Below, piece by piece: positions 1-64,000 of a DNA stretch of 64,000 nt. The translations under genes were made by a program, and so were the position numbers. Positions within the stretch are counted from its first letter, which is position 1, and the number at the start of each line of letters is the position of its first letter. Source of the stretch: an uncultured Candidatus Entotheonella sp. (GTDB lineage: Bacteria > Tectomicrobia > Entotheonellia > Entotheonellales > Entotheonellaceae). Location of the stretch: the NCBI GenBank assembly GCA_951828535.1, contig OX639990.1, positions 1,847,300 to 1,911,299 of the forward strand, given 5' to 3'. Under the pieces are notes generated by a model. The model ran no database searches and was not told where the DNA came from. It worked only from the letters and a program-made list of their open reading frames with translations.

Positions 1-1529
1 CCGTTTTGGAAAGCGACCTCGCCAGATCGTCGTACGCCGCGTCGCAGTAGCGCGGAATATTCTGGCCAAGCCACTGATTCTCGGGGCCCGGAATTTCATC
101 GCAAATCCAGCCCTGCAAGTAGTTCTGGGGATCGGTGCCGTCGAAGTTGCTGGTGTACATCTGGATATCGGCGTAGAACTTCTGGTAGGTGTCCGGGCTT
201 GACGGGTCGCCGCCGAAGAACACCGATGCGTTGATGTTCTTCAACTCGGTCTCCACGCCGATCTCCCGCCACATCTGCTTGATCAGCGCCTGCGTGCCCT
301 GGCGCACGGAATTGGTCGAGGTCTGGTAGAGGATCGAAAGCCGGACGCCGTCCTTGACGCGGATGCCGTCGGCGCCACGCACCCAGCCGGCATCGTCCAG
401 CAGCTTGTTGGCGCCCGCTATGTCCTGGGCCATGCACCAGTCGTTGGCGGTCGAGGCATAGATCGCCGGCGCCGGCAGCACGCTGCAGGCCATCCGACCG
501 GCAGGCCCATAACCGGCATCAACCAGGATTTCCCGGTCGATCGCCATCGACAGCGCGCGCCGCACCGCCGCATCCGACAGAAACGGGTGCGGATTGGCGC
601 CGTCCTGGTAGGTTGCCCGCTTGTCGCCCAGCGCCGGATCGGGATTGGTGAGCTGCACCACCAGGCGCTCGACCATGCTGCCAAAGGCCGAGACGACCTC
701 CCCCCTGCCCGCCGCAGCCATGGCGGCGAGGATTTCGGGCTCGACCTGGAGATTCCAGGCGTAGTCGAACTCGCCGGTCTCCAGCACGGCGCGCGCCGCG
801 GAAACGGCGTCCCCGCCGCCCTTCAGCAGAACCGAGGAGAAGGCCGGCTGGTCGGAGTCCCGGTACCGGTCGTTCATTTCGTACAGGACGATGTCGTTCG
901 GGCGGAATTCCTGCACCTTGAAGGGGCCGGTGCCGACCGGGCCGAAGTTTTGCTCGGTGCATTCCGGCGCCCGCGCGCCCGTGCACGCCGCGAACTGCTT
1001 TTCCTGGATGACGGGCGATACCGAGCCGACGAACGGAACGTAGGGGAACGGCGTGGCCACCTGGAACGTGATGCGCACCGTATGGCTATCGACAGCCTCA
1101 ACGGCCGTCACGTCCTGAAACCGGCTGGCGGCGCTGCAGGCGCCTTCGGGGTCCATGCAATAGGCCGCCGTGAACGCCACGTCCGCGGCGGTAAACGGAC
1201 TTCCGTCCGACCATTCCACGTCGTCTCGCAGCCTCCAGGTGACGGACAGAAGGTCCGCCGAAACACCGCCATTCTCAACGGTTGGAATCTCCGCTGCCAA
1301 GGCCGGAACCATGGTGCCATGCTCGTCATAGCGCGCCAGGGGTTCCAGAACCAGCGACGCCGCGTGGATGTCCTTGGTTCCCCCCGACAGGAACGGGTTC
1401 AGGATGGACGGCGCCTGCCAGTAGAGCATTTTCAACTGGCCGTCGGTGCCTCGCTCGCCAAGGGCCGCAGACGCCAGCGACATAACAGCGACCAAGGTCA
1501 GGATGAACAGTCGCGGTTTCAGTGGCACA
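1..1529 (-). CDS. ABC transporter substrate-binding protein, family 5 (peptide/nickel type), C-terminus cut by window edge
   Basis: Reading the minus strand from a GTG at 1529 gives an open frame of about 509 codons to the window edge. A GAGGAG Shine-Dalgarno lies seven bases upstream of the GTG. The N-terminus is a signal peptide: Lys/Arg near the start, then a hydrophobic stretch ending in Ala-Ser-Ala-Ala-Leu-Gly. The mature part has family-5 solute-binding features, including the N-terminal Ile-Leu-Asn-Pro-Phe segment, a Val-Glu-Trp-Ser-Asp-Gly-Ser-Pro-Phe-Thr-Ala-Asp motif typical of DppA/OppA-like proteins, and Gly-Pro-Val-Gly-Thr-Gly-Pro-Phe. It probably binds a peptide or similar solute in the periplasm for an ABC importer. 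No permease or ATPase genes are visible; they would lie beyond the left edge. The substrate cannot be told. Confidence 0.85.
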
Positions 1530-1600
1530 GGCAACTCCTCGCTGGTGAGACGGCCCCGAAAAATCCGGGAGCCACGATATATCGGGAGAAACGAGTGAGA

Positions 1601-1695
1601 TGTAGGTCGAATTAGCGAAGCGTAATCCGACATTCCACAGCGATCCTCAGGCTCCCTTGATGCCTGTAACGGTTCCTGTAACCGCCGCCTACCTG
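1601..1695. repeat. Interspersed hairpin repeat, copy 1 (degenerate)
   Basis: The element begins TGTAGGTCGAATTAGCGAAG and continues CGTAATCCGACATTCCAC. It matches the start of a second copy at 13623 at nearly every base over about 38 bases. The inverted right end seen in the second copy is only weakly kept here. Both copies lie between genes. It looks like a small non-autonomous or REP-type element. Confidence 0.75.
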
Positions 1696-1697
1696 AC

Positions 1698-1778
1698 GTC
1701 ACTCCGACGGCGGCCGGAGTCCAGTGGCTTTCCAGGAGGCAAGTCAAGGCGGTGGATTCCGGCATACGCCGGAATGAC
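1698..1778. repeat. REP/MITE-like inverted repeat of the CATTCCGGCG type
   Basis: The left arm at 1698-1723 and right arm at 1753-1778 are imperfect inverted copies of each other. Each arm also contains its own small palindrome (right arm: TTCCGGCATACGCCGGAA). This GTCATTCCGGC...GCCGGAATCCA pattern is a widely scattered bacterial intergenic repeat. Together with the element at 1601 it fills the otherwise empty 1530-1834 gap, where no gene is seen. Confidence 0.7.
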
Positions 1779-1834
1779 CGATTCTGGCATCGGATGGGAA
1801 ATTTTCATAGGAGAGAACCGACGTGCATCACACG

Positions 1835-3475
1835 TCACAGGGGATGAATCAGGCCGCGCAAGGCACCGTGACGCAGTTCGGTAAACAGGTCCGGGCATTC
1901 TTCTCGTACCCGCTCGAGGTCGTTCACCAGGCGTTGCCAATACGCCTGGTAGGCGTCGTACAGCGGCGGCAGTTCGGCCACCAGGCACGGGCGCAGGGCT
2001 TCGGGCTCAAGCGGCTCGACGAGGCCATCCCCATAGGCGAGGTTCATGTTGAGGTACTCGTCCTCGTAGCGGTCCTGATGCTGCTCCCTGACAGCCGCGT
2101 CCCCTCTGTCCGGGCCGTAGGTGAAAAACGGCCCCGCTTCCTTGCCCATAACGGCAATCTGTCCGGTGGTGAAGCCATAGTGACGATACAGGCCGGAGCG
2201 CACGGAGGTGGCGTAGCTGTCCATCGCGCAGTAGGCGCCGCCGAACGCCTTGTCGATGACCACCGAAATGCGCGGCACCATGAGGTTGGGATAGGTCATC
2301 AGTAGCCCGGCGCCCTTGGACAGGATCTGGCCCACCGATTCCGCCTGCGTGGCGATGAAACCCGGCACGTCCACCAGCGTGATGACGGGCAGGTGATAGG
2401 CGTTCGCCAGCTTCAGGATGCGCGTGACTTTGGACGACGAGGCCGCCGTCATTGAACCCCCCAGCACCTGCCGCTGGTTGGCGATGACCACGACCGCAAT
2501 GCCGGCAATGCGCGCCAAGCCAACGACCGCGGAGGTGGCAAATTTCCCGTGGTACTCAAACCACGAGTCGTCATCGACCGCCGCTTCGATAAACGTGCGC
2601 ACGTCCCAGGTGGCGTTGCGCTTGAGGCGGGCGTTTTGCCGGGCTTGCGTCACGATGGCCCGCAAGTCGGTGGGTACGCCGCGTTTGTCCCACGACGCGT
2701 TCCGCGGCGGCAGGGACCACATGCTCTGCGGCAGGTACGAAAACCACTTGCGCGCCAAGGCCGACGCCGCCTCGTAGGTGGCAACCCGGTAGTGCGCCTC
2801 GCCGGACTGCTCGCTGTGAAGTTGCGCACCGCCCATCTCGTCCGGCGTCACCTCCTCGCCGGTAGCCACGCGAATCACCTGCGGCCCGGTGACGGCCATC
2901 ATGCTGCCGTCGATCATGATGACGGTATCGGTCATCACGGGTGCGTAGGCACCGCCGCCGGCGTTCAGTCCGGACAGGATGGACAACATGGGAATGCGGC
3001 CGGAGAGTTCGTTGATCTGCGTGAAAATTTTGCGGAAGATGTCGAGCGAGGCCACGCCGTCGTTGATGTCGGCGCCGCCGGAATCCCAATCAATCAGCAG
3101 CGGGCAGCGCCACCGCTCGGCGAGTTTCATGTGTTTGATGAGCTTGTCGCCGGTGGAAATGGTGACCGCGCCGGCAGCAATGGCAGAGTTAAAGATGGCC
3201 ACGGCGACAGGCCGGCCGTTCATGTCGCCGCAGCCGGTGAGCAAACGACGTTTGCCGTGCCGCGGATCGAGGTCGGGGCTGGACGCGTCCTCTTCCGTAA
3301 ACGTCCCGGCGTCGAACAGGCAGGCGATTTTCTCCTGCACGGTCAGCTTGCCGCGGGCGTGCTGCCGTGCGGCAGCCTGAAAGTCCGGTCGCGTCCATAC
3401 CTCGCGCAGGTACGACAGGCTGTGCGCCAGGTCAACGCCTGTTTGTTCGTTAATGGTCTGCGGCTTTTCGTCCAT
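1835..3475 (-). CDS. Acyl-CoA carboxylase, carboxyltransferase (beta) subunit
   Basis: A 546-residue protein of the PccB/MccB carboxyltransferase family. Such enzymes move the carboxyl group from biotin to an acyl-CoA such as propionyl- or methylcrotonyl-CoA. The N-terminal half shows Arg-Gly-Lys-Leu-Thr-Val-Gln-Glu-Lys-Ile and an acyl-CoA-binding crotonase-like fold with a Leu-Asn-Ala-Gly-Gly-Gly-Ala-Tyr segment. The C-terminal half has Val-Asp-Val-Pro-Gly-Phe followed by a Lys-Ala-Phe-Gly-Gly-Ala-Tyr biotin-site motif. Start is uncertain: ATG 3475 has a GGAG upstream, and an in-frame GTG lies at 3493. No biotin carboxylase or biotin-carrier gene adjoins it, so its partner lies elsewhere. 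The exact acyl-CoA substrate cannot be called. Confidence 0.88.
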   Translation of the reverse strand: MDEKPQTINEQTGVDLAHSLSYLREVWTRPDFQAAARQHARGKLTVQEKIACLFDAGTFTEEDASSPDLDPRHGKRRLLTGCGDMNGRPVAVAIFNSAIAAGAVTISTGDKLIKHMKLAERWRCPLLIDWDSGGADINDGVASLDIFRKIFTQINELSGRIPMLSILSGLNAGGGAYAPVMTDTVIMIDGSMMAVTGPQVIRVATGEEVTPDEMGGAQLHSEQSGEAHYRVATYEAASALARKWFSYLPQSMWSLPPRNASWDKRGVPTDLRAIVTQARQNARLKRNATWDVRTFIEAAVDDDSWFEYHGKFATSAVVGLARIAGIAVVVIANQRQVLGGSMTAASSSKVTRILKLANAYHLPVITLVDVPGFIATQAESVGQILSKGAGLLMTYPNLMVPRISVVIDKAFGGAYCAMDSYATSVRSGLYRHYGFTTGQIAVMGKEAGPFFTYGPDRGDAAVREQHQDRYEDEYLNMNLAYGDGLVEPLEPEALRPCLVAELPPLYDAYQAYWQRLVNDLERVREECPDLFTELRHGALRGLIHPL

Positions 3476-3514
3476 CGCGTCGTCTGTCTCCACTCATGTA
3501 TCGTCGTTTCGCAA

Positions 3515-4207
3515 TCAAAGACTATTTTTTGTGAAAGTCAGAAATAGCAACCTTCCAAAGAGTAACTTTCGATAATTATGCAACCGATTTAATTTGTTGT
3601 TCTTCCTGAAAAAAAACAGGATCGGATAAAACAATATAAATAAGCCAATCGAAGAACGCTGATATTTGTCAATTTCCACTTCAGCTTCTATATAGTTATT
3701 CTGAACGGCAACATAATTATACTGATCTAGTGTGAGTGAAGATACATGCTGAAGTCCGTCATGGTTTCTCATATCGAGAGGAATAAACGTGTAGAAGAAA
3801 CCCGTCTTTAGAAACCTCATCCTCGATTTGATCGACAAGATGTTTGGAGTTGATATATAAAGCTTGCCACCGGATTTTAGGATTCTGTTTGTTTCTCTGA
3901 AAAAATTCTGGTGATCCGTAATATGTTCGCTAACTTCTATGGCAATAATGACATCAAAATAATTGTCTACATATGGAAAATCCGATGTGATATCAACTTT
4001 TCTACATTCAACAGGATCAAATTGAAATATCTCTGGAAATAAGTCGCAAGCGTAAACTTCGTAACCCATTTCATAGAGCGTCTTTGTGAAAGCGCCGTGC
4101 CCTGCACCCAAGTCGAGCACCTTCATGTTTGTCGGCACGTGTTTCCGGAAAAATGTCAAAAACTTCTCATGCGTGCCCGGCATCGTGATTGGTTTTATCT
4201 CCGGCAT
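3515..4207 (-). CDS. Class I SAM-dependent methyltransferase (UbiG-like fold), AT-rich
   Basis: A 230-residue methyltransferase. Motif I is Val-Leu-Asp-Leu-Gly-Ala-Gly-His-Gly at about residues 30-38, the SAM-ribose acidic position follows in Tyr-Ala-Cys-Asp-Leu, and a post-I Glu-Val-Ser-Glu-His-Ile segment matches the methyltransferase-11/23 group. The C-terminal quarter is hydrophobic and basic, which suggests membrane association. Base composition is clearly more AT-rich than neighbours on both sides, and codon use (many AAA, ATA, TTT) differs too, so recent transfer is likely. It stands at the end of a surface-glycan cluster, so a sugar or glycan-end methylation role is plausible. The target is not identified. 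The Shine-Dalgarno for the chosen ATG is weak. Confidence 0.8.
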   Translation of the reverse strand: MPEIKPITMPGTHEKFLTFFRKHVPTNMKVLDLGAGHGAFTKTLYEMGYEVYACDLFPEIFQFDPVECRKVDITSDFPYVDNYFDVIIAIEVSEHITDHQNFFRETNRILKSGGKLYISTPNILSIKSRMRFLKTGFFYTFIPLDMRNHDGLQHVSSLTLDQYNYVAVQNNYIEAEVEIDKYQRSSIGLFILFYPILFFFRKNNKLNRLHNYRKLLFGRLLFLTFTKNSL

Positions 4208-4348
4208 CTTAAATCACCACTGCGTTAAAGGGCCCGACAGCCAAGGGTCAGCGAGGGCATTGCATTATCTTCCTTGTCTACATGACTCCTCTATCGTAAC
4301 ACGGCAGGCCCTCCAGGAAACGGGGGTACGTGGTACTGGCTATCGGTA

Positions 4349-5455
4349 TCACGTCGGGTTGGCGTGCCCACCCTCGTCGAGCAGGCGTTCAATCACTGCC
4401 TTGGTACGCTGCGAGGCGTGTCCGTCAAGGCCGTAGAACAGGTAGTCGCGGTAAACTTGGGAACGCTGCCGGCGCTCTGGATCATCCCGCAAGGCGTTGG
4501 CCACGGCGTTGCCGATCTCATCGGGGCGGGTGATGTGCAGGAAGGCGCCCGCGAGGAAGTCTTGCATGGTTTCGCCGAGCAGGGGCTCGCCGTCGTGATG
4601 GCGCATGCTGGCGTCGGGAAGCACGAAGATGATGCCGGTTTTGTCAAGGGCCAGAAAGTCGAACAACGTGCTCGACGCCTCGCTGATCAGCGTATCCGCG
4701 GCATACAGGTAGGGCACGATATTGTAGTCATCCACCGGCAGTAAGACGGCGTGCGGGAACCCCTTCACGGCGCGTTGGTACAGCCTATGGTGCCAGTGCG
4801 GAGCGTATTTGCCGCGCCAACTGTATTGATGCAGCTTGATAATCAGGTTATAGCGCCGCGTTTCGGTCAGGATACGCTCACGAACGATATCGATGCAGCT
4901 CGGCTTGTAGGTAGGCGCAAACAGCACGGTCGGCTTGGCAGGATCGAGACCCAAACGGCTCAGAATATCGCTGCGCGACGGCTTTTGCGGCCCGAACAGA
5001 GGGTCGAGCTTCGGCAGGCCGACCTTGTGCACCGTGGACACACCCAATGCGTTCGCCTGCCGAATCCTGTCGACCCGGTAATCCCCTTCCACGAAAATCT
5101 GGTAACGGGTGTGGGGCTGCCGACGCAGGTTGCGATACAGGATGTTCTTGATGCCGGTGCCGTGGTTGACGAAGCACAACAGGGCTGGGCCGTAACGCTT
5201 CGGGTCACGCACCGTGTCGCCCACGATTACAACGTCACAACCGTGGGCGTCATTGGCAATCGTCAGCCCCTCGGCACGAAAACGGGCCTCCAGGTCCCGA
5301 CGGAGCGAACGGTTGAACAGACCAAAACGGCGCTCAGCGTCGTGGGAGCAGACGAAGGCGATGTCGTAACGTGGATCTTGTCGAAACACTTGGTAAAGGG
5401 GGTCGAAAGCGGCACGATGATATAAATGCCCGATTTCGAAAAGCAGCCTGGTCAT
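4349..5455 (-). CDS. CDP-glycerol glycerophosphotransferase-family protein
   Basis: A 368-residue protein resembling the C-terminal catalytic part of the TagB/TagF family, which transfers polyol-phosphate from CDP-polyols to a glycan. Visible family features are Val-Leu-Phe-Ala-Pro-Thr-Tyr-Lys-Pro near residue 190, Ile-Ile-Lys-Leu-His-Gln-Tyr, and Thr-Leu-Ile-Ser-Glu-Ala-Ser-Ser-Thr-Leu-Phe-Asp-Phe (the conserved Asp-x-Ser-Ser region, here Glu-Ala-Ser-Ser). Its ATG overlaps the stop of the upstream heptosyltransferase by four bases, so the two are translationally coupled. A nucleotidyltransferase that could make a CDP-polyol lies nearby at 7914. In a diderm such an enzyme would decorate LPS or capsule rather than teichoic acid. 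The substrate is inferred only. Confidence 0.78.
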   Translation of the reverse strand: MTRLLFEIGHLYHRAAFDPLYQVFRQDPRYDIAFVCSHDAERRFGLFNRSLRRDLEARFRAEGLTIANDAHGCDVVIVGDTVRDPKRYGPALLCFVNHGTGIKNILYRNLRRQPHTRYQIFVEGDYRVDRIRQANALGVSTVHKVGLPKLDPLFGPQKPSRSDILSRLGLDPAKPTVLFAPTYKPSCIDIVRERILTETRRYNLIIKLHQYSWRGKYAPHWHHRLYQRAVKGFPHAVLLPVDDYNIVPYLYAADTLISEASSTLFDFLALDKTGIIFVLPDASMRHHDGEPLLGETMQDFLAGAFLHITRPDEIGNAVANALRDDPERRQRSQVYRDYLFYGLDGHASQRTKAVIERLLDEGGHANPT

Positions 5456-6525
5456 GCGCTGCTATTCTTCCACATGGTTCTGGCCGCGGCCAGCACGCGG
5501 GCACTGGAAATGTCCTGCATGCAGGCGTGATGCCTCAGCGGGCAACGCTGCGAGCCCTTGGTGCTGCACGGGCGACAGGGCAAAAGCTCGCTGACGACCT
5601 CGGCGTGGGCCTGAAACGGATAGAAGCCGAACTCCTGTACAGTAGGGCCGAAAATGGCCACAACGGGAACTTGTAGGGCAGTAGCCATGTGCATGAGGCC
5701 GGAATCGTTGCTGATAAGCAAGCGGCAACGGCTCAACAGGGCAGCGCTGTACATGAGCGACAGGGTGCCGGCACCGTTGACGACCGGCACGTCCAGCTTG
5801 TCGCATAGGGTTCGGGCCAGTTGCGCTTCGTCCGGGCCACCCAGGATGACCACGGCCGCCTGTTTTTCCCGCGCCAATTCCTGTGCTACAGCGGCGAAGC
5901 GTTCCACAGGCCAGCGCTTGGTGGCCCAGCGGGTGCCGGGCGCCACCGCCAGCAAGGGCTGATCCAGGGCATCAGGCAGGCTGCGATTGATATGGGTCTG
6001 CATCGCTGCCATGCTCTCGGGATCAAGGTGCATTGTCGGCGGGCCCAGTCGGCCCATGAGGCCCAGACGCCTCAGGGGCGCCGCATAAAGCTCGGGCACC
6101 GACGTCATGCGCGACAAGGTGTTCCAGCCCAGACGCACCAGCAGGGCGCGGCGCAGGACTCGTTTGTCATACGTCAGCTTGCGATGTGCTCTCAGACCTA
6201 GCAGAAGCAATTGACTGCGCGGCGTACAGTGCAGATCCAGGGCAAAATCGTATCGGTCGGCACGCAGGCCGCGCAGCGTGCGCAGTAATGGTTGCCGGGA
6301 ATCGAAGGTCAGTAGGTGGGTAATGCCGGGATGGGCGCTCAACAAATCGCGGTATTCGGCCTTGACGAGTACGTCGATCTGGGCTTGTGGACAGGTGGTG
6401 CGTAACAGGTTCAACAGGGGTGTCATCAGCAGAATATCGCCCAACGCGCTTAGGCGGATCAACAGGATGCTCCGTAACTCGTGGAACGCGAGGGCGCCGT
6501 TACGCGAGACGCTTGTCGAGGACAT
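5452..6525 (-). CDS. Glycosyltransferase family 9 (LPS heptosyltransferase family)
   Basis: A 357-residue GT9 protein that probably adds a heptose or related sugar to the LPS core at the cytoplasmic face. The N-terminus has Arg-Leu-Ser-Ala-Leu-Gly-Asp-Ile-Leu-Leu-Met-Thr-Pro, the signature of WaaC/WaaF/WaaQ enzymes. The C-terminal half has Pro-Gly-Thr-Arg-Trp-Ala-Thr-Lys-Arg-Trp-Pro and the Asn-Asp-Ser-Gly-Leu-Met-His sugar-nucleotide motif, followed by Ile-Phe-Gly-Pro-Thr. The frame stays open to 6768, but that extension lies inside the preceding glycosyltransferase gene. ATG 6525 is preferred because it has an AAGGTG upstream and overlaps the previous stop by only 26 bases. Four cysteines near the C-terminus are of unknown meaning. 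Whether it is WaaC, WaaF or WaaQ cannot be told. Confidence 0.87.
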   Translation of the reverse strand: MSSTSVSRNGALAFHELRSILLIRLSALGDILLMTPLLNLLRTTCPQAQIDVLVKAEYRDLLSAHPGITHLLTFDSRQPLLRTLRGLRADRYDFALDLHCTPRSQLLLLGLRAHRKLTYDKRVLRRALLVRLGWNTLSRMTSVPELYAAPLRRLGLMGRLGPPTMHLDPESMAAMQTHINRSLPDALDQPLLAVAPGTRWATKRWPVERFAAVAQELAREKQAAVVILGGPDEAQLARTLCDKLDVPVVNGAGTLSLMYSAALLSRCRLLISNDSGLMHMATALQVPVVAIFGPTVQEFGFYPFQAHAEVVSELLPCRPCSTKGSQRCPLRHHACMQDISSARVLAAARTMWKNSSA

Positions 6526-7585
6526 CGTGGTACACCTTGAGGTTGGCAGCACCCATGCGCTCGACCGTGAAAAACCGTTCCACGCGACGACGGCCAGCCT
6601 CACCGAAGGCCCGGCCGCGTTCCGGTTGCCGCAATAACGAACAAAGCGCCTCGGCCAAGGCACACGCATCGCCTGGAGGCACCAACAAGCCGGTGGCACC
6701 ATCCTGCACGGATTCCGGAATGCCTCCAGCGCGCGTTGCCACCACGGGTTTGCGCAGCGCCATGGCATCCAGAACGGAGGTGCCCAAAGCCTCCAAAGTG
6801 GAGGGAAATACGAATATCTCGAAACCCCGAATCAGGGCCAGAACGTCGCGGCGAAATCCTGTAAAACAGACGGAGCCGCTGAGACCCAGGTCAGCAGCCT
6901 CAGCCTCAAGTTCGGCACGCAATCTGCCCTCCCCGACAATGACCAAGCAGGCTCTCGGCTCAACCTGCTGCAAGTGGGACATAGCCTGCAACAGATAGCG
7001 GTGGCCCTTGTATCCATCAAGATGCCCGACCGTGCCGATTACGCGGGCACCGGCGGGAAATACGCTGACCGTTTCCTGCACGCCGTCGATGCGTGCTAGA
7101 TCGACACCGCTGTGCACTGTCCGCACGGCGTCGGCAGCGATGCCGCTTTCAAGCATGACTATCCGTACGGCCTCCGAAACAGCCACGTACTGTATATCAG
7201 GCACGGTGTATTTATACCGGCTCAACAGGCTGCGGCGGGGTCGCCGGTCGATGCGGCGCGACACCACTTTACGCACCCTCGGCGCCATGAGGCAGGCAAG
7301 CAGGCCAATGCTATGGGCGTGCGGATCGTGCATGTGCAGGATGTCGATGCGCCGGCGCCGCAGCCACGAACCCAAGCGCCAAGCGGCAACCAGATCCAGG
7401 TCGTGTCTCATCTCCAGCGGCATGACGGATATCCCAGCCTCGCCGGCACGCTGACTTAAGGCACCCCGGGCCGGGCAGACAACCACCGAATCGTAGTCCT
7501 GCGCCCGCAAAAACTGAGCTAGGTACAGCACTTGCTGCTCAGCACCACGCCAGAACAACCACGAGTTAAGGTGAGCGATTTTCAT
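6500..7585 (-). CDS. GT4-family glycosyltransferase (GT-B fold)
   Basis: A 361-residue retaining glycosyltransferase of the group-1/GT4 type. The N-terminal domain starts His-Leu-Asn-Ser-Trp-Leu-Phe-Trp-Arg-Gly-Ala-Glu-Gln-Gln, a typical acceptor-domain opening with the Gly-Ala-Glu loop. The C-terminal donor domain has Val-Gly-Glu-Gly-Arg-Leu, then the conserved Glu-x7-Glu region as Phe-Pro-Ser-Thr-Leu-Glu-Ala-Leu-Gly-Thr-Ser-Val-Leu-Asp-Ala-Met-Ala, followed by Ala-Gly-Gly-Ile-Pro-Glu. It precedes and overlaps the GT9 gene, so it belongs to the same LPS-core operon. A GGAAAG lies upstream of the ATG. Donor and acceptor sugars are not predictable. Confidence 0.87.
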   Translation of the reverse strand: MKIAHLNSWLFWRGAEQQVLYLAQFLRAQDYDSVVVCPARGALSQRAGEAGISVMPLEMRHDLDLVAAWRLGSWLRRRRIDILHMHDPHAHSIGLLACLMAPRVRKVVSRRIDRRPRRSLLSRYKYTVPDIQYVAVSEAVRIVMLESGIAADAVRTVHSGVDLARIDGVQETVSVFPAGARVIGTVGHLDGYKGHRYLLQAMSHLQQVEPRACLVIVGEGRLRAELEAEAADLGLSGSVCFTGFRRDVLALIRGFEIFVFPSTLEALGTSVLDAMALRKPVVATRAGGIPESVQDGATGLLVPPGDACALAEALCSLLRQPERGRAFGEAGRRRVERFFTVERMGAANLKVYHDVLDKRLA

Positions 7586-7913
7586 GTCTTACTTTCCGGT
7601 TTGAGGAAAATTGTGGAAATGGTCTTTGAAACCATGTTGGCCAGTCAGGCGTAATTGCCGAAGTTGCGGCGCCCCCCATTCATCGAAATGAACGGTCATA
7701 CGAGAAGACGCCCTAGCGTAGGCAGGCTGCATGTCCTTGTACAGGATGGAGTTGAATACCGCAAACAGCAACGTGCCACATGAACAGACAAAAGGATTCG
7801 CCAAACCGGGCCGCCGCTCTGCAAATGGAAGGCGGTTCGTTATGTGTGTTACGGTATTTGTTTCTGCAGTGAAAAAATGGCACCGGAAGACACATCTGGA
7901 AGTAGGATCTCAC
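7586..7913. other. Divergent intergenic region
   Basis: About 330 bases separate the minus-strand glycan operon from the plus-strand nucleotidyltransferase, so promoters for both should lie here. I see no clear consensus promoter, hairpin or repeat. A 71-codon open frame on the minus strand lacks a Shine-Dalgarno and any recognisable domain and is not called. Confidence 0.4.
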
Positions 7914-8678
7914 ATGCGGCAACTTGCCGATTCTCAGTACGCCGAAAGCAGTGGTTTGCAGGCCGTCATCCTGGCCGCGGGCGAGGGCCAGCGCCTGCGT
8001 CCGGGGGGATACCTGAAGCCGCTGACACCGCTGCTGGGCGTCACCTTGCTGGAGCGCGTCGTTCTGGCTTGCCGTGACGTAGGAGTCAGTGAGTGCATCG
8101 TTGTGCTCGGTTACGGCAAAGAGCGCATCGGCGAGCGACTTGACGAATTGGCCGACCGTGCCGGCATCGCCGTGCGCGGCGTGGAAAATCCCCATTGGGA
8201 GGAAGGCAACGGCACCTCGGCCCTGGCGGCGCAACCGTATATTCGCGGATCGTTCCTCTTGGCCATGTGCGATCACGTTTTTGATTCAGCCATCCTGCAC
8301 CATCTTGTGGATGCCGGTAGCGGAGATGCCGAGTGCCTATTAGCGGTAGATTACGGTACAGAACGGGTGTTTCGCCTCGACGACGCCACCAAGGTTCAAC
8401 TCACCAACGGCACGATCACCGCTATCGGCAAGGACCTTCAGTCCTATACGGCGGTTGACACCGGTCTCTTCTTCTGCCAGCCAAAGGTCTTCGACGTCCT
8501 GCAACAAGCGCGAGCCGCTGGCGAAGGCTCCCTCAGCGAGGGCTGGCGCCGCCTGATTCCGCGCCGGCAATTCCAGGCACTGGACATCGGTGAGGCGTTC
8601 TGGGTGGACGTGGACACACCGGAAAGCTTGCGCTACGCCGAGCGCGTTTTGCGTAGCCAGACAGACTACTTGAAGTAA
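7914..8678 (+). CDS. Sugar/polyol-phosphate nucleotidyltransferase, inositol-1-phosphate cytidylyltransferase-like
   Basis: A 254-residue single-domain NTP transferase. The N-terminal signature is Ala-Val-Ile-Leu-Ala-Ala-Gly-Glu-Gly-Gln-Arg-Leu with a following Lys-Pro-Leu. A later Gly-Asn-Gly-Thr-Ser-Ala-Leu-Ala-Ala segment and an Ala-Met-Cys-Asp-His-Val-Phe metal-binding segment closely resemble the CTP:inositol-1-phosphate cytidylyltransferase part of archaeal bifunctional IPCT/DIPP synthases, where the latter reads Met-Gly-Asp-His-Val-Tyr. The CDP-alcohol phosphotransferase domain found there is absent. ATG 7914 is chosen because TAGGA lies seven bases upstream and the family homology starts here; the open frame extends back to 7731. 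The gene faces away from the LPS operon. It may supply a CDP-activated polyol to the transferase at 4349; this is inference. Confidence 0.78.
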   Translation: MRQLADSQYAESSGLQAVILAAGEGQRLRPGGYLKPLTPLLGVTLLERVVLACRDVGVSECIVVLGYGKERIGERLDELADRAGIAVRGVENPHWEEGNGTSALAAQPYIRGSFLLAMCDHVFDSAILHHLVDAGSGDAECLLAVDYGTERVFRLDDATKVQLTNGTITAIGKDLQSYTAVDTGLFFCQPKVFDVLQQARAAGEGSLSEGWRRLIPRRQFQALDIGEAFWVDVDTPESLRYAERVLRSQTDYLK

Positions 8679-8794
8679 ATTCAATCGCCGAAGGGGGATG
8701 GTTGCTACGTCTTAACCAAGTAAGATAACCTCTGGGAACTGTGGACACTGCACAAGCCAGCCCCCAGACCTTCCAAGCCGGACCTCGGGACCAT

Positions 8795-9793
8795 TCACTC
8801 TCGCCCCTTGGTGCAAGATGCATCGCGTCCTTGATGAGAATCCCCGATTGCACCAACCTGGTGGAACACCGCATCCAATTGCGTGACAAAGTCCCGGTTC
8901 AGTTCCTCGAACCGCTTCCGCGCTTTATTACCGAGCGACCGCGCAACCTCTGGCGATTCCGCTAACAACCGTGCGATGGCTGCCTCCAGAGCATGGTAAT
9001 CGATGAAGAAATTGCGCCCGAGATGACGCGGCTCGGACCGACTGGTTGACACAAGCACACCGCAGTCGGGCGCAACGTGCTCGTTCATGGGCGGGGCATC
9101 GGTCGTCACTACCACCGCCCCACAGGACATGGCCTCCACGATGTTGTGGCCCCAGCCTTCCGAGCGCGACGGACACAGATGGACGCCGCACGCATTTTGC
9201 AACCGCTTCAACTCAGCGTCGTCGAGATAGCCGCGTAGGAGCGTAACGTTGGACGGCACGGATGCGGGCGCGTTGACCTGTTTCTGCACCAGAACGAGCT
9301 CGGGCCATTCGGGGTGTGCGTCCCACAGCGTCAGGATGTCTTCGGTACCCTTAAGCGTGCTGCCGCCAGCGAGGTGAAAAAACCGTTTCCAGTCCCTGGG
9401 TACGGCGGGGTCGTAACGATCCGTTGAGGTAAACCCAAGGCAGGCGCTATCGACGCCGAGCCCGGCAAATATCTCCTGCGCATGTTGCGTCTTTGCCAGT
9501 ACACGGTCGACCCGTCGAAGCCTTCCGATATGGCGCTTTGGGAAGCGTTCCTGGTTGGGCATCAGAACGTGGTGGTTCGCCGCCCCCAGCCAAGCTGGGT
9601 GAATGCGCTCAAGATGGACGACCAGACTGGCCACTTTTCGCCGTCGCAGGCGGTCCATCAATGCCCGCTTTCGTTTGTCGAATACCGCGGCTTGAACGCC
9701 GATGGATTCGAGCCCTTGGCGCAGGATTTCGGCGTCCCGGGTCAAGCCGTATTGGTTGTTGCGGCCGATGATGGCAACGTCACGGACCGTCAT
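8795..9793 (-). CDS. Group-1 glycosyltransferase (GT-B fold)
   Basis: A 332-residue glycosyltransferase. The C-terminal domain has Cys-Pro-Ser-Arg-Ser-Glu-Gly-Trp-Gly-His-Asn-Ile-Val-Glu-Ala-Met-Ser-Cys-Gly, the family's nucleotide-sugar-binding Glu-x7-Glu region, followed by Thr-Asp-Ala-Pro-Pro-Met. The N-terminal domain is short, beginning Ile-Gly-Arg-Asn-Asn-Gln-Tyr-Gly-Leu. ATG 9793 is chosen over an in-frame GTG at 9805 because GGAGGTG sits five bases upstream. It lies immediately downstream of the LpxL-type acyltransferase, suggesting an LPS-core role. Donor and acceptor are unknown. Confidence 0.83.
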   Translation of the reverse strand: MTVRDVAIIGRNNQYGLTRDAEILRQGLESIGVQAAVFDKRKRALMDRLRRRKVASLVVHLERIHPAWLGAANHHVLMPNQERFPKRHIGRLRRVDRVLAKTQHAQEIFAGLGVDSACLGFTSTDRYDPAVPRDWKRFFHLAGGSTLKGTEDILTLWDAHPEWPELVLVQKQVNAPASVPSNVTLLRGYLDDAELKRLQNACGVHLCPSRSEGWGHNIVEAMSCGAVVVTTDAPPMNEHVAPDCGVLVSTSRSEPRHLGRNFFIDYHALEAAIARLLAESPEVARSLGNKARKRFEELNRDFVTQLDAVFHQVGAIGDSHQGRDASCTKGRE

Positions 9794-9850
9794 GTACACC
9801 TCCACCGCAGACTGCCATCCCCGGTTGCAACAGCGGCACTCGTCGCACCC

Positions 9851-10735
9851 CTACCGCTTTTTCCACCGGCGATGCAGCCAGAACCAGTGATCCGGGTACG
9901 CCCGCACGTACGACTCGATAAGCTGGTTGAAGCGCCGCGTATTGTCCGCGATGTCCTGCCGCAGATTGCCGCTGCGTTGGATCGGAATTTCCTCGCTGAA
10001 CACCAGCCGGTGCTTTCCGGGACCCTGCCGAACCAGGAAGACGCCGATGACCGGGCACCCAGCGCGTAAGGCCATCAGCGCCGGGCCGATCGAGGTGTAC
10101 GCATCGGTCCCGAAGAACGGCACCGGGATACCCTCATGCCGCAGGCTGCTCTGATCCATGAGCAGGCCGATGATTTCGCCGCGTCGCAGCGCCTTGAGGC
10201 TGGCAGACAGCGCCTGGTTCTTCGGGATAGCGTGGTAGCCGCTGTAACGCCGGTAGGCGTCAACCAGGCGGGCCAGGGCAGGATTGTCCAGAGGTCTGAC
10301 AATCACGTGCATGCGGGACGTCAGGCGCAGTGCGATGGCCGAGGCTAACTCCCAGCTTCCGAAATGCGCCGAAAGCATGAGCAGCCCGGCTCGGCGCGCC
10401 AGGAGTTGTTCAACACGCTCAAGACCCTCGATCGTGCACACCGATGAGAACGTATCCGGCGTCAACCGGCGCATGCGGCTGAAATCGATCAGATGCTCGC
10501 CGAGATTGCGGAACGTGGCGCGAGCAATGGCGCGGCGCTCGGCGGCCGATTTCTCGCTGCCGAAAGCGATCTCGAGATTGTCCAGCGTGACCCGTCGGCG
10601 CCGGGCGAGGCCCAGGTACGCCAAGTCGCCAATGCGTGCGCCCAGCCAGTAGGCCGGACGCCGCGGCAGGTGCGCCAGGGCAGCGGTCACCGCCGCGAGC
10701 AGGCCGTTGGCAAAAGATTCAGCAAGGCGTTGCAT
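9851..10735 (-). CDS. lpxL: LpxL/HtrB-family lipid A acyltransferase
   Basis: A 294-residue inner-membrane acyltransferase of the LpxL/LpxM family, which adds a secondary acyl chain to the lipid A precursor. The catalytic His-x4-Glu motif is present as His-Phe-Gly-Ser-Trp-Glu near residue 124. Other family motifs are Val-Arg-Pro-Leu-Asp-Asn-Pro, Met-Asp-Gln-Ser, and Pro-Asp-His-Trp-Phe-Trp-Leu-His-Arg-Arg-Trp at the C-terminus. An N-terminal hydrophobic segment would anchor it. The start overlaps the end of lpxK by 17 bases, so the two are coupled. It could equally be an LpxM or LpxP paralogue; the symbol denotes the family. Confidence 0.85.
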   Translation of the reverse strand: MQRLAESFANGLLAAVTAALAHLPRRPAYWLGARIGDLAYLGLARRRRVTLDNLEIAFGSEKSAAERRAIARATFRNLGEHLIDFSRMRRLTPDTFSSVCTIEGLERVEQLLARRAGLLMLSAHFGSWELASAIALRLTSRMHVIVRPLDNPALARLVDAYRRYSGYHAIPKNQALSASLKALRRGEIIGLLMDQSSLRHEGIPVPFFGTDAYTSIGPALMALRAGCPVIGVFLVRQGPGKHRLVFSEEIPIQRSGNLRQDIADNTRRFNQLIESYVRAYPDHWFWLHRRWKKR

Positions 10736-11858
10736 GGTATATGAGCGCGTCCAGATGGGTCGTTAACGGCGGATCGTGTGGGGCAATGTCGACGTTGATG
10801 CGTAGCGTGTAAAGCGGTATCGGCAGCGGCCAGGCCGCATCAAGGCGGACGGCGTCTTTCTCCGTGGTGACCAAGGCTTCCGCTTCCTCGCGGCATGCAG
10901 CGTCGCAAATGGCCTGCCAGTCTGCTGGGGTGTAGGGATGATGATCCGGGAACGCCAGAAACGCCGCCACCCGCGCCCGGCATTGCGCGAGGCTGGCAGA
11001 GAAGGCTCGCGGATTGCCAAGACCCGCAAACGCCACCACGCGGTGCTGCTGAAGCCACGACGGGTCCACTGAGCAACCTGTGTCGTGGCGATACAGGCTG
11101 TCCGGGTTGACGGCCATGCGGTAGATCGGTTGCCGGCCGGCGTAACCTCTGATTTGCTCGCAAAGCCCCGACGCCTCGTCCCCGGCCGTTTCCACCCTGC
11201 TCAGCACAATGACCTGCGCCCGCCGTAACGCGTGCAGCGGCTCGCGTAGCGTGCCGCGCGGCAACAGGGCGCCGTGGCCAAATGGGTTGCTGGCGTCGAT
11301 CAACACGATATCGCAATCGCGGTGCAAGGCATGATGCTGAAATCCGTCGTCGAGCACCAGCACCTGCGCGCCGAACCGTTCACAGGCATAAAGGCCGCTC
11401 GCATATCGGTTGCGGCCGACAAGCACCGGCACGCCCGGCAAACGGCGGGCCAGGAGAAAGGCTTCATCGCCTGTCGTTCGCCAATCCGTAACGGGTCCGT
11501 CGCCCGCTGACACGACCTGCGGCTGCTCGGTTGACGTGCCGCCGTATCCCCGACTCAACACCGCCACACGCCAGCCTTGACGCCGGTACCACTGCGCCGT
11601 CCATTCGGTGAGTGGTGTCTTCCCGGTGCCACCGAGGGTGAGATTGCCGATGCTGACCACAGGACACGGCAGCCGCCGACGCCGACGCACGCCCGACGTG
11701 TAACCCATCCGGTGCGCGCCCGCCGCGACCCGGTAGCCCTGAGAAGCGAGCCACAACGGCGACAGGCCCGCGCGAACCCAGAACGGCACCGGCGACCCCT
11801 GCATGCCGTCATACACGGCACGGCGCCAGCCGCCGCGGTTCATGGCGATCGTATTCAT
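10719..11858 (-). CDS. lpxK: Tetraacyldisaccharide 4'-kinase LpxK
   Basis: LpxK phosphorylates the 4' position of the tetraacyl-disaccharide 1-phosphate to make lipid IVA at the inner membrane. The hallmark P-loop reads Val-Val-Ser-Ile-Gly-Asn-Leu-Thr-Leu-Gly-Gly-Thr-Gly-Lys-Thr-Pro. It is followed by Leu-Ser-Arg-Gly-Tyr-Gly, Gly-Asp-Glu-Ala and Leu-Asp-Asp-Gly-Phe-Gln-His, the family's second-site motif. Homology to known LpxK begins around Gly-Ser-Pro-Val-Pro-Phe-Trp, so the true start is near ATG 11858 or ATG 11843. The frame stays open back to 11948 but overlaps the protoglobin gene there. The GGGGAGG upstream of 11858 is unusually close. Confidence 0.92.
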   Translation of the reverse strand: MNTIAMNRGGWRRAVYDGMQGSPVPFWVRAGLSPLWLASQGYRVAAGAHRMGYTSGVRRRRRLPCPVVSIGNLTLGGTGKTPLTEWTAQWYRRQGWRVAVLSRGYGGTSTEQPQVVSAGDGPVTDWRTTGDEAFLLARRLPGVPVLVGRNRYASGLYACERFGAQVLVLDDGFQHHALHRDCDIVLIDASNPFGHGALLPRGTLREPLHALRRAQVIVLSRVETAGDEASGLCEQIRGYAGRQPIYRMAVNPDSLYRHDTGCSVDPSWLQQHRVVAFAGLGNPRAFSASLAQCRARVAAFLAFPDHHPYTPADWQAICDAACREEAEALVTTEKDAVRLDAAWPLPIPLYTLRINVDIAPHDPPLTTHLDALIYHATPC

Positions 11859-11875
11859 GACCTCCCCGCTCGGCA

Positions 11876-12418
11876 TTATTTGGCCGGCTGCGGCAAGAAG
11901 TAGCCGAGCAACAGAACGTTCAGATGGACCAGCAACAGTTTGTTCCACGCCACGGTGGCGTCCAGGGCGTCGGGCGCATCCAGGGCGTCCCGGAACAGCC
12001 CGGCAAAGGCCGTCTGCGCCAAGCTCATGGCGCCCACCATGAACTGCGGCGGCACCTTGCCGCCGGGGCCGTGCTGCCGGTGGCTGTGCGACAGGCTGAC
12101 AGCGAGCAGGTAGTAGACAAAGTCGTGCGTCATCGCCACCTCAGCGGTCTCACGCAGCCAGCGCGCCAGGCTGTGCTTGCGCCGTTCGAGGCGCTGGGGG
12201 TCCGGACTGCCATCCTCAGCAAGGAAGAAACGCGCGGTGGATGGGAATTTCAGGAAGTGCTCGTACAGAGCGGCGGTGATCGCGCGTTCGTGCTGCAACA
12301 CGATCGGCGCAGTGCGGCGAATGAGCGCCACGTCGTCGTCGGTGAGGCCGACGAACGCCGCCAATTCGCGTACGAAGCCTTGCATGTCGGCGCCCGGATG
12401 ATCGCGCTGTGGATTCAC
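11876..12418 (-). CDS. Protoglobin-like single-domain heme protein
   Basis: A 180-residue protein resembling the sensor-globin/protoglobin family: Phe-Val-Gly-Leu-Thr-Asp-Asp-Asp near the N-terminus, then Leu-Tyr-Glu-His-Phe-Leu-Lys-Phe-Pro-Ser-Thr-Ala-Arg-Phe-Phe, and a helix with Glu-Arg-Arg-Lys-His-Ser-Leu whose His could be the proximal heme ligand. There is no output domain (no GGDEF or methyl-accepting segment), so it is a stand-alone globin. Such proteins bind oxygen, CO or NO. GTG 12418 is chosen because GGGAGGG lies seven bases upstream; the frame is open to 12463. It immediately precedes lpxK in the same orientation, an unexplained pairing. Confidence 0.72.
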   Translation of the reverse strand: MNPQRDHPGADMQGFVRELAAFVGLTDDDVALIRRTAPIVLQHERAITAALYEHFLKFPSTARFFLAEDGSPDPQRLERRKHSLARWLRETAEVAMTHDFVYYLLAVSLSHSHRQHGPGGKVPPQFMVGAMSLAQTAFAGLFRDALDAPDALDATVAWNKLLLVHLNVLLLGYFLPQPAK

Positions 12419-12471
12419 TACTGGCCCTCCCCCTGCATACAACATACAACGGCTGTGCCTCACCCGTATAT

Positions 12472-13515
12472 CTAAGCAGGCACGGGCACGATCTGGCCGG
12501 TAGCCGCGCTTTTATGTACCGCGGCGGTGAATTCCATGTACTTCACGCCGGTAGCAAAGTCCGTCAGGACGATCTTTTCCTGCCCGCGGACGGCGCCAAT
12601 AAATTCCTCCTCCACGCGCCAACTGCCCGCCTTCTCCGGGGCGATGTCGATTTCCTGCAGGGATGGATCGTTTCTCTGGCCGCCGAACAACTTGTTGCTC
12701 ATCTGGTCGTAGTGCAGGGTGCCGGAGCTGCCGAAGAGCCACGCGCCGGGGTCCGGAGCCAAGCCGCATACCGAGCTAAATTCAAAGGTAGCCTGACCAC
12801 CGTGCGCCAGGTCGGCGATGACGTTGACGTGATCCGGAACGTCAACCTGAAAGGGTGCGTTGGTCTCCGGATCGTGGCGTTGCGGCACCAGGATTTGGGA
12901 ACGCGCAAAAACATTTGCGGCGGGCCCCACCCAGCGGATGACGGCTTCGTACCAAATACCCATGTTGAGGATATTGAGACCGCTGAGGTCCTGCCGCTGC
13001 CGCCAAGTGAGCGGCGCATCGGGAGTGACGAAACCCGGCACGGTGCCGCGCACCGTCATGGTGTACAACTCGCCCAGATAGCCGTCGGCCAGCAAGCCCT
13101 GGATGGTGCGGTCGACGCGCAAGGTAAACGGCGACGGCACGATCTGCGCCACCAGGTTCGGGTGCGCCTGCGCGGTGGCGAGCATGGTGCGGGCCTCCTC
13201 CGGGTTCATGGCCATGCGCGCTTCGCACATGACGTGCTTGCCCGCTTGCAGCGCGGCGCAGGTCATCTCGCAGTGCATGTACGGCCACGTGCCGATCACC
13301 ACCGCGTCGATGTCATTGGCAGCAATCAGCTCCCGCCAGTCGTCGTACACCTGCGGAATCGCCAGGGCCTCCGCCACCCGTTGCGAAGACTCGCGGCTGC
13401 GGTTGCAGACGCTGACCACCTCAACATCGTCAATCGTCCGCAGCCCCGGAATATGCCGCGCGCGGGTGTTGTTGCCCGCCCCGATCACGCCAATACGAAT
13501 CGGCTCGTCGCCCAT
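12472..13515 (-). CDS. Gfo/Idh/MocA-family oxidoreductase
   Basis: A 347-residue NAD(P)-dependent oxidoreductase. The Rossmann motif is Ile-Gly-Val-Ile-Gly-Ala-Gly-Asn-Asn-Thr at the N-terminus. The usual Glu-Lys-Pro motif is replaced by Cys-Glu-Ala-Arg-Met-Ala-Met, so the catalytic lysine is lacking; members with such a change can be altered in activity. The C-terminal substrate domain is typical of the family, with Phe-Gly-Ser-Ser-Gly-Thr-Leu. It stands alone between a hairpin repeat upstream and the protoglobin gene. Substrate unknown, probably a sugar, cyclitol or small metabolite. Confidence 0.85.
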   Translation of the reverse strand: MGDEPIRIGVIGAGNNTRARHIPGLRTIDDVEVVSVCNRSRESSQRVAEALAIPQVYDDWRELIAANDIDAVVIGTWPYMHCEMTCAALQAGKHVMCEARMAMNPEEARTMLATAQAHPNLVAQIVPSPFTLRVDRTIQGLLADGYLGELYTMTVRGTVPGFVTPDAPLTWRQRQDLSGLNILNMGIWYEAVIRWVGPAANVFARSQILVPQRHDPETNAPFQVDVPDHVNVIADLAHGGQATFEFSSVCGLAPDPGAWLFGSSGTLHYDQMSNKLFGGQRNDPSLQEIDIAPEKAGSWRVEEEFIGAVRGQEKIVLTDFATGVKYMEFTAAVHKSAATGQIVPVPA

Positions 13516-13622
13516 AAGGATGCTGCTCCCTGGTGAGTTTTGGATGTCATTGGTGTGCCTATGGAAGATTGATTATTTCGCGCTCGGACAAGCTGTGTCA
13601 ACCCGCCGGAGCGGCCTCCATC

Positions 13623-13714
13623 TGTAGGTCGGATTAGCGAAGCGTAATCTGACATTCCACCGCGCTCCGCAGGCTCCCGCTGTCCGGTTATGCCTACGGC
13701 TAAACCCGACCTAC
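13623..13714. repeat. Interspersed hairpin repeat, copy 2 (complete)
   Basis: About 92 bases bounded by inverted ends: GTAGGTCGG on the left and CCGACCTAC on the right. An internal ATTAGCGAAGCGTAAT palindrome lies near the left end. The left 38 bases match the copy at 1601. It occupies most of the gap at 13516-13782, where no gene is seen. It could act as a transcript-end hairpin or be a mobile non-autonomous element. Confidence 0.8.
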
Positions 13715-13782
13715 TTGAAGCCGCCGGCAGCCCCCACATGATTCATTCCGATACGGAAATACTTCAGCTCACCGTTGAGATC

Positions 13783-15060
13783 CTACGTACCTTCGATCAC
13801 TTGGATCAGCGCCTCGCAGGTGCGCTGCAGCGCACCGCGGTTGGAACCGAGAGCCCGGAGAGCGCGTTGGCCCATGGCGGCGGCTTCGGTGGGGTTCGCA
13901 AGCAGATGCGCTATCTGCGTGTACAGGCCGGTCTCATCGCATACCTGGATGGCGCCGTCGGCGTTGCGCAACAGGTTCGCCAGTTCCGGAAAGTGGTGCA
14001 TGTGCGGGCCGAATAGCAGAGGCTTGGCGAACATGACCGGTTCCAGGATGTTATGCCCGCCGACCGGCGCCAGGCTGCCGCCGACGAAGGCCACGGTGCA
14101 CAACCTGTAGAAGGCGACAAGCTCACCCAAGGTATCGAGAATGACCACGTCAGGCCGGGCGTTGGACTCGCTGGGATACCGGGACCGTCGGATGGCGGAC
14201 AACTTGTAGGCTTGCACGTGCCGCGCAACGGCTTCGACCCGTTCGAGATGACGCGGCGCCAGAACCAGACAGAGGTCGGGATGCTGCGCGCGCAGCCGCT
14301 GTGATACCGACAGCAGGGTCGCCTCCTCGCCTTCGTGCGTGCTTCCGGCTACCAACACTTGCCTGTCTGCCAGAAGGGGTGCCATGGGATGCGACGGTGC
14401 GGATTGTTCGGCTTGGTTCAGTGCTCGGTCGATGTTGGTATTGCCCATCACCTGAACCTTGTGCATGGGCACGCCAAGGCGCTGAAACCGTTGCGCACTG
14501 CCATCGGACTGCGCCACGATCAGCGACACATTGGCCAGCACGCGGCGCATGAACGGGCGAACCCGGGCGTATCTCCGAAAAGAGCGCGGCGAAATACGCC
14601 CGTTCACCAGCACAACGGGGACCTGCAACCGCCCCAACTCACGGAACAGGTTCGGCCACAATTCCGTCTCCTGCACGATCAGGGCGCTGGGACGCAGGTG
14701 CCGCACTATCTTTCTGACGGTCCACGGTAAATCAAGCGGCAGCAGGAACACTCGCGCAGCCTGCGGAACCACTTTTCGCGCCAGGGCCTTACCGGCGGGA
14801 GTAAACGTAGAGAGCACCACGGGCCGTGACGGAAAACGGTCGTGCAAAGCGGCAATAATCGGTTGCAACCCCTGCACTTCGCCCACGGACGCCGCGTGAA
14901 ACCATAAACAACCCTGCAGCGTCCCATGTGAAAAGGAGACGCCGCCAAAGCGTTCTGACAGCTCCTGCAGGTAGGTCGCACCGCGCAGGCAGCGCCACAG
15001 AAGGTACGGAAGCGAGGCAATGCCGGCGCCGATGAGGATAAAGGTGTAGAGGACAGACAT
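13783..15060 (-). CDS. waaA: 3-deoxy-D-manno-octulosonic acid (Kdo) transferase WaaA
   Basis: A 425-residue Kdo transferase, which adds Kdo from CMP-Kdo to lipid IVA at the inner membrane. An N-terminal membrane anchor (Phe-Ile-Leu-Ile-Gly-Ala-Gly) precedes the conserved His-Ala-Ala-Ser-Val-Gly-Glu-Val catalytic segment, whose Glu is the general base. Later motifs are Glu-Thr-Glu-Leu-Trp-Pro-Asn, Val-Asn-Gly-Arg-Ile-Ser, Gly-Asn-Thr-Asn-Ile-Asp, Gly-Gly-Ser-Leu-Ala-Pro-Val-Gly-Gly-His-Asn, and Glu-Pro-Val. It is the last gene of the long envelope run; its start abuts the stop of the DUF374 gene. The hairpin repeat beyond its stop may mark the transcript end. Confidence 0.95.
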   Translation of the reverse strand: MSVLYTFILIGAGIASLPYLLWRCLRGATYLQELSERFGGVSFSHGTLQGCLWFHAASVGEVQGLQPIIAALHDRFPSRPVVLSTFTPAGKALARKVVPQAARVFLLPLDLPWTVRKIVRHLRPSALIVQETELWPNLFRELGRLQVPVVLVNGRISPRSFRRYARVRPFMRRVLANVSLIVAQSDGSAQRFQRLGVPMHKVQVMGNTNIDRALNQAEQSAPSHPMAPLLADRQVLVAGSTHEGEEATLLSVSQRLRAQHPDLCLVLAPRHLERVEAVARHVQAYKLSAIRRSRYPSESNARPDVVILDTLGELVAFYRLCTVAFVGGSLAPVGGHNILEPVMFAKPLLFGPHMHHFPELANLLRNADGAIQVCDETGLYTQIAHLLANPTEAAAMGQRALRALGSNRGALQRTCEALIQVIEGT

Positions 15061-15741
15061 TCAGACTGTGAAGTAGTTGTCGGCCGTTTCCGTGATACGC
15101 CGGAGGCTGGCCTCGACTTCTCGGCGCTTGGTCTCCAAGTCGGCGGCGGAAGCGTCGGCCGGCACATAGATCGGTTCGCCGTACACCACCACGACACGGC
15201 TGAAGGGTAGTGGCAGCAGAAAGGCGTCCCAGCTCGCCAGCACCCGCTTCCATTGGGCGCCGAAGGTCATCGGCAAAATGGGAGCGCCGGTGCGTTTGGC
15301 CACCAGGAGCAAGCCGGGCTGCACCTGGTAGCGCGGGCCGCGGGGTCCATCCGGAGTGAAACCGGCGTGGGCGCCGCTTCGCACCTTGTTCACGACGGCC
15401 AGGAGCCCGCGAGCGCCGCCTCGGCTCGTGGAACCGCGGGTCGTCGGCAGGCCGAAGCACGACAACAGTTGCGTTACCAATTCGCCATCGCTGCTCTGAC
15501 TGACGAGAACCGTCACCCGTGATCCGAGGTACTCGTACAGCTTCAGGAAATACAGCATCCGCCCATGCCAGAGGGCCAACAGAATCGGCGTCCGGGCGCC
15601 CTGCACCCGCCGCTCGACCTGCCGCTGAACGTACTCGGGGCGCAGCGTGACAAAGAGCCCACGCAACAGCCAACTGAAGAGCCGCACAACGGCATGCCTC
15701 GCCACAGGGGACGAACTCAGCAGCACCCCAAACGATTTCAT
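15061..15741 (-). CDS. DUF374 lysophospholipid/LPS acyltransferase-like protein
   Basis: A 226-residue DUF374 protein. The family is related to glycerolipid acyltransferases and is common next to waaA and lpxB. Visible motifs are Ala-Leu-Trp-His-Gly-Arg-Met near residue 57, Ser-Gln-Ser-Ser-Asp-Gly-Glu, and Thr-Pro-Asp-Gly-Pro-Arg-Gly-Pro, the DUF374 hallmark. A hydrophobic N-terminus suggests membrane association. It probably moves an acyl chain onto an LPS-related lipid, but no member-specific substrate can be named. It overlaps the lpxB stop by four bases and abuts waaA, so all three are coupled. Confidence 0.88.
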   Translation of the reverse strand: MKSFGVLLSSSPVARHAVVRLFSWLLRGLFVTLRPEYVQRQVERRVQGARTPILLALWHGRMLYFLKLYEYLGSRVTVLVSQSSDGELVTQLLSCFGLPTTRGSTSRGGARGLLAVVNKVRSGAHAGFTPDGPRGPRYQVQPGLLLVAKRTGAPILPMTFGAQWKRVLASWDAFLLPLPFSRVVVVYGEPIYVPADASAADLETKRREVEASLRRITETADNYFTV

Positions 15742-16922
15742 TCGGGCACCCGAACGCTCGTGTGTCGGTCACGCGCCTGGCGCAGGACGGCGCCGACGCT
15801 GGCGGCCGCTCGCCGGCTGCTACCGCCTTCGCCCATCGTTGCACGCAACGCCGTCAGTTCCCCTCTGATCCGCCGGGCTTCGGCAGAATCCCGCAGGACG
15901 CTCAAGGCCGTGGCGGCCATGGTGCGCGGGGATACCGCTTCCTGTAGCAGTTCGGGAACGACCTGACGCTCTGCGACAATGTTGATCAGTCCGATGTGGG
16001 GAACCCGCAGGAGCCGCTTGGCCAGCCACGCGGTGAGGCGGTTGACGCGGTAGACGATCACCATGGGGGTGCCAATCAGACCCGCTTCCAGAGTCGCCGT
16101 GCCGGATGCAATGAGCGCGAAATCGGCTGCGCATAACGCCGTCAGGCTCTGCTGGCGGGCCACCGTTAGCGTGCCGGAAAACCCGGATACGATCTGCTGC
16201 ACCGTGGCCGCCACGGTCGGCGCTACTGGCAGAACGCCTTGCACCTCGGGCAAATCGTGTCGGATCAGACTCAACGCCGCCAGCATGGGTTCCAACAGGA
16301 GTTCCACTTCCCGACGACGGCTGCCGGGGAGCAGGGCGACAATGGGCCGTTGCGCGTCCAATCCCAGCGTCTGGGCGGCTTGGCTGCGGTCCGGCAGGCC
16401 GGACAGGCAATCGAGGAGCGGGTGCCCGACATATTCGGCATCGACCCCGGCAGCGGCGTAGAACGGCACCTCAAACGGAAACAGCGTCAGCATTTTGTCC
16501 ACGCGGCGCGCCACCTTGTGGACACGGTTCTGCCGCCAAGCCCAAATCTGCGGGCTAACGTAGTAGACAACCCGTAATCCCGCCTGTTTGGCCCAGCGGG
16601 CAAAGGGCAGATTAAAGCCCGGCGCGTCGATCAGCACCACCACGCGGGCGCCCCGCTCACGGGCGGCCCGCAGAAGGCGGCGCGCCATCAACAGGCCCGA
16701 GGGAACCTTGGCGAGCACTTCGACGAGACCCACCACGTTCAGCGCCTCGACGTCGAACAGCGTTTCCACGCCGGCCGCGCGCATAGCCTCGCCACCTACT
16801 CCGAAGATCGGCAGGTCCGGGAAGTCCTCTCGCAAAACGCGGACCATTGTCGCGCCGTGCTGGTCGCCTGAAGTTTCACCCGCGATGATGAGAAGTGGTG
16901 CATCCTGCGCGTGACTGTCCAT
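15738..16922 (-). CDS. lpxB: Lipid-A-disaccharide synthase LpxB
   Basis: A 394-residue GT19 enzyme. It condenses UDP-2,3-diacyl-glucosamine with lipid X to form the beta-1,6 disaccharide of lipid A. The N-terminus has Ile-Ala-Gly-Glu-Thr-Ser-Gly-Asp, the family signature. Further motifs are Gly-Val-Gly-Gly-Glu-Ala-Met, Ile-Asp-Ala-Pro-Gly-Phe-Asn, Tyr-Val-Ser-Pro-Gln-Ile-Trp-Ala-Trp-Arg, and Leu-Leu-Pro-Gly-Ser-Arg-Arg-Arg-Glu. A GGGAGA lies upstream of the ATG. The gene directly follows lpxI, which makes one of its substrates. Confidence 0.96.
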   Translation of the reverse strand: MDSHAQDAPLLIIAGETSGDQHGATMVRVLREDFPDLPIFGVGGEAMRAAGVETLFDVEALNVVGLVEVLAKVPSGLLMARRLLRAARERGARVVVLIDAPGFNLPFARWAKQAGLRVVYYVSPQIWAWRQNRVHKVARRVDKMLTLFPFEVPFYAAAGVDAEYVGHPLLDCLSGLPDRSQAAQTLGLDAQRPIVALLPGSRRREVELLLEPMLAALSLIRHDLPEVQGVLPVAPTVAATVQQIVSGFSGTLTVARQQSLTALCAADFALIASGTATLEAGLIGTPMVIVYRVNRLTAWLAKRLLRVPHIGLINIVAERQVVPELLQEAVSPRTMAATALSVLRDSAEARRIRGELTALRATMGEGGSSRRAAASVGAVLRQARDRHTSVRVPE

Positions 16923-16939
16923 AACGCTCTCCCGCCGCC

Positions 16940-17812
16940 TTATTGCAGCAGTGTCGGCGCGAGCCCGACTAACGCCAGACGATTGGCGTTGGCCGTCGCA
17001 ATCAATTCCGGGAGGTGCAGCATAACGGTCGTTCCCGCCTCCACGGCCAACACGCCGGCCCGGCTTTCCACCGCTGCCGCCAGGGTGTTCGGCCCGACAA
17101 CGGGTACGTCGAAACGCATGTCCTGCTGACGTCTGTTGACCTTCACCACCACGGCGCCGCGTCCATACGCACAGCCGCGCCGGATGGTGGCATCCGTGCC
17201 CTCCAACGCTTCCGCGGCGAGAATCGTACGGCGACGCACCACAACCGTTTGCCCGATATCCATCGAGGCAAGCTGCTTGGCCTGCGCAAAGCCGTAGACA
17301 ATATCCTCCCAGGCCCGGCTGTCCGGCTGGTGTCTGCCAAACACGCCCTCCGGAGTCAGCAAATGCCCCATCAGGTGCGTCTGCTCGACCACCTGCAGAC
17401 CCTCGCTGGCAAACTCATCCGCAACGGCCTCCATCATGGTGACATCTCGGTAATCCGGCAACTGACCGAGGCGGCGCAGGGCTCGCAGGTCCAGACGCGG
17501 CGTCTGGAAGAGGAAGCGCTTCTCCACCTTGCCGACCATGACGACTTGGCGCACGTCGTAGTGCTGTAAGGTACGGATGATTTTGCTGAGTTGACCGGGA
17601 CCGTGCTGGCACAAAATGGGACAATATGGCGCCAAATTGGCGGCGATTTGAGGCGAGAGAGCGATGGTAGGCAAGGGGCGGTCTTCGCGTCTGGCTTGAC
17701 GCGCGATGAGGAGCGGGATGTCGCCGGCACCGGCAATCATGCCGAGCCGAGACCCATCGAAGCCACACTCGGCATCCGAAACGAGGCGGTGGGTGCCATC
17801 ATCTCCGGCCAT
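16940..17812 (-). CDS. lpxI: UDP-2,3-diacylglucosamine pyrophosphatase LpxI
   Basis: A 290-residue protein of the former DUF1009 family. LpxI hydrolyses UDP-2,3-diacylglucosamine to lipid X, replacing LpxH in many non-gammaproteobacterial lineages. Family features are Leu-Gly-Met-Ile-Ala-Gly-Ala-Gly-Asp-Ile-Pro near the N-terminus, Val-Gly-Lys-Val-Glu-Lys-Arg, and the C-terminal segment Phe-Asp-Val-Pro-Val-Val-Gly-Pro-Asn-Thr with a following Ala-Gly-Val-Leu-Ala-Val-Glu-Ala-Gly. ATG 17812 is chosen because GGAGG lies nine bases upstream; the frame stays open to 18208, inside the neighbouring oxidoreductase. It sits between a GnnA-like oxidoreductase and lpxB. Confidence 0.94.
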   Translation of the reverse strand: MAGDDGTHRLVSDAECGFDGSRLGMIAGAGDIPLLIARQARREDRPLPTIALSPQIAANLAPYCPILCQHGPGQLSKIIRTLQHYDVRQVVMVGKVEKRFLFQTPRLDLRALRRLGQLPDYRDVTMMEAVADEFASEGLQVVEQTHLMGHLLTPEGVFGRHQPDSRAWEDIVYGFAQAKQLASMDIGQTVVVRRRTILAAEALEGTDATIRRGCAYGRGAVVVKVNRRQQDMRFDVPVVGPNTLAAAVESRAGVLAVEAGTTVMLHLPELIATANANRLALVGLAPTLLQ

Positions 17813-17852
17813 GGCCGTTCTCCTCCGCCATGTCATGCAGCAACGCGCGGGA

Positions 17853-18821
17853 TCAGAACATACCGTCTTTTTCCAGGATTTCGAGGACTTGCAGGGCCAC
17901 CTGCAGCGCGTGCAGTTCCTCGGCCACGGTAGGCACCCGTGAGACTTGATGGATGGTGCTGTCGATGAAGTTCTTGATTTCCAGCTTGAGGGGATTGTCC
18001 TTGTGCACGAAGATGCGCTCGATAAATGATTCCTGCTTGTAGCGCAAGGTGCCGCGCGCAACGATGTGCTCCGAGGAGGCTTGGCGGTGCACGCGAATGT
18101 CCTGATCGGTGTAATCCAGCAGGATATAGGCATTGGGCTGCGTGATCGCCATGGTACGAACCTTGACCTCGGTGGCCCGGGAGGCGATGAGGGTGGCGAT
18201 GCAGCCACTCTGGAAGCAGATCTGAACGTTGGCCAGATCCTCCTTGCCGGTGTATACCGATCGGCCCAAGGCCTGTATGCGCTGAATGGGGGACGGAACG
18301 AGCCCGAGGATAATGTCGATATCGTGAATCATGAGGTCCAGAATCACCCCGTCATCCTTGATGCGCGGGACGAAAGGACCCAGGCGGCGGCTCTCGATCA
18401 TCAGGGGTTCGTGGACGATCTTTTTCAGTTCTTGCACCGCGCCGTTAAAGCGCTCAACGTGCCCGATGTGCAAGACCATGTTCCTGGACTCGGCCAAGTC
18501 AAACAGGTCCCGGGCTTCGTCCATAGTGTGGGCAATGGGCTTTTCGAGGAGGACATGCACGCCGGCGTCCAAGAAATCTCTGGCAACGGGATGGTGCAAG
18601 GAGGTCGGGACGGCGATACTGACGGCGTCCACCTCGTCAATGAGGTCGTGGTAATTGGTATAGGCAGTGGTGTTGTATTGTTGAGCGGTGCTATGCGCGC
18701 GGCCGTGATTGATGTCGGCAACGCCTACCAAATCGACGTCGGGCAACTCGCTGTAAAGCCCCACATGATACCGCCCCATATGCCCGACACCGACAACGCC
18801 GACTCTCAATTTTCGTTCCAT
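17853..18821 (-). CDS. GnnA-like Gfo/Idh/MocA oxidoreductase of the lipid A cluster
   Basis: A 322-residue NAD-dependent oxidoreductase. It shows Gly-Val-Val-Gly-Val-Gly-His-Met-Gly-Arg-Tyr-His at the N-terminus, the canonical Glu-Lys-Pro-Ile-Ala catalytic motif near residue 93, and Gly-His-Val-Glu-Arg-Phe-Asn. Its place between lpxA and lpxI matches GnnA of Acidithiobacillus, which oxidises UDP-GlcNAc at C-3 on the way to GlcN3N-type lipid A with amide-linked chains. The partner transaminase GnnB is not next to it, and none is seen in this window. It may therefore act in another LPS-sugar step. It overlaps lpxA by 16 bases, so it is translationally coupled. AAGGGG precedes its ATG. Confidence 0.82.
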   Translation of the reverse strand: MERKLRVGVVGVGHMGRYHVGLYSELPDVDLVGVADINHGRAHSTAQQYNTTAYTNYHDLIDEVDAVSIAVPTSLHHPVARDFLDAGVHVLLEKPIAHTMDEARDLFDLAESRNMVLHIGHVERFNGAVQELKKIVHEPLMIESRRLGPFVPRIKDDGVILDLMIHDIDIILGLVPSPIQRIQALGRSVYTGKEDLANVQICFQSGCIATLIASRATEVKVRTMAITQPNAYILLDYTDQDIRVHRQASSEHIVARGTLRYKQESFIERIFVHKDNPLKLEIKNFIDSTIHQVSRVPTVAEELHALQVALQVLEILEKDGMF

Positions 18822-19636
18822 TGTTCCCCTTCGCTTTCAGTATCCTGGCTGGATGACGTGCGAGGCGACGAGCACAGGCCCCGTTTGGAACCTTCTATGA
18901 AGCGCACCAAATGAGCAACCGGCGTGCTGGAACTCGGTTGGCGCCGCAATGTATCAAGAACTTGCGTGATATTCAAATCCGAACGATAAAGCAGGCGGTA
19001 GACGTCCTTCAACTCCTTGCGTTCCTTCGGCGTAAACCCCGACCGCCGCAGGCCGATGGTATTCACACCGCGCACCATCGCTGGGCTGCCGGCCGTGCGC
19101 ATGTAGGGCGGCGCGTCCTGAATCAGACGCGAAGCCCCTCCCACCATGCTGTGCGTGCCGATGCGCACGAATTGATGCACGCCGGTCACGCCTCCCACTA
19201 CCGCCCAATCTTCGACCTCGACGTGACCCGCCAAGGCCGTCAAACTGGCCACGATGACATGATCGCCGAGAACACAGTCGTGAGCGATGTGGGCTTGCGA
19301 CATGATGAAGTTGTATGATCCGATTTTCGTACAGCCGCCCGTTGTCGCGCTGCGGTGGATGACGGCTAGCTCACGAATGTCGCACTCGTCGCCGATGTTC
19401 AGATAACTCGCCCCGCCCTCATAGTTCACGTCTTGGGGAGCGCCGCCCAGTTTGGCGCCGCTGCCGATGCGGCACCGCACGCCGATGGTAGTACCTGACT
19501 CGACAACAACGTGGGAGCCAATCACGGTATTAGCGCCGATGGTGACACCCGCCTCGATGATACTGAAGGGGCCAACGACGGTATCCTCCCCCAAGTTGGC
19601 GCTCGGGTCGACAATCGCCCGCGGGTCGATCCGCAT
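18806..19636 (-). CDS. lpxA: UDP-N-acetylglucosamine O-acyltransferase LpxA
   Basis: A 276-residue left-handed beta-helix acyltransferase, the first enzyme of lipid A synthesis. It moves a 3-hydroxyacyl chain from acyl-ACP to UDP-GlcNAc. Hexapeptide repeats fill the first two-thirds, and the catalytic His lies in Ser-Gln-Ala-His-Ile-Ala-His-Asp-Cys. The helical C-terminus has Gly-Leu-Arg-Arg-Ser-Gly-Phe. The true start is ATG 19636, which shares one base with the fabZ stop; the frame is open further upstream but lies within fabZ. If the adjacent GnnA-like enzyme works as in Acidithiobacillus, the acceptor could be a 3-amino sugar. Confidence 0.95.
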   Translation of the reverse strand: MRIDPRAIVDPSANLGEDTVVGPFSIIEAGVTIGANTVIGSHVVVESGTTIGVRCRIGSGAKLGGAPQDVNYEGGASYLNIGDECDIRELAVIHRSATTGGCTKIGSYNFIMSQAHIAHDCVLGDHVIVASLTALAGHVEVEDWAVVGGVTGVHQFVRIGTHSMVGGASRLIQDAPPYMRTAGSPAMVRGVNTIGLRRSGFTPKERKELKDVYRLLYRSDLNITQVLDTLRRQPSSSTPVAHLVRFIEGSKRGLCSSPRTSSSQDTESEGEQWNEN

Positions 19637-20100
19637 TATTGGGCCCCTTCTTCGGCGTCGGGTTTGTCGCCGAGAAACACCAGCAGTTGGGCCTGCGCCG
19701 CCAATTCTCCGTCCACACAGGCCTGACCCGCAACGCGCCACAGCGAGCCGTGTCGCCGAACCACCTCAAGGCGTATGACGAGTTGATCCCCCGGGACGAC
19801 CTGACGCCTGAATCGACAATGATCGACACCCGCGAGCAGCGGCAGCCGAGTGCTGGTAATCGCCTGTGGTTTCGAATAGCCAACAAGGACCCCGGCAACT
19901 TGCGCCATGGCCTCAACAATGAGCACGCCGGGCATCACTCGATAATGCGGGAAATGCCCCTGAAAGAACGGCTCATTGAGGCTGACGTTTTTGACCCCGA
20001 TGGCGTATTCGTCCGACTTAATTTCACGGATGCGATCCACCAGAATAAAAGGATACCGATGGGGCAATAGCGCCAAAATGTCTTCGGGCCCCAGTAACAT
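19636..20100 (-). CDS. fabZ: 3-hydroxyacyl-ACP dehydratase FabZ
   Basis: A 154-residue hot-dog-fold dehydratase, which removes water from 3-hydroxyacyl-ACP during fatty-acid elongation. The family segment Leu-Leu-Pro-His-Arg-Tyr-Pro-Phe-Ile-Leu-Val-Asp is followed by the catalytic His in Phe-Phe-Gln-Gly-His-Phe-Pro and the catalytic Glu in Pro-Gly-Val-Leu-Ile-Val-Glu-Ala-Met-Ala-Gln. ATG 20100 overlaps the lpxD stop by one base and has GAGGGG five bases upstream. The lpxD-fabZ-lpxA order is standard and balances 3-hydroxyacyl-ACP use between phospholipid and lipid A. Confidence 0.95.
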   Translation of the reverse strand: MLLGPEDILALLPHRYPFILVDRIREIKSDEYAIGVKNVSLNEPFFQGHFPHYRVMPGVLIVEAMAQVAGVLVGYSKPQAITSTRLPLLAGVDHCRFRRQVVPGDQLVIRLEVVRRHGSLWRVAGQACVDGELAAQAQLLVFLGDKPDAEEGAQ

Positions 20101-21143
20101 CACATCCCCTCGTCTCGGCTCTCCAGCGCCTCAAGGCGCCGTTGAAGCCGCTTGACACGTTGAAACAATTCCCCGAGCTTCAGCCCATAGAGGTGTGCTC
20201 GCTTGGCCAGGGTCGAGGGAACCGCCGGAGAGCCGAACACCGTGGTACCGGGTCCCACGTCGGTCCCCACGCCGGCTTGCCCGGCGATGGCCGCCCCATC
20301 GCCGACAGTCACGTGATCAGCGATGCCGGCCTGCCCGCCCATGCGCACTCCGGTGCCCACCCGCACGCTTCCCGATACCCCCGCCTGCCCAGCCATAACG
20401 GTGTAAGCCCCCACCACACTGTTGTGGCCAATCTGCACAAGGTTGTCAAGCTTCACACCGGCTTCAATAATCGTGTTGCCGAGGGTGGCACGATCAATGC
20501 ACGTATTGGCGCCGATCTCTACGCCATCGCCGACAAGGACGCCACCAATCTGAGGGATCTTGCGATAGTCTCCGGCGTCCAAGCGGCGATACCCGAAGCC
20601 ATCCGCACCAATGACCGCGCCGCTGTGAATGACCACACCACGCCCCAGCGCCACCCGAGGGTACAGGCTCACGTTGGCATATAAGATGCTTCCCGGTCCG
20701 ATATGGCACCCAGGTCCAATGTAGGTTCCGGGATAGATGACAACATCGTCTCCCAGCCGGGTACCATCGCCGACCACCACGTACGGTCCGACGCTCACGC
20801 GCCGACCCACCACAACGTCCGGTGCCAGCACAGCGCGATCATCAATGCCCCAGGCCGGGTGCTGCTGTGGGAAGTATTCCTCCACCAAGCGGATGAATCC
20901 GAGATACGGGTCGGGCACGCGAACAGCGGGCCGATCCACCGGCATATCCGGCGCGACGAGGACCGCACTGGCGTGCGACGTGGCCAGACGATCCCGGGCG
21001 CTGCGATCGCCAACCACGAAGGCCAAATCGCCGGCCTTTGCTTCCTCAAGGGACGCAAGGCCGCAGACCGTCGTCTGACCGTCGCCGACGATCTCAGCTT
21101 CGAGCAACTGCGCCAATTCGGCCAGCGTCGCACGCACGACCAT
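20100..21143 (-). CDS. lpxD: UDP-3-O-acylglucosamine N-acyltransferase LpxD
   Basis: A 347-residue trimeric beta-helix N-acyltransferase acting third in lipid A synthesis. The N-terminal uridine-binding domain (about residues 1-100) precedes many hexapeptide repeats. The catalytic His is in Gln-Ile-Gly-His-Asn-Ser-Val. A C-terminal helix rich in Lys/Arg and Leu is as usual. ATG 21143 lies almost on its GAGGGG, so an in-frame GTG six bases further in may be the true start. It follows skp with 11 bases between. Confidence 0.95.
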   Translation of the reverse strand: MVVRATLAELAQLLEAEIVGDGQTTVCGLASLEEAKAGDLAFVVGDRSARDRLATSHASAVLVAPDMPVDRPAVRVPDPYLGFIRLVEEYFPQQHPAWGIDDRAVLAPDVVVGRRVSVGPYVVVGDGTRLGDDVVIYPGTYIGPGCHIGPGSILYANVSLYPRVALGRGVVIHSGAVIGADGFGYRRLDAGDYRKIPQIGGVLVGDGVEIGANTCIDRATLGNTIIEAGVKLDNLVQIGHNSVVGAYTVMAGQAGVSGSVRVGTGVRMGGQAGIADHVTVGDGAAIAGQAGVGTDVGPGTTVFGSPAVPSTLAKRAHLYGLKLGELFQRVKRLQRRLEALESRDEGM

Positions 21144-21154
21144 CCCCTCGCAGG

Positions 21155-21751
21155 TTATTCGGCCTCGGCCGACGCTTGGTCAAACCGCTGAATGACCTCG
21201 TCGGTAAGGTCAACGGTAGGAGCTATGTAGAGCACAAGCGCGGCACTGTCGTTACCCTCAAGGATCAGAGTATATTGGCCGCTCTCCCCAACCTCTCTTA
21301 CAATGTCCCGGATGGCACCGAGCAGCAATTGGGTTTCGCGAACCTCCTTCTCGCGGAATTCCTGTGTGGCGTCGTCGATGAAATTATTGGTATCGTCGAT
21401 AAAACGCTTCAGTTCCCGGATGCTCTTGCGGAATTCCTCTTCCTTCCCCATGCGTGCCTGCTCACTGAGCACGAGACCCTGTCGTTGGATCTCGCTGCGA
21501 AGATTTTGCAGCTCTTCCTCCTTGCGCTCCTTGAATTCGCGCTTGGCTTGAATCTCTCGCTGCAACTGGTCGCCGAGTTCCTTCAGGCGCTCCTTCGCAG
21601 CCTTGCCGCGCACCGAGTCATCCAGTACCGCTTGCAAATCGACCACTCCCACCTTGACGCCCTGCGCCTGAACCATGCCGACTAAGCCCAGGCTCACAGC
21701 GAATGCCAACATCAGGAGTCCCAGCCTTTTCAAACTCCATGGATGCGTCAT
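21155..21751 (-). CDS. skp: OmpH/Skp-family periplasmic chaperone
   Basis: A 198-residue Skp-like protein. A signal peptide (Arg-Leu-Gly-Leu-Leu-Met-Leu-Ala-Phe-Ala then Val-Gln-Ala-Gln) is followed by Val-Lys-Val-Gly-Val-Val-Asp-Leu-Gln-Ala-Val, the conserved OmpH beginning. A long charged coiled coil in the middle forms the tentacles of the jellyfish-like trimer that holds unfolded outer-membrane proteins. ATG 21751 has AAGGAG six bases upstream and is preferred to an in-frame start seven codons earlier. It lies between bamA and lpxD, its classical location. Confidence 0.92.
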   Translation of the reverse strand: MTHPWSLKRLGLLMLAFAVSLGLVGMVQAQGVKVGVVDLQAVLDDSVRGKAAKERLKELGDQLQREIQAKREFKERKEEELQNLRSEIQRQGLVLSEQARMGKEEEFRKSIRELKRFIDDTNNFIDDATQEFREKEVRETQLLLGAIRDIVREVGESGQYTLILEGNDSAALVLYIAPTVDLTDEVIQRFDQASAEAE

Positions 21752-21793
21752 CTGCACTCCTTTTCCTGCCAAGTTAAAACCATCGTCCTGCGT

Positions 21794-24052
21794 CTAAAAA
21801 GTGCCCAAGAGAAAGCCCAGCCTGCCGGCCGATTCGCCCGGCTTCTTATCCAGCTTAAAACCGTAGTCCAATCGAATCGGCCCTATCGGCGTTACGATGC
21901 GAATACCGAGACCGGCGCTACGGCGCAGACTGCCGATGTCGAAGTCGTTGTCGGAGTCGTACACGTTACCCGCGTCAACGAAAGCAACCACCCGCAGCAC
22001 GCTGCCGAGGCTCCTGCCAATCTCGATATTGAACTGCACGAAGGACGTCCCACCCAAAGAATTACCCGCCTCGTCCTCCGGTCCTATATCGCGGAACTCA
22101 AAGCCGCGTATGGTCGTGACGCCGCCGAGGAAAAACCGCTCCGAGGCCGGCAAGACCCTGTCACCAAAGCCGTCGCCGAAACCGAACCGGCCACGCACGA
22201 AGCCCGTCATTTCAGCGGGTAGCGCGAAATACCAGGTGGAATTGCCAATCGCCCTGTAGTAGCGGTTGTCGCCGCCCAAGCCCGCAAGCTGGATCTCAAA
22301 CGAATTGACCGAGCCTTCCGACGGGTTGAATACGTTGTCACGCGAGTCTCGCAAGATGCTTGGGGTAACGCTGCTGGTTGTCGATTTGCCCTGCGACTGC
22401 TGAAGCAATTCGGAGGCGCTGGCGCTCAGATTACTGATATCGAGCACTTCGTATCGGTAAGCGGCCGAAATGCGGGCGAATTCGCCGATCACGCGCCCGA
22501 GGCTCAGACTGGCACCCGTGCGGTTCACGTCGAAGGTCTGAAAATCCTCCGCGCGGTTAAAGACGCTTGCTCCAAGGCTGATGGGCCGACCATAGAGCCA
22601 TGGCTCACGGAAGGAAAGGGAAAAGTCCTGCGAGATGCCGCCAATATGCGCATTTGCGCTCACCGTCTGGCCGCGGCCGAAGAGGTTACTCTGCACCACG
22701 GAAGCCGTGAAGATGACATTTTCAACCGAACTGAATCCGAGGCCGGCGCTGAATTGTCCGGTTGCGCGCTCTCTCAATTGCACCTCAAAGTCGAGCAGAT
22801 CGTCCTCGGCACGACCTCTAGTATCGATATTGACCTCTTCGAAGTATTGCAGATTATTGAGTCGCTGGCGCGACCGGCGCAGTTTGCTACCGCTGTATAG
22901 CTCCCCTTCATCGAACCGCAATTCGCGGCGGATGACCCGGTCTTGGGTGCGTTCGTTGCCGATGATATCGATCCGCCCGATATAAACCTTGGGACCAGGA
23001 CGGGTCGTAAAGCTGAGATTAACAAGCCGAGTCTGTTGGTCGAGGGATACCGTTGGGACGATGTCGGCAAAGGCATAGCCCTGGTCGGCGTATGCCTCCG
23101 TCAGGGTGAGAATATCGCGCCGCACTGTCTCTCGGCTGTAGATTTCGCCACTGGTGACGCGAACCAGGTCACGCAGTTCTTCCGAGTTGAACACCTCGCT
23201 GCCGGTGAGGGTGACCGTGCCGACCTTGTACTGCTCGCCCTCCCGTGCAATGGGCACGGTAACGGCAATGGCACCGGCTTCCCGGTTGATCTCGACAACG
23301 GGCTCGCCAAGCTGCACGTTCACGAAGCCGCTGTTCTGGTATAACTGCTCCAGAAGCTGGAGATCGACCCGCAGCACCTCGGGCCGATAGAGCGACGCCG
23401 AATCGCTCACGATCGGCAGGAAGTATTCCCTGAGCTGGACCTCTTTGCGCAATTGATTATCGGTGAAATACGTGTTGCCGGTGAACTGAATCCTGCGGAT
23501 GCGGATTCGCCTGCCCTCGGTGATGACCAGCTCGATATCGACCTGATTATCGGCTACCGGCGTGATCTCCGGACGCACGTGCGCAAAGTAATAACCGGAT
23601 TCACGGTAATGGTTTTGCAGACCGGTAATCGTGTCGTTGAGAAGGCCGCGATCGAAAGTCGAACGTTCCTTGAGTTGGATACGCTCGTCGATTTCTTCCT
23701 CTTGAATCGCTCGATTGCCCGAGTAGGTCACCTGGCGCACGGTGGGTTTTTCGGTGACCGTGATAATCAGGCGCATGCCGCCTTCGACTTCTTCCGCCGT
23801 CACCCGGATGTCATCAAACGTTTCCAGGGCGTACAACCGCTTGATGTCTTCGCTCAGGGCTCGGGGGACGTAGGCCTTGCCCTCCTCCGTTTCCAGATAA
23901 AACCGAATGGTGGACTCTTGGGTCAGACGATTGCCGCGAATCTCGATGTCACGGACGATGGCTCCCGGTCCGACTTGCGCGGCTGCGTTGCAAGCGAATA
24001 TCAGGAGACTCGACAGCAACACGATCAGACCGGACCATCTTCGCCACGCCAT
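21794..24052 (-). CDS. bamA: Outer-membrane protein assembly factor BamA
   Basis: A protein of about 752 residues that inserts beta-barrel proteins into the outer membrane. A signal peptide (Leu-Ile-Val-Leu-Leu-Ser-Ser-Leu-Leu-Ile-Phe-Ala) precedes five POTRA domains over roughly residues 30-420; repeats such as Ile-Arg-Arg-Ile-Gln-Phe-Thr-Gly-Asn are visible. The C-terminal barrel ends in Phe. Barrel motifs include Pro-Ser-Glu-Arg-Phe-Phe-Leu-Gly-Gly near the start of the last strands and Val-Arg-Gly-Arg-Phe-Gly. ATG 24052 is chosen since the signal peptide begins there; an upstream in-frame start at 24082 adds ten residues. Unlike many genomes, rseP is not upstream; clpC is. Confidence 0.95.
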   Translation of the reverse strand: MAWRRWSGLIVLLSSLLIFACNAAAQVGPGAIVRDIEIRGNRLTQESTIRFYLETEEGKAYVPRALSEDIKRLYALETFDDIRVTAEEVEGGMRLIITVTEKPTVRQVTYSGNRAIQEEEIDERIQLKERSTFDRGLLNDTITGLQNHYRESGYYFAHVRPEITPVADNQVDIELVITEGRRIRIRRIQFTGNTYFTDNQLRKEVQLREYFLPIVSDSASLYRPEVLRVDLQLLEQLYQNSGFVNVQLGEPVVEINREAGAIAVTVPIAREGEQYKVGTVTLTGSEVFNSEELRDLVRVTSGEIYSRETVRRDILTLTEAYADQGYAFADIVPTVSLDQQTRLVNLSFTTRPGPKVYIGRIDIIGNERTQDRVIRRELRFDEGELYSGSKLRRSRQRLNNLQYFEEVNIDTRGRAEDDLLDFEVQLRERATGQFSAGLGFSSVENVIFTASVVQSNLFGRGQTVSANAHIGGISQDFSLSFREPWLYGRPISLGASVFNRAEDFQTFDVNRTGASLSLGRVIGEFARISAAYRYEVLDISNLSASASELLQQSQGKSTTSSVTPSILRDSRDNVFNPSEGSVNSFEIQLAGLGGDNRYYRAIGNSTWYFALPAEMTGFVRGRFGFGDGFGDRVLPASERFFLGGVTTIRGFEFRDIGPEDEAGNSLGGTSFVQFNIEIGRSLGSVLRVVAFVDAGNVYDSDNDFDIGSLRRSAGLGIRIVTPIGPIRLDYGFKLDKKPGESAGRLGFLLGTF

Positions 24053-24196
24053 GAACCACGTTCTCCCACCACCGCCAGCCAAACCCCTACGTACGCACCC
24101 GGTCCAACATCTTGCCTTCCTCCAGACATACCAAAGCCCGATGGAGAAGTTTCCCCACCGGGCCTTGGAACTTACATCGGAACACCGGAACCCCGG

Positions 24197-26635
24197 CTAG
24201 CTATCGGACAGGGTTTCCACCGCATCTTCCTCCTTGGCGAGGAACACCAATTCTTCCCCCGCCAGCTTGATCTCCACGACGCCGCCTTGCGCAAACTCGC
24301 CACGCAGCACCTCCTCGGACAGGGGGTCCTCAATGTGGCGCTGGATGGCGCGCTTCAGAGGCCGCGCGCCGTAAGCCGGATCGTATCCCTGTTGCGCCAG
24401 CCAAGTCTTGGCGCTGTCGTCAATCTCAAGCGTAATGCCGTTTTCAGCCATCTGCTCGTTCAGACGGCCGAGCAGGATGTCCACAATGTACCGCATATGG
24501 TCAAGGCTCAACGAGTGGAACATGACTGCTTCGTCGATGCGATTGAGAAACTCAGGGTTGAAGGTGCGCTTGAGCTCGTTCATGACGTTCTCTTTGATCT
24601 TCTCGAACGTGTCCTCCTCACCCCTCTGGAAGCCGATCGCCGTGTTTTTCTCGATCGTGCGGGCGCTTACGTTCGAGGTCATGATAAGTACGACGTTTTT
24701 GAAGTCCACCTTGCGCCCATAGCTGTCGGTAAGATGCCCGTCGTCCATTACCTGAAGCAGCATGTGGTAGACGTCCGGGTGCGCCTTCTCGATCTCGTCG
24801 AGCAGCACGACCGAGTACGGCCGCCGCCGCACCTGCTCGGTGAGCTGTCCACCCTCGTCATATCCCACGTACCCTGGCGGTGCCCCTGTCAGGCGCGACA
24901 CACTGAAACGTTCCATGTACTCCGACATGTCAACCCGAATGAGCGAGTTCTCGTGGCCGAACAAAAACTCAGCGAGGGCACGCGCCAATTCGGTCTTGCC
25001 GACCCCCGTGGGGCCCAGGAAAATGAACGTTCCCACAGGACGGCGCGGGTCCTTGAGGCCGGCTCGTGAACGGCGGATAGCCCGCGTGACCACGGCAATC
25101 GCCTCCTCTTGGCCGACCACGCGATTGTGGAGTTCCGCTTCCATATTGAGCAGGCGGCGCGACTCGGCTTCCTCAATCTTCGACAGCGGGATACCCGTCA
25201 TCCGGGACACAACGTATGCCATATCTTCTTCCGTCACCGGCACTTCGGATTCCTCTTGCGCCTCTTCCCACTCGGTCCTCAGGTCTTCCACCTGACGCCG
25301 CATCCCCTCTTCCTGATCCCGCAGCTCAACGGCTTTCTCGAATTCCTGATTCTCGATCTTCTCTTTCTTCGTTCTGACAAGCTCATTAATTTGCCGCTGC
25401 AATTCGCGCATCATAGGCGGCGGCGTCACGCTCCGCAGGCGTACACGAGCGCCTGCCTCGTCCATAACGTCAATGGCTTTATCGGGAAGAAAACGGTCGG
25501 AGATGTAACGGGCGGAAAGCTTGACGGCTTGCACGATCGACTCATCGGGAATACGCAAGTGGTGATGGTCTTCATACCGGTCCTTCAAGCCGCGCAGGAT
25601 TTCGATGCTTTCCTCGACACTCGGCGGATCGACCATAATGGGCTGAAAACGTCTCTCTAATGCGCCATTCTTTTCAATGTATTTGCGGTACTCGTCGAGG
25701 GTCGTGGCGCCGATGCACTGAATCTCGCCGCGCGACAGCGCCGGTTTGAGCATGTTGGAGGCATCCACGGACCCCTCAGCAGCGCCGGCTCCCACCAAGG
25801 TGTGCAACTCATCAATAAAAATGATGATGTTTTCCGCCTGCACGATCTCTTTCATGATCGCCTTCATGCGCGCTTCGAACTGGCCGCGATACTTCGTGCC
25901 GGCCACCAATGCCCCGAGATCAAGAGCCACCACGCGGCGGTCAAACAGCAACTGCGGAACTTCGCGGTTGACGATACGCTGCGCCAACCCCTCCACAATC
26001 GCCGTCTTGCCAACACCGGGCTCGCCGATGAGCACCGGGTTATTCTTGGTCCGCCGGCTCAGGATCTGCACCACGCGCTCGATCTCGTTCTCACGCCCGA
26101 TCACCGGATCAAGCTTGCCGTTCTGACCAAGCTCGGTGAGATCACGGCCAAACTCATCCAGCGCCGGGGTCTTGCTTTTTTCCTTGGTTTTCGTCGTGGG
26201 TTCCTGCAGCAGGTTGAGAATCTTTTCGCGCGTTTCGACAAGGCGAATACCCAGATTATTCAACACCTTGGCGCCAATGCCCTCTTTCTCCTTGAGAAGG
26301 CCAAGGAGCAGGTGCTCCGTTCCGATGTAGTTGTGGCCCATGAGGCGGGCTTCTTCCACACCGTACTCCAGCACCTTCTTGGCTTTCGGGGTGAATGGGA
26401 TTTCGCCGACAATAAGCGCGTTGGCGTTACGCGGCAGATGGCGTTCAATTTCCATCCGAACGTGGTCGATGCTCAAACCAGCCTTCTGCAACACGGTAAT
26501 GGCAATGCCGCCCCCGTCTTTCAGCATGCCCAGCAAGATGTGTTCGGGTCCCAGATACTCGTGGTGATGGCGCTCCGCTTCTTCTCTGGCGAGGATAATT
26601 ACGCGTCTGGCCCGTTCTGTAAATCGCTTGAACAT
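24197..26635 (-). CDS. clpC: ATP-dependent Clp protease ATPase subunit ClpC
   Basis: An 812-residue Hsp100 unfoldase that feeds substrates to ClpP in the cytoplasm. Two Clp-N repeats occupy about residues 1-145. AAA module 1 has Gly-Glu-Pro-Gly-Val-Gly-Lys-Thr and the Walker B Phe-Ile-Asp-Glu-Leu-His. A middle region contains a UVR motif (Phe-Glu-Lys-Ala-Val-Glu-Leu-Arg-Asp) near residue 430, which marks ClpC rather than ClpA or ClpB. AAA module 2 has [10 protein letters not shown]. ATG 26635 has GAGGAG eight bases upstream. ClpC is typical of Gram-positives, cyanobacteria and some deep diderm lineages and uncommon in gammaproteobacteria. No mcsAB or ctsR is adjacent; it sits between lolD and bamA. 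Confidence 0.95.
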
Positions 26636-26647
26636 CGTCACATCTCC

Positions 26648-27370
26648 TCAGGCTGCGCTGACTTTGCCATCGACAAGGGATATCACCCGATCCATGTGTG
26701 CAGCAAACTTCTGGTCGTGCGTCACAACGACGAACGTTTGCCCCAATTCTTGATTCAGTTGACGCAGAAGCGTTTGTATCGTCTGACCGGTGGCACGGTC
26801 AAGATTCCCGGTGGGCTCATCGGCTAACAAAACGTCTGGGGTGTTGATAAGGGCTCTGGCGACTGCGACCCGCTGCTGCTCGCCACCGGAAAGCGCACCG
26901 GGCCGGTGATGAAGTCGATCAGCCAACCCAACGCTGGCCAAGAGCTGGCGTGCTTGGTGCTCTATCTCTTGCTTGGGTCGTCGCTGGATGAGGGCAGGCA
27001 TCATGGTGTTTTCCAAGGCTGAAAACTCGGGCAAGAGGTGGTGGAACTGAAAGATGAAGCCAACACGACGACTCCTGAAATCGGCCAACCGTCGGTCCGA
27101 AAGCTGAGACAAGTCAATCCCGGCACAACAGATGCGGCCCTGCGTCGGCCGATCCAGGCCGCCTATCAGATGCAACAACGTGCTTTTCCCGGCACCCGAA
27201 GGCCCTACGATAGCCACCATTTCCTGGCTGGCAACCTGCATCTGCACGTCTTGCAGAACCTCAACCGTGGTATCGGCTTGAGCGTACCGTTTATACACCT
27301 TGTCAACCGAAATCACCACAGACTTCAGGCCGCCTTGGTCCATGCTGCGTCTGTTAAGTGGCTCAATCAT
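26648..27370 (-). CDS. lolD: Lipoprotein-release ABC transporter ATPase LolD
   Basis: A 240-residue ABC ATPase that powers extraction of outer-membrane lipoproteins from the inner membrane. Walker A is Gly-Pro-Ser-Gly-Ala-Gly-Lys-Ser-Thr, followed by the [10 protein letters not shown] stretch typical of LolD, the signature Leu-Ser-Gly-Gly-Glu-Gln-Gln-Arg, Walker B [11 protein letters not shown] and the switch His in Val-Thr-His-Asp. The start is uncertain: homology begins near Val-Ile-Ser-Val-Asp-Lys-Val, and an in-frame ATG at 27343 is also possible. It directly follows the permease gene. Confidence 0.92.
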
Positions 27371-27378
27371 AGCATGAA

Positions 27379-28668
27379 CTATTCATATCTCAAAGCTACC
27401 ACCGGATCGAGCCGGGAGGCATTCCAAGCCGGGTACAAGGTCGCCAGAAAGCTCACGCAGACCGAGGTCACCACGATCGCCACGACATCCAGCGGTCGGA
27501 TCTCTACGGGGAGTTGGTCGATGACGTAAACGTCCGGGGGGAAGAACTGAATGCCCAGCCAGCCCTCGATCACCGTGGCGATGGCCGGCAGATTCCGGGC
27601 CAGAATCAAACCGGCAATCGTCCCAATAACCATTCCGACCAGACCGATCACCAGACCCTGGATCATGAAAATGCGGTAGATGCCCCGATTGTTTGCGCCC
27701 ATGGCCTTCAGGATGGCAATAGCGCCGGTCTTCTCCATCACCATCATGATCAGCGTGCTGATGATGTTGAAGGCAGCAATCAGGATGATCAGCGCCAGGA
27801 TGATGAACATCAGCACCCGCTCCTGACGCAGCGCCGAAAAAAGCGTCCGGTTCATCTGCATCCAGTCGCGCGTCCAAACATCCGACCCGAGCAGCGCCTT
27901 GGTCGCCTCCGCCACGTCGCGTACGCGGTAGATATCGTCCACCCGAACCTCGATGCCGTGCACGACTTCTCCGAGATCGAAAAGCTCCTGCGCCTCGTCC
28001 AGGGAAATCAGGGCAAGCTTGGCATCGTATTCATACATGCCGGTCTCGAACGTCCCGGTAACCGTGAAGCCGCGCATATTGGGCAAGATGCCCGCCGGCT
28101 GCAGAATGCCCAGCGGCGAATTGAGAATGATCTGCTCCCCGGGAGTGACGCGCAGGGTACGCGCCAACTCCGTGCCCAGCACGATGCCCCGGCGCGCCGA
28201 TTGGGGGGCGCCGTTGCCAGCGCCTTCCGGGTTGGATGCCGAAGGGTTGAGCAACGCCGTCAGGTCCCGGCCCTCAAACAGCCGGGCAAAATCCCTCGTC
28301 CGGCTCCTCTCATCGGGGTCGATGCCCCGCACGATCGTCCCGGCAACGCGCCCGGCGGCCATGAGCATCACCTCGTGGGCGGTGAACGGCGTCGCGTGTG
28401 TCACGCGGGGTATGGTCTCGACCCGGCTCGCCAGCTCCCGGTAGCCCTGAAGTTGACCCGCACGCTGCGGCAGAACCCACAGATGCGCATTGATGCCCAA
28501 GAGCTTCTCCTTGAGGGTCGTCTCGAATCCGCTCATCACCGACAAGACGACGATCAGCACCATGACGCCAACGGCCACCCCGCCTATCGAGATCAAGGTG
28601 ATCAGCGAAATGAATCCCTGACGGCGGCGCGATTTGAGATATCGCAGACTGACGAAGAATTCGTACAT
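27379..28668 (-). CDS. lolC: Lipoprotein-release ABC transporter permease, LolC/LolE family
   Basis: A 429-residue inner-membrane protein with the LolC/E layout: one transmembrane helix near residues 20-48 (Gly-Gly-Val-Ala-Val-Gly-Val-Met-Val-Leu), a large periplasmic domain, then three helices from about residue 285 to the C-terminus. Family features are Phe-Ile-Ser-Leu-Ile-Thr-Leu-Ile-Ser-Ile-Gly-Gly at the start, Met-Ser-Gly-Phe-Glu, and Ala-Ile-Leu-Lys-Ala-Met-Gly-Ala. Only one such gene is present, so it may work as a homodimer (LolF-like) with LolD; a LolE elsewhere cannot be excluded. Confidence 0.9.
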   Translation of the reverse strand: MYEFFVSLRYLKSRRRQGFISLITLISIGGVAVGVMVLIVVLSVMSGFETTLKEKLLGINAHLWVLPQRAGQLQGYRELASRVETIPRVTHATPFTAHEVMLMAAGRVAGTIVRGIDPDERSRTRDFARLFEGRDLTALLNPSASNPEGAGNGAPQSARRGIVLGTELARTLRVTPGEQIILNSPLGILQPAGILPNMRGFTVTGTFETGMYEYDAKLALISLDEAQELFDLGEVVHGIEVRVDDIYRVRDVAEATKALLGSDVWTRDWMQMNRTLFSALRQERVLMFIILALIILIAAFNIISTLIMMVMEKTGAIAILKAMGANNRGIYRIFMIQGLVIGLVGMVIGTIAGLILARNLPAIATVIEGWLGIQFFPPDVYVIDQLPVEIRPLDVVAIVVTSVCVSFLATLYPAWNASRLDPVVALRYE

Positions 28669-28673
28669 GAGGG

Positions 28674-29790
<1,117 letters not shown>

Positions 29791-29816
29791 GTTTCGTATC
29801 CTTCTTCCATCTATAC

Positions 29817-30761
29817 CTATACCTTGTCAAAAAGGGCCGCCGTAAATTCGGCGACGTCGAACGGCCGCAAATCGTCCACCCCTTCACCGACGCCGATGTA
29901 GCGGATCGGCAACTGAAATTCCTGGGCGACGTTGATGACGATGCCGCCCTTCGAGGTGCCGTCCAGCTTGGTGAGCACCAGCCCGGTGAGGCCAAGACTC
30001 TCGTGAAACTGGCGCACTTGGGCGAGGCCGTTTTGCCCAGTGGTAGCATCCAGGACCAGCCAGATATCATGCGGCGCATCGGGCAAAGCACGCCCAAGCA
30101 CGCGCTGCATCTTCTTCAACTCTTCCATCAACGGCGCCTTGGTGTGCAGGCGCCCCGCGGTATCGATCAGCACCCGGTCCATGCGCCGGGCACAGGCGGC
30201 CTGAACCGCATCAAAGGCAACGGCCGCGGCGTCGCCGCCCGGCTGGCCCTTGATGACATCGACACCGGCACGCTCGCTCCAGATCGCCGCCTGCTCAATC
30301 GCCGCGGCACGGAAAGTATCAGCCGCCACCAGCAACGACTTGCCGCCCTGCTGGTGAAAATGATGCGCGAGCTTGCCCAGGGTGGTGGTTTTGCCGACCC
30401 CATTCACCCCCACCATCATCAGCACCCACGGCCGCGGTTGGGCGATTGTCTCCGCCGCCGACAGCATCGCCCCGGTCATGATGTCGCGCAAAATGTCGAT
30501 CACCCCGTCCCGCAGGCCGTCCCCCGCCTCAATCGTCCTGTTCTTCACGCGAACGTTGACTTCTTGCAACACCTTGTCGGCAGTACGCGCCCCGAGGTCG
30601 GCGAGAATCAGGGCCTCTTCCAATTCTTCAAGGGTGTCGATGTCCAGCCGCTTGCGACTGAAAACGGCCTCGAGACTCCCCATGAGGCTCTGCCGGGTCT
30701 TCTGCAACCCGCTGCGCAAACGCTGAAAAAAACCGCTTCCCGACGCCACATTCTTCTCCAC
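29817..30761 (-). CDS. ftsY: Signal recognition particle receptor FtsY
   Basis: A 314-residue SRP GTPase that docks ribosome-nascent chain complexes at the inner membrane. The N domain (about residues 10-100) precedes the G domain: Gly-Val-Asn-Gly-Val-Gly-Lys-Thr-Thr from residue 118, Ala-Ala-Asp-Thr-Phe-Arg-Ala-Ala-Ala, Asp-Thr-Ala-Gly-Arg, Thr-Lys-Leu-Asp-Gly, and the C-terminal Gly-Val-Gly-Glu-Gly-Val-Asp-Asp-Leu-Arg-Pro-Phe. The long acidic A domain of E. coli FtsY is missing, leaving only a short N-terminal helix with Phe-Phe-Gln-Arg-Leu for membrane contact, as in many bacteria. Confidence 0.95.
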   Translation of the reverse strand: MEKNVASGSGFFQRLRSGLQKTRQSLMGSLEAVFSRKRLDIDTLEELEEALILADLGARTADKVLQEVNVRVKNRTIEAGDGLRDGVIDILRDIMTGAMLSAAETIAQPRPWVLMMVGVNGVGKTTTLGKLAHHFHQQGGKSLLVAADTFRAAAIEQAAIWSERAGVDVIKGQPGGDAAAVAFDAVQAACARRMDRVLIDTAGRLHTKAPLMEELKKMQRVLGRALPDAPHDIWLVLDATTGQNGLAQVRQFHESLGLTGLVLTKLDGTSKGGIVINVAQEFQLPIRYIGVGEGVDDLRPFDVAEFTAALFDKV

Positions 30762-30852
30762 TCAGCGCGTCTTTGTAAATGCAAACCGCCGCCGTCCATT
30801 TTACGGCAGCGCATGTTTCAGGAAACAAGGTGGGCCAGGGTCAGGCGCCATG

Positions 30853-31554
30853 CTAGCACAGCAGTCCGAGAAGCTGCTGAGCAGCGTGTTGCCCGGCGGC
30901 CTTTTTGCTCGGGCCTACCCCGATACAGTCATACTCGGGTGTCAGGCTCAGCCGTACGTGAAACGTCTTCTGATGTGGAGGGCCTTCTTCGCGGACGGTC
31001 TGATAGGTCGGTACACAGCCGAAAGCCCCTAGCGCCTTTTGCTGGAGAAGCCCCTTGTAATCTTGGCCCTGAGGCGAGGCCAAGCGCCGCTCGATAGCCT
31101 CGGCATAGCAGTCCAGAAAAACATCTTGGGTGCGCTGCAAGCCGGCGTCGAGATACAAGGCAGCAAGCACTGCCTCAAGTGAAGCGGCCAGCAAGGAATC
31201 CTTGTGACGTCCGCCGGACCTCTCTTCGCCCCGTCCGAGCAGCAGGAAATCCCCCAGATCGATCTGACGCGCCAAGCCGGCCAAGGTGGTCTCGCTTACC
31301 AGGCGGGAGCGCATTTGCGACAGTTGGCCCTCGTTGCAGGCGGGATAGCGTTCGTACAGGTAGGTCCCCAAAATCAGCCCCAGTGCGGCATCACCCAGAA
31401 ACTCCAGGGTCTCGTAGTCCCCTGTGTCCTCGGCTGTCTCGGCAGTGTATGAACGATGCGTCAGCGCGCGGTCCAACCGTTGAGGAGCCGTAAAGTAATA
31501 TCCCAGCCGCCGTTGAAACAGGGCCAGACGTTCCGCACGCTCGGGGGCTATCAC
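30853..31554 (-). CDS. rnc: Ribonuclease III
   Basis: A 233-residue double-strand-specific endoribonuclease that processes rRNA precursors and some mRNAs. The catalytic signature reads Leu-Glu-Phe-Leu-Gly-Asp-Ala-Ala-Leu, preceded by Leu-Thr-His-Arg-Ser-Tyr. The second acidic site lies in Leu-Leu-Ala-Ala-Ser-Leu-Glu-Ala-Val. A C-terminal double-stranded-RNA-binding domain spans about residues 155-230 with Ser-Lys-Lys-Ala-Ala-Gly-Gln-His-Ala-Ala. The start is GTG 31554, overlapping the fabF stop by four bases (GTGA) with GGAG upstream. The open frame continuing to 31677 is inside fabF. Confidence 0.94.
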   Translation of the reverse strand: MIAPERAERLALFQRRLGYYFTAPQRLDRALTHRSYTAETAEDTGDYETLEFLGDAALGLILGTYLYERYPACNEGQLSQMRSRLVSETTLAGLARQIDLGDFLLLGRGEERSGGRHKDSLLAASLEAVLAALYLDAGLQRTQDVFLDCYAEAIERRLASPQGQDYKGLLQQKALGAFGCVPTYQTVREEGPPHQKTFHVRLSLTPEYDCIGVGPSKKAAGQHAAQQLLGLLC

Positions 31555-32828
31555 ATCGGCTCCGTATATTGTTTGAAGACCACGCACGCATTCGTTCCAC
31601 CAAAGCCCAAGGAGTTGGACATGGCCGCACCCACGGGCATCGTCCGCGCCTCGTTCGGGACGTAGTCGAGATCGCAATCCGCGTCCGGATGCTCCCAGTT
31701 CCGGGTCGGTGGCACCACGCCATGCCGCACGGCAAGCGCGGTGAAAACCCCTTCGACGCCGCCGGCGGCGCCCAGCAAATGGCCCGTCATCGATTTCGTA
31801 GAACTCACGGCAAGACGATAGGCCTGGCCCCGGAAGACCTTCTTGATCGCCAGCGTTTCATACTTATCGTTGTACGGCGTCGAGGTGCCGTGCGCATTGA
31901 TATAGGCAATCTCGTCCGGCTCCAGCCCGGCATCGTCGAGCGCCCGCTGCATACAGATGGCTACTCCCTTGGCTTCGGGGTCGGGCTGCGTCATGTGGTA
32001 GGCATCGGCGCTCATTCCATAGCCCACAACTTCGGCATAAATCGCCGCCTCCCGCTGCCGTGCCCGCTCCAGTTCCTCCAAGACCAGAATGCCGGCCCCC
32101 TCGCCCAACACGAAGCCATCTCGCTGCTCATCGAAAGGACGACTGGCACGGTCGGGCTCATCGTTACGGGTGGAAAGGGCGCGCATGGCGCAGAAGCCGC
32201 CAACCCCCAGCGGCGTGACAACGGACTCACAACCCCCGCTCAGCATCACGTCCGCATCGCCGCGTTGAATGATTTTGAAGGAATCGCCGATGGCATGCGT
32301 ACCAGCCGCGCACGCCGTTGACACGCACGAATTCGGACCCCGCAGTCCATAGCGCATGCAGACGTGCCCCGCCGCCATGTTGCCGATCAGCATGGGGATG
32401 AAAAAGGGAGAAATGCGCTGCGGACCCGTCCGCAACAGACTTTCATGGTTGCGTTCGAAAGTCGCCATGCCGCCAAGCCCCACGCCCAGCAGACACCCGT
32501 AGCGCTGTGATTCGTCGGGCGCAAAGCGCATCCCGGCATCGGCCACCGCCATGTCCGCACTGGCCAAGGCAAACTGCACGAAGCGGTCCATGCGCTTCAC
32601 TTCTTTTTTGTCAATGTAATCGAGCGGCTGGAAATCTTCTTTCACCTCGCCGGCAATCCGGCACGGAAACGCGCTGGCATCAAAACATTGGATCCCGCCG
32701 ATGCCATTGTCGCCGCGCAGCGCGGCTTGCCAGGAGGTCGGGACGTCCGTGCCAAGGGGGGTCACGGCTCCCAGGCCCGTGATGACCACGCGCCTCAACG
32801 CCCTGTTGTGCTCGTTGCTGTTCGCCAT
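31551..32828 (-). CDS. fabF: 3-oxoacyl-ACP synthase II FabF
   Basis: A 425-residue condensing enzyme that elongates acyl-ACP with malonyl-ACP. The N-terminus has Val-Val-Ile-Thr-Gly-Leu-Gly-Ala-Val-Thr-Pro-Leu-Gly. The active-site Cys is in Val-Ser-Thr-Ala-Cys-Ala-Ala-Gly-Thr-His-Ala, and the two catalytic His lie in Asn-Ala-His-Gly-Thr-Ser-Thr-Pro and Ser-Met-Thr-Gly-His-Leu-Leu-Gly-Ala-Ala-Gly-Gly. C-terminal Ser-Leu-Gly-Phe-Gly-Gly-Thr-Asn closes the fold. It lies downstream of acpP as in most fab clusters. As no fabH is present, FabF is the only condensing enzyme in the window. Confidence 0.96.
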   Translation of the reverse strand: MANSNEHNRALRRVVITGLGAVTPLGTDVPTSWQAALRGDNGIGGIQCFDASAFPCRIAGEVKEDFQPLDYIDKKEVKRMDRFVQFALASADMAVADAGMRFAPDESQRYGCLLGVGLGGMATFERNHESLLRTGPQRISPFFIPMLIGNMAAGHVCMRYGLRGPNSCVSTACAAGTHAIGDSFKIIQRGDADVMLSGGCESVVTPLGVGGFCAMRALSTRNDEPDRASRPFDEQRDGFVLGEGAGILVLEELERARQREAAIYAEVVGYGMSADAYHMTQPDPEAKGVAICMQRALDDAGLEPDEIAYINAHGTSTPYNDKYETLAIKKVFRGQAYRLAVSSTKSMTGHLLGAAGGVEGVFTALAVRHGVVPPTRNWEHPDADCDLDYVPNEARTMPVGAAMSNSLGFGGTNACVVFKQYTEPM

Positions 32829-32900
32829 GCTGATGGCCGTCCTTACGTCAGCCTCCGATGCTCGCTCCGACGGCGACCCGGCTGGCAGCTTGCGCCACGC

Positions 32901-33146
32901 TCAGGACGTCTTTTCGGAGGTCTTCTCGGTAATGTATCGGATGGCGTCGGCCACGGTTGTAATCTCTTCGGCGTCTTCGTCCGATATCTCGATGTCGAAC
33001 TCTTCCTCAAAGGCCATGACCAATTCGACGGTGTCCAGCGAATCGGCCCCCAAATCATCGATGAATGACGCCGACTCGGTGACTTCTTTTTCATCCACAC
33101 CGAGCTGCTCGGCGATAATCCCTTGCACCTTTGCCTCAACGCTCAT
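32901..33146 (-). CDS. acpP: Acyl carrier protein
   Basis: An 81-residue acidic four-helix protein that carries growing acyl chains on a phosphopantetheine arm. The attachment Ser is in [10 protein letters not shown]. The N-terminus, Ser-Val-Glu-Ala-Lys-Val, and the helix Glu-Glu-Glu-Phe-Asp-Ile-Glu-Ile are typical. It supplies both the fatty-acid enzymes next to it and LpxA/LpxD further down the run. Confidence 0.96.
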
Positions 33147-33172
33147 ACGTTTTCTCCCCCATACAGATGGAA

Positions 33173-33919
33173 TCAGATGGCCAAGCCACCACTTACCCGA
33201 ATAACCTCCCCGGTAATATACTGCGCACCCTCAGAAGAAAGAAAGAGCACGCACGCCGCAACGTCTTCCGGGGTGCCAAAGCGCGCTGCCGGAATCTGCT
33301 GCAACACCGCCTGCCGTTGCGCGTCAGGCAGCACTTGCGTCATATCGGTATCAATGAATCCCGGCGCCACCGCGTTAACCGTGACGTTGCGCGGCGCCAA
33401 TTCCTTGGCCAACGCCTTGGTAAACCCCACGATGCCGGCCTTGGAAGCCGCATAATTCGTTTGGCCGGGGTTGCCCGTCAACCCGGCGACCGAGGTAATG
33501 TTGATGATACGTCCGGAACGCTGACGCAACATGGTTCGCGCCGCGGCGCGATTGCAGTTGAACGTCCCTGACAGATTGGTTTGCAGAACGATGTCCCACT
33601 CCGCCGGTTTCATGCGCACCAGGAGTTGGTCGCGCGTGACACCGGCATTGCTCACCAACACATCGAGGCCGCCGAAATCGCTGCCGATCCGGTCAAAAGC
33701 CTGCGACGTGGCCTCAAAATCAGCAATGTCGAACTGATACACACGCCCTTCGCCGCCCATGTCTTTCAGGGCCGCCGCCACCTCCTCGGCCGCCTGATAC
33801 TGCTGCGTGCAGGTAATGGCGACGCGCGCACCAGCACCGCCCAAGGCCAGCGCGATGGCGCGTCCGATGCCGCGCGAGCCACCCGTTACAACGGCTACTT
33901 TACCCTGCAATTCCGTCAT
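33173..33919 (-). CDS. fabG: 3-oxoacyl-ACP reductase FabG
   Basis: A 248-residue short-chain dehydrogenase that reduces 3-oxoacyl-ACP with NADPH. The nucleotide motif is Val-Thr-Gly-Gly-Ser-Arg-Gly-Ile-Gly, followed by Ser-Asn-Ala-Gly-Val and the catalytic Ser-Tyr-Lys set (Ile-Thr-Ser-Val-Ala-Gly, then Tyr-Ala-Ala-Ser-Lys-Ala-Gly). The C-terminus has Ala-Pro-Gly-Phe-Ile-Asp-Thr-Asp-Met and Gly-Glu-Val-Ile-Arg-Val-Ser-Gly-Gly. It follows fabD by nine bases. Confidence 0.96.
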
Positions 33920-33928
33920 GCTTCCCGC

Positions 33929-34840
33929 TCAGCCTGCCGCCGCTTCCGACACGGTCATCACCTCAACCTGCGGCGCGATACGCCCCATCATGCCGCCGAG
34001 CACTTTCCCCGGTCCCGCTTCGAGCAGCACGTCGCAGCCCTGCGAGACCGCATAACACATCGATTCTTCCCAGCGTACCGGTGCGCAGACCTGCTCGATC
34101 AGAAGCTCCTTTACGGTGTCGGGAGACGGGTGCGGGGCCGCCGTGACGTTCGATATGACAGGATACGTGAAATCTCCGCAACCCACAGGCGCCAATACGT
34201 CAGCCAAGCGCTCGGCCGCCGGCGCCAGCATGCGGCAGTGAAATGGCGCGCTTACCTTCAGAGGAATCGCGCGGCCCAAGCGCCGTGACTTGACGGCAGC
34301 CGTGGCCGCCTTGACGCAACTCGTCTCGCCGGCAATGACGGTCTGGCCCGGATCGTTGTAATTCGCCGCCTGCAGAACGCCGTCGCTACCGAACTCGGCA
34401 CACAGCGCATCCACGTCCTGCCGTGCCACGCCGAGGAGCGCCGCCATGCTCCCGGCGCCCGGCGGCACCGCTTCCTGCATGAACAAACCCCGCTTGTGCA
34501 CCGTGCGCACCGCATCGGCAAACATCAGCACACCGGCCGCCACCAGCGCCGAGTATTCGCCCAGGCTGTGCCCGGCCAGCAACGTGGGTTTCAGCCCCCC
34601 CTTTACCACTTGGGTCCACGTCGCCACGCTGTGCACCAGAATAGCGGGCTGGGTGTTCTGCGTCAGCCGCAACTCGTCTTCCGGCCCCTCAAAGCACAAG
34701 CGCTGCAGATCGTAGCCCAAAACCTCGTTGGCCTCTTCGTACAGGGCCCGCACCTCGGCATCGACCTCACAGAGGTCCTTGCCCATGCCGACGAATTGTG
34801 AACCTTGGCCCGGGAAAACGCAGATGATGCGCCTGGCCAT
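33929..34840 (-). CDS. fabD: Malonyl-CoA:ACP transacylase FabD
   Basis: A 303-residue transacylase that loads malonate onto ACP. The N-terminus has Val-Phe-Pro-Gly-Gln-Gly-Ser-Gln, the nucleophile is in Gly-His-Ser-Leu-Gly-Glu-Tyr-Ser-Ala, and the catalytic His is in Val-Ser-Ala-Pro-Phe-His-Cys. The true start is ATG 34840. The frame stays open to 35179 but that part lies inside plsX and is not coding. A GAGGG lies about eleven bases upstream. In most genomes fabH separates plsX and fabD; here only 49 bases do. Confidence 0.95.
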   Translation of the reverse strand: MARRIICVFPGQGSQFVGMGKDLCEVDAEVRALYEEANEVLGYDLQRLCFEGPEDELRLTQNTQPAILVHSVATWTQVVKGGLKPTLLAGHSLGEYSALVAAGVLMFADAVRTVHKRGLFMQEAVPPGAGSMAALLGVARQDVDALCAEFGSDGVLQAANYNDPGQTVIAGETSCVKAATAAVKSRRLGRAIPLKVSAPFHCRMLAPAAERLADVLAPVGCGDFTYPVISNVTAAPHPSPDTVKELLIEQVCAPVRWEESMCYAVSQGCDVLLEAGPGKVLGGMMGRIAPQVEVMTVSEAAAG

Positions 34841-34889
34841 AATGGCGTGACCCTCTTGTTGCAACCTGGAGAAAAGACGGCGCGAGGCG

Positions 34890-35996
34890 CTAAGGTTCGG
34901 ACGTGACCTCCTCGTCCTCTTCCTCACGCTCGCCGCGGAATGACATGGTGCTGCGGATGTGGCGCCAGATGTTGCGGCCGCGGACGCCGCTGGCATCCTG
35001 GATGTCGCTGTTGCGTTCGACCTCTTCCTGGATGCGCTCCGTGACCCGTTCTTCGAGGAAGCGCTGCGCCATGTGGATGGCATTCTTGACGGCCTTGGGG
35101 GTCGAGCTGCCGTGACCGATGATACACGTGCCGTTGACGCCAAGAAGCGGCGCGCCGCCATATTCGGAAGCATCCACACGGCGGCGAATGTCCTGCAAGG
35201 CGGGACGCAACAACGCCGCCGCCAAGCGCCGCCACGGCGTTCGCGTCAAGGCTGTCTTGAGGGCCTGCCCGTACATCTCGGCAACCCCCTCACACATCTT
35301 CAGCGCCACGTTGCCAATAAACCCGTCGCACACCACCACGTCAGCGACACCGTGGAAAAAAGGTTTGCCTTCGATGTTGCCGATGAAATTGAGGTCACTT
35401 TGCTTCAGCATGAGAAAGGCTTCTCGGGTTACGTCATTGCCCTTGGTATCCTCCTCGCCGATTGCCAACAGGCCGACGGCGGGGTATGGCTTATCCAGAA
35501 TGTACTTGGCAAAAACGTCCCCCATGATCCCAAACTGGAAAAGCTGGGTTGACTTGCAATCCACGTTGGCGCCAACGTCGAGAAGGATCGAGGCGCCCTT
35601 TTGAGTGGGCAACAGCGTCGCAATGGCTGGACGGTCGATGCCACGCAGAGGCCGCAGGATCATCGTCGCCGCGCCTAGGGCGGCACCCGTGTTGCCGGCG
35701 CTGACAACCGCCTGCGCCTCTCCGCTTCGTACCAGTTCCATGGCCACACGGATGGAGGAAAACCGTTTCTTGCGCAGCGCCATGGCCGGCGTCTCGTCCA
35801 TGTGCACGACTTCCGAGGCGTGGCAGATGGTAATGGGCAGCGCGTGAGCCTGTAAGCGGTCCAATTCGCGCTCCAACTGCCCCTCGTCGCCCACCAGGGT
35901 AATGTTGGCGTTGTGCTGTTGCGCGGCAAGGACAGCGCCCTCGACTATCGCCTGAGGGGCGAAGTCTCCACCCATGCCGTCGACCGCAATTTTCAT
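34890..35996 (-). CDS. plsX: Phosphate acyltransferase PlsX
   Basis: A 368-residue enzyme that converts acyl-ACP to acyl-phosphate for phospholipid synthesis. The N-terminus, Ile-Ala-Val-Asp-Gly-Met-Gly-Gly-Asp, is diagnostic. Further motifs are Ser-Ala-Gly-Asn-Thr-Gly-Ala, Leu-Leu-Asp-Val-Gly-Ala-Asn-Val-Asp-Cys-Lys, and Val-Cys-Asp-Gly-Phe-Ile-Gly-Asn-Val. The C-terminus carries an extra acidic tail of about 35 residues. It follows rpmF, its standard neighbour. Confidence 0.96.
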   Translation of the reverse strand: MKIAVDGMGGDFAPQAIVEGAVLAAQQHNANITLVGDEGQLERELDRLQAHALPITICHASEVVHMDETPAMALRKKRFSSIRVAMELVRSGEAQAVVSAGNTGAALGAATMILRPLRGIDRPAIATLLPTQKGASILLDVGANVDCKSTQLFQFGIMGDVFAKYILDKPYPAVGLLAIGEEDTKGNDVTREAFLMLKQSDLNFIGNIEGKPFFHGVADVVVCDGFIGNVALKMCEGVAEMYGQALKTALTRTPWRRLAAALLRPALQDIRRRVDASEYGGAPLLGVNGTCIIGHGSSTPKAVKNAIHMAQRFLEERVTERIQEEVERNSDIQDASGVRGRNIWRHIRSTMSFRGEREEEDEEVTSEP

Positions 35997-36066
35997 TGAT
36001 CATGACACCTTGCGAGGGCAGGCGCCGAGAACTCGAAACCCGCTCGCCTTCCCCGCAGCCAGGGTC

Positions 36067-36243
36067 CTATTGCGCGGCAATGATCTCGCGTTCCTTATAG
36101 AACCCGCAACTTGGGCAAATGCGATGGGGAAGCTGCGCCGCGCCGCATTGAGGGCAGGTGCTCAGGCTCGGCACGTGCATGCGTTGATGATTGCGCCGCT
36201 TGTCACGACGCGACCTTGATGTCTTGCGTTTTGGCACACCCAT
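36067..36243 (-). CDS. rpmF: 50S ribosomal protein bL32, zinc-ribbon form
   Basis: A 58-residue basic ribosomal protein. It begins Met-Gly-Val-Pro-Lys-Arg-Lys-Thr-Ser and has Ser-Arg-Arg-Asp-Lys-Arg-Arg, the bL32 signature. Cys at positions 30, 33, 43 and 46 form two CxxC pairs, so this is the zinc-binding (C+) type; E. coli bL32 lacks them. It lies between the yceD-like gene and plsX, the conserved order. Confidence 0.95.
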   Translation of the reverse strand: MGVPKRKTSRSRRDKRRNHQRMHVPSLSTCPQCGAAQLPHRICPSCGFYKEREIIAAQ

Positions 36244-36255
36244 TGGGATACGTCC

Positions 36256-36840
36256 TTATGATGGCTCGGAAAATGAAAGGTTTTTCAGCAGGGCAAACCT
36301 CGGATCGCCGCTCTCAGCGCGGCACGCACACGACGCTTCGTTGAGATTGCCCCCGCAGATCTGGCAGAGCCCTGCACAATCAGGACGACACAAAAGCTGA
36401 ACGGGAAAGGCGAGAACAACCTGATCGTAGACCGGGGGCGCCAAGTCAAGCTTCATCCCGTCATGCACGTAGACGTCGGGTTCGTCTTCCAGACCTACCG
36501 CCTCGGCGTCTTCATGGGGGTCAGCGGCGCTCGGCGAAAGGAACATAACCTGCATCTCAACCTCAAAATCGTGCGTCGCCGACTCCACGCAACGGCTGCA
36601 CGGCGCGCTCATCGTACCGGAGATCGCGCCCTGAAAATAAACCTGCTCGGCAACCCGAGTCAGGCGCCCGAGAATGCGCACCGGAATCGGGAAGGTGACC
36701 TCCGCCACCTGTGGCAAGCGCAATTCTTCCACGCCAACCTCCACGTCCAGCGGCAATCCTTCATCCGAAATGCGAAGAATATCCACCGCTAAAGCGGCAA
36801 CACTACCCTGTTGTGACAGCGCCACGGGCTCTGCCCTCAT
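36256..36840 (-). CDS. DUF177/YceD-family protein
   Basis: A 194-residue YceD-like protein. The family sits almost always directly upstream of rpmF and is linked to 23S rRNA accumulation. Features are Cys-Ser-Arg-Cys in the middle and a C-terminal cluster Leu-Cys-Arg-Pro-Asp-Cys-Ala-Gly-Leu-Cys-Gln-Ile-Cys-Gly-Gly-Asn that looks like a metal site. It is the first gene after the promoter at 36905, so it heads the fatty-acid and envelope run. The exact start is uncertain since the Shine-Dalgarno is weak. Confidence 0.85.
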   Translation of the reverse strand: MRAEPVALSQQGSVAALAVDILRISDEGLPLDVEVGVEELRLPQVAEVTFPIPVRILGRLTRVAEQVYFQGAISGTMSAPCSRCVESATHDFEVEMQVMFLSPSAADPHEDAEAVGLEDEPDVYVHDGMKLDLAPPVYDQVVLAFPVQLLCRPDCAGLCQICGGNLNEASCACRAESGDPRFALLKNLSFSEPS

Positions 36841-36904
36841 CTCTGCAAGTCATTGGATATCAACAGGATAAGAAGAAGTGCGGGCTGTTGAGTTAGTAGC
36901 GCCC

Positions 36905-36934
36905 ATTATAGCGACGCCCCAAAACCTTTGTCAA
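36905..36934 (-). promoter_or_regulatory. Sigma-70 promoter for the yceD-rpmF-plsX-fab run
   Basis: On the minus strand TTGACA (36934-36929) and TATAAT (36910-36905) are perfect consensus boxes, 18 bases apart. The predicted transcript starts near 36898, about 58 bases before the yceD-like ATG. The divergent pepA promoter lies 130-190 bases away. Confidence 0.88.
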
Positions 36935-37061
36935 GGAAGCGTTAATCCACAAAAATTAGATAGTTACAAGGATAGGAGTCTCCTTTTCCGGCGCTGAATC
37001 GGAGCCGCCCGGAAAGACCGAAACGCGCGCGGCGCAACCACCGGATCAAGCCTCCGGCGCC

Positions 37062-37090
37062 TTGAATTGCCGTATGCCAGTTCGTATAGT
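37062..37090 (+). promoter_or_regulatory. Sigma-70 promoter for pepA
   Basis: TTGAAT at 37062 and TATAGT at 37085 are separated by 17 bases and lie about 45 bases before the pepA ATG. The -35 box matches four of six consensus positions and the -10 box five of six. Confidence 0.7.
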
Positions 37091-37139
37091 AGGTGCCTTC
37101 GTTTACAGGATTCACAACACGGCATAGCGAGGGAACGGC

Positions 37140-38687
37140 ATGCTTATCGAGATTAAACGAGACAAACCCGAGGCGGTGGCGGCGGACGTGTTAGCAGTGC
37201 CACTCTGGCAGGGCGCGACAGTAGGCAGGAGGGGCGCGGCGGCCCAACTCGACGCGCGCCTTGAGGGGCTGATCGGCGACTATATCGAGAGCGGCGATTT
37301 CAAGGGCACGCTGAACAGCACGGCGCTGCTCCGCACGCGCGGCATGATAGCGGCGCCGCGGGTCCTGCTGGTGGGTCTGGGTGAGAAATCTGAGCCGCGC
37401 GAACTGGAGCACTTGCGCCAGGCAAGCGCCAGCGCCGCAACCACGGCCCGCAAGCTCGGCGCCACCAGCCTCGCGGTATTGCCACCCGCCGTATCTGCCA
37501 CTGCCTCCGAGCTTGCACAGGCCATTACGGAAGGCGCCCTCCTGGGTCTATATAAATTAGAGAAGTATAAAACAGCGGACGACGAGGCCAGCCAGAACGC
37601 CCTGGAGCAACTGACCCTCCTGGCCACCAGCGCGTCGGCCCAAAAGGAATTACAACGCGGTGCCGAGCGGGGCCAAGTGATTGCCGAGGCCGTCTCTTTG
37701 GCCCGCGACCTGGGCAACAGCCCGGGCAACGACATCAATCCTTCTTACTTGGCGGCTACCGCCCAGACCCTGGCGGAAACCACGTCGCTGGGCTGCCGGC
37801 TCCTGGACCCGGCGGAAATGGAAGAATTGAACATGGGCTGCCTGCTGGGTGTCGCGCAGGGCAGCGCACAACCGCCGGCCTTCATCATTCTGGAACACAC
37901 GCCCCGGGGTGCCAGCGGCGCACCGATCGTGCTGGTTGGCAAGGGGCTGACCTTCGACAGCGGCGGCATTTCGATCAAGCCAGCGGGCGGCATGGAAGAC
38001 ATGAAGATGGACATGTCGGGCGGTGCCGCGGTGCTCGGAACCATGCAGGCGCTGGCACGCCTGAATTATCCCCGCCGCGTGGTGGGTCTGGTCCCCGCTT
38101 CGGAAAACCTGCCGAGCGGCACAGCCGTTAAACCCGGCGACATCCTGCGCGCCATGTCGGGCAAAACCGTCGAGGTGATCAACACCGACGCCGAAGGCCG
38201 TTTGATCCTCGCCGATGCCTTGGCGTATGCCGTGGAAAAATACAAGCCCGCCTGCATCATCGATCTGGCCACCCTCACCGGTGCCGTGGTGGTCGCCTTG
38301 GGCAGCCAGGCCACCGGCATGATGGGCACTGACGACGACATGATGACGCGGCTGCGCGAAGCGGGCGAACGCTGCGCCGAACGGGTCTGGCAACTGCCCT
38401 TGTTCGACGAATACAGCAAGCAGATCAAGAGCGACTTCGCCGACATCAAGAACACCGGCGGGCGCGAGGCCGGCTCGATCATCGGCGGCGCCTTCCTTAA
38501 GGAGTTCGTCGGCGATACCCCCTGGGTGCATCTCGACATCGCCGGCATGGCCTGGACGCGCGAGGGCAAGCCGTACGTGCCCAAAGGCTCAACCGGTTGG
38601 GGCATCCGCCTGCTGCTGGAAACCCTGGAGAGCATGCCGGCACCGGCTGCCAAGGCTAAGTCGAGAGCCAAAGCCAAGGCAAGCTGA
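37140..38687 (+). CDS. pepA: Leucyl aminopeptidase PepA (M17)
   Basis: A 515-residue cytosolic hexameric aminopeptidase with a two-metal site. It releases N-terminal amino acids, and PepA proteins sometimes also bind DNA. The C-terminal catalytic domain has Gly-Lys-Gly-Leu-Thr-Phe-Asp-Ser-Gly-Gly, Met-Lys-Met-Asp-Met-Ser-Gly-Gly-Ala and the family signature Asn-Thr-Asp-Ala-Glu-Gly-Arg-Leu. The C-terminus ends in a Lys/Ala-rich tail of about 15 residues not usual in the family. GAGGGA precedes the ATG. It has its own promoter and a strong terminator. Confidence 0.95.
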   Translation: MLIEIKRDKPEAVAADVLAVPLWQGATVGRRGAAAQLDARLEGLIGDYIESGDFKGTLNSTALLRTRGMIAAPRVLLVGLGEKSEPRELEHLRQASASAATTARKLGATSLAVLPPAVSATASELAQAITEGALLGLYKLEKYKTADDEASQNALEQLTLLATSASAQKELQRGAERGQVIAEAVSLARDLGNSPGNDINPSYLAATAQTLAETTSLGCRLLDPAEMEELNMGCLLGVAQGSAQPPAFIILEHTPRGASGAPIVLVGKGLTFDSGGISIKPAGGMEDMKMDMSGGAAVLGTMQALARLNYPRRVVGLVPASENLPSGTAVKPGDILRAMSGKTVEVINTDAEGRLILADALAYAVEKYKPACIIDLATLTGAVVVALGSQATGMMGTDDDMMTRLREAGERCAERVWQLPLFDEYSKQIKSDFADIKNTGGREAGSIIGGAFLKEFVGDTPWVHLDIAGMAWTREGKPYVPKGSTGWGIRLLLETLESMPAPAAKAKSRAKAKAS

Positions 38688-38754
38688 GCATTCCTCCAAG
38701 CCGCCTTGCAATTCTTCCCTCAGCCACTATTGAGGTTAATTTTCGGCTTCCAAT

Positions 38755-38792
38755 AGGAAAACCCCTCCGGGATATCCCAGAGGGGTTTTCCT
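38755..38792. terminator. Bidirectional rho-independent terminator
   Basis: A perfect 13-bp stem (AGGAAAACCCCTC / GAGGGGTTTTCCT) encloses a 12-base loop. The A- and T-rich outer parts of the stem supply a U tract in both directions, so it can end pepA and the convergent selenoprotein transcript. Confidence 0.88.
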
Positions 38793-38832
38793 AACCGCGC
38801 TCGTAGACGGCGCTCCCCCAGCCCACCGTTGG

Positions 38833-39711
38833 TTACCCGGTGAATTGAACCGCCGAGACATGCGCTTCGGCGCGGTCGCGGTCCTCCTGATGCTGGTACT
38901 GCGGCGTGGCGTATCGTGGACGCCGGTCATCCGGCCCGCGCTGCGCGGTTTCCTGCCACGCCCGGTCATCCGACCACTTGAAGGGAAGCATGTTCACCGT
39001 CCCCGGAGCGGTGAGGCTGCTGAAGCCGGCAAGCGCCGCGAGCAGAATCTCCCGCTGCAGAATCGGTTGGTGCGGCTTGCCGGTGGTGTGTCCCAGTGGG
39101 TAATCAAGGAAGGCGGCGCGCGGCGGATTCACCGCCTGCGTGATATCCAACGCGCTGGTCATGCACAGGGTTGAGATTCCCGCGGCTTCAACGTGGCGGG
39201 CGAGCAGTCCGACGGACTGGTGGCACACGGGTCAAGCCGGCACGAACAGGACGGCATCGACCTCTTCAGCCGACAGGCACTCGGTGACGCGCGGGGCCAT
39301 TTCCTCCTGCACGCGCCGGGACGAATAAATGCCGCCCATGAAGGTGTAAGCGTTCGCGGCCAGGCTGCCAATGACGCCCTCGCCAACCAGCCCGCGCAGC
39401 GTGTCGATGGGAAACACGACGTTCGGATCCTGGCGGGCATCGGTCAGATCATAGGCAAAATGCGTCGCCCGCAACTCGCTAGTCGGCACGTCCATCGGAA
39501 TTGCCAGCAGGGACGTATCGTCGCGGTAGTGGAAGGCCACCTGGCGGCTGACGTAGATGCCGCCCGAGGCGACCAGGCCCAACCGACACTCAGACAACGG
39601 CTTCGACAAGGGATGCCACGGTGGGGTGTCCGCGTTGAACACCCATTGATAGGCGCCATAACCCAGCGTTTCGTATTTCTCCCGGATGCGTTCTATATAT
39701 TCGACAGGCAT
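38833..39711 (-). CDS. GrdB/PrdB-like selenoprotein (in-frame UGA = Sec160)
   Basis: A 292-residue protein of the glycine/sarcosine/betaine reductase selenoprotein B-like family, readable only if the TGA at 39234-39232 codes for selenocysteine. The N-terminal 159 residues (from ATG 39711, with GGGAGGA six bases upstream) and the 132 C-terminal residues are in the same frame. The two halves read through as Leu-Phe-Val-Pro-Ala-Sec-Pro-Val-Cys-His-Gln-Ser-Val, a Sec-x-x-Cys redox motif. The sequence after it (Thr-Ser-Ala-Leu-Asp-Ile and Asn-Pro-Pro-Arg-Ala-Ala-Phe) continues the conserved family. A small hairpin just downstream fits a bacterial SECIS. It follows an AcoX-like kinase gene. In relatives the family cleaves C-N bonds reductively; here the substrate is unknown. 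Without Sec insertion a 159-residue fragment would result. Confidence 0.85.
39205..39234 (-). other. UGA codon plus SECIS-like hairpin
   Basis: On the minus strand the TGA is followed after 12 bases by CAGTCC-GTC-GGACTG, a perfect 6-bp stem with a three-base loop opening with G. That G lies 19 bases after the UGA, within the spacing known for bacterial SECIS elements. No SelB-binding test is possible here. Confidence 0.72.
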
Positions 39712-39728
39712 TTCGTCCTCCCGGCCCC

Positions 39729-40739
39729 TCATGTCGATTCCAGACAGCGCCGCTCTCGTCCGGTCATGAAAAATCCCTGTTCGGCCGCCAGCGCCAGCAC
39801 CTTCTGAGGCTGCACGACTCGCGGCCCACCGGCCCGCAGGTACGCCGCAACACGGTCGTGCGGCCGCATCACAATCTCCCGCTCGCCGTCCAGAGCGATA
39901 GTCCCCCTCCCCGCCGGCAACTCCACCCGTTCATCGAAGTCGAGGTGCGCGTAGCGCCGCACGCCGACGGGCTGGATCAGACCGGGCGCGATCGGCGCCA
40001 GAACCGGCGGCGCCTGCGGGTCGGTCTCAATAACCATGCCGCCGCACCGGGGTGGGCTGGGCGGCGGCAGATTGCCCGCCAGCGCCATGAAGCCGATCTG
40101 CGCCGCCACGCGCTGGGTCACAATAACCATGCGAACCTTGTTCATGTCCCACACGGCGCGCGAGGCGACGTAGAGATCGTCGCACACCACGGCGTCGATC
40201 AGAGCCATATCCGCCGCTTCCCCGTTGATTTCCACCTCCAGGCAGGGCCGCTGCTCGACCGCCTCGGCGGCCGCGACCGTGCCGCTCGCTACCAGGCCCG
40301 CCGCCAGACCTGCCAGGGTGCCTTCGAGCATGTACGGAAACACGTTGTTGGTGCCGGTGGACAGCGGTAGGAGCGGAACCAAGCCGCACGCCTTGGCGAG
40401 CGCGCGGTTGGTGCCGTCGCCGCCAAGGCTGACCAGACAATCGACGCCGAGGTCCCGCATGCGCCCGGCGGCCCGTGTCGTGTCCGCTTGGGTGTCGTCA
40501 ACCGGCATGTCGAGTTGCTGCACCTCGGCATTCAGCTTGAGGTTGTCCTGGGCTTTGCCGCAAATGTTAAAGGTGTCGGGCATGGTGACGATGCGGTCCA
40601 CCCCCACCGCGTCCAAACCGAGCATGACGCGCCGTACGATGTTCACCTTCTCGTTGTTGTTGAACACCGATCCGTGGGCGACCAGGCGCCGGATGTCCTT
40701 TCCCGAAGCCGGATTGGCAATGATGCCGACGCAAGCCAC
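39729..40739 (-). CDS. ATP-NAD kinase-like protein (AcoX family)
   Basis: A 336-residue protein of the NAD-kinase superfamily. The conserved Gly-Gly-Asp-Gly-Thr motif appears as Val-Ser-Leu-Gly-Gly-Asp-Gly-Thr-Asn-Arg, and a second motif reads Ser-Thr-Gly-Thr-Asn-Asn-Val-Phe-Pro. It begins Gly-Ile-Ile-Ala-Asn-Pro-Ala-Ser-Gly-Lys-Asp-Ile-Arg-Arg, typical of AcoX proteins found with acetoin dehydrogenase genes. The function of AcoX is not established. GTG 40739 has AAGGGG upstream. The stop overlaps the region just before the selenoprotein ATG, so both are one operon. Confidence 0.83.
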   Translation of the reverse strand: MACVGIIANPASGKDIRRLVAHGSVFNNNEKVNIVRRVMLGLDAVGVDRIVTMPDTFNICGKAQDNLKLNAEVQQLDMPVDDTQADTTRAAGRMRDLGVDCLVSLGGDGTNRALAKACGLVPLLPLSTGTNNVFPYMLEGTLAGLAAGLVASGTVAAAEAVEQRPCLEVEINGEAADMALIDAVVCDDLYVASRAVWDMNKVRMVIVTQRVAAQIGFMALAGNLPPPSPPRCGGMVIETDPQAPPVLAPIAPGLIQPVGVRRYAHLDFDERVELPAGRGTIALDGEREIVMRPHDRVAAYLRAGGPRVVQPQKVLALAAEQGFFMTGRERRCLEST

Positions 40740-40767
40740 AATGTCCCCTTCCCAGGCTGTCCCGGTA

Positions 40768-41763
40768 TTAAACGTGCAGTTCGATCACGTCTTCTTCCTG
40801 CACCACGTAGTCGCGTTGCACCATCTGACCGTCGTACTTTTCCTTGCCCCAGATGCGCGCGAACTTGAGCCGCACCGCGAAATCCTTGTGCACCGTGGCG
40901 GCCACGTCCGACACCGTGCTGCCGCGCGGCAGGGTGAACGGCGCCGTGAGGTCCGGCTTCTTGCCCGGCGCCTTGGTGTACACCCGAATCTTATCCAGCA
41001 AGGCGTATAACGCGGCGCGCAATGCCTCAAGGTTGTGCCCGTCAAAAACCGATACCGCCAACCGCGGCCAGCGCTCGCCGTATAACTCCTCGACCATCGC
41101 CCAGGAGTCCTCGCCGTCCGGGCTGTCGTATTTCGTCCCCAGCAGCATCGTTGGCCGTTCCACTACGCCGATCGGCAGATCGTCCGGGTCTGATAACATA
41201 CCGGGCGCGCCTGGTGACACCTTCCACTCAGCCAGCGTAGCGCAGGCGAACTCGATCGCCTCAAGTGCCTCGGCGTCGCTCAAATCCACGACCATGAGCA
41301 AGGCGTCCGCATTGCGCACGATCTGTTGCAGCCACGATTCCATGTAATCGCGGGAAATGGGCGGCAGATCGACGAGCTGGATCTGAACGTTCTCGTAGAC
41401 CACCATGCCGGGAATGGGCTTGCGGGTCGCGAACGGGTAATCGGCGACCTCCGTAACAGCCTTGGAAAGCGCCCCCACCAGCGCGGATTTGCCGGCGTTC
41501 GGAAGTCCCAGCAGGGCGATCTGCCCCGCGCCTTCCTTCACCACTGACGGGCCGCCGGCCCGCCGCGCTCCTCCCGATTTCTGAGCCTCCTGACGTAGCT
41601 TGGACAAGCGTCGCTTCAGGTCGGCCTGGAGCTTGTCCGTCCCCTTGTGCTTGGGAATAACCCGCAGCATCTCCTCCAGGCAAGCCACCTTCTCTTGGTG
41701 CGTGGCAGCCTGCTTGAAGCGCTGTTCGGCTTCCATGTATTGCGGTGTGAGGTTGGCGGGCAT
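40768..41763 (-). CDS. DRG-like Obg-superfamily GTPase with TGS domain
   Basis: A 331-residue GTPase. An N-terminal helical region (residues 1-65, basic) precedes the G domain: P-loop Gly-Leu-Pro-Asn-Ala-Gly-Lys-Ser at 86-93, a Thr in the switch region (Tyr-Pro-Phe-Ala-Thr), and Val-Asp-Leu-Pro-Pro at 131-135, where classical GTPases have Asp-x-x-Gly. G4 is Thr-Lys-Tyr-Asp at 210-213, a change from Asn-Lys-x-Asp. A TGS domain occupies residues 270-331 and ends Glu-Glu-Asp-Val-Ile-Glu-Leu-His-Val. The layout resembles eukaryotic and archaeal DRG proteins rather than ObgE or YchF. It probably binds ribosomes or translation factors. Confidence 0.85.
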   Translation of the reverse strand: MPANLTPQYMEAEQRFKQAATHQEKVACLEEMLRVIPKHKGTDKLQADLKRRLSKLRQEAQKSGGARRAGGPSVVKEGAGQIALLGLPNAGKSALVGALSKAVTEVADYPFATRKPIPGMVVYENVQIQLVDLPPISRDYMESWLQQIVRNADALLMVVDLSDAEALEAIEFACATLAEWKVSPGAPGMLSDPDDLPIGVVERPTMLLGTKYDSPDGEDSWAMVEELYGERWPRLAVSVFDGHNLEALRAALYALLDKIRVYTKAPGKKPDLTAPFTLPRGSTVSDVAATVHKDFAVRLKFARIWGKEKYDGQMVQRDYVVQEEDVIELHV

Positions 41764-41872
41764 ACGTCGTCCTCCGTCTCGGCAACGAAATCACCATCCG
41801 CCCCGCGCGGCGGCATGGGTCGGGGCGGGCCAGCCACTATACACAATCAGCCGCGGGCGGATCAATCCGGCC

Positions 41873-43057
41873 TCACCACGACTCGACGGCGAGTCCTTTG
41901 AGGTAGCTCGTTTCGGGGATGGCCATGACCTCCGGATGGTGCGCCGCCTGGCTCAGACGCTGCCGCACAATGAGCTGCCGGCGGGCGTCACGGGCAGCCT
42001 CCTGCACCATCGCCTCGAAGCGTTCCCGCGAGATGTGGTGCGAGCACGAAAAGGTCAGCAGGACGCCGCCCTGGCGCAGCAGCTTGAGCGCCTGCAAGTT
42101 GATTTCCTTGTAGCCGTCGAGGGCTTTGTCAACGGCGCCGCGCTGATGGGTGAAGGCGGGCGGGTCGAGCACCACGACGTCGAACCGCCGCCCCTGTCGC
42201 TGCAGGTGCCGCAAGCGGTTGAATACGTTTCCGTTCTCGAACTGGCAGCGGTCACCGAGGCCATTCAATTCGGCATTCCGCCGCGCCTGCTCCAGGGTCG
42301 GCGTCGAGCTGTCCACGCCCAGCACCTCGGCCGCCCCGGCCGCGGCGGCGTGCAGGCTGAAGGCGCCGGTGTAGCAGAAGGCATCCAGCACCTTGCCGGC
42401 AGTCGGAACCAGGGCGCCCAGGGCGAGATGGTTATCGGCCTGGTCCAGATAGAACCCCGTCTTGTGCCCACCGGCTACGTCCACTTCGAGGCTAACCTGA
42501 TGCATCTGTATGGACACGGTGGTCTCGAACGGCGCCGCGATGAACCCCTTACCCAACTCCAAACCGTCGAGGCGCCGCGGTGTCAGATCGTTGCGCGCAT
42601 AGAGGCAATCGAGGCCCGTCAATTCCTGCAACAACCGCTCAATGGTTTCCCGGTGCCGGTCAAGACCCATCGAAGCATATTGCAGCACCAGAGCCGACCC
42701 GTAGCGGTCCACCGTCAGACCTGGCAGTCCGTCTCCCTCGGCGTGTACCAGCCGCAGACTGGTCGCCTCCGGGTACAGGCGCCGTCGGCGCCCCAACGCG
42801 GCCACGAGACGGCGGCGCAGCAGCGCGTCGTCAACGTCCTCGGCAATGTGACGGGTGAGCACCCGCAGGCGAATCTTGGAGCGGCTGTTGAAGTAGCCGC
42901 GCCCAAGGAACACGTCGTCATGGCTGTAACAATCCGCCACTCCGCCGTCACGCGGCGTGCCTTTGACGCGCGCAATTTCGCCCTCGTAGACCCACGGATG
43001 GCCTTGCAATTGACGCTGTTCGCGGCCTGTACGCAGAATCAGACGTGGCTGCGGCAT
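41873..43057 (-). CDS. RlmI-like class I rRNA methyltransferase (PUA + SAM domain)
   Basis: A 394-residue protein close in size to E. coli RlmI (396), which makes m5C1962 in 23S rRNA. The N-terminal PUA domain contains His-Pro-Trp-Val-Tyr and Gly-Arg-Gly-Tyr-Phe-Asn-Ser-Arg-Ser. The middle has His-Ala-Glu-Gly-Asp-Gly-Leu-Pro-Gly-Leu-Thr-Val-Asp. The SAM domain has Lys-Thr-Gly-Phe-Tyr-Leu-Asp-Gln and Val-Leu-Asp-Ala-Phe-Cys-Tyr-Thr-Gly-Ala-Phe, then Leu-Asp-Pro-Pro-Ala-Phe, and the catalytic Cys in Phe-Ser-Cys-Ser-His. ATG 43057 has AAGGGA nine bases upstream; the frame is open further but extends toward the tRNA region without homology. Confidence 0.88.
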   Translation of the reverse strand: MPQPRLILRTGREQRQLQGHPWVYEGEIARVKGTPRDGGVADCYSHDDVFLGRGYFNSRSKIRLRVLTRHIAEDVDDALLRRRLVAALGRRRRLYPEATSLRLVHAEGDGLPGLTVDRYGSALVLQYASMGLDRHRETIERLLQELTGLDCLYARNDLTPRRLDGLELGKGFIAAPFETTVSIQMHQVSLEVDVAGGHKTGFYLDQADNHLALGALVPTAGKVLDAFCYTGAFSLHAAAAGAAEVLGVDSSTPTLEQARRNAELNGLGDRCQFENGNVFNRLRHLQRQGRRFDVVVLDPPAFTHQRGAVDKALDGYKEINLQALKLLRQGGVLLTFSCSHHISRERFEAMVQEAARDARRQLIVRQRLSQAAHHPEVMAIPETSYLKGLAVESW

Positions 43058-43144
43058 GCTGACGCTTCCCTTAGCCGCCCTTTCGGGGGCATGATGTGGC
43101 ATTTCATTGGAGGATATGATTGGGGATGTTAGCCCTGAACGCGC

Positions 43145-43173
43145 TTGACACGTCCGGGGCGAGTTGCTAGATT
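43145..43173 (+). promoter_or_regulatory. Promoter of the tRNA-Ile/tRNA-Ala unit
   Basis: TTGACA (43145-43150) and TAGATT (43168-43173) are 17 bases apart, and the first tRNA starts about 40 bases after the -10 box. Orientation and spacing fit a strong stable-RNA promoter. Confidence 0.75.
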
Positions 43174-43211
43174 TTGCCTCCTTGTTATACCACGAAGACA
43201 ACATGGTTCCG

Positions 43212-43285
43212 GGGCCTGTAGCTCAGCTGGTGAGAGCGCACGCCTGATAAGCGTGAGGTCGGTAGTTCGACTCTACCCAGGCCCA
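43212..43285 (+). tRNA. tRNA-Ile (anticodon GAT)
   Basis: A 74-nt cloverleaf. The acceptor stem GGGCCTG pairs with CAGGCCC, followed by discriminator A. The D stem begins GCTC. The anticodon loop CTGATAA gives GAT, read as Ile. The T stem GGTAG/CTACC carries a TTCGACT loop. No CCA is encoded (the next bases are TCC). Confidence 0.95.
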
Positions 43286-43328
43286 TCCCCCCTGCGTCAC
43301 TCCCTTGTCCATCCCTTACCCTGCTGTT

Positions 43329-43401
43329 GGGGAATTAGCTCAGTTGGGAGAGCGCCGCCCTTGCAAGGCGGAGGTCGCGGGTTCGAATCCCGCATTCTCC
43401 A
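43329..43401 (+). tRNA. tRNA-Ala (anticodon TGC)
   Basis: A 73-nt cloverleaf. The acceptor GGGGAAT pairs with ATTCTCC with one G-U pair, followed by discriminator A. The anticodon loop CTTGCAA gives TGC. The T stem GCGGG/CCCGC carries TTCGAAT. The typical Ala G-U pair at position 3-70 is present. It follows tRNA-Ile by 43 bases, with no rRNA gene on either side. Confidence 0.95.
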
Positions 43402-43435
43402 TTCCCCCGGCGGCACGCCACCCCAGGCTTGCGCG

Positions 43436-45811
43436 CTACGCAATGACGCCCGTTGCCATAAGCCTGCCGAGTTCCGATTCCGAGAGTCCCAGGAGCCCGC
43501 GAAACACCTCCTCGTTTGCCTCGCCCATCGGCCCCACGGACCTTTGAATCTGGCCCGGCGTGGCGTGCAGCCGCACCGACATGCCAGCGTGCTCGAGGGT
43601 GCCGAGGTCGTGATGCGCCATCATCACCGCATAATCCCGCGCTCGCAGATGCACGTCCCGCCATAAGTCCTCGGCCGTCTGCATGACGCCTGCCGGCACC
43701 CCGGCGGCCTGCAGGTCGCGCATAACCTGGTACGAGGTTCGGTCACGCGTCCAGTTGCTGATCAGTTCGTCGAGCTCGTCGTGCCGCTGCCAGCGTTGTT
43801 CTGCCGTCGCCAGGCCGGCATCGTCGGCCAGCGCCTCGCCGCCGATCATCGTCGCCAGAGCGCGCCACTGCGCGTCAGTCGTGCAACTGACGACGCACCA
43901 TGCCTCGTGCCCGAGGCATGGATAGCAGCCCTGCGGCACCGCGTTCGGGTCGCGGTTGCCCATGGGCCCGGCCACCGTGCCGTTGGCGAAGTAATCGAGG
44001 TAGACCCCTTCCATGGCGGCAATTGTCGTCTCCACCTGGGCGATTTCGACGTGCTGGCCCTCGCCCGTGGCCGCCCGGTGATGCAGAGCCGCCATCACCG
44101 CCAGCGTCTGAGTGGCAGCTGCGATGTAGTCCGGCTGCGCCACCTTCACACGCGCGTTCGGTGGCGAGTCGGGGTGGCCCCACAGGTACGACATGCCGGT
44201 ATAAGCCATCAGCGGGCCGCCGAAGCTGACGTAGTCGCCGTGCGGCCCCTGGCGCCCAAGACCCGGCAAGCTGATCATGATGAGGTCGGACCGCACCTCT
44301 TTCAGATGGGCGTAATCCAGGTCGTACTTGACCATGACGCGCGGACTGAAATTTTCGACCACCACATCGCTGACGGCCACCAAACGCCGCAGCAGGCCCT
44401 GACCCTCGGCCGTCTGAAAATTCAGCGTCACCGAGCGCTTGTTGCGATTGATCTCACCATACCCAGGGTTGTCGGGCTGCCGTCCGTCGGGGTACTTGCC
44501 GGTTTCCACCTTGATGACCTCAGCACCGAAATCCGCCAGGTAGCGGGTTCCGTAGGGGCCGGCCCAGGCGCGGCTGAGGTCCAGGACGCGGATGCCCGCC
44601 AGGGGCAGGCGGCGCCCGATGCTCCCTACAGGCACCGGGAGCCGTTCTGGTGGCGTCTCAATCTCGGCCAACACTTCGTCCTGGTGTTCCCCAACCCGAG
44701 GCGCCGGGCGCCGAATGCGCAGCGGCGCCGCAGGGGCGAGAAACATCGGCCCGGCGCTGCGCAGACGACCAATCGGCGGTTGCTCAAAATCAACGAAGAA
44801 CTCGCGGGCGCGGAGGTGTTCATTGTCCGCCACGTCCGCCACGCTGCACCATGGAGCAGCCGGCACGCCGTGTCTTTGCAGCAAACTGGTGAACGCCCAG
44901 CGATCGAAACCCGACGCAAATTCCTCCAGAATCGGATCGACCAGCTCCGGGTGCTCGTTGCGGTAATCGAGGTTGCGCAGGGCATCATCCGCCAGCCGGG
45001 GATCGCCGACCGCGCCGGCCAGCTTCTCCCATAGGCCCGACATCAGGGTGGCAATGAACACGTGGCCGTCCCGGCAGCGGTAATAACCGTTCGGCGGCAT
45101 GAAATTGCGCGCCCCCATGCGGTACGGAATGTCGCTCTGCAAGCCGTAATTCACGATCAGGAAATACAGGCTAGCCAGCACCTCCTGTACGCTCGTCTCC
45201 ACCAGCTGTCCCCGACCGCTGGCGCGGCGCTCCCACAGCGCCATCAGGGCGCCAAAGGCGGCGTGCAGGCTGGCTAGATAGACGCCCTGCTCGCACGGCG
45301 ACACACACGGCGGCTTGGCATCGTCGCCCTGAATGTACGTCAGCCCGCCCATGGCCTCGGCGATGATGTTGTTGCCGGCGTAGCCGCTGTGCGGCCCGCT
45401 GAGGCCGAAGGCGGATATGGACAGCCACACCAGGCGCGAGTAAACCGTAGCCAGCGCGTTCAGATCAACGCCCCTGGCCGCCCAGGCGGCAATACCGTCG
45501 GTGCTCACCACCACGTCGGCCCGCTCGGCCAAGCTACAAAAGCGTTCCTGATCGCGGCGTTGCGTGAGATCGAGAATGATACTGCGCTTGTTCACGTTGG
45601 CCCGCACAAAGGGCAGGCTGAGGGGCTCGTCGCCCGCGCCGACGAACGGCGAGGCGTGGCGCCCTCCATCCCCCTCTGGCGGTTCGATTTTGATGACGTC
45701 GGCGCCCAGGTCAGCCAAAAATCGGCCAACGAGAGCGCCCAGCGGCTCGGTGACTTCCAGAACGCGCACGCCTTGCAGCATACCGGAAAGGTGATCGGGA
45801 TTGTCTGTCAT
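43436..45811 (-). CDS. Tandem CaiB/BaiF-family CoA-transferase (fused double-length)
   Basis: A 791-residue protein made of two class III CoA-transferase domains in tandem. The first (about residues 1-380) begins Val-Arg-Val-Leu-Glu-Val-Thr-Glu-Pro-Leu-Gly-Ala and has Gly-Ala-Asp-Val-Ile-Lys-Ile-Glu-Pro-Pro. The second (about residues 400-791) begins Arg-Val-Leu-Asp-Leu-Ser-Arg-Ala-Trp-Ala-Gly-Pro and has Gly-Ala-Glu-Val-Ile-Lys-Val-Glu. Usual family members are about 400 residues and work as interlocked dimers, so this could be a covalent pseudo-dimer. Such enzymes move CoA between acids. Two more family genes lie at 55484 and 56764. The substrate is unknown. GGAG precedes its ATG. Confidence 0.9.
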   Translation of the reverse strand: MTDNPDHLSGMLQGVRVLEVTEPLGALVGRFLADLGADVIKIEPPEGDGGRHASPFVGAGDEPLSLPFVRANVNKRSIILDLTQRRDQERFCSLAERADVVVSTDGIAAWAARGVDLNALATVYSRLVWLSISAFGLSGPHSGYAGNNIIAEAMGGLTYIQGDDAKPPCVSPCEQGVYLASLHAAFGALMALWERRASGRGQLVETSVQEVLASLYFLIVNYGLQSDIPYRMGARNFMPPNGYYRCRDGHVFIATLMSGLWEKLAGAVGDPRLADDALRNLDYRNEHPELVDPILEEFASGFDRWAFTSLLQRHGVPAAPWCSVADVADNEHLRAREFFVDFEQPPIGRLRSAGPMFLAPAAPLRIRRPAPRVGEHQDEVLAEIETPPERLPVPVGSIGRRLPLAGIRVLDLSRAWAGPYGTRYLADFGAEVIKVETGKYPDGRQPDNPGYGEINRNKRSVTLNFQTAEGQGLLRRLVAVSDVVVENFSPRVMVKYDLDYAHLKEVRSDLIMISLPGLGRQGPHGDYVSFGGPLMAYTGMSYLWGHPDSPPNARVKVAQPDYIAAATQTLAVMAALHHRAATGEGQHVEIAQVETTIAAMEGVYLDYFANGTVAGPMGNRDPNAVPQGCYPCLGHEAWCVVSCTTDAQWRALATMIGGEALADDAGLATAEQRWQRHDELDELISNWTRDRTSYQVMRDLQAAGVPAGVMQTAEDLWRDVHLRARDYAVMMAHHDLGTLEHAGMSVRLHATPGQIQRSVGPMGEANEEVFRGLLGLSESELGRLMATGVIA

Positions 45812-45974
45812 GGTGATGGCTCCAGAAATAAGAACGTTACGGTTGTCAGTAAAGCTTCACGCACTTGTGCCTCGTTTTCTGTTCTCTGGTAGGATGGGGT
45901 TATCTCCACCTTGGAGCAGCGCCAACCGGGCACAGCAAGTCCGCTGCCATTACCTTAACAGAGAGAGACCGTGC

Positions 45975-47201
45975 ATGCGTTTTCACTGGTTCCATTTAAT
46001 GCCCTACCCGGATTTGCCGGATGATTTCAAGGACAAGTACCGCAGCGTGTGGGTGGACGTGCCGAGTGCGCTGTTCGACCCCGAACGGGGCCACCACCTG
46101 TACCACCAATACCTTGATCAACTGGAGTTCGCCGACGGTCTCGGATTCGACGGCATCTGCGTGAATGAGCATCACCAGAACGCATACGGCCTCATGCCCT
46201 CGCCCAACATCATGGGGGCGGCGTTGACGCGCCGCACGTCGAAGGCGGCACTGGTGGTGATGGGCAATAGCATCGCCCTGTACAACCCGCCGATTCGCGT
46301 GGCCGAGGAGTTTGCCATGCTCGACGTGATGAGCGGCGGCAGGCTCATCGCCGGCTTTCCGGTCGGCACGTCGATGGATACCAATTTCTGCTACGGGGAA
46401 CCACCCGCCACGCTACGCGACAAGTACGACGAGGCGCACCGCCTGATCATCCAGGCGTGGTCGCGCCCGGAACCGTTCAGCTTCAACGGCAAGTACACCC
46501 AGTTGCGCTACGTGAACATCTGGCCGCGGCCTTTGCAGCAACCGCACCCGCCCATCTGGATTCCCGGCGGCGGCAGTGTCGAGACGTGGGATTTCTGCCT
46601 GCAGCACGATTACAACTACTCCAACCTCAGCTATTACGGCTACAAGCGGGCGCAGAAGGTGATGGACGGCTATTGGGAGCGCGCGGCAGTACTCGGCAAA
46701 GACGACAACCCTTACCGTGCCGGCTACGCGCAGATCGTTTGTGTGGCCGACAGCGACCAGGAAGCCGAGCGGCTGTACGCACCGCACATCGATTACTTCT
46801 TCAACCGCTGCCTGCACGTCCACCCCGGTTTCGCCGACGCACCGGGCTACCGCACCATGGCCACCATGCGGGCGGGATTCACCCCGCAAGTCGGCGGTAT
46901 CGCCTCGGCGGCACGCCAGCAACTGCAGTGGAAGGACTTCATCGAGCATGGCTACGTGGTGGCCGGCAGCGCCGCGACCGTGCGTGACACCTTGCGCGAG
47001 GCGTTCACCAACATGCGCGTCGGCAATGCCATGCTGCTGTGCCAGATCGGCAACATGGGCGACGAGCTGACACGCGAAAACACCCAGCGCTTTGCCCGGG
47101 ACGTCATGCCGCACCTGCGCGGCCTGTGGAGCGATTACGAGGATCACTGGTATCCGCAGCCGCTGGCGCAACGGGCCGTGGCCGCCCCGCTGCCAAGCTG
47201 A
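45975..47201 (+). CDS. LLM-class (luciferase-like) flavin-dependent monooxygenase
   Basis: A 408-residue bacterial-luciferase-like protein. Typical features are Ala-Asp-Gly-Leu-Gly-Phe-Asp-Gly-Ile-Cys-Val-Asn-Glu-His-His early, Ala-Glu-Glu-Phe-Ala-Met-Leu-Asp-Val-Met-Ser-Gly-Gly-Arg at the flavin site, and Pro-Pro-Ile-Trp-Ile-Pro-Gly-Gly-Gly. The start is ATG 45975 after a GAGAGAG purine run, and homology begins there; the open frame reaching 45801 overlaps the divergent CoA-transferase gene. It is likely to oxidise a small organic compound with FMNH2 and oxygen. Substrate unknown. Confidence 0.88.
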   Translation: MRFHWFHLMPYPDLPDDFKDKYRSVWVDVPSALFDPERGHHLYHQYLDQLEFADGLGFDGICVNEHHQNAYGLMPSPNIMGAALTRRTSKAALVVMGNSIALYNPPIRVAEEFAMLDVMSGGRLIAGFPVGTSMDTNFCYGEPPATLRDKYDEAHRLIIQAWSRPEPFSFNGKYTQLRYVNIWPRPLQQPHPPIWIPGGGSVETWDFCLQHDYNYSNLSYYGYKRAQKVMDGYWERAAVLGKDDNPYRAGYAQIVCVADSDQEAERLYAPHIDYFFNRCLHVHPGFADAPGYRTMATMRAGFTPQVGGIASAARQQLQWKDFIEHGYVVAGSAATVRDTLREAFTNMRVGNAMLLCQIGNMGDELTRENTQRFARDVMPHLRGLWSDYEDHWYPQPLAQRAVAAPLPS

Positions 47202-47223
47202 GCACGCGGGCTCCCTCCGACGC

Positions 47224-48294
47224 CTAAGCGGTCAGCAGGGTCTCCCACTGGCCTACGTCCACGTTGACCGCCTCGGCCTCCTTACAAATACGCGACCATG
47301 TGGTGTCGTCCACCTCGATGCCGTCGCGCGAACGCCGCTCGGCGCTGCGGAATTCCGGCTCGCCCGGCAGCATGATGTCGCTGAATCCAGGCGCCGTGCG
47401 GCTCGACTTGACGTGCGCGATCAGCGACTCCACCTCCCGGTAGTAATCTTCCATCTCGACAAAATGCTCGATGTTGTAAGCCTGCAGGAACACGCCGTTG
47501 CTGATCATGGTGGGCGCTCCGCTGGCACATCCCAGGCCGCTCAGGGCGCCGCCGAGAATCTCGACCATGAGGCTCAGGGCGTAGCCCTTGTGGGCCACGA
47601 CGCCGCCCATGGGCAACATGGCCCCCGGCGGGTCGCCCTTGAAATCCTTCGGATCGGTGGTGGGATTGCCCTGCGAATCAATGATCCAACCCTCGGGCAC
47701 CCGGTCGCCCTTGTTGAGCGCCACGCGGATTTTGCCCTCGGCAACTACCGACGTCGTCATGTCCACGAGCAGCGGCTCGGCGTCGCGCCGCGGGGCGGCG
47801 AAGGCGATCGGGTTGGTGCTCAGCCTGCCGTCGATGCCGCCAAACGGGGCGGCCTGATGGCCCATGTGCCCGGCGTTGACGAATATCTGCCCGATCAGTC
47901 CCTCGCGCGCCACCATGAGCGGGTACGCACCGACCCGACCGATGTGACTGGTGTTGCGCAGCGACACCGCCCCGACACCGTGCTGCCGAGCCTTATCGAT
48001 GGCGAGCCGCGTAGCGAAGGTGGCGCCCACTTGCCCCATGGCGCCGCCGGCGTCAACCACCGCCAGGCACGGCTTGTCGCGCACCACCTCGGGCACCGCC
48101 TGCGGCTGAAAGCGCCCCTCGCGGATCGCCTGGGCGTACTCGTAAAACCGAATGGCGCCGTGCGAGTCGTGGCCGAACAGGTTGGACTCGACCAAGTGGT
48201 CGACGACCGCCCGGGCGTCCTCGGGCCGGCATCCGACGGCGGCGAAAAGCGTGTAGCCGACTGTCCTCAGATCGGCCGGGTTGAAGCGTGGCAT
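47224..48294 (-). CDS. Ldh/MDH2-family NAD(P)-dependent oxidoreductase
   Basis: A 356-residue member of the malate/L-lactate/ureidoglycolate/delta-1-piperideine-2-carboxylate dehydrogenase family. Visible features are His-Asp-Ser-His-Gly (catalytic His region) near residue 45, Ala-Phe-Gly-Gly-Ile-Asp-Gly-Arg-Leu-Ser-Thr-Asn-Pro-Ile-Ala-Phe-Ala (cofactor site), and His-Lys-Gly-Tyr-Ala-Leu-Ser. ATG 48294 has AAAGGA six bases upstream; the frame is open further to 48420. It is convergent with the monooxygenase gene. The 2-oxoacid substrate is unknown. Confidence 0.88.
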   Translation of the reverse strand: MPRFNPADLRTVGYTLFAAVGCRPEDARAVVDHLVESNLFGHDSHGAIRFYEYAQAIREGRFQPQAVPEVVRDKPCLAVVDAGGAMGQVGATFATRLAIDKARQHGVGAVSLRNTSHIGRVGAYPLMVAREGLIGQIFVNAGHMGHQAAPFGGIDGRLSTNPIAFAAPRRDAEPLLVDMTTSVVAEGKIRVALNKGDRVPEGWIIDSQGNPTTDPKDFKGDPPGAMLPMGGVVAHKGYALSLMVEILGGALSGLGCASGAPTMISNGVFLQAYNIEHFVEMEDYYREVESLIAHVKSSRTAPGFSDIMLPGEPEFRSAERRSRDGIEVDDTTWSRICKEAEAVNVDVGQWETLLTA

Positions 48295-48459
48295 GTCCGT
48301 TCCTTTCTCTCCGTAACATGTTGGTCTGCCAATCGAATTTGACCAGTATAGCAGGGGCTCGCTGGCCTGTGTTGCGGTTGAGGCGTCAGCGCTCTCCGCC
48401 CCAGTCCAACTGTGATACACTCCCTCAGATCATGCGGCCGGCCTTGGAGGCTACGTTCC

Positions 48460-48798
48460 ATGCCCAACTGGATCGAGAAACACAGCGATACCCTCATCAC
48501 CATCGCGACCATCATCGTTGCTTTCGCCGCACTGGTCACCATCGTCGATCAGCGCCTGGACGCCCAAGACGAACTCATCAGCCAGCGTTTTGATGCCCAG
48601 GACAGACACATCAATCAACGCTTTGACGCCGTCGACCAACGCTTTGACGCGATGGACAAGCGCATTGACCGCCTCACCGAGGAAGTCTCCGAACTCCGCA
48701 GGCTCACCGTCAGCATCAGCGAGCGCGTCTCAAGGAACGAGGGACAAATTGACGTCATCCGGGAACAAATTCAGGCTGCAGACACGCCCTCGCCCTGA
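48460..48798 (+). CDS. Small membrane-anchored coiled-coil protein with Phe-Asp-Ala repeats
   Basis: A 112-residue protein of no recognised function. Residues 9-28 form one transmembrane helix (Thr-Leu-Ile-Thr-Ile-Ala-Thr-Ile-Ile-Val). Residues 30-70 contain at least four short copies of Gln-Arg-(Leu/Phe)-Asp-Ala-x-Asp spaced by 7 or 11 residues, and residues 70-108 continue as a charged coiled coil. The layout suggests a membrane-tethered coil facing the cytoplasm or periplasm. The start is ATG 48460 after TTGGAGG. It is a single gene between an Ldh-type gene and mutY. Confidence 0.7.
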   Translation: MPNWIEKHSDTLITIATIIVAFAALVTIVDQRLDAQDELISQRFDAQDRHINQRFDAVDQRFDAMDKRIDRLTEEVSELRRLTVSISERVSRNEGQIDVIREQIQAADTPSP

Positions 48799-48921
48799 AA
48801 ACCCACCGCAAGCTCATCCAACTCAGACGGTTCCTGCCCGCGACGGCGTGAAACACGCCTGACATTTTGTGCAAAGCCTCTTGCCTTTGATAACCGTGTC
48901 GGAAATCAGGAACGAAGCGCA

Positions 48922-50004
48922 ATGACCGATTGGGTGACACGCTTGCTCGACTGGTTCGAGCAGCACCAACGCCGCCTGCCGTGGCGGGACGACAGCCGGC
49001 CCTACTACGTATGGCTCAGCGAGGTGATGCTGCAACAAACCCAGGTCGACACCGTCATCCCCTATTTCGAGCGCTTCGTCCGGGCCTTCCCGGACATGCC
49101 GACCCTGGCGGCAGCGGACCAGCAGGCGGTACTCAAGCTGTGGGAGGGACTGGGCTACTACTCACGCGCCCGCAACCTGCATAAAACCGCCCAACTGCTC
49201 GTGGCGCAGCACGGCGGCAAGTTGCCGGAAGACGTCGAGACGCTGCGCCGCCTGCCCGGTTTCGGCCCCTATACGACAGCAGCCGTCGGCAGCATCGCAT
49301 TCGGGCATCCGGTGCCAGTGGTGGACGGCAACGTCCTGCGGGTATTCTGCCGGTTCTGGGGCATTGAGACTGACATCCGCCAACCGCGTTTACGCGCCGA
49401 ACTGCAGGACCGCTTGGCGCCCTTCATCGCCGCGGCGCCGCCGTCGGCGTTCAATCAGGCGATGATGGAAGTCGGCGCACTGGTTTGCCGCCCGCAGACG
49501 CCGCGCTGCGAAGCCTGCCCGCTGCAGGCGGACTGCGTAGCCTTTCAAACCGGCCGCACCGCCGAGTTGCCGTTGAAGAGCGCCCGCAAGCCGGTTCCGC
49601 ATTACCAAATCGTGGCCGGGGTCGTTTGGAAGGACGGAAAATTTCTGCTGGCGCGGCGGCGGCAGGATCAGATGCTCGGCGGGCTGTGGGTATTTCCCGG
49701 TGGCAGGTCAAAATCCGGCGAAGCGCCCGCCGATACACTGCGCCGCGAAATCCGGGCGGAAACCGGCTTACACGTCCGTGTCGGCTTCCCGTATTGCCGG
49801 GTCGAGCACGGCTACACCCACTTCGAAATCACCCTGACCGCCTATCGCTGCGAATGGCGCAGCGGCGAGGCGAAGGCGTTGACGAGCGACGAGGTCTGCT
49901 GGGTGGGTCTGAAAGATACCGACGCTTACCCGCTCCCCAAGGCCAACCACAAGGTGCTGCAAGCCGTGCGCGATTACGAACGCATGCAGGCAAACGCCGA
50001 TTGA
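48922..50004 (+). CDS. mutY: A/G-specific adenine glycosylase MutY
   Basis: A 360-residue DNA repair enzyme that removes adenine mispaired with 8-oxoguanine. The catalytic core has Leu-Pro-Trp-Arg, Ser-Glu-Val-Met-Leu-Gln-Gln-Thr-Gln-Val (catalytic Glu), the helix-hairpin-helix Leu-Arg-Arg-Leu-Pro-Gly-Phe-Gly-Pro-Tyr-Thr and Val-Asp-Gly-Asn-Val. A Cys-x6-Cys-x2-Cys-x5-Cys iron-sulfur cluster site follows near residue 193. The C-terminal NUDIX-like domain, with Arg-Glu-x-Arg-Ala-Glu-Thr-Gly, recognises 8-oxoG. Confidence 0.95.
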   Translation: MTDWVTRLLDWFEQHQRRLPWRDDSRPYYVWLSEVMLQQTQVDTVIPYFERFVRAFPDMPTLAAADQQAVLKLWEGLGYYSRARNLHKTAQLLVAQHGGKLPEDVETLRRLPGFGPYTTAAVGSIAFGHPVPVVDGNVLRVFCRFWGIETDIRQPRLRAELQDRLAPFIAAAPPSAFNQAMMEVGALVCRPQTPRCEACPLQADCVAFQTGRTAELPLKSARKPVPHYQIVAGVVWKDGKFLLARRRQDQMLGGLWVFPGGRSKSGEAPADTLRREIRAETGLHVRVGFPYCRVEHGYTHFEITLTAYRCEWRSGEAKALTSDEVCWVGLKDTDAYPLPKANHKVLQAVRDYERMQANAD

Positions 50005-50037
50005 GGGGCTCAAGTTGTACGAGCCCCCGTGGCCGGC

Positions 50038-51408
50038 TCAGAGAGCGAATTCCTGGGGTTTTTCGAGCAGGCGTTGCAACTCTTGCAGGAAATTGGCCGC
50101 CGGCACGCCGTCCACAGCGCGGTGGTCGAACACCAAGCAGAGATAAACCGACGGGTGAATCGCGAGGGCATCCCCGACGACCACGGGCCGGCGTTGCACC
50201 ATGCCCACCCCCAGAATGGCGACCTGCGGCGGATTGATGATGGGCGTGAAGAGTTCGATGCCGGTGGTACCCAGATTGGTAATGGTGAAAGTGCCGTTGC
50301 TGACCTCGTCCGGCGACAGGCGCATCGGCACGGCGCGGGCCTTCTCGGCCAACTCGCGGCTTTCGCGGGCGATCTGACCGAGATCCTTGCGGTCGGCGTC
50401 GGCAATCACCGGCACGATGAGTCCCTCGTCGAGGTTGACGGCGACACCGACGTTGACACTCTCGTGCAGTTGCACTTCCTGGTCCACGAGGGTGGCGTTC
50501 AGCCTGGGGTGGCGGCGCAGGGCCGCGGCGACCGCCTTGGTGATCAGATCGTTCAGCGAAATGCGAACCCCGTACTGCTGCTCCCATTGCGCCAGCATGG
50601 CCTGCCGGAAGGTCACCGTGGCGTTCATGTCGACGAGCATGACCTCGGTGACCCGCGGGATGGTATTCCAACTCTGGAACATGCGCTCGGCAACACGTCC
50701 GCGCATGCCACGCAGCGGTATAGTTTCGCCCGCACCCACCGGCACGGCGGGCGCCGCCTTCGCCGCCTCGGCGGCCTTCAGCACATCGTCACGGGTAACC
50801 CTGCCGCCCGGGCCGGTGCCCGTCACACTGGCCGGATCGACGCCCATCTCTTCGCACAACTTGCGCGCCACCGGGGAAATCTTGACGCGCTCGGCAGCGG
50901 CTGGCGCCGGGGCGGCTTGCGCGGCCTTTTGCACGTCCTCACGGGTAATGCGCCCGCCCGGCCCGGTGCCGGTTACCGTGGCCGGGTCGATACCCAACTC
51001 GTCGCACAGCTTGCGGGCGATCGGGGATATTTTCACCCGCTCGCCGGCCGCTGCGGCCCGAGGCGGTGCAGCCGGAGTGGGTACGGGCGCCGGAACTGGC
51101 GGAGCAGCCGGCGCCGCTGCAGTATCATCACCGAGCAACTGCTGAATGTCAGCCTCACTGAGCTGCTCGTCAGCCGAACCCAGCAGCACCAGCGGCGAGC
51201 CGATCGGCCGTTCTTCCTCAGCGGCGACAGCGATCTTCAATAACACGCCGTCGACAGGCGACTCGACCTCGGTGATTACCTTATCGGTTTCAATCACCAC
51301 CAGCGGCTCGCCCTTAGCGACGGCGTCGCCTTCCTGCTTCAGCCACTCGATGATCTTGCCTTTTTCCATCGTATGCCCGAGGCTGGGCATACCGAATGTG
51401 ATGGCCAT
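50038..51408 (-). CDS. 2-oxoacid/acetoin dehydrogenase E2 acyltransferase with two E3/E1-binding domains
   Basis: A 456-residue dihydrolipoamide acyltransferase. A lipoyl domain (residues 1-80) carries the lipoylated Lys43 in Glu-Thr-Asp-Lys-Val. An Ala/Pro-rich linker follows, then two near-identical peripheral-subunit-binding domains at about 125-161 and 175-211, each with Arg-Val-Lys-Ile-Ser-Pro-x-Ala-Arg-Lys-Leu-Cys. The catalytic domain starts around 225 and ends with the active-site His-Arg-Ala-Val-Asp-Gly. Most E2s have a single binding domain, so this is an internal duplication. It forms a 3-gene set with E1beta and E1alpha. No E3 (lpd) gene is adjacent. Confidence 0.93.
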   Translation of the reverse strand: MAITFGMPSLGHTMEKGKIIEWLKQEGDAVAKGEPLVVIETDKVITEVESPVDGVLLKIAVAAEEERPIGSPLVLLGSADEQLSEADIQQLLGDDTAAAPAAPPVPAPVPTPAAPPRAAAAGERVKISPIARKLCDELGIDPATVTGTGPGGRITREDVQKAAQAAPAPAAAERVKISPVARKLCEEMGVDPASVTGTGPGGRVTRDDVLKAAEAAKAAPAVPVGAGETIPLRGMRGRVAERMFQSWNTIPRVTEVMLVDMNATVTFRQAMLAQWEQQYGVRISLNDLITKAVAAALRRHPRLNATLVDQEVQLHESVNVGVAVNLDEGLIVPVIADADRKDLGQIARESRELAEKARAVPMRLSPDEVSNGTFTITNLGTTGIELFTPIINPPQVAILGVGMVQRRPVVVGDALAIHPSVYLCLVFDHRAVDGVPAANFLQELQRLLEKPQEFAL

Positions 51409-51421
51409 CCACCCGTCTCCT

Positions 51422-52393
51422 CTAGCCGACGAGTTCGCGGGCCGCGGCGACCAGATGCTCGGTCTTGGGCACCACCAGCTTTTCCAGTTCCGGGCTGAAC
51501 GGCATCGGCACTTCCGCCGCCGCCACGCGCTTCACCGGCGCGTCCAGGGCGTCGAAACACTCCTCGGCGATCAGCGAGGCGATCTCGGCACTGGTGCCGC
51601 CGCGCTTCACCTCCTCGTCGGTCACGATCGCCCGGTTGGTCTTCCCGACCGAAGCGAACACCGTCGCCTTGTCAAACGGCACCAGCGTGCGGGTATCCAC
51701 CACCTCGACCTCAATGCCTTCCGGCGACAGAAGATCGGCCGCCTCCAGCGCCTTCGGCACCATGGGGCCGGTGGCCACGATGGTCACGTCGCGTCCTTCC
51801 CGCTTTACGTCCGCCTGCCCGAACGGTATCGCGTAATCCTCATCCGGCACCTCGCACTCGTTGGTGTACAGCCGTTTGTACTCCATGAACAGCACCGGGT
51901 CCTTGCCGCGCAGGGCGGTCTTCAGCAAGCCCTTGGCATCGTACGCCGTCGACGGCACCACCACCTGCAGGCCGGGCACGTGCAGGAACCACGCCTCCAG
52001 GCACTGCGAATGCTGGGCCGCCAGCAAGCGCGCCGAGCCGGACGGCAGACGCAACACCACGGGCACGTCGGTCTGGCCGCCGAACATGTAGCGCACCTTG
52101 GCCATCTGATTCACCACCTCGTCCATGGCGCAGGTGGCAAAATCGACGTACATGACTTCCGCCACCGGGCGCATGCCGCACAGCGCCGCGCCGAGGGCAG
52201 TGCCGACAATGCCCGCCTCGGAAATCGGTGTCTGGCGAATGCGACCGGGGAATTTCTCGTCAATACCCCGCGTCACGGCGTACGGACCGCCGTGGGTAAT
52301 CACGTCCTCACCCAGCACGATAATGCTGTCATCCCGTTCCATTTCTTCGTGAAGTGCCTCGCGCAACGCGTCCCGCATGCTCTTCTTCGGCAT
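51422..52393 (-). CDS. 2-oxoacid/acetoin dehydrogenase E1 beta subunit
   Basis: A 323-residue transketolase-like beta subunit. It begins Met-Arg-Asp-Ala-Leu-Arg-Glu-Ala-Leu and has Leu-Gly-Glu-Asp-Val near residue 30, then Phe-Pro-Gly-Arg-Ile-Arg-Gln-Thr-Pro-Ile-Ser-Glu-Ala-Gly-Ile-Val-Gly and a glycine-rich C-domain ending Lys-Thr-Glu-His. These match AcoB/PdhB. ATG 52393 is preferred, with AGGGGAGC upstream; the frame is open to 52570 through the intergenic space. It lies between the E1alpha and E2 genes. Confidence 0.93.
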   Translation of the reverse strand: MPKKSMRDALREALHEEMERDDSIIVLGEDVITHGGPYAVTRGIDEKFPGRIRQTPISEAGIVGTALGAALCGMRPVAEVMYVDFATCAMDEVVNQMAKVRYMFGGQTDVPVVLRLPSGSARLLAAQHSQCLEAWFLHVPGLQVVVPSTAYDAKGLLKTALRGKDPVLFMEYKRLYTNECEVPDEDYAIPFGQADVKREGRDVTIVATGPMVPKALEAADLLSPEGIEVEVVDTRTLVPFDKATVFASVGKTNRAIVTDEEVKRGGTSAEIASLIAEECFDALDAPVKRVAAAEVPMPFSPELEKLVVPKTEHLVAAARELVG

Positions 52394-52436
52394 CAGCTTG
52401 CTCCCCTTCCAGGTCCCGACCGCAGGCCGGATGTCG

Positions 52437-53420
52437 TCAACCGATATCGTAGGAATAGACGTCTTTGTACAGTTCGTCCGGTGTTGGATACGGGCTGCTC
52501 TCAGCAAAGCGCACCGCTGCGGTGATCTCTTCCTGCACCGTATTCTGGATGTCGGCGTCCTGCTCGTCACTCAGGATGCCAGCGTCGCGCATGTGCGCCG
52601 CCAGTTGCTTGATGGGGTCGCGGTTGTCGGACCACTCGGCAATTTCCTCTCGCGTGCGGTACTGCTGCGGGTCGCCGAAGTTGTGGCCGTGAAAGCGGTA
52701 GGTCTTGCACTCCAGCAGGGTCGGCCCTTCGCCCCGGCGCGCGCGTGCGATCGCTTCGCCGGCCGCCTCGTACACGGCCAGGGGGTCCATGCCGTCCACC
52801 TGCACGCCCGGGATACCGTAGGCCGGCGACATGTTGGCGATGTCGGTCACCAGCGTCACGTCCTTCTGCGGCGTCCACTGCGCGAACTGGTTGTTCTCGC
52901 ACACGTACACCACCGGCAGCTTCCATACGGCGCCGATGTTGATGTTTTCGTGAAACGGGCCACGATTGGCCGCCCCGTCGCCGAAAAAGCACACCGCCAC
53001 CTGCCCGCTACCGCGCAACTGGGCCGCCAGACCGGCGCCGGTTGCGATCCCGAACCCCCCGGCCACGATGCCGTTCGCCCCCAGCATACCGACCTGGAAA
53101 TCGGCGATGTGCATGGAGCCGCCCTTACCCTTGCAGTAACCGGTGGAACGGCCAAAGAGCTCGGCCATCATGCGACTGATATCGGCGCCCTTGGCAATGC
53201 AGTGGCCGTGGCCACGGTGGGTGCTGGTGATGTAATCCGTGTCCTGCAGATGCGCGCAGGCGGGCACTGCCACGCCTTCTTCACCAATGTAGGTATGCAG
53301 GGCTCCCATCACCTTACCCTGGCTGGACTGGTATTCCGCTTGTTCCTCGAACAGGCGAATACGCCACATGCGCGCGTACATGTCGAGAAGCTTTTCCGCC
53401 GAGGGAGCTTCAACTGGCAT
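52437..53420 (-). CDS. 2-oxoacid/acetoin dehydrogenase E1 alpha subunit
   Basis: A 327-residue thiamine-diphosphate enzyme subunit. The TPP motif reads Gly-Asp-Gly-Ala-Ala-Asn-Arg-Gly-Pro-Phe-His-Glu and continues to Glu-Asn-Asn-Gln-Phe-Ala. Thr-His-Arg-Gly-His-Gly and Gly-Lys-Gly-Gly-Ser-Met-His match AcoA/PdhA. ATG 53420 has GGAGGA seven bases upstream and is preferred to the in-frame start at 53444. Being the first gene of the set, it could share a transcript with E1beta and E2. Nearby CoA-transferases and an AcoX-like protein elsewhere in the window make an acetoin-type role possible, but pyruvate is equally plausible. Confidence 0.92.
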   Translation of the reverse strand: MPVEAPSAEKLLDMYARMWRIRLFEEQAEYQSSQGKVMGALHTYIGEEGVAVPACAHLQDTDYITSTHRGHGHCIAKGADISRMMAELFGRSTGYCKGKGGSMHIADFQVGMLGANGIVAGGFGIATGAGLAAQLRGSGQVAVCFFGDGAANRGPFHENINIGAVWKLPVVYVCENNQFAQWTPQKDVTLVTDIANMSPAYGIPGVQVDGMDPLAVYEAAGEAIARARRGEGPTLLECKTYRFHGHNFGDPQQYRTREEIAEWSDNRDPIKQLAAHMRDAGILSDEQDADIQNTVQEEITAAVRFAESSPYPTPDELYKDVYSYDIG

Positions 53421-53585
53421 CAGTACGTCCTCCGTTTGAACCATGGCAAGCGGGCGGAGCCGGCTCCGTCCGCGGCTGATCGTGAGCGGCGTTCATCCTA
53501 GACGCGATTAGGAGTCGAGTCAATGGCATGTCCCGGCGTCCCGGAACCCGCTTGCAGGGCCGCCCGCGGGCCACCTAAATGGCGC

Positions 53586-53613
53586 TTGACAAGGCGTTGC
53601 GGAATGGTATGCT
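53586..53613 (+). promoter_or_regulatory. Sigma-70 promoter of an orphan small transcription unit
   Basis: TTGACA (53586-53591) and TATGCT (53608-53613) are separated by 16 bases. The predicted transcript starts near 53620, directly before the strong ribosome-binding site. Confidence 0.75.
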
Positions 53614-53641
53614 TGCCGCACGCTAGAAAGGAGGTGATCCA

Positions 53642-53677
53642 ATGCAACACACGATCAGCGAGGTGGCTGAGGCTTGA
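53642..53677 (+). CDS. Putative 11-residue peptide ORF
   Basis: The ATG sits four bases after the GGTGATCC part of an exceptionally strong Shine-Dalgarno and opens 11 codons (MQHTISEVAEA) ending in TGA. The peptide shows no known motif. It may be a translated leader or a precursor peptide, or the ORF may only serve ribosome capture. Confidence 0.4.
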   Translation: MQHTISEVAEA

Positions 53678-53743
53678 GGCATCGGCTTGGGCGCTTAGGC
53701 GTCGGCACGCACGTGCCTCGGCTAGTCCAAGCAGCCCACCGCG

Positions 53744-53776
53744 ACCCCGGAGGCATCCCGCCTCCGGGGTTTTTTT
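53744..53776 (+). terminator. Rho-independent terminator
   Basis: A perfect 11-bp stem, ACCCCGGAGGC/GCCTCCGGGGT, with a five-base loop is followed by seven T. It ends the orphan small transcript and lies 38 bases before the convergent dioxygenase stop. Confidence 0.92.
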
Positions 53777-53814
53777 GTGCCCAAACGCCGGGCAATGGCT
53801 GTGGCAGGCGCCTT

Positions 53815-54714
53815 TCATACAGGTGTGATGGGATCGCCGACGATTGAGACGGACTCCTTGCCGTCAACCCCCACCGGGGTGTCACCCATGAGGGTGATGC
53901 GGTAGAACTGCCGATCAAAATCGGTCGCAAAGATATCCCGCGGGGCGAGGTGGGCGGTCGAGCGATTGTCCCAAAACGCCAGGCTGCCCGGTTCCCACTT
54001 GAAGCGCACCGTGAATTCCGGCCGGATGGCGTGTTCCCATAGGAGTTTCAGCAACTGCTCGCTCTCGCGCGGCGTCAGGTCGACGATTGACTTGAGAAAC
54101 GACGGGCTGCAATACAGGGCGCGCTCGCCCGTTTCGGGATGAACCCGCACCAGCGGGTGCTCGCTAACCAGCGTACGGCGGCGCACCAGTTCGTTATATT
54201 CCTCGGTATCCTGGGCGGTTTGCGGGACGGCATAGCGGTGCACGGCGCGCAACCCATCGATAAAGCCCTGCAACGTGGACGACAGGTTTTCATAGGCGAC
54301 CACCAGATTAGTCCATTGCGTATCGCCGCCGTAGGGCGGAACGATCTCGCCGCGCAAGATGGAGGCGGCCGGCGGGTTAATGGCAGCGGTGATGTCCGTG
54401 TGCCAACCCGTCCAGGGCTTCATCGCCCCTTGGCGTTGATGGCGATTCGCCATGCGGTGTTTGGCCACCGAGTAAATGGCCGGATAGGTGGCGTCGTTGC
54501 CGAACACCACGTGTCCGGGAGTCAGCTGGCCGAATTGCCGGGCAAAGTCGGTCTGCTGCTGATGATTGAGGCGTTGGTCACGAAAAAACACCACCTTCCA
54601 TTGCAGCAGGGCGGTGCGAATCTCCTGCACCGTTTCCGGCGCCAGCGGTTGGGTCAGATCGACGCCGCGAATTTCCGCGCCGATATGAATCGACATGGGT
54701 CGTATCTCGATCAC
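53815..54714 (-). CDS. TauD/TfdA-family Fe(II)/2-oxoglutarate-dependent dioxygenase
   Basis: A 299-residue oxygenase. Iron ligands appear as His-Thr-Asp in Gly-Trp-His-Thr-Asp and the distal His in Ser-Thr-Ala-His-Leu-Ala-Pro-Arg-Asp. The 2-oxoglutarate Arg follows in Phe-Tyr-Arg-Ile. The N-terminus reads Ile-Gly-Ala-Glu-Ile-Arg-Gly-Val-Asp-Leu-Thr-Gln-Pro-Leu, standard for TauD. GTG 54714 is the start, with AAGGAGG eight bases upstream; the frame is open to 55128 but covers the higB remnant. Substrates of the family include taurine, 2,4-D and other sulfonates or acids; none can be chosen. Confidence 0.9.
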   Translation of the reverse strand: MIEIRPMSIHIGAEIRGVDLTQPLAPETVQEIRTALLQWKVVFFRDQRLNHQQQTDFARQFGQLTPGHVVFGNDATYPAIYSVAKHRMANRHQRQGAMKPWTGWHTDITAAINPPAASILRGEIVPPYGGDTQWTNLVVAYENLSSTLQGFIDGLRAVHRYAVPQTAQDTEEYNELVRRRTLVSEHPLVRVHPETGERALYCSPSFLKSIVDLTPRESEQLLKLLWEHAIRPEFTVRFKWEPGSLAFWDNRSTAHLAPRDIFATDFDRQFYRITLMGDTPVGVDGKESVSIVGDPITPV

Positions 54715-54883
54715 TGTCTTACCCTCCTTGAAACATCCACTCTGAGGCGGGCTCGTCAGAGCGAACATGAACCACCCGCCCAACGGCGTCAAGGGCGGCG
54801 GTGAGCCATCCGTTGTCTGGGTAGTGTGGCAGCGATAAGCCATACGCTTGACGTACGGCGCATGGCGCGGCAAATAGCGCGAT

Positions 54884-55153
54884 ATGATTCGTAGCTTCAG
54901 AGACTCCGACTGTTCAACGGGGAATTCGTCCGGGAGTTTCAGGCGTTCGCCCGACAGGCTGAAAAGCGTCTCCGCATCCTGGAGGCTGCAGACAGCTTGA
55001 CCGCGTTGCGTATGCTTCCCAGTAATCGCTTCGAGGCGCTCAAAGGAACTCGCCAAGGGCAGTAACAGCATCCGGATCAATCGGCAATGGCGGATATGTT
55101 TCGAATGGCATGCCGGCGGCCCACACAACGTCGAGATTGTGGACTATCATTAG
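54884..55153 (+). pseudogene. higB: Broken HigB/RelE-type toxin gene
   Basis: Three frames together spell a HigB-like toxin. It begins Met-Ile-Arg-Ser-Phe-Arg-Asp-Ser at 54884. The reading jumps frame near 54910 to Leu-Phe-Asn-Gly-Glu-Phe through Ala-Leu-Lys-Gly-Thr-Arg-Gln-Gly-Gln ending at a TAA at 55063. It resumes one base later as Ser-Ile-Arg-Ile-Asn-Arg-Gln-Trp-Arg-Ile and ends Val-Asp-Tyr-His-stop at 55153, the classic HigB C-terminus. Two frameshifts, including a one-base insertion at 55063-55066, inactivate it unless they are sequencing errors. It precedes higA by nine bases. Confidence 0.82.
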
Positions 55154-55162
55154 GAGGCGCGT

Positions 55163-55549
55163 ATGTCCCGCACACCCATTCATCCTGGCGAAATTCTTTA
55201 CGACGAGTTCCGTGAACTCGGTATGAGTGCAGCCGAACTAGCCCGCTGCCTCCATGTGCCAGCAAACAGGATTACGCAGATCTTGCGCGGCCAACGGAAC
55301 ATTACGGCGGACACTGCGTTGCGCTTGGGCCGCTGGTTCGGCACCGATCCCCAGTTGTGGCTCAGCCTCCAGCAAGCCTATGAACTCGATCTGGCCCGCC
55401 AACAAGCCGGCGAGGAGATCGAACAGATTGCCCCCCGTATCCCTGCCTCACCGAATATTACTTCCGAGGAAGCGCTCGCCAAATTACCGCGGCAGAGGAT
55501 GATCGCCAATCACGCCTTTTTCCCGCAGGGTGGCGAGCTCGTCGGCTGA
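55163..55549 (+). CDS. higA: HigA-family antitoxin (XRE DNA-binding)
   Basis: A 128-residue antitoxin. It begins Pro-Ile-His-Pro-Gly-Glu-Ile-Leu, the HigA/VapI signature, and has the helix-turn-helix Met-Ser-Ala-Ala-Glu-Leu-Ala-Arg-Cys-Leu-His-Val-Pro-Ala-Asn-Arg-Ile-Thr-Gln. Trp-Phe-Gly-Thr-Asp-Pro-Gln-Leu-Trp-Leu follows. TAGGAGG precedes the ATG. The C-terminal 25 residues overlap the convergent CaiB gene by 66 bases and may be a read-on tail. Without an intact toxin it may persist as a repressor of its own operon or as protection against related toxins. Confidence 0.88.
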   Translation: MSRTPIHPGEILYDEFRELGMSAAELARCLHVPANRITQILRGQRNITADTALRLGRWFGTDPQLWLSLQQAYELDLARQQAGEEIEQIAPRIPASPNITSEEALAKLPRQRMIANHAFFPQGGELVG

Positions 55550-56743
55550 TAGCCCGAGCAATTCGCCCAGCACCTGGTCATTGTGCTGCCCCAGACAAGG
55601 CGCCGAGCGATAGAGCCGTGTCGGGGTCGACGACAACCGCACAGGCTGACCGGCGTACCGCAGCATACCCGCTTCGGGATGATCGATGTCCCAGAAGAAA
55701 TGGCGGGCGCGCAAGTGCGGGTCGTTGACCAACTCCTCGGCGTTGACGACCACCCCGGCCGGCACGCCGGCGTTCTGCAAGGTGTGCATCACGTGGTAGG
55801 CGTCCTGTTTCACCGCCCAGTCGGCAATATGGCGGTCCAACTCATCGTGGTGTTGCAAGCGCCCGGACAACGTGGCAAAACGAGCCTCAGCACACCAGGC
55901 CGCAGGGCCCAGGACACGCGTAAAAGCGTGCCATTCGTCGTCGCTGCGCACGGCAATGGCCACCCAGGTGTCGTCGCCGCGACAAGGATAGCATCCGTGC
56001 GGCGCCTGGCGCGGATGACGGTTGCCCATGCGGGGCGGGACGACGCCGTTTAGCCGGGTGCCAAGCGAAACCTCACCCAGCAGGGCGGTGGTCGCCTCGG
56101 CCTGGGAGAGGTCGATGTGCTGCCCCTGCCCGGTGCGCCGTTGGTGATACAGCGCCGTCAAGACGGCACCGACGGCGAACAGGCCGGCCACCGGATCCGG
56201 GTAGGCATTGCCGCTCATGTGCGGCGCTTCACCGGGATAGCCCATCAGACTGGCAAGTCCCGCTGCCGGGTCCACGTTCGTACCGTAGGAGATAAAACTG
56301 CGGTGGGGTCCCTGGGAACCGTAGCCCGGCATCGAGCACAAGATGATCCGGGGGTTCAATGCCTGCAGGCGGGGATAGTCCAGGCCGAACTTGGGCATGA
56401 CGCGCGGGCTGTAGTTCTCCACCACCACGTCGCTGATGGCGATGAGACGGCGCAGCAACGACAGGCCCTCGGGGGTATCCAGCTCCAGCGTGATGTCGTA
56501 CTTGTTGCGCGTCAGGTCATTGGTCTGCGAGTTGCGGTTCCAATGCCGCTCACCCGGTTCGTCGTCGGGATAGACCCCCAGAATGCGGGCCGTCTCCCGG
56601 GTAACGGTCAGGGGACCGACCAGCTTACGGCTCGTGACATGGATCACCTCGGCCCCCATGTCGGCCAACATCCGGGTGGCATGGGGGCCGGCCCATACCC
56701 GCGTCAAGTCGATCACGCGCACACCGTGCAGCGCACCGTTCAT
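55484..56743 (-). CDS. CaiB/BaiF-family CoA-transferase
   Basis: A 419-residue class III CoA-transferase. Features are Val-Arg-Val-Ile-Asp-Leu-Thr-Arg-Val-Trp-Ala-Gly-Pro-His-Ala-Thr at the start, Gly-Ala-Glu-Val-Ile-His-Val, Val-Val-Glu-Asn-Tyr-Ser-Pro-Arg-Val-Met, and His-Ile-Asp-Leu-Ser-Gln-Ala-Glu near the catalytic region. It resembles the C-terminal half of the tandem protein at 43436. Its upstream neighbour, 20 bases away, is another family member, so the two may form one enzyme or serve paired substrates. GAGGAA precedes the ATG. Confidence 0.9.
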   Translation of the reverse strand: MNGALHGVRVIDLTRVWAGPHATRMLADMGAEVIHVTSRKLVGPLTVTRETARILGVYPDDEPGERHWNRNSQTNDLTRNKYDITLELDTPEGLSLLRRLIAISDVVVENYSPRVMPKFGLDYPRLQALNPRIILCSMPGYGSQGPHRSFISYGTNVDPAAGLASLMGYPGEAPHMSGNAYPDPVAGLFAVGAVLTALYHQRRTGQGQHIDLSQAEATTALLGEVSLGTRLNGVVPPRMGNRHPRQAPHGCYPCRGDDTWVAIAVRSDDEWHAFTRVLGPAAWCAEARFATLSGRLQHHDELDRHIADWAVKQDAYHVMHTLQNAGVPAGVVVNAEELVNDPHLRARHFFWDIDHPEAGMLRYAGQPVRLSSTPTRLYRSAPCLGQHNDQVLGELLGLSADELATLREKGVIGDHPLPR

Positions 56744-56763
56744 GGCGTGTCACTTTCCTCGCC

Positions 56764-57963
56764 CTAGATGACCCCCTGCGCCCGCCAATCGGCCAGTTGG
56801 TCGTGAGTAGAGCCCAGCCGGGCGGTCAAGATGTCGTGGGTATGTTCGCCCAGCAGACACGCCCGCTGCAGCACCGGGGGCGTTGCGGTCATGTGAAAGG
56901 GAAAGCCGGCGTAGGTCTGACGACCGGCGACGGGGTGATCCAGGTCGTGCCAGAAACCGCGGAATTGGTACTGCGGGTCGTCCATCACCTCGACAACGTC
57001 GTTGACAAAAGCCGCCGGGATGCGGCTTTCCTGACAACGATGCACGATGTCGTGCTTGCCGTGCGCCTGCAACCAGGGGGCAAGGCGCTCGTCAAACGAC
57101 GCGGCATGCTCGGAGCACGCGAACGGCGTGGCAAACCGCGCATCATCCAGCAAGGCTGTCAGGCTGGTCAGGGCCAGTAACCGCTCGTACTGCTCCTGCG
57201 TGCTGACGGCCAGGGATATCAGGCCATCCTTGCAGGGATAGATGGTAATCGGGTGGGCGCGTTGATAGCGGTTGCCAAGGCGTTTCTGAATGCGGCCGAC
57301 GTACACGTAGCGGTTGATGGTAAACTGGTGGATGGAGGCCATACATTCCTGGATCGAGATGTCTACGTGCTGGCCCTGCCCGCCCTGTTCCCGTGCCATG
57401 AGTGCCGCCGCGGCGCCGCTGTAGCCATGCAAGCCGCCCTGGTAGGCCGGCTGACGGCCACCCCCGCACAGGGGTGGCCGCTGCGGGTGGCCGTTGAGGT
57501 ACATATAGCCCCCCAAGGCGTACGAAATCATGGCATTGGTCTTGTAGTCGCGGTAGGGTCCGTTCTGTCCAAAGCTGCTGATGGACACCATGATCAAGCG
57601 CGGGTTGATGGCGCGCAGGGTAGCGTAATCCAAACCGAGCGCCGGCATCACACGCGGCGCGAAGTTTTCAACCAGCACATCGGTGTGCCGCACTAACGCC
57701 TTGAGAATATCCCTGCCCTGCGGGTGTTTGAGATTGAGCGTTAGGCCCTGCTTGCCGGTATTGAGATAGAGAAACAGCGCGCTCGTTTCGGGGTCGGGGC
57801 GGTTATGCAGAAACGGCCCCACGGCGCGTGCCGGGTCGCCTGTGCCAGGCGGCTCGACCTTGATCACCTCGGCCCCAAATGCGGCCAATAGTTTGGCGCA
57901 ATAAGCGCCGGCAACGTAACGCGACAGGTCCAGCACCCGGATGCCCTGCAGCGCTGCAGTCAT
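56764..57963 (-). CDS. CaiB/BaiF-family CoA-transferase
   Basis: A 399-residue class III CoA-transferase. It begins Ile-Arg-Val-Leu-Asp-Leu-Ser-Arg-Tyr-Val-Ala-Gly-Ala-Tyr-Cys and has Gly-Ala-Glu-Val-Ile-Lys-Val-Glu-Pro-Pro-Gly-Thr-Gly-Asp, Leu-Val-Glu-Asn-Phe-Ala-Pro-Arg-Val-Met, and Gly-Gln-His-Val-Asp-Ile-Ser-Ile-Gln-Glu. It heads a two-gene unit with the CoA-transferase at 55484. The acid substrate is not evident. Confidence 0.9.
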   Translation of the reverse strand: MTAALQGIRVLDLSRYVAGAYCAKLLAAFGAEVIKVEPPGTGDPARAVGPFLHNRPDPETSALFLYLNTGKQGLTLNLKHPQGRDILKALVRHTDVLVENFAPRVMPALGLDYATLRAINPRLIMVSISSFGQNGPYRDYKTNAMISYALGGYMYLNGHPQRPPLCGGGRQPAYQGGLHGYSGAAAALMAREQGGQGQHVDISIQECMASIHQFTINRYVYVGRIQKRLGNRYQRAHPITIYPCKDGLISLAVSTQEQYERLLALTSLTALLDDARFATPFACSEHAASFDERLAPWLQAHGKHDIVHRCQESRIPAAFVNDVVEVMDDPQYQFRGFWHDLDHPVAGRQTYAGFPFHMTATPPVLQRACLLGEHTHDILTARLGSTHDQLADWRAQGVI

Positions 57964-58056
57964 GGTTGTGGGTTCTCCGTGCCAGCGTGTCGCGGTTCAA
58001 TCAAAGCCGAGCGGGTGACCTGCAAGCGGCCAGAGCCTGTTTTAGAAAGGATGATT

Positions 58057-58230
58057 ATGGGTGAATCAATACTACCGGAAAAGGAAAATCTGCGGCGGGC
58101 GGTGCGGTGGATTTCCGAACAGGGGACCTTCTCGGTGAAGGTGGTGGATGAAGCCAGTCTGCGTTTCGATCTCTCTCCCGCCGATGCGGCGTTTCTGCTG
58201 CGGCATTTCGCCGGCAAGAAGGAGGCGTGA
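58057..58230 (+). CDS. Small conserved hypothetical protein
   Basis: A 57-residue protein with Leu-Pro-Glu-Lys-Glu-Asn-Leu-Arg-Arg-Ala-Val-Arg-Trp-Ile-Ser-Glu and, near the C-terminus, Leu-Arg-Phe-Asp-Leu-Ser-Pro-Ala-Asp-Ala-Ala-Phe-Leu. The pattern recalls short uncharacterised proteins of about 60 residues in many Proteobacteria. AAAGGA lies seven bases before ATG 58057; an overlapping ATG two codons earlier is too close to it. It stands between the CoA-transferase pair and glnA on the opposite strand. No function is proposed. Confidence 0.6.
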   Translation: MGESILPEKENLRRAVRWISEQGTFSVKVVDEASLRFDLSPADAAFLLRHFAGKKEA

Positions 58231-58283
58231 CGCCCCGTCCGGGGCAACGGCCAGCGCCGCCCCGGACGGTAAAACGTTCCTGC

Positions 58284-59696
58284 CTAGATATCGAAGTACA
58301 GCTTGAACTCGAACGGATGCGGCCGCAGGCGAACCTCATCCACTTCGTTCGAGCGCTTGTAATCGAGCCACGTGTCGATGGCATCGGCGGTGAACACGTC
58401 GCCCTTGAGCAGGAAGTCGTGATCCTGTTCCAGAGCGTCGAGGGCGCCTTCGAGCGAACCCGGCACGGAGGGGACCTTGCTGAGTTCCGCAGGCGTGAGG
58501 GCGTAAATGTCCTTGTCCAGCGGCTCGCCGGGGTCGATGCGGTTTTCGATGCCGTCCAGGCCCGCCATCAGCATGGCGGAAAAGGCCAGGTAGCCGTTGC
58601 AGGACGGATCGGGGAAGCGCACCTCGATGCGTTTCGCTTTCGGGCTCGGCGAGTACATGGGGATGCGCACCGCCGCGCTGCGGTTGCGGCTGGAATACGC
58701 CAGGTTCACCGGCGCCTCGAAACCCGGTACCAGGCGCTTATACGAGTTGGTCGTTGGCGCCACGAAGGCGCACAGCGCCGGGGCGTGCTTGAGGATGCCG
58801 CCGATGTAGTTCAGGCACATCTGGCTGATGCCGGCGTACCCGTCGCCCGCGAACAGCGGCTCGCCGTCCTTCCACAGACTCTGGTGCACATGCATGCCGC
58901 TGCCGTTGTCGTTGAATAGCGGCTTGGGCATGAACGTGACCGTCTTATTGTAGCGCCGCGCCACGTTCTTGATGATGTACTTGTACCACATGAGGTTGTC
59001 GGCCATGGTCACCAGGGAGTTGAAACGCATGTCGATCTCGGCCTGACCGGCGGTGGCGACCTCGTGGTGATGCGTCTCGACGCGGATGCCCAGCTTCTCC
59101 ATGGTCAGGATCATCTCGGTGCGGATGTCGTGCATGCTGTCTGCGGGCGGCACCGGGAAGTAGCCTTCCTTGAAGCGCGGCTTGTAGCCCAGGTTGGGTC
59201 CTTCGACGCGCCCGGTGTTCCACTGCCCTTCCACCGAATCCACGAAGTAATACGCCGAATGTTCGTTGCTGTCGTAGCGGATGTCGTCGAGGATGAAAAA
59301 TTCCGCTTCCGGCCCCACGTAGGCCGTATCCGCGAGACCGCCGGCCTTCACGTAGGCCTCGGCCTTCTTGGCAATGTTGCGGGGGTCGCGGGTGTAGCGC
59401 TCGTGGGTCAGCGGGTCCACGATATCGCAGATCATCACCAGGGTGGGCTCTTTCATGAACGGGTCCATGCGGGCCGTGGTGGGATCGGGCATCACCAGCA
59501 TGTCGCTGGCGTCAATCGCCTGCCAGCCGCGGATGCTGGAGCCGTCGAAGCCAAGGCCCTCGGCGAACACGTCCTCGGTGAGCTCGCTGATGGGATGGGT
59601 CATGTGCTGCCACAGGCCCGGGAAATCCAGAAAACGCAAATCGAAGACCTTGGCCCCCTTGTCCGCAGCCAATTTGAGTACTTCACTCGGTGTCAT
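58284..59696 (-). CDS. glnA: Glutamine synthetase type I (GSI-beta)
   Basis: A 470-residue enzyme that makes glutamine from glutamate, ammonia and ATP as a dodecamer. Features are [11 protein letters not shown] near residue 50, Glu-Ala-Glu-Phe-Phe, His-His-Glu-Val-Ala, [10 protein letters not shown], and [10 protein letters not shown]. The adenylylation Tyr is kept in [11 protein letters not shown]. AAAGGAGG precedes the ATG. It follows glnB by 56 bases, and both share the sigma-54-like promoter at 60245. Confidence 0.96.
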
Positions 59697-59752
59697 AACA
59701 ATTGCCTCCTTTCTTAACGTACACCAACGGATTCAGCGCCAGCCGACATCGC

Positions 59753-60223
<471 letters not shown>

Positions 60224-60244
60224 CTATGAGTCAAACAACAATTC

Positions 60245-60260
60245 AGCAATATCCATGCCA
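60245..60260 (-). promoter_or_regulatory. Sigma-54-type promoter of glnBA
   Basis: The minus strand reads TGGCATGGATATTGCT, matching the -24/-12 consensus TGGCAYR-N4-TTGCW at every defined base. Its predicted start near 60235 leaves a leader of about 145 bases before glnB. Nitrogen control through RpoN and NtrC is therefore likely, though no clear NtrC site was found. Confidence 0.8.
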
Positions 60261-60350
60261 CAAACGATGACATGGCCCAAAACCTCGCAGGTAGCGGCTT
60301 GGCGGCCTTGCGGACGGCTCGAGGTAGGAAACACCATCACTGGGTCGGGG

Positions 60351-60378
60351 CATTTTTGTGTCAAGCGTAACAAAAATG
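60351..60378. repeat. Perfect 9-bp inverted repeat upstream of glnBA
   Basis: CATTTTTGT and ACAAAAATG flank a 10-base centre. It lies about 90-130 bases upstream of the sigma-54 promoter and 34 bases beyond the stop of the small XRE gene. It could be an activator or repressor site or a weak AT-rich hairpin. Confidence 0.5.
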
Positions 60379-60411
60379 TCCTTCAAAAGGAAAAGAATGT
60401 CGGCCCGTGAC

Positions 60412-60612
60412 CTAATTGAATTTGAACCGGGCCTTCTTGGCCCCGGAGGCCGACAACCGCTGCAACTTCTCCAACTCCTCATCGCTGGGTTCCAACTCGC
60501 CGTTCTCCCAGGCGATCACATCCGCCGGCCGCACGCGAAAGAGTTGCGCCATCTGCACGTGGGTCATTTCCGTATGCTCGCGTAGAGCCTGAATTTCCTC
60601 GGGCGTCATCAT
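60412..60612 (-). CDS. Small XRE-family helix-turn-helix regulator
   Basis: A 66-residue DNA-binding protein. The whole chain is one HTH domain: Glu-Glu-Ile-Gln-Ala-Leu-Arg, then Thr-His-Val-Gln-Met-Ala-Gln-Leu-Phe-Arg-Val-Arg-Pro-Ala-Asp-Val and Ala-Trp-Glu-Asn-Gly. It ends in a Lys/Arg-rich tail. GAGGAG lies directly before two consecutive ATG codons, so the start may be 60609. No toxin gene adjoins it. It lies upstream of glnB in the same direction and might regulate itself or glnBA. Confidence 0.8.
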   Translation of the reverse strand: MMTPEEIQALREHTEMTHVQMAQLFRVRPADVIAWENGELEPSDEELEKLQRLSASGAKKARFKFN

Positions 60613-60689
60613 CTCCTCGATCCTATGAAGAGAGCCTATCCGGCACCCAAAGCGTCATTCCAGGCTTGACTCAGAAGCCAGTGATTTTT

Positions 60690-60745
60690 CCGGCGTGCCT
60701 CTGGACTCCCTCCCGCTTTCGCGGGAGCGACGCTCTGGGAATCTA
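60690..60745. repeat. REP-like palindromic element
   Basis: A hairpin of CTCCCGC (60710-60716) and GCGGGAG (60721-60727) with a TTTC loop is set in a partly symmetric flank. It belongs to the common CCGCTTTCGCGG-type intergenic repeats. It lies in the 60613-60830 gap, where no gene is seen. Confidence 0.6.
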
Positions 60746-60830
60746 TTTCCATTATTCTGTATGCGGCCCGGCAGAACCCGCCTCCGGCTTGAATAGGAGC
60801 TATTGGCAATTCCCTCAAACCCAGGCCGCC

Positions 60831-63140
60831 CTAAAGCAACCCAACGCGCCGCCGCCACCACCACTCGACGGCCAGAACGGTGAGAAGCACCAGGAAAAGC
60901 GGCAGGGATTCGCGCAAGCGCAGTCTGCTCTCTTCCAGCACGCGATAATCCGGCTCGCCGCCGAAGAACTGCGCCAGACTGGCGAGGGTGGGCCGGGCGC
61001 GGTCGTCCAGGGTAAAGAAGGTGCCGTCCGTGCGGTCGGCGATGTCGCGCAGCAGGTCGTGGTTCGGTGCGCCGTGATGGTTTTCGTTACCCGGACGTCG
61101 GACGGGCAGCAGCAACCGGTTGGCCTCGTGCGTTTTGTCCATAATCTGCGCCTGCACGTCGAGCTCGTACAACCCCTCCTCCTCGGCCCGGAAGCGATAG
61201 CGGTATTCACCCGGATTGCCGGTCGGCCGGTACGGCACGGCCATCTCCTGCCCCCTAGGGGTACGCAAAGTGGGGCGCAACACGGCCTCCGTAGCGGGGC
61301 GGTAATCGTCCTGCAGCACCTGGAACAGGCCGGTGACTTCGCTGCCGACGGGGAATTCGCGGGCGTCGGCCATGCTGCGGACCTGCTTCAGAACGGGGTC
61401 GTGGATGAGCCAGCGCACCATCTGGCGGACGAACTGCAGGTAGTACTGATTCGAGTCCATGCGGCCGGCCAGCTGAAAATTCCACTTCCAGGTGTAATCG
61501 CTCATCAGCGCCAGGGTACGGCCCTCGCCGACGGGTTGCATGGCCAGCAGTGGCGCCCCGGAGCCATCCTCGGAGGACTCGCCGGTCACGGCCAGGACGG
61601 TGGCGCCGGGCTTTGCCTTACCGACACGGTTGAGGGCATCGAGCTCCGGCATGGACTCCCAGATGCGCTCGTTTTCCTGGTCGTCCGACGACAGCCGCGT
61701 GATCGGATGCGTGCGGCCTTCCTCGGTCAGCATCATCTGGTGCGTGGCCTGCTGATAATCACGGCGCTCGCGGAGCAGGGAGACCGGCAGGATGGCCTCG
61801 ATGGGCGTGCCCAGGTAGCCGCCCTGCGAAAACGCCAGCGGCCCGCCGATCATCGCAAAGGCACCACCGTCCATGACGTAACGCGCCACGTTCTGCAAAT
61901 AGGTCACCGGGAAATAACGCCGCGAATCAAAGTTCTCGAAGATGATCAGGTCGAAGTTCCTCAGTTCCCGCGTAAACAGGCGCTCGGTGGGGAACGGGAT
62001 GAGGCTGAGCTGGCTCTCGGGCACGTTCACCACGTCGTTGGCAGTACGCAGGATGACGAACGACAGCAGGTCGATGCTGGGGTCGAGCTTGAGGGCCTGG
62101 CGCAGGAAGCGGTAATTCCAGGTGGGGCTGCCGCACACCAGCAGCACGCGGATTTTGTCGCGCACCACGGAGAGCGGGAAATCGACGCGGTTGTTATCGG
62201 TGAGCGCCTCGCCGAGCCGCGGGGCGATACTGACCGTATAGGCAAATTCGCCGATCACGTCCGGCTCCAAGGGGAAGGTCATTTGCTGCTCGGCGGCGTC
62301 CGACGCGACCAGCATGCGCTGCGTCGCCACCACGCGACCGTCGCGCTGCAAGACGACCGCCAGCGTTTCCTCGGCATAGCCCCAGACCTGAATGGTAGCG
62401 GTGACGTCCGCCGGATAATGCAGGAAGGTCAGCGACGGCGCCTGCACGTCAACGACGCGGATGTCCCGGTAGGTGTCCAGTTCACCGACCCCGACGGCCA
62501 CCACGGGCACGCCCGCCCGGCGCAGGTAGCCGAGGCCGGTGTCCGAGCCGTGATGCACGCCGTCGCTGAGCACCATGACGCCGACCGGCGGCGCGCTGCG
62601 GTTGTCGTCAAGCACGTGGGTAACGGCGCCGATCAAGTCCGTCCGCTGCCCGCCTGGCTGCACCTGCGGCAGGTCTTCACGCGGCAGCATCCGCACCGTG
62701 TCGTCGAACTGGTACAGCGCAATTTCATACCGCTCGGCCAGCTTGTCCAACGCCGAGCGCTGCTCATCGTGCAGATAATCGACCACCCCCTGCAGGCGCG
62801 TGGGCTCGCCGTCCGTGCTCAACCCCATGCTGCCGGAGGTATCCACCAGCACCGCCAATTGCGGCAGAATCATCATCACCTTCTGGATCAACAGGGCGGG
62901 GTTAAGCAGCATGCCCAGAACCACCGCGTAGGCCCCGAATCGCAGCGCCGTCAGCCCCAACCGCGCGCGCCTCGAGGTGCGCGGCCCCAGGTCGAGCCAC
63001 TGCCGCACCAGCAACGCCAGGAAGGCCAGCGCAATGACGAGCACCACCACGACGGGAAACGTCGCCTCCCACGTCAAACTGCTCCTGAATGTTCCTGCCT
63101 GGGTATTCCACAGCAACGGAGAAAAGGGCCACAAGGTCAT
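60831..63140 (-). CDS. VWA-domain membrane protein with glutamine-amidotransferase-like region
   Basis: A 769-residue inner-membrane protein. Two transmembrane helices near residues 27-48 and 65-83 precede a von Willebrand A domain with a MIDAS motif (Val-Leu-Val-Asp-Thr-Ser-Gly-Ser-Met) at about residue 97 and Leu-Ser-Asp-Gly later. A central region (about 325-480) resembles a class I amidotransferase fold without a clear catalytic triad. One more helix lies at the C-terminus (Leu-Phe-Leu-Val-Leu-Leu-Thr-Val-Leu-Ala). Such proteins are partners of MoxR ATPases, DUF58 and DUF4159 proteins. The DUF4159 gene lies next to it; moxR and DUF58 would be beyond the window. Its job is unknown. Confidence 0.83.
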   Translation of the reverse strand: MTLWPFSPLLWNTQAGTFRSSLTWEATFPVVVVLVIALAFLALLVRQWLDLGPRTSRRARLGLTALRFGAYAVVLGMLLNPALLIQKVMMILPQLAVLVDTSGSMGLSTDGEPTRLQGVVDYLHDEQRSALDKLAERYEIALYQFDDTVRMLPREDLPQVQPGGQRTDLIGAVTHVLDDNRSAPPVGVMVLSDGVHHGSDTGLGYLRRAGVPVVAVGVGELDTYRDIRVVDVQAPSLTFLHYPADVTATIQVWGYAEETLAVVLQRDGRVVATQRMLVASDAAEQQMTFPLEPDVIGEFAYTVSIAPRLGEALTDNNRVDFPLSVVRDKIRVLLVCGSPTWNYRFLRQALKLDPSIDLLSFVILRTANDVVNVPESQLSLIPFPTERLFTRELRNFDLIIFENFDSRRYFPVTYLQNVARYVMDGGAFAMIGGPLAFSQGGYLGTPIEAILPVSLLRERRDYQQATHQMMLTEEGRTHPITRLSSDDQENERIWESMPELDALNRVGKAKPGATVLAVTGESSEDGSGAPLLAMQPVGEGRTLALMSDYTWKWNFQLAGRMDSNQYYLQFVRQMVRWLIHDPVLKQVRSMADAREFPVGSEVTGLFQVLQDDYRPATEAVLRPTLRTPRGQEMAVPYRPTGNPGEYRYRFRAEEEGLYELDVQAQIMDKTHEANRLLLPVRRPGNENHHGAPNHDLLRDIADRTDGTFFTLDDRARPTLASLAQFFGGEPDYRVLEESRLRLRESLPLFLVLLTVLAVEWWWRRRVGLL

Positions 63141-63239
63141 TTGGAGTTTCTTACATTTGGGTTGGAGGAATAAAAGGAGCCGCTAGTTTACCGTCAAGGT
63201 GCGTATGACACAACCAGCACGGACACGGCAACAGGGGAA

Positions 63240-63285
63240 CCCTATTCCCTCGCCCCTGGCGGGAGAGGGTTGGGGTGAGGTGGAA
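63240..63285. repeat. Intergenic repeat of the CCCTCGCCC type
   Basis: The element contains CCCTCGCCCCTGGCGGGAG followed by AGGGTTGGGGTGAGG. The imperfect hairpin CCCTCGCCC/GGGAGAGGG is a repeat scattered through many proteobacterial genomes. It lies in the 287-base gap 63141-63427, which otherwise shows no gene. Confidence 0.6.
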
Positions 63286-63427
63286 AGTCCCGGATTACAA
63301 GCCGTCTTGATCCGAAAATGCTCCAGCGTGCCCCTACATGAGGCATGGCGTGAGCCAATTTGGAAGTTCTTGTACAAATGGAGCGCCAAAACAAGCCGAC
63401 ATCTGGAGGAGTGAGGGCAGCAGCGCC

Positions 63428-64000
63428 TCAGCCAAGCTTCCGGCGAATGAAGGGCAGGTGGATGAGGTCTTGTTTGTAGTTGACCGTGATGGCGTACATG
63501 ATGGCGTTGACACCGAGCTTGAAAGCTTGCAGGCGCTGGGATTCGCCGCCGGGGTGGCAGGCGGACACCCAGTTGCCGAGGTAATCGCGCTCCCAGGCGG
63601 CGCCGAGGCCGTTCTGGCAGTAGAGCAGCGGGGTGCGGTCGCCGATGTGCACGCCTTCGAGGTAGGGATTGACAATGCGCACGCCGCCCATGGTACGAAT
63701 AAGGTAGTAGGTTCGAAACACGGAATGATCGGGCGATAGGATTTTGAGCGCGCGGCCCGGGAACAGGCGGGCGATTTCGCGGCGCACGCTGGCGTCGAAG
63801 TCCTGCCCCTTGTTACCGCGTGCGTCGTCGATGAGCATTAAACCGCCGAAGCGCAGGTAGCGGCGCAGGATTTCCAACTCCTCGGTGTCGAAGGGCTCGA
63901 AAGCCTGCTCGCCGGTCATGTAGAGGAAGGGATGGGAAAACAGCGACGGATCGCGCGGGGTGAGGATGCGGCGCTCGTTTTGGGTCTCGACGCTGGTGCG
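63428..64000 (-). CDS. DUF4159-family protein, N-terminus cut by window edge
   Basis: The frame is open to the right edge (191 codons visible, stop at 63428). It reads Leu-Tyr-Met-Thr-Gly-Glu-Gln-Ala-Phe, Leu-Arg-Arg-Tyr-Leu-Arg-Phe-Gly-Gly-Leu-Met-Leu-Ile-Asp-Asp, and later His-Pro-Gly-Gly-Glu-Ser-Gln-Arg. These fit the C-terminal part of DUF4159 proteins, which sit beside VWA and MoxR genes. It precedes the VWA gene in the same direction with 287 bases between. A signal peptide, if any, is outside the window. Confidence 0.82.
   Translation of the reverse strand, partial: RTSVETQNERRILTPRDPSLFSHPFLYMTGEQAFEPFDTEELEILRRYLRFGGLMLIDDARGNKGQDFDASVRREIARLFPGRALKILSPDHSVFRTYYLIRTMGGVRIVNPYLEGVHIGDRTPLLYCQNGLGAAWERDYLGNWVSACHPGGESQRLQAFKLGVNAIMYAITVNYKQDLIHLPFIRRKLG

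What the first reader, a model, noticed from the sequence alone, without database searches (positions are those of the whole stretch)
38833..39711. In-frame UGA makes one GrdB/PrdB-like selenoprotein from two apparent ORFs
The minus-strand ORFs on either side of TGA 39234-39232 are in the same frame and together match one reductase-B-like family. The junction Val-Pro-Ala-UGA-Pro-Val-Cys-His-Gln is a Sec-x-x-Cys motif. The family is known to contain selenocysteine or cysteine at this place. A standard annotation would split or truncate it.
Basis: partly seen in the sequence, partly recalled or inferred. Interest (0 to 1): 0.85.

Follow-up and report, generated by a model that had tools for sequence, protein, structure and literature searches.

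The report
Stand-alone PrdB-like selenoprotein gene
The 'stop' codon in the middle of this gene is read as the rare amino acid selenocysteine, giving one 292-residue redox protein of a selenoprotein family long known from the sea; what is less ordinary is that it lacks the partner subunit its namesake enzyme needs.

Summary
Observation confirmed, interpretation largely confirmed. Minus strand 39711-38833 is one 292-codon gene with an in-frame TGA (39234-39232) as codon 160 (VPA-U-PVCHQ). TGA stands at this position in 93 of 94 related loci, across many phyla; isolated alphaproteobacteria and an enterococcal PrdB carry Cys there. The genome (3.62 Mb, Entotheonella relative) has selA, selB, selD and a tRNA-Sec with anticodon UCA. 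A hairpin starts 15 nt after the UGA start and is conserved, with a compensatory synonymous change in 11 homologs. Both halves are under purifying selection. So this is a real selenoprotein gene.

The family is not new: Sec-containing 'PrdB' (UxxC) was among the commonest selenoproteins of the Sargasso Sea (2005) and GOS (2008) surveys. Not supported is the step from 'PrdB-like' to 'proline reductase': the protein scores 160 bits against a 300-bit PrdB cut-off, falls in a separate clade from PrdA-partnered PrdB, has no conserved neighbour, and 40 of 44 genomes carrying it encode no PrdA/GrdE-type subunit. I read it as a stand-alone Sec/Cys redox enzyme of unknown substrate, probably mislabelled in surveys. 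New member of a known kind.

The parts
39235..39711 (-). Codons 1-159 of the selenoprotein gene (start ATG 39711-39709)
   Evidence: PF07355 match to residues 36-157
39232..39234 (-). In-frame TGA, codon 160, read as selenocysteine (Sec of the U-P-V-C motif)
   Evidence: TGA in 93 of 94 related loci; Cys in L120, L121, L123
38833..39231 (-). Codons 161-292 and stop TAA (38835-38833); holds resolving Cys163 (TGC 39225-39223)
   Evidence: C163 invariant in 42 sequences; purifying selection after the TGA
39205..39219 (-). Predicted bacterial SECIS apical hairpin CAGUCC-GUC-GGACUG; two further pairs 39224-39223 with 39201-39200
   Evidence: all six pairs in 74 of 81 distinct homologs, Q-codon/L-codon covariation 79/81 against 60.6 +/- 2.3 expected
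39716..39722 (-). Ribosome-binding site GGGAGGA in front of ATG 39711
   Evidence: direct reading
39729..40739 (-). Upstream gene, ATP-NAD kinase-like (AcoX-type); ends in an ordinary TGA stop, 17 bases before the selenoprotein gene; probable operon partner in Entotheonella only
   Evidence: PF01513 38.8 bits; order kept in L020/L101 but absent near other homologs
40768..41763 (-). Obg/DRG-like GTPase with TGS domain, next gene upstream in the same direction
38762..38785 (-). Candidate terminator hairpin followed by TTTTCC, between this gene and convergent pepA
   Evidence: direct reading; part of it (3 found against 1.0 expected, so weak)

Best explanation
The gene encodes one 292-residue selenoprotein. 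UGA at codon 160 is decoded by tRNA-Sec/SelB, guided by a SECIS hairpin just downstream. The product is a stand-alone member of the GrdB/PrdB superfamily: Sec160 at the start of a helix after a strand is the nucleophile, Cys163 resolves it into a selenenylsulfide, and a cellular dithiol reduces that again. It works without the PrdA/GrdE-type (pyruvoyl) subunit that D-proline and glycine reductases need, so its substrate is probably something other than proline or glycine. Shown by computation: gene unity, Sec/Cys exchange, conserved SECIS hairpin, complete machinery, absence of PrdA/GrdE genes from most carriers. Inferred: the redox cycle, the reductant, the substrate class. Confidence by part: Sec decoding about 0.97; independence of PrdA/GrdE about 0.75; nucleophilic or redox role of Sec160-Cys163 about 0.8; actual substrate unknown.
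For: One frame with TGA at codon 160. TGA at the same codon in 93 of 94 related loci from Entotheonella, Binatota, Myxococcota, Chloroflexota, Acidobacteriota, Actinomycetota and Gammaproteobacteria. Cys instead in Roseomonas and Haematobacter (VPNCPVCHQT; VPNCPICHQT) and in prdA-linked PrdB of Enterococcus gilvus; Sec in Peptoclostridium and Acetoanaerobium PrdB. tRNA-Sec 73.9 bits (cut-off 47), anticodon TCA; selA 606 bits and selB 363 bits side by side; selD 319 bits. selA matched in 43 of 44 genomes that hold a homolog. SECIS hairpin pairs in 97.9% of cells; CAG/CTG to CAA/TTG switch pairs in 79 of 81 against 60.6 (max 67 in 1000 shuffles) when synonymous codons are shuffled; the genome's paralogs form equivalent hairpins of unrelated sequence. 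U/C160, C163, H84, D95, R172, R198 invariant; model pLDDT 92 puts residue 160 between strand 153-157 and helix 161-176. No PF09338 in 40 of 44 genomes, including four chromosome-level ones (L041, L052, L054, L057), although PF09338 does recognise a true PrdA (93.4 bits). Separate clade from PrdB plus GrdB (100/96).
Against: No protein or 75Se data. The window's own hairpin is not unusually stable for its composition (z -0.75), and its stem is shorter than in most homologs. The Rfam SECIS_1 model found nothing, but it found nothing in any control genome either. One MAG with a homolog (G048) lacks a selA match (probably incompleteness; not tested). This genome does encode three GrdE-type proteins elsewhere, so a partner in trans is possible here. 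Long branches make deep tree joins uncertain. The redox role is by analogy to studied relatives.
Confidence: 0.85

Rival explanations
1. It is the Sec subunit of a true D-proline or amino-acid reductase and works with a GrdE/PrdA-type pyruvoyl subunit encoded elsewhere in the genome.
For: Best NCBIfam match is PrdB (6.5e-47); same UxxC position as PrdB; three PF09338 proteins exist in this genome.
Against: Score 160 against cut-off 300. All three PF09338 genes sit beside their own GrdB paralogs. 40 of 44 genomes with the same protein have no PF09338. Separate clade.
Confidence: 0.15
2. The TGA is a genuine stop or an assembly error, leaving a truncated protein or pseudogene.
For: Standard annotation would see two ORFs.
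Against: Same TGA in 93 of 94 loci; purifying selection after the TGA; Cys and not a stop in Sec-free relatives.
Confidence: 0.01
3. UGA is reassigned to an ordinary amino acid (for example Trp) in this organism, or read through without selenium.
For: An in-frame UGA is present.
Against: UGA is a normal stop elsewhere, including the gene directly upstream (39731-39729); homologs have Cys, not Trp; full Sec machinery present; SECIS conserved.
Confidence: 0.01

Closest known systems
Marine 'proline reductase PrdB' selenoproteins of the Sargasso Sea and GOS surveys (PMC1088965, PMC2398784)
   Same: PF07355-class protein with a UxxC motif, Sec-containing in marine bacteria; 42 and 235 examples reported, Cys forms also known
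   Different: Those papers give it the proline reductase name; the present gene lacks a PrdA partner beside it and its clade misses the PrdB cut-off. I could not check that their sequences are this very clade
D-proline reductase PrdB of Clostridia and Enterococcus (TIGR04483)
   Same: Homologous over nearly the whole PrdB length (residues 29-247 to profile 17-235); Sec or Cys at the same place, UxxC then His
   Different: 30-36% identical; motif UGTCHR against UPVCHQ; PrdB of E. gilvus is linked to prdA and prdC, this one is not; about 45 extra C-terminal residues with a conserved PQYQ motif
Glycine/sarcosine/betaine reductase GrdB, GrdF, GrdH (PF07355)
   Same: Homologous to the C-terminal half, same Sec position; three such proteins with UxxCxxC or UxxGxxS occur in the same genome
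   Different: About 430 residues and always beside a GrdE-type gene in this genome; equivalog and exception cut-offs failed by far
NCBI 'glycine/sarcosine/betaine reductase selenoprotein B family protein' of Roseomonas and Haematobacter
   Same: 33-35% identical over 86% of the query; likewise without prdA/grdE neighbours
   Different: Cys instead of Sec, CxxC

Membership tests
Bacterial selenoprotein | In-frame UGA aligned with Sec or Cys in homologs | tested here: met
Bacterial selenoprotein | SECIS hairpin directly downstream of the UGA with a G in the apical loop | tested here: met
   conserved 6-8 bp stem, loop GUN, loop 21 nt after the start of the UGA; covariation seen
Bacterial selenoprotein | selA, selB, selC and selD in the genome | tested here: met
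Bacterial selenoprotein | Selenium shown in the protein | not testable with these tools
   needs 75Se or mass spectrometry
GrdB/PrdB superfamily (PF07355 GRDB) | Pfam gathering score 22 | tested here: met
   44.6 bits
D-proline reductase PrdB (TIGR04483, equivalog) | Curated cut-off 300 bits | tested here: not met
   160 bits; kin 160-190 bits
D-proline reductase PrdB (TIGR04483, equivalog) | Partner PrdA (pyruvoyl proprotein) in the operon or genome | tested here: not met
   none beside it; the three PF09338 genes in the genome sit with GrdB paralogs; none in 40 of 44 homolog-bearing genomes; model detects real PrdA
D-proline reductase PrdB (TIGR04483, equivalog) | D-proline to 5-aminovalerate activity | not testable with these tools
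   no assay
Glycine reductase GrdB (TIGR01917) | Cut-off 602 bits, UxxCxxC motif, about 430 residues, GrdE neighbour | tested here: not met
   48.8 bits, motif UPVCHQS, 292 residues, no GrdE neighbour

The most novel reading that the evidence does not exclude
The widespread 'PrdB' selenoprotein of marine and soil bacteria is a separate, PrdA-independent selenoenzyme family with its own, still unknown substrate, and has been misnamed proline reductase in surveys since 2005.
Probability: 0.5. Interest if true: 0.5.

Novelty: new member of a known kind. Interest (0 to 1): 0.33.

Why it matters
Standard annotation cuts this gene at the UGA, losing its active site, so the protein is easily missed in genome tables. 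The family is common in ocean and soil bacteria. If it works without PrdA, as gene content suggests, one of the most abundant marine selenoprotein families has a wrong functional label, and its substrate is an open and testable question.

Tried and rejected
Rfam SECIS_1 on the genome: no hit, but none in any control either, so uninformative. Sequence search of PDB with the protein and with a 42-row profile: nothing credible. Foldseek against PDB: none with E <= 0.001; VIA-align best Z 7.8, within the background stated by the tool, so no fold assignment. Conserved gene neighbourhood as a clue to substrate: no neighbour recurs in more than a small part of 80 loci (one large single-linkage cluster mixes antisense ORFs with unrelated genes), and operon-like partners differ by lineage. 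Apparent multi-Sec paralog (L113, '3 TGA'): only one is Sec; the second is the true stop overlapping grdE, the third lies beyond it. Reassigned UGA and pseudogene rejected (see rivals). No paper in the library was found that discusses PrdB without PrdA in aerobes; this does not show that none exists.

Full report
What was claimed and what is there. The minus strand from 39711 to 38833 reads as one frame of 292 codons with a single internal TGA at 39234-39232. The start at ATG 39711 is preceded by GGGAGGA and matches the start of homologs. The neighbour upstream (39729-40739) ends in an ordinary TGA stop, so UGA is not simply a sense codon here.

Is the TGA selenocysteine? All lines agree. First, conservation: a scan of 84,980 species genomes gave 80 kept loci, and with the loci from the window's own group 93 of 94 matches that cover the position have TGA and one (L109, a distant paralog in a genome that also has TGA copies) has TCA, Ser. 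A few of these loci are copies of the same genes held in two collections. The scan used patterns built with Cys, so it was not biased towards TGA. Second, exchange: relatives on plasmids of Roseomonas and Haematobacter have Cys in the same motif (N-C-P-V-C-H-Q), and canonical PrdB proteins have Sec (Peptoclostridium, Acetoanaerobium) or Cys (Enterococcus gilvus) at the aligned place. Third, machinery: the genome carries tRNA-Sec (73.9 bits; ARAGORN anticodon TCA), adjacent selA and selB, and selD. selA is matched in 43 of 44 genomes in which a homolog was found, while only 1 of 14 control genomes passed its cut-off. Fourth, SECIS: a hairpin CAGUCC-GUC-GGACUG starts 15 nt after the first base of the UGA. 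Six pairs form in 97.9% of cells over 81 distinct homologs; sliding the partner drops this to 0.8-46%. The third base of the Gln codon and the first base of the Leu codon switch together (CAG/CTG in 68, CAA/TTG in 11, CAG/TTG in 2): Watson-Crick in 79 of 81, against 60.6 +/- 2.3 (max 67 of 1000) when synonymous codons are dealt out anew. These sequences are related, so this number is not a strict probability. Paralogs with different amino acids around the Sec form the same kind of hairpin from unrelated letters. The window's own hairpin is not exceptionally stable by itself (z -0.75). Fifth, selection: dN/dS against the nearest Entotheonella copy is about 0.18 before and 0.27 after the TGA.

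What family. PF07355 matches at 44.6 bits. The nearest curated family is PrdB, TIGR04483, 6.5e-47, but at 160 bits against a cut-off of 300; close and distant kin score 160-190. A tree of 53 proteins puts the window protein and its kin, including a second paralog type of this genome (L107) and the Cys forms, on one side and PrdA-type PrdB together with GrdB on the other (100/96; midpoint root, long branches, so deep joins are uncertain). The model is confident (pLDDT 92, pTM 0.92): residue 160 lies between strand 153-157 and helix 161-176. No solved structure is clearly related.

Does it need a partner? D-proline and glycine reductases use a second subunit (PrdA/GrdE) that carries a pyruvoyl group and binds the substrate; the Sec is thought to attack the substrate carbon, with a selenenylsulfide as later intermediate (reviewed in PMC10298544; the review itself calls parts of this hypothetical). 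A GrdB/GrdE pair without the pyruvoyl Cys has been proposed to cleave C-F in monofluoroacetate (PMC10838667), so the superfamily is chemically broader than amino acids. Here the gene has no such neighbour; the three PF09338 proteins in the genome each sit with another GrdB paralog, and 40 of 44 genomes that carry the window's protein have none, four of them chromosome-level assemblies. PF09338 recognises genuine PrdA (93.4 bits), so the absence is not blindness of the model, and MAG gaps cannot explain 40 of 44. Neighbours are not conserved. In Entotheonella it follows a TGS-domain GTPase and an NAD-kinase-like gene in the same direction, but only there.

Mechanism proposed. UGA decoding by SelB and SECIS; Sec160 as nucleophile, Cys163 as resolving thiol, recycled by a cellular dithiol; substrate unknown and probably not proline. 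Steps after translation are inference from relatives and from invariant residues.

Known or new. Sec-containing 'PrdB' with UxxC was the third most abundant known selenoprotein family in the Sargasso Sea (42 genes, PMC1088965) and among the most abundant in GOS (235 Sec, 110 Cys, PMC2398784). A 2026 review still lists the Sec family as D-proline reductase, TIGR04483 (PMC13188914). So the gene is a new member of a known kind. The absence of PrdA/GrdE in most carriers is the part a specialist might not expect; I found no paper on it in the held library, which is not proof of novelty.

Noticed in passing
G000:C1 203857-206349, 1576810-1578683, 2939681-2943521 (L111, L115, L113/L125, L116-L119): The same genome encodes three full-length GrdB-type selenoproteins (UxxCxxC twice, UxxGxxS once), each beside a GrdE-type gene, and near the third a GrdA with one in-frame TGA: a Stickland-type reductase set in an Entotheonella relative.
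   Followed up: partly
L107 / L127 (G000:C1 1217104 onward): A second stand-alone PrdB-like selenoprotein (TPTUPLCTHT) with a long C-terminal extension and, about 0.6 kb downstream, an electron-transfer-flavoprotein-like gene.
   Followed up: partly
L109 1510-2160: A paralog with Ser (TCA) in place of Sec (TGA), in a genome that also has two TGA copies; one base apart, perhaps loss of Sec.
   Followed up: no
L017 (G000:C1 3250621-3251538): SelD is fused behind an NADH-dehydrogenase-like domain and has Cys (CGGCGAK), not Sec, at its active site.
   Followed up: no
L094: A homolog sits in a record titled 'Klebsiella pneumoniae' MAG; the protein groups with environmental bacteria, so the title is probably wrong.
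   Followed up: no
L126 7761-11101: selA and selB lie side by side; a 2025 paper (PMC12858407) describes an Entotheonella RiPP operon with SelA and SelB homologs. Here I saw only one selA over the cut-off, and did not check for RiPP genes beside it.
   Followed up: no
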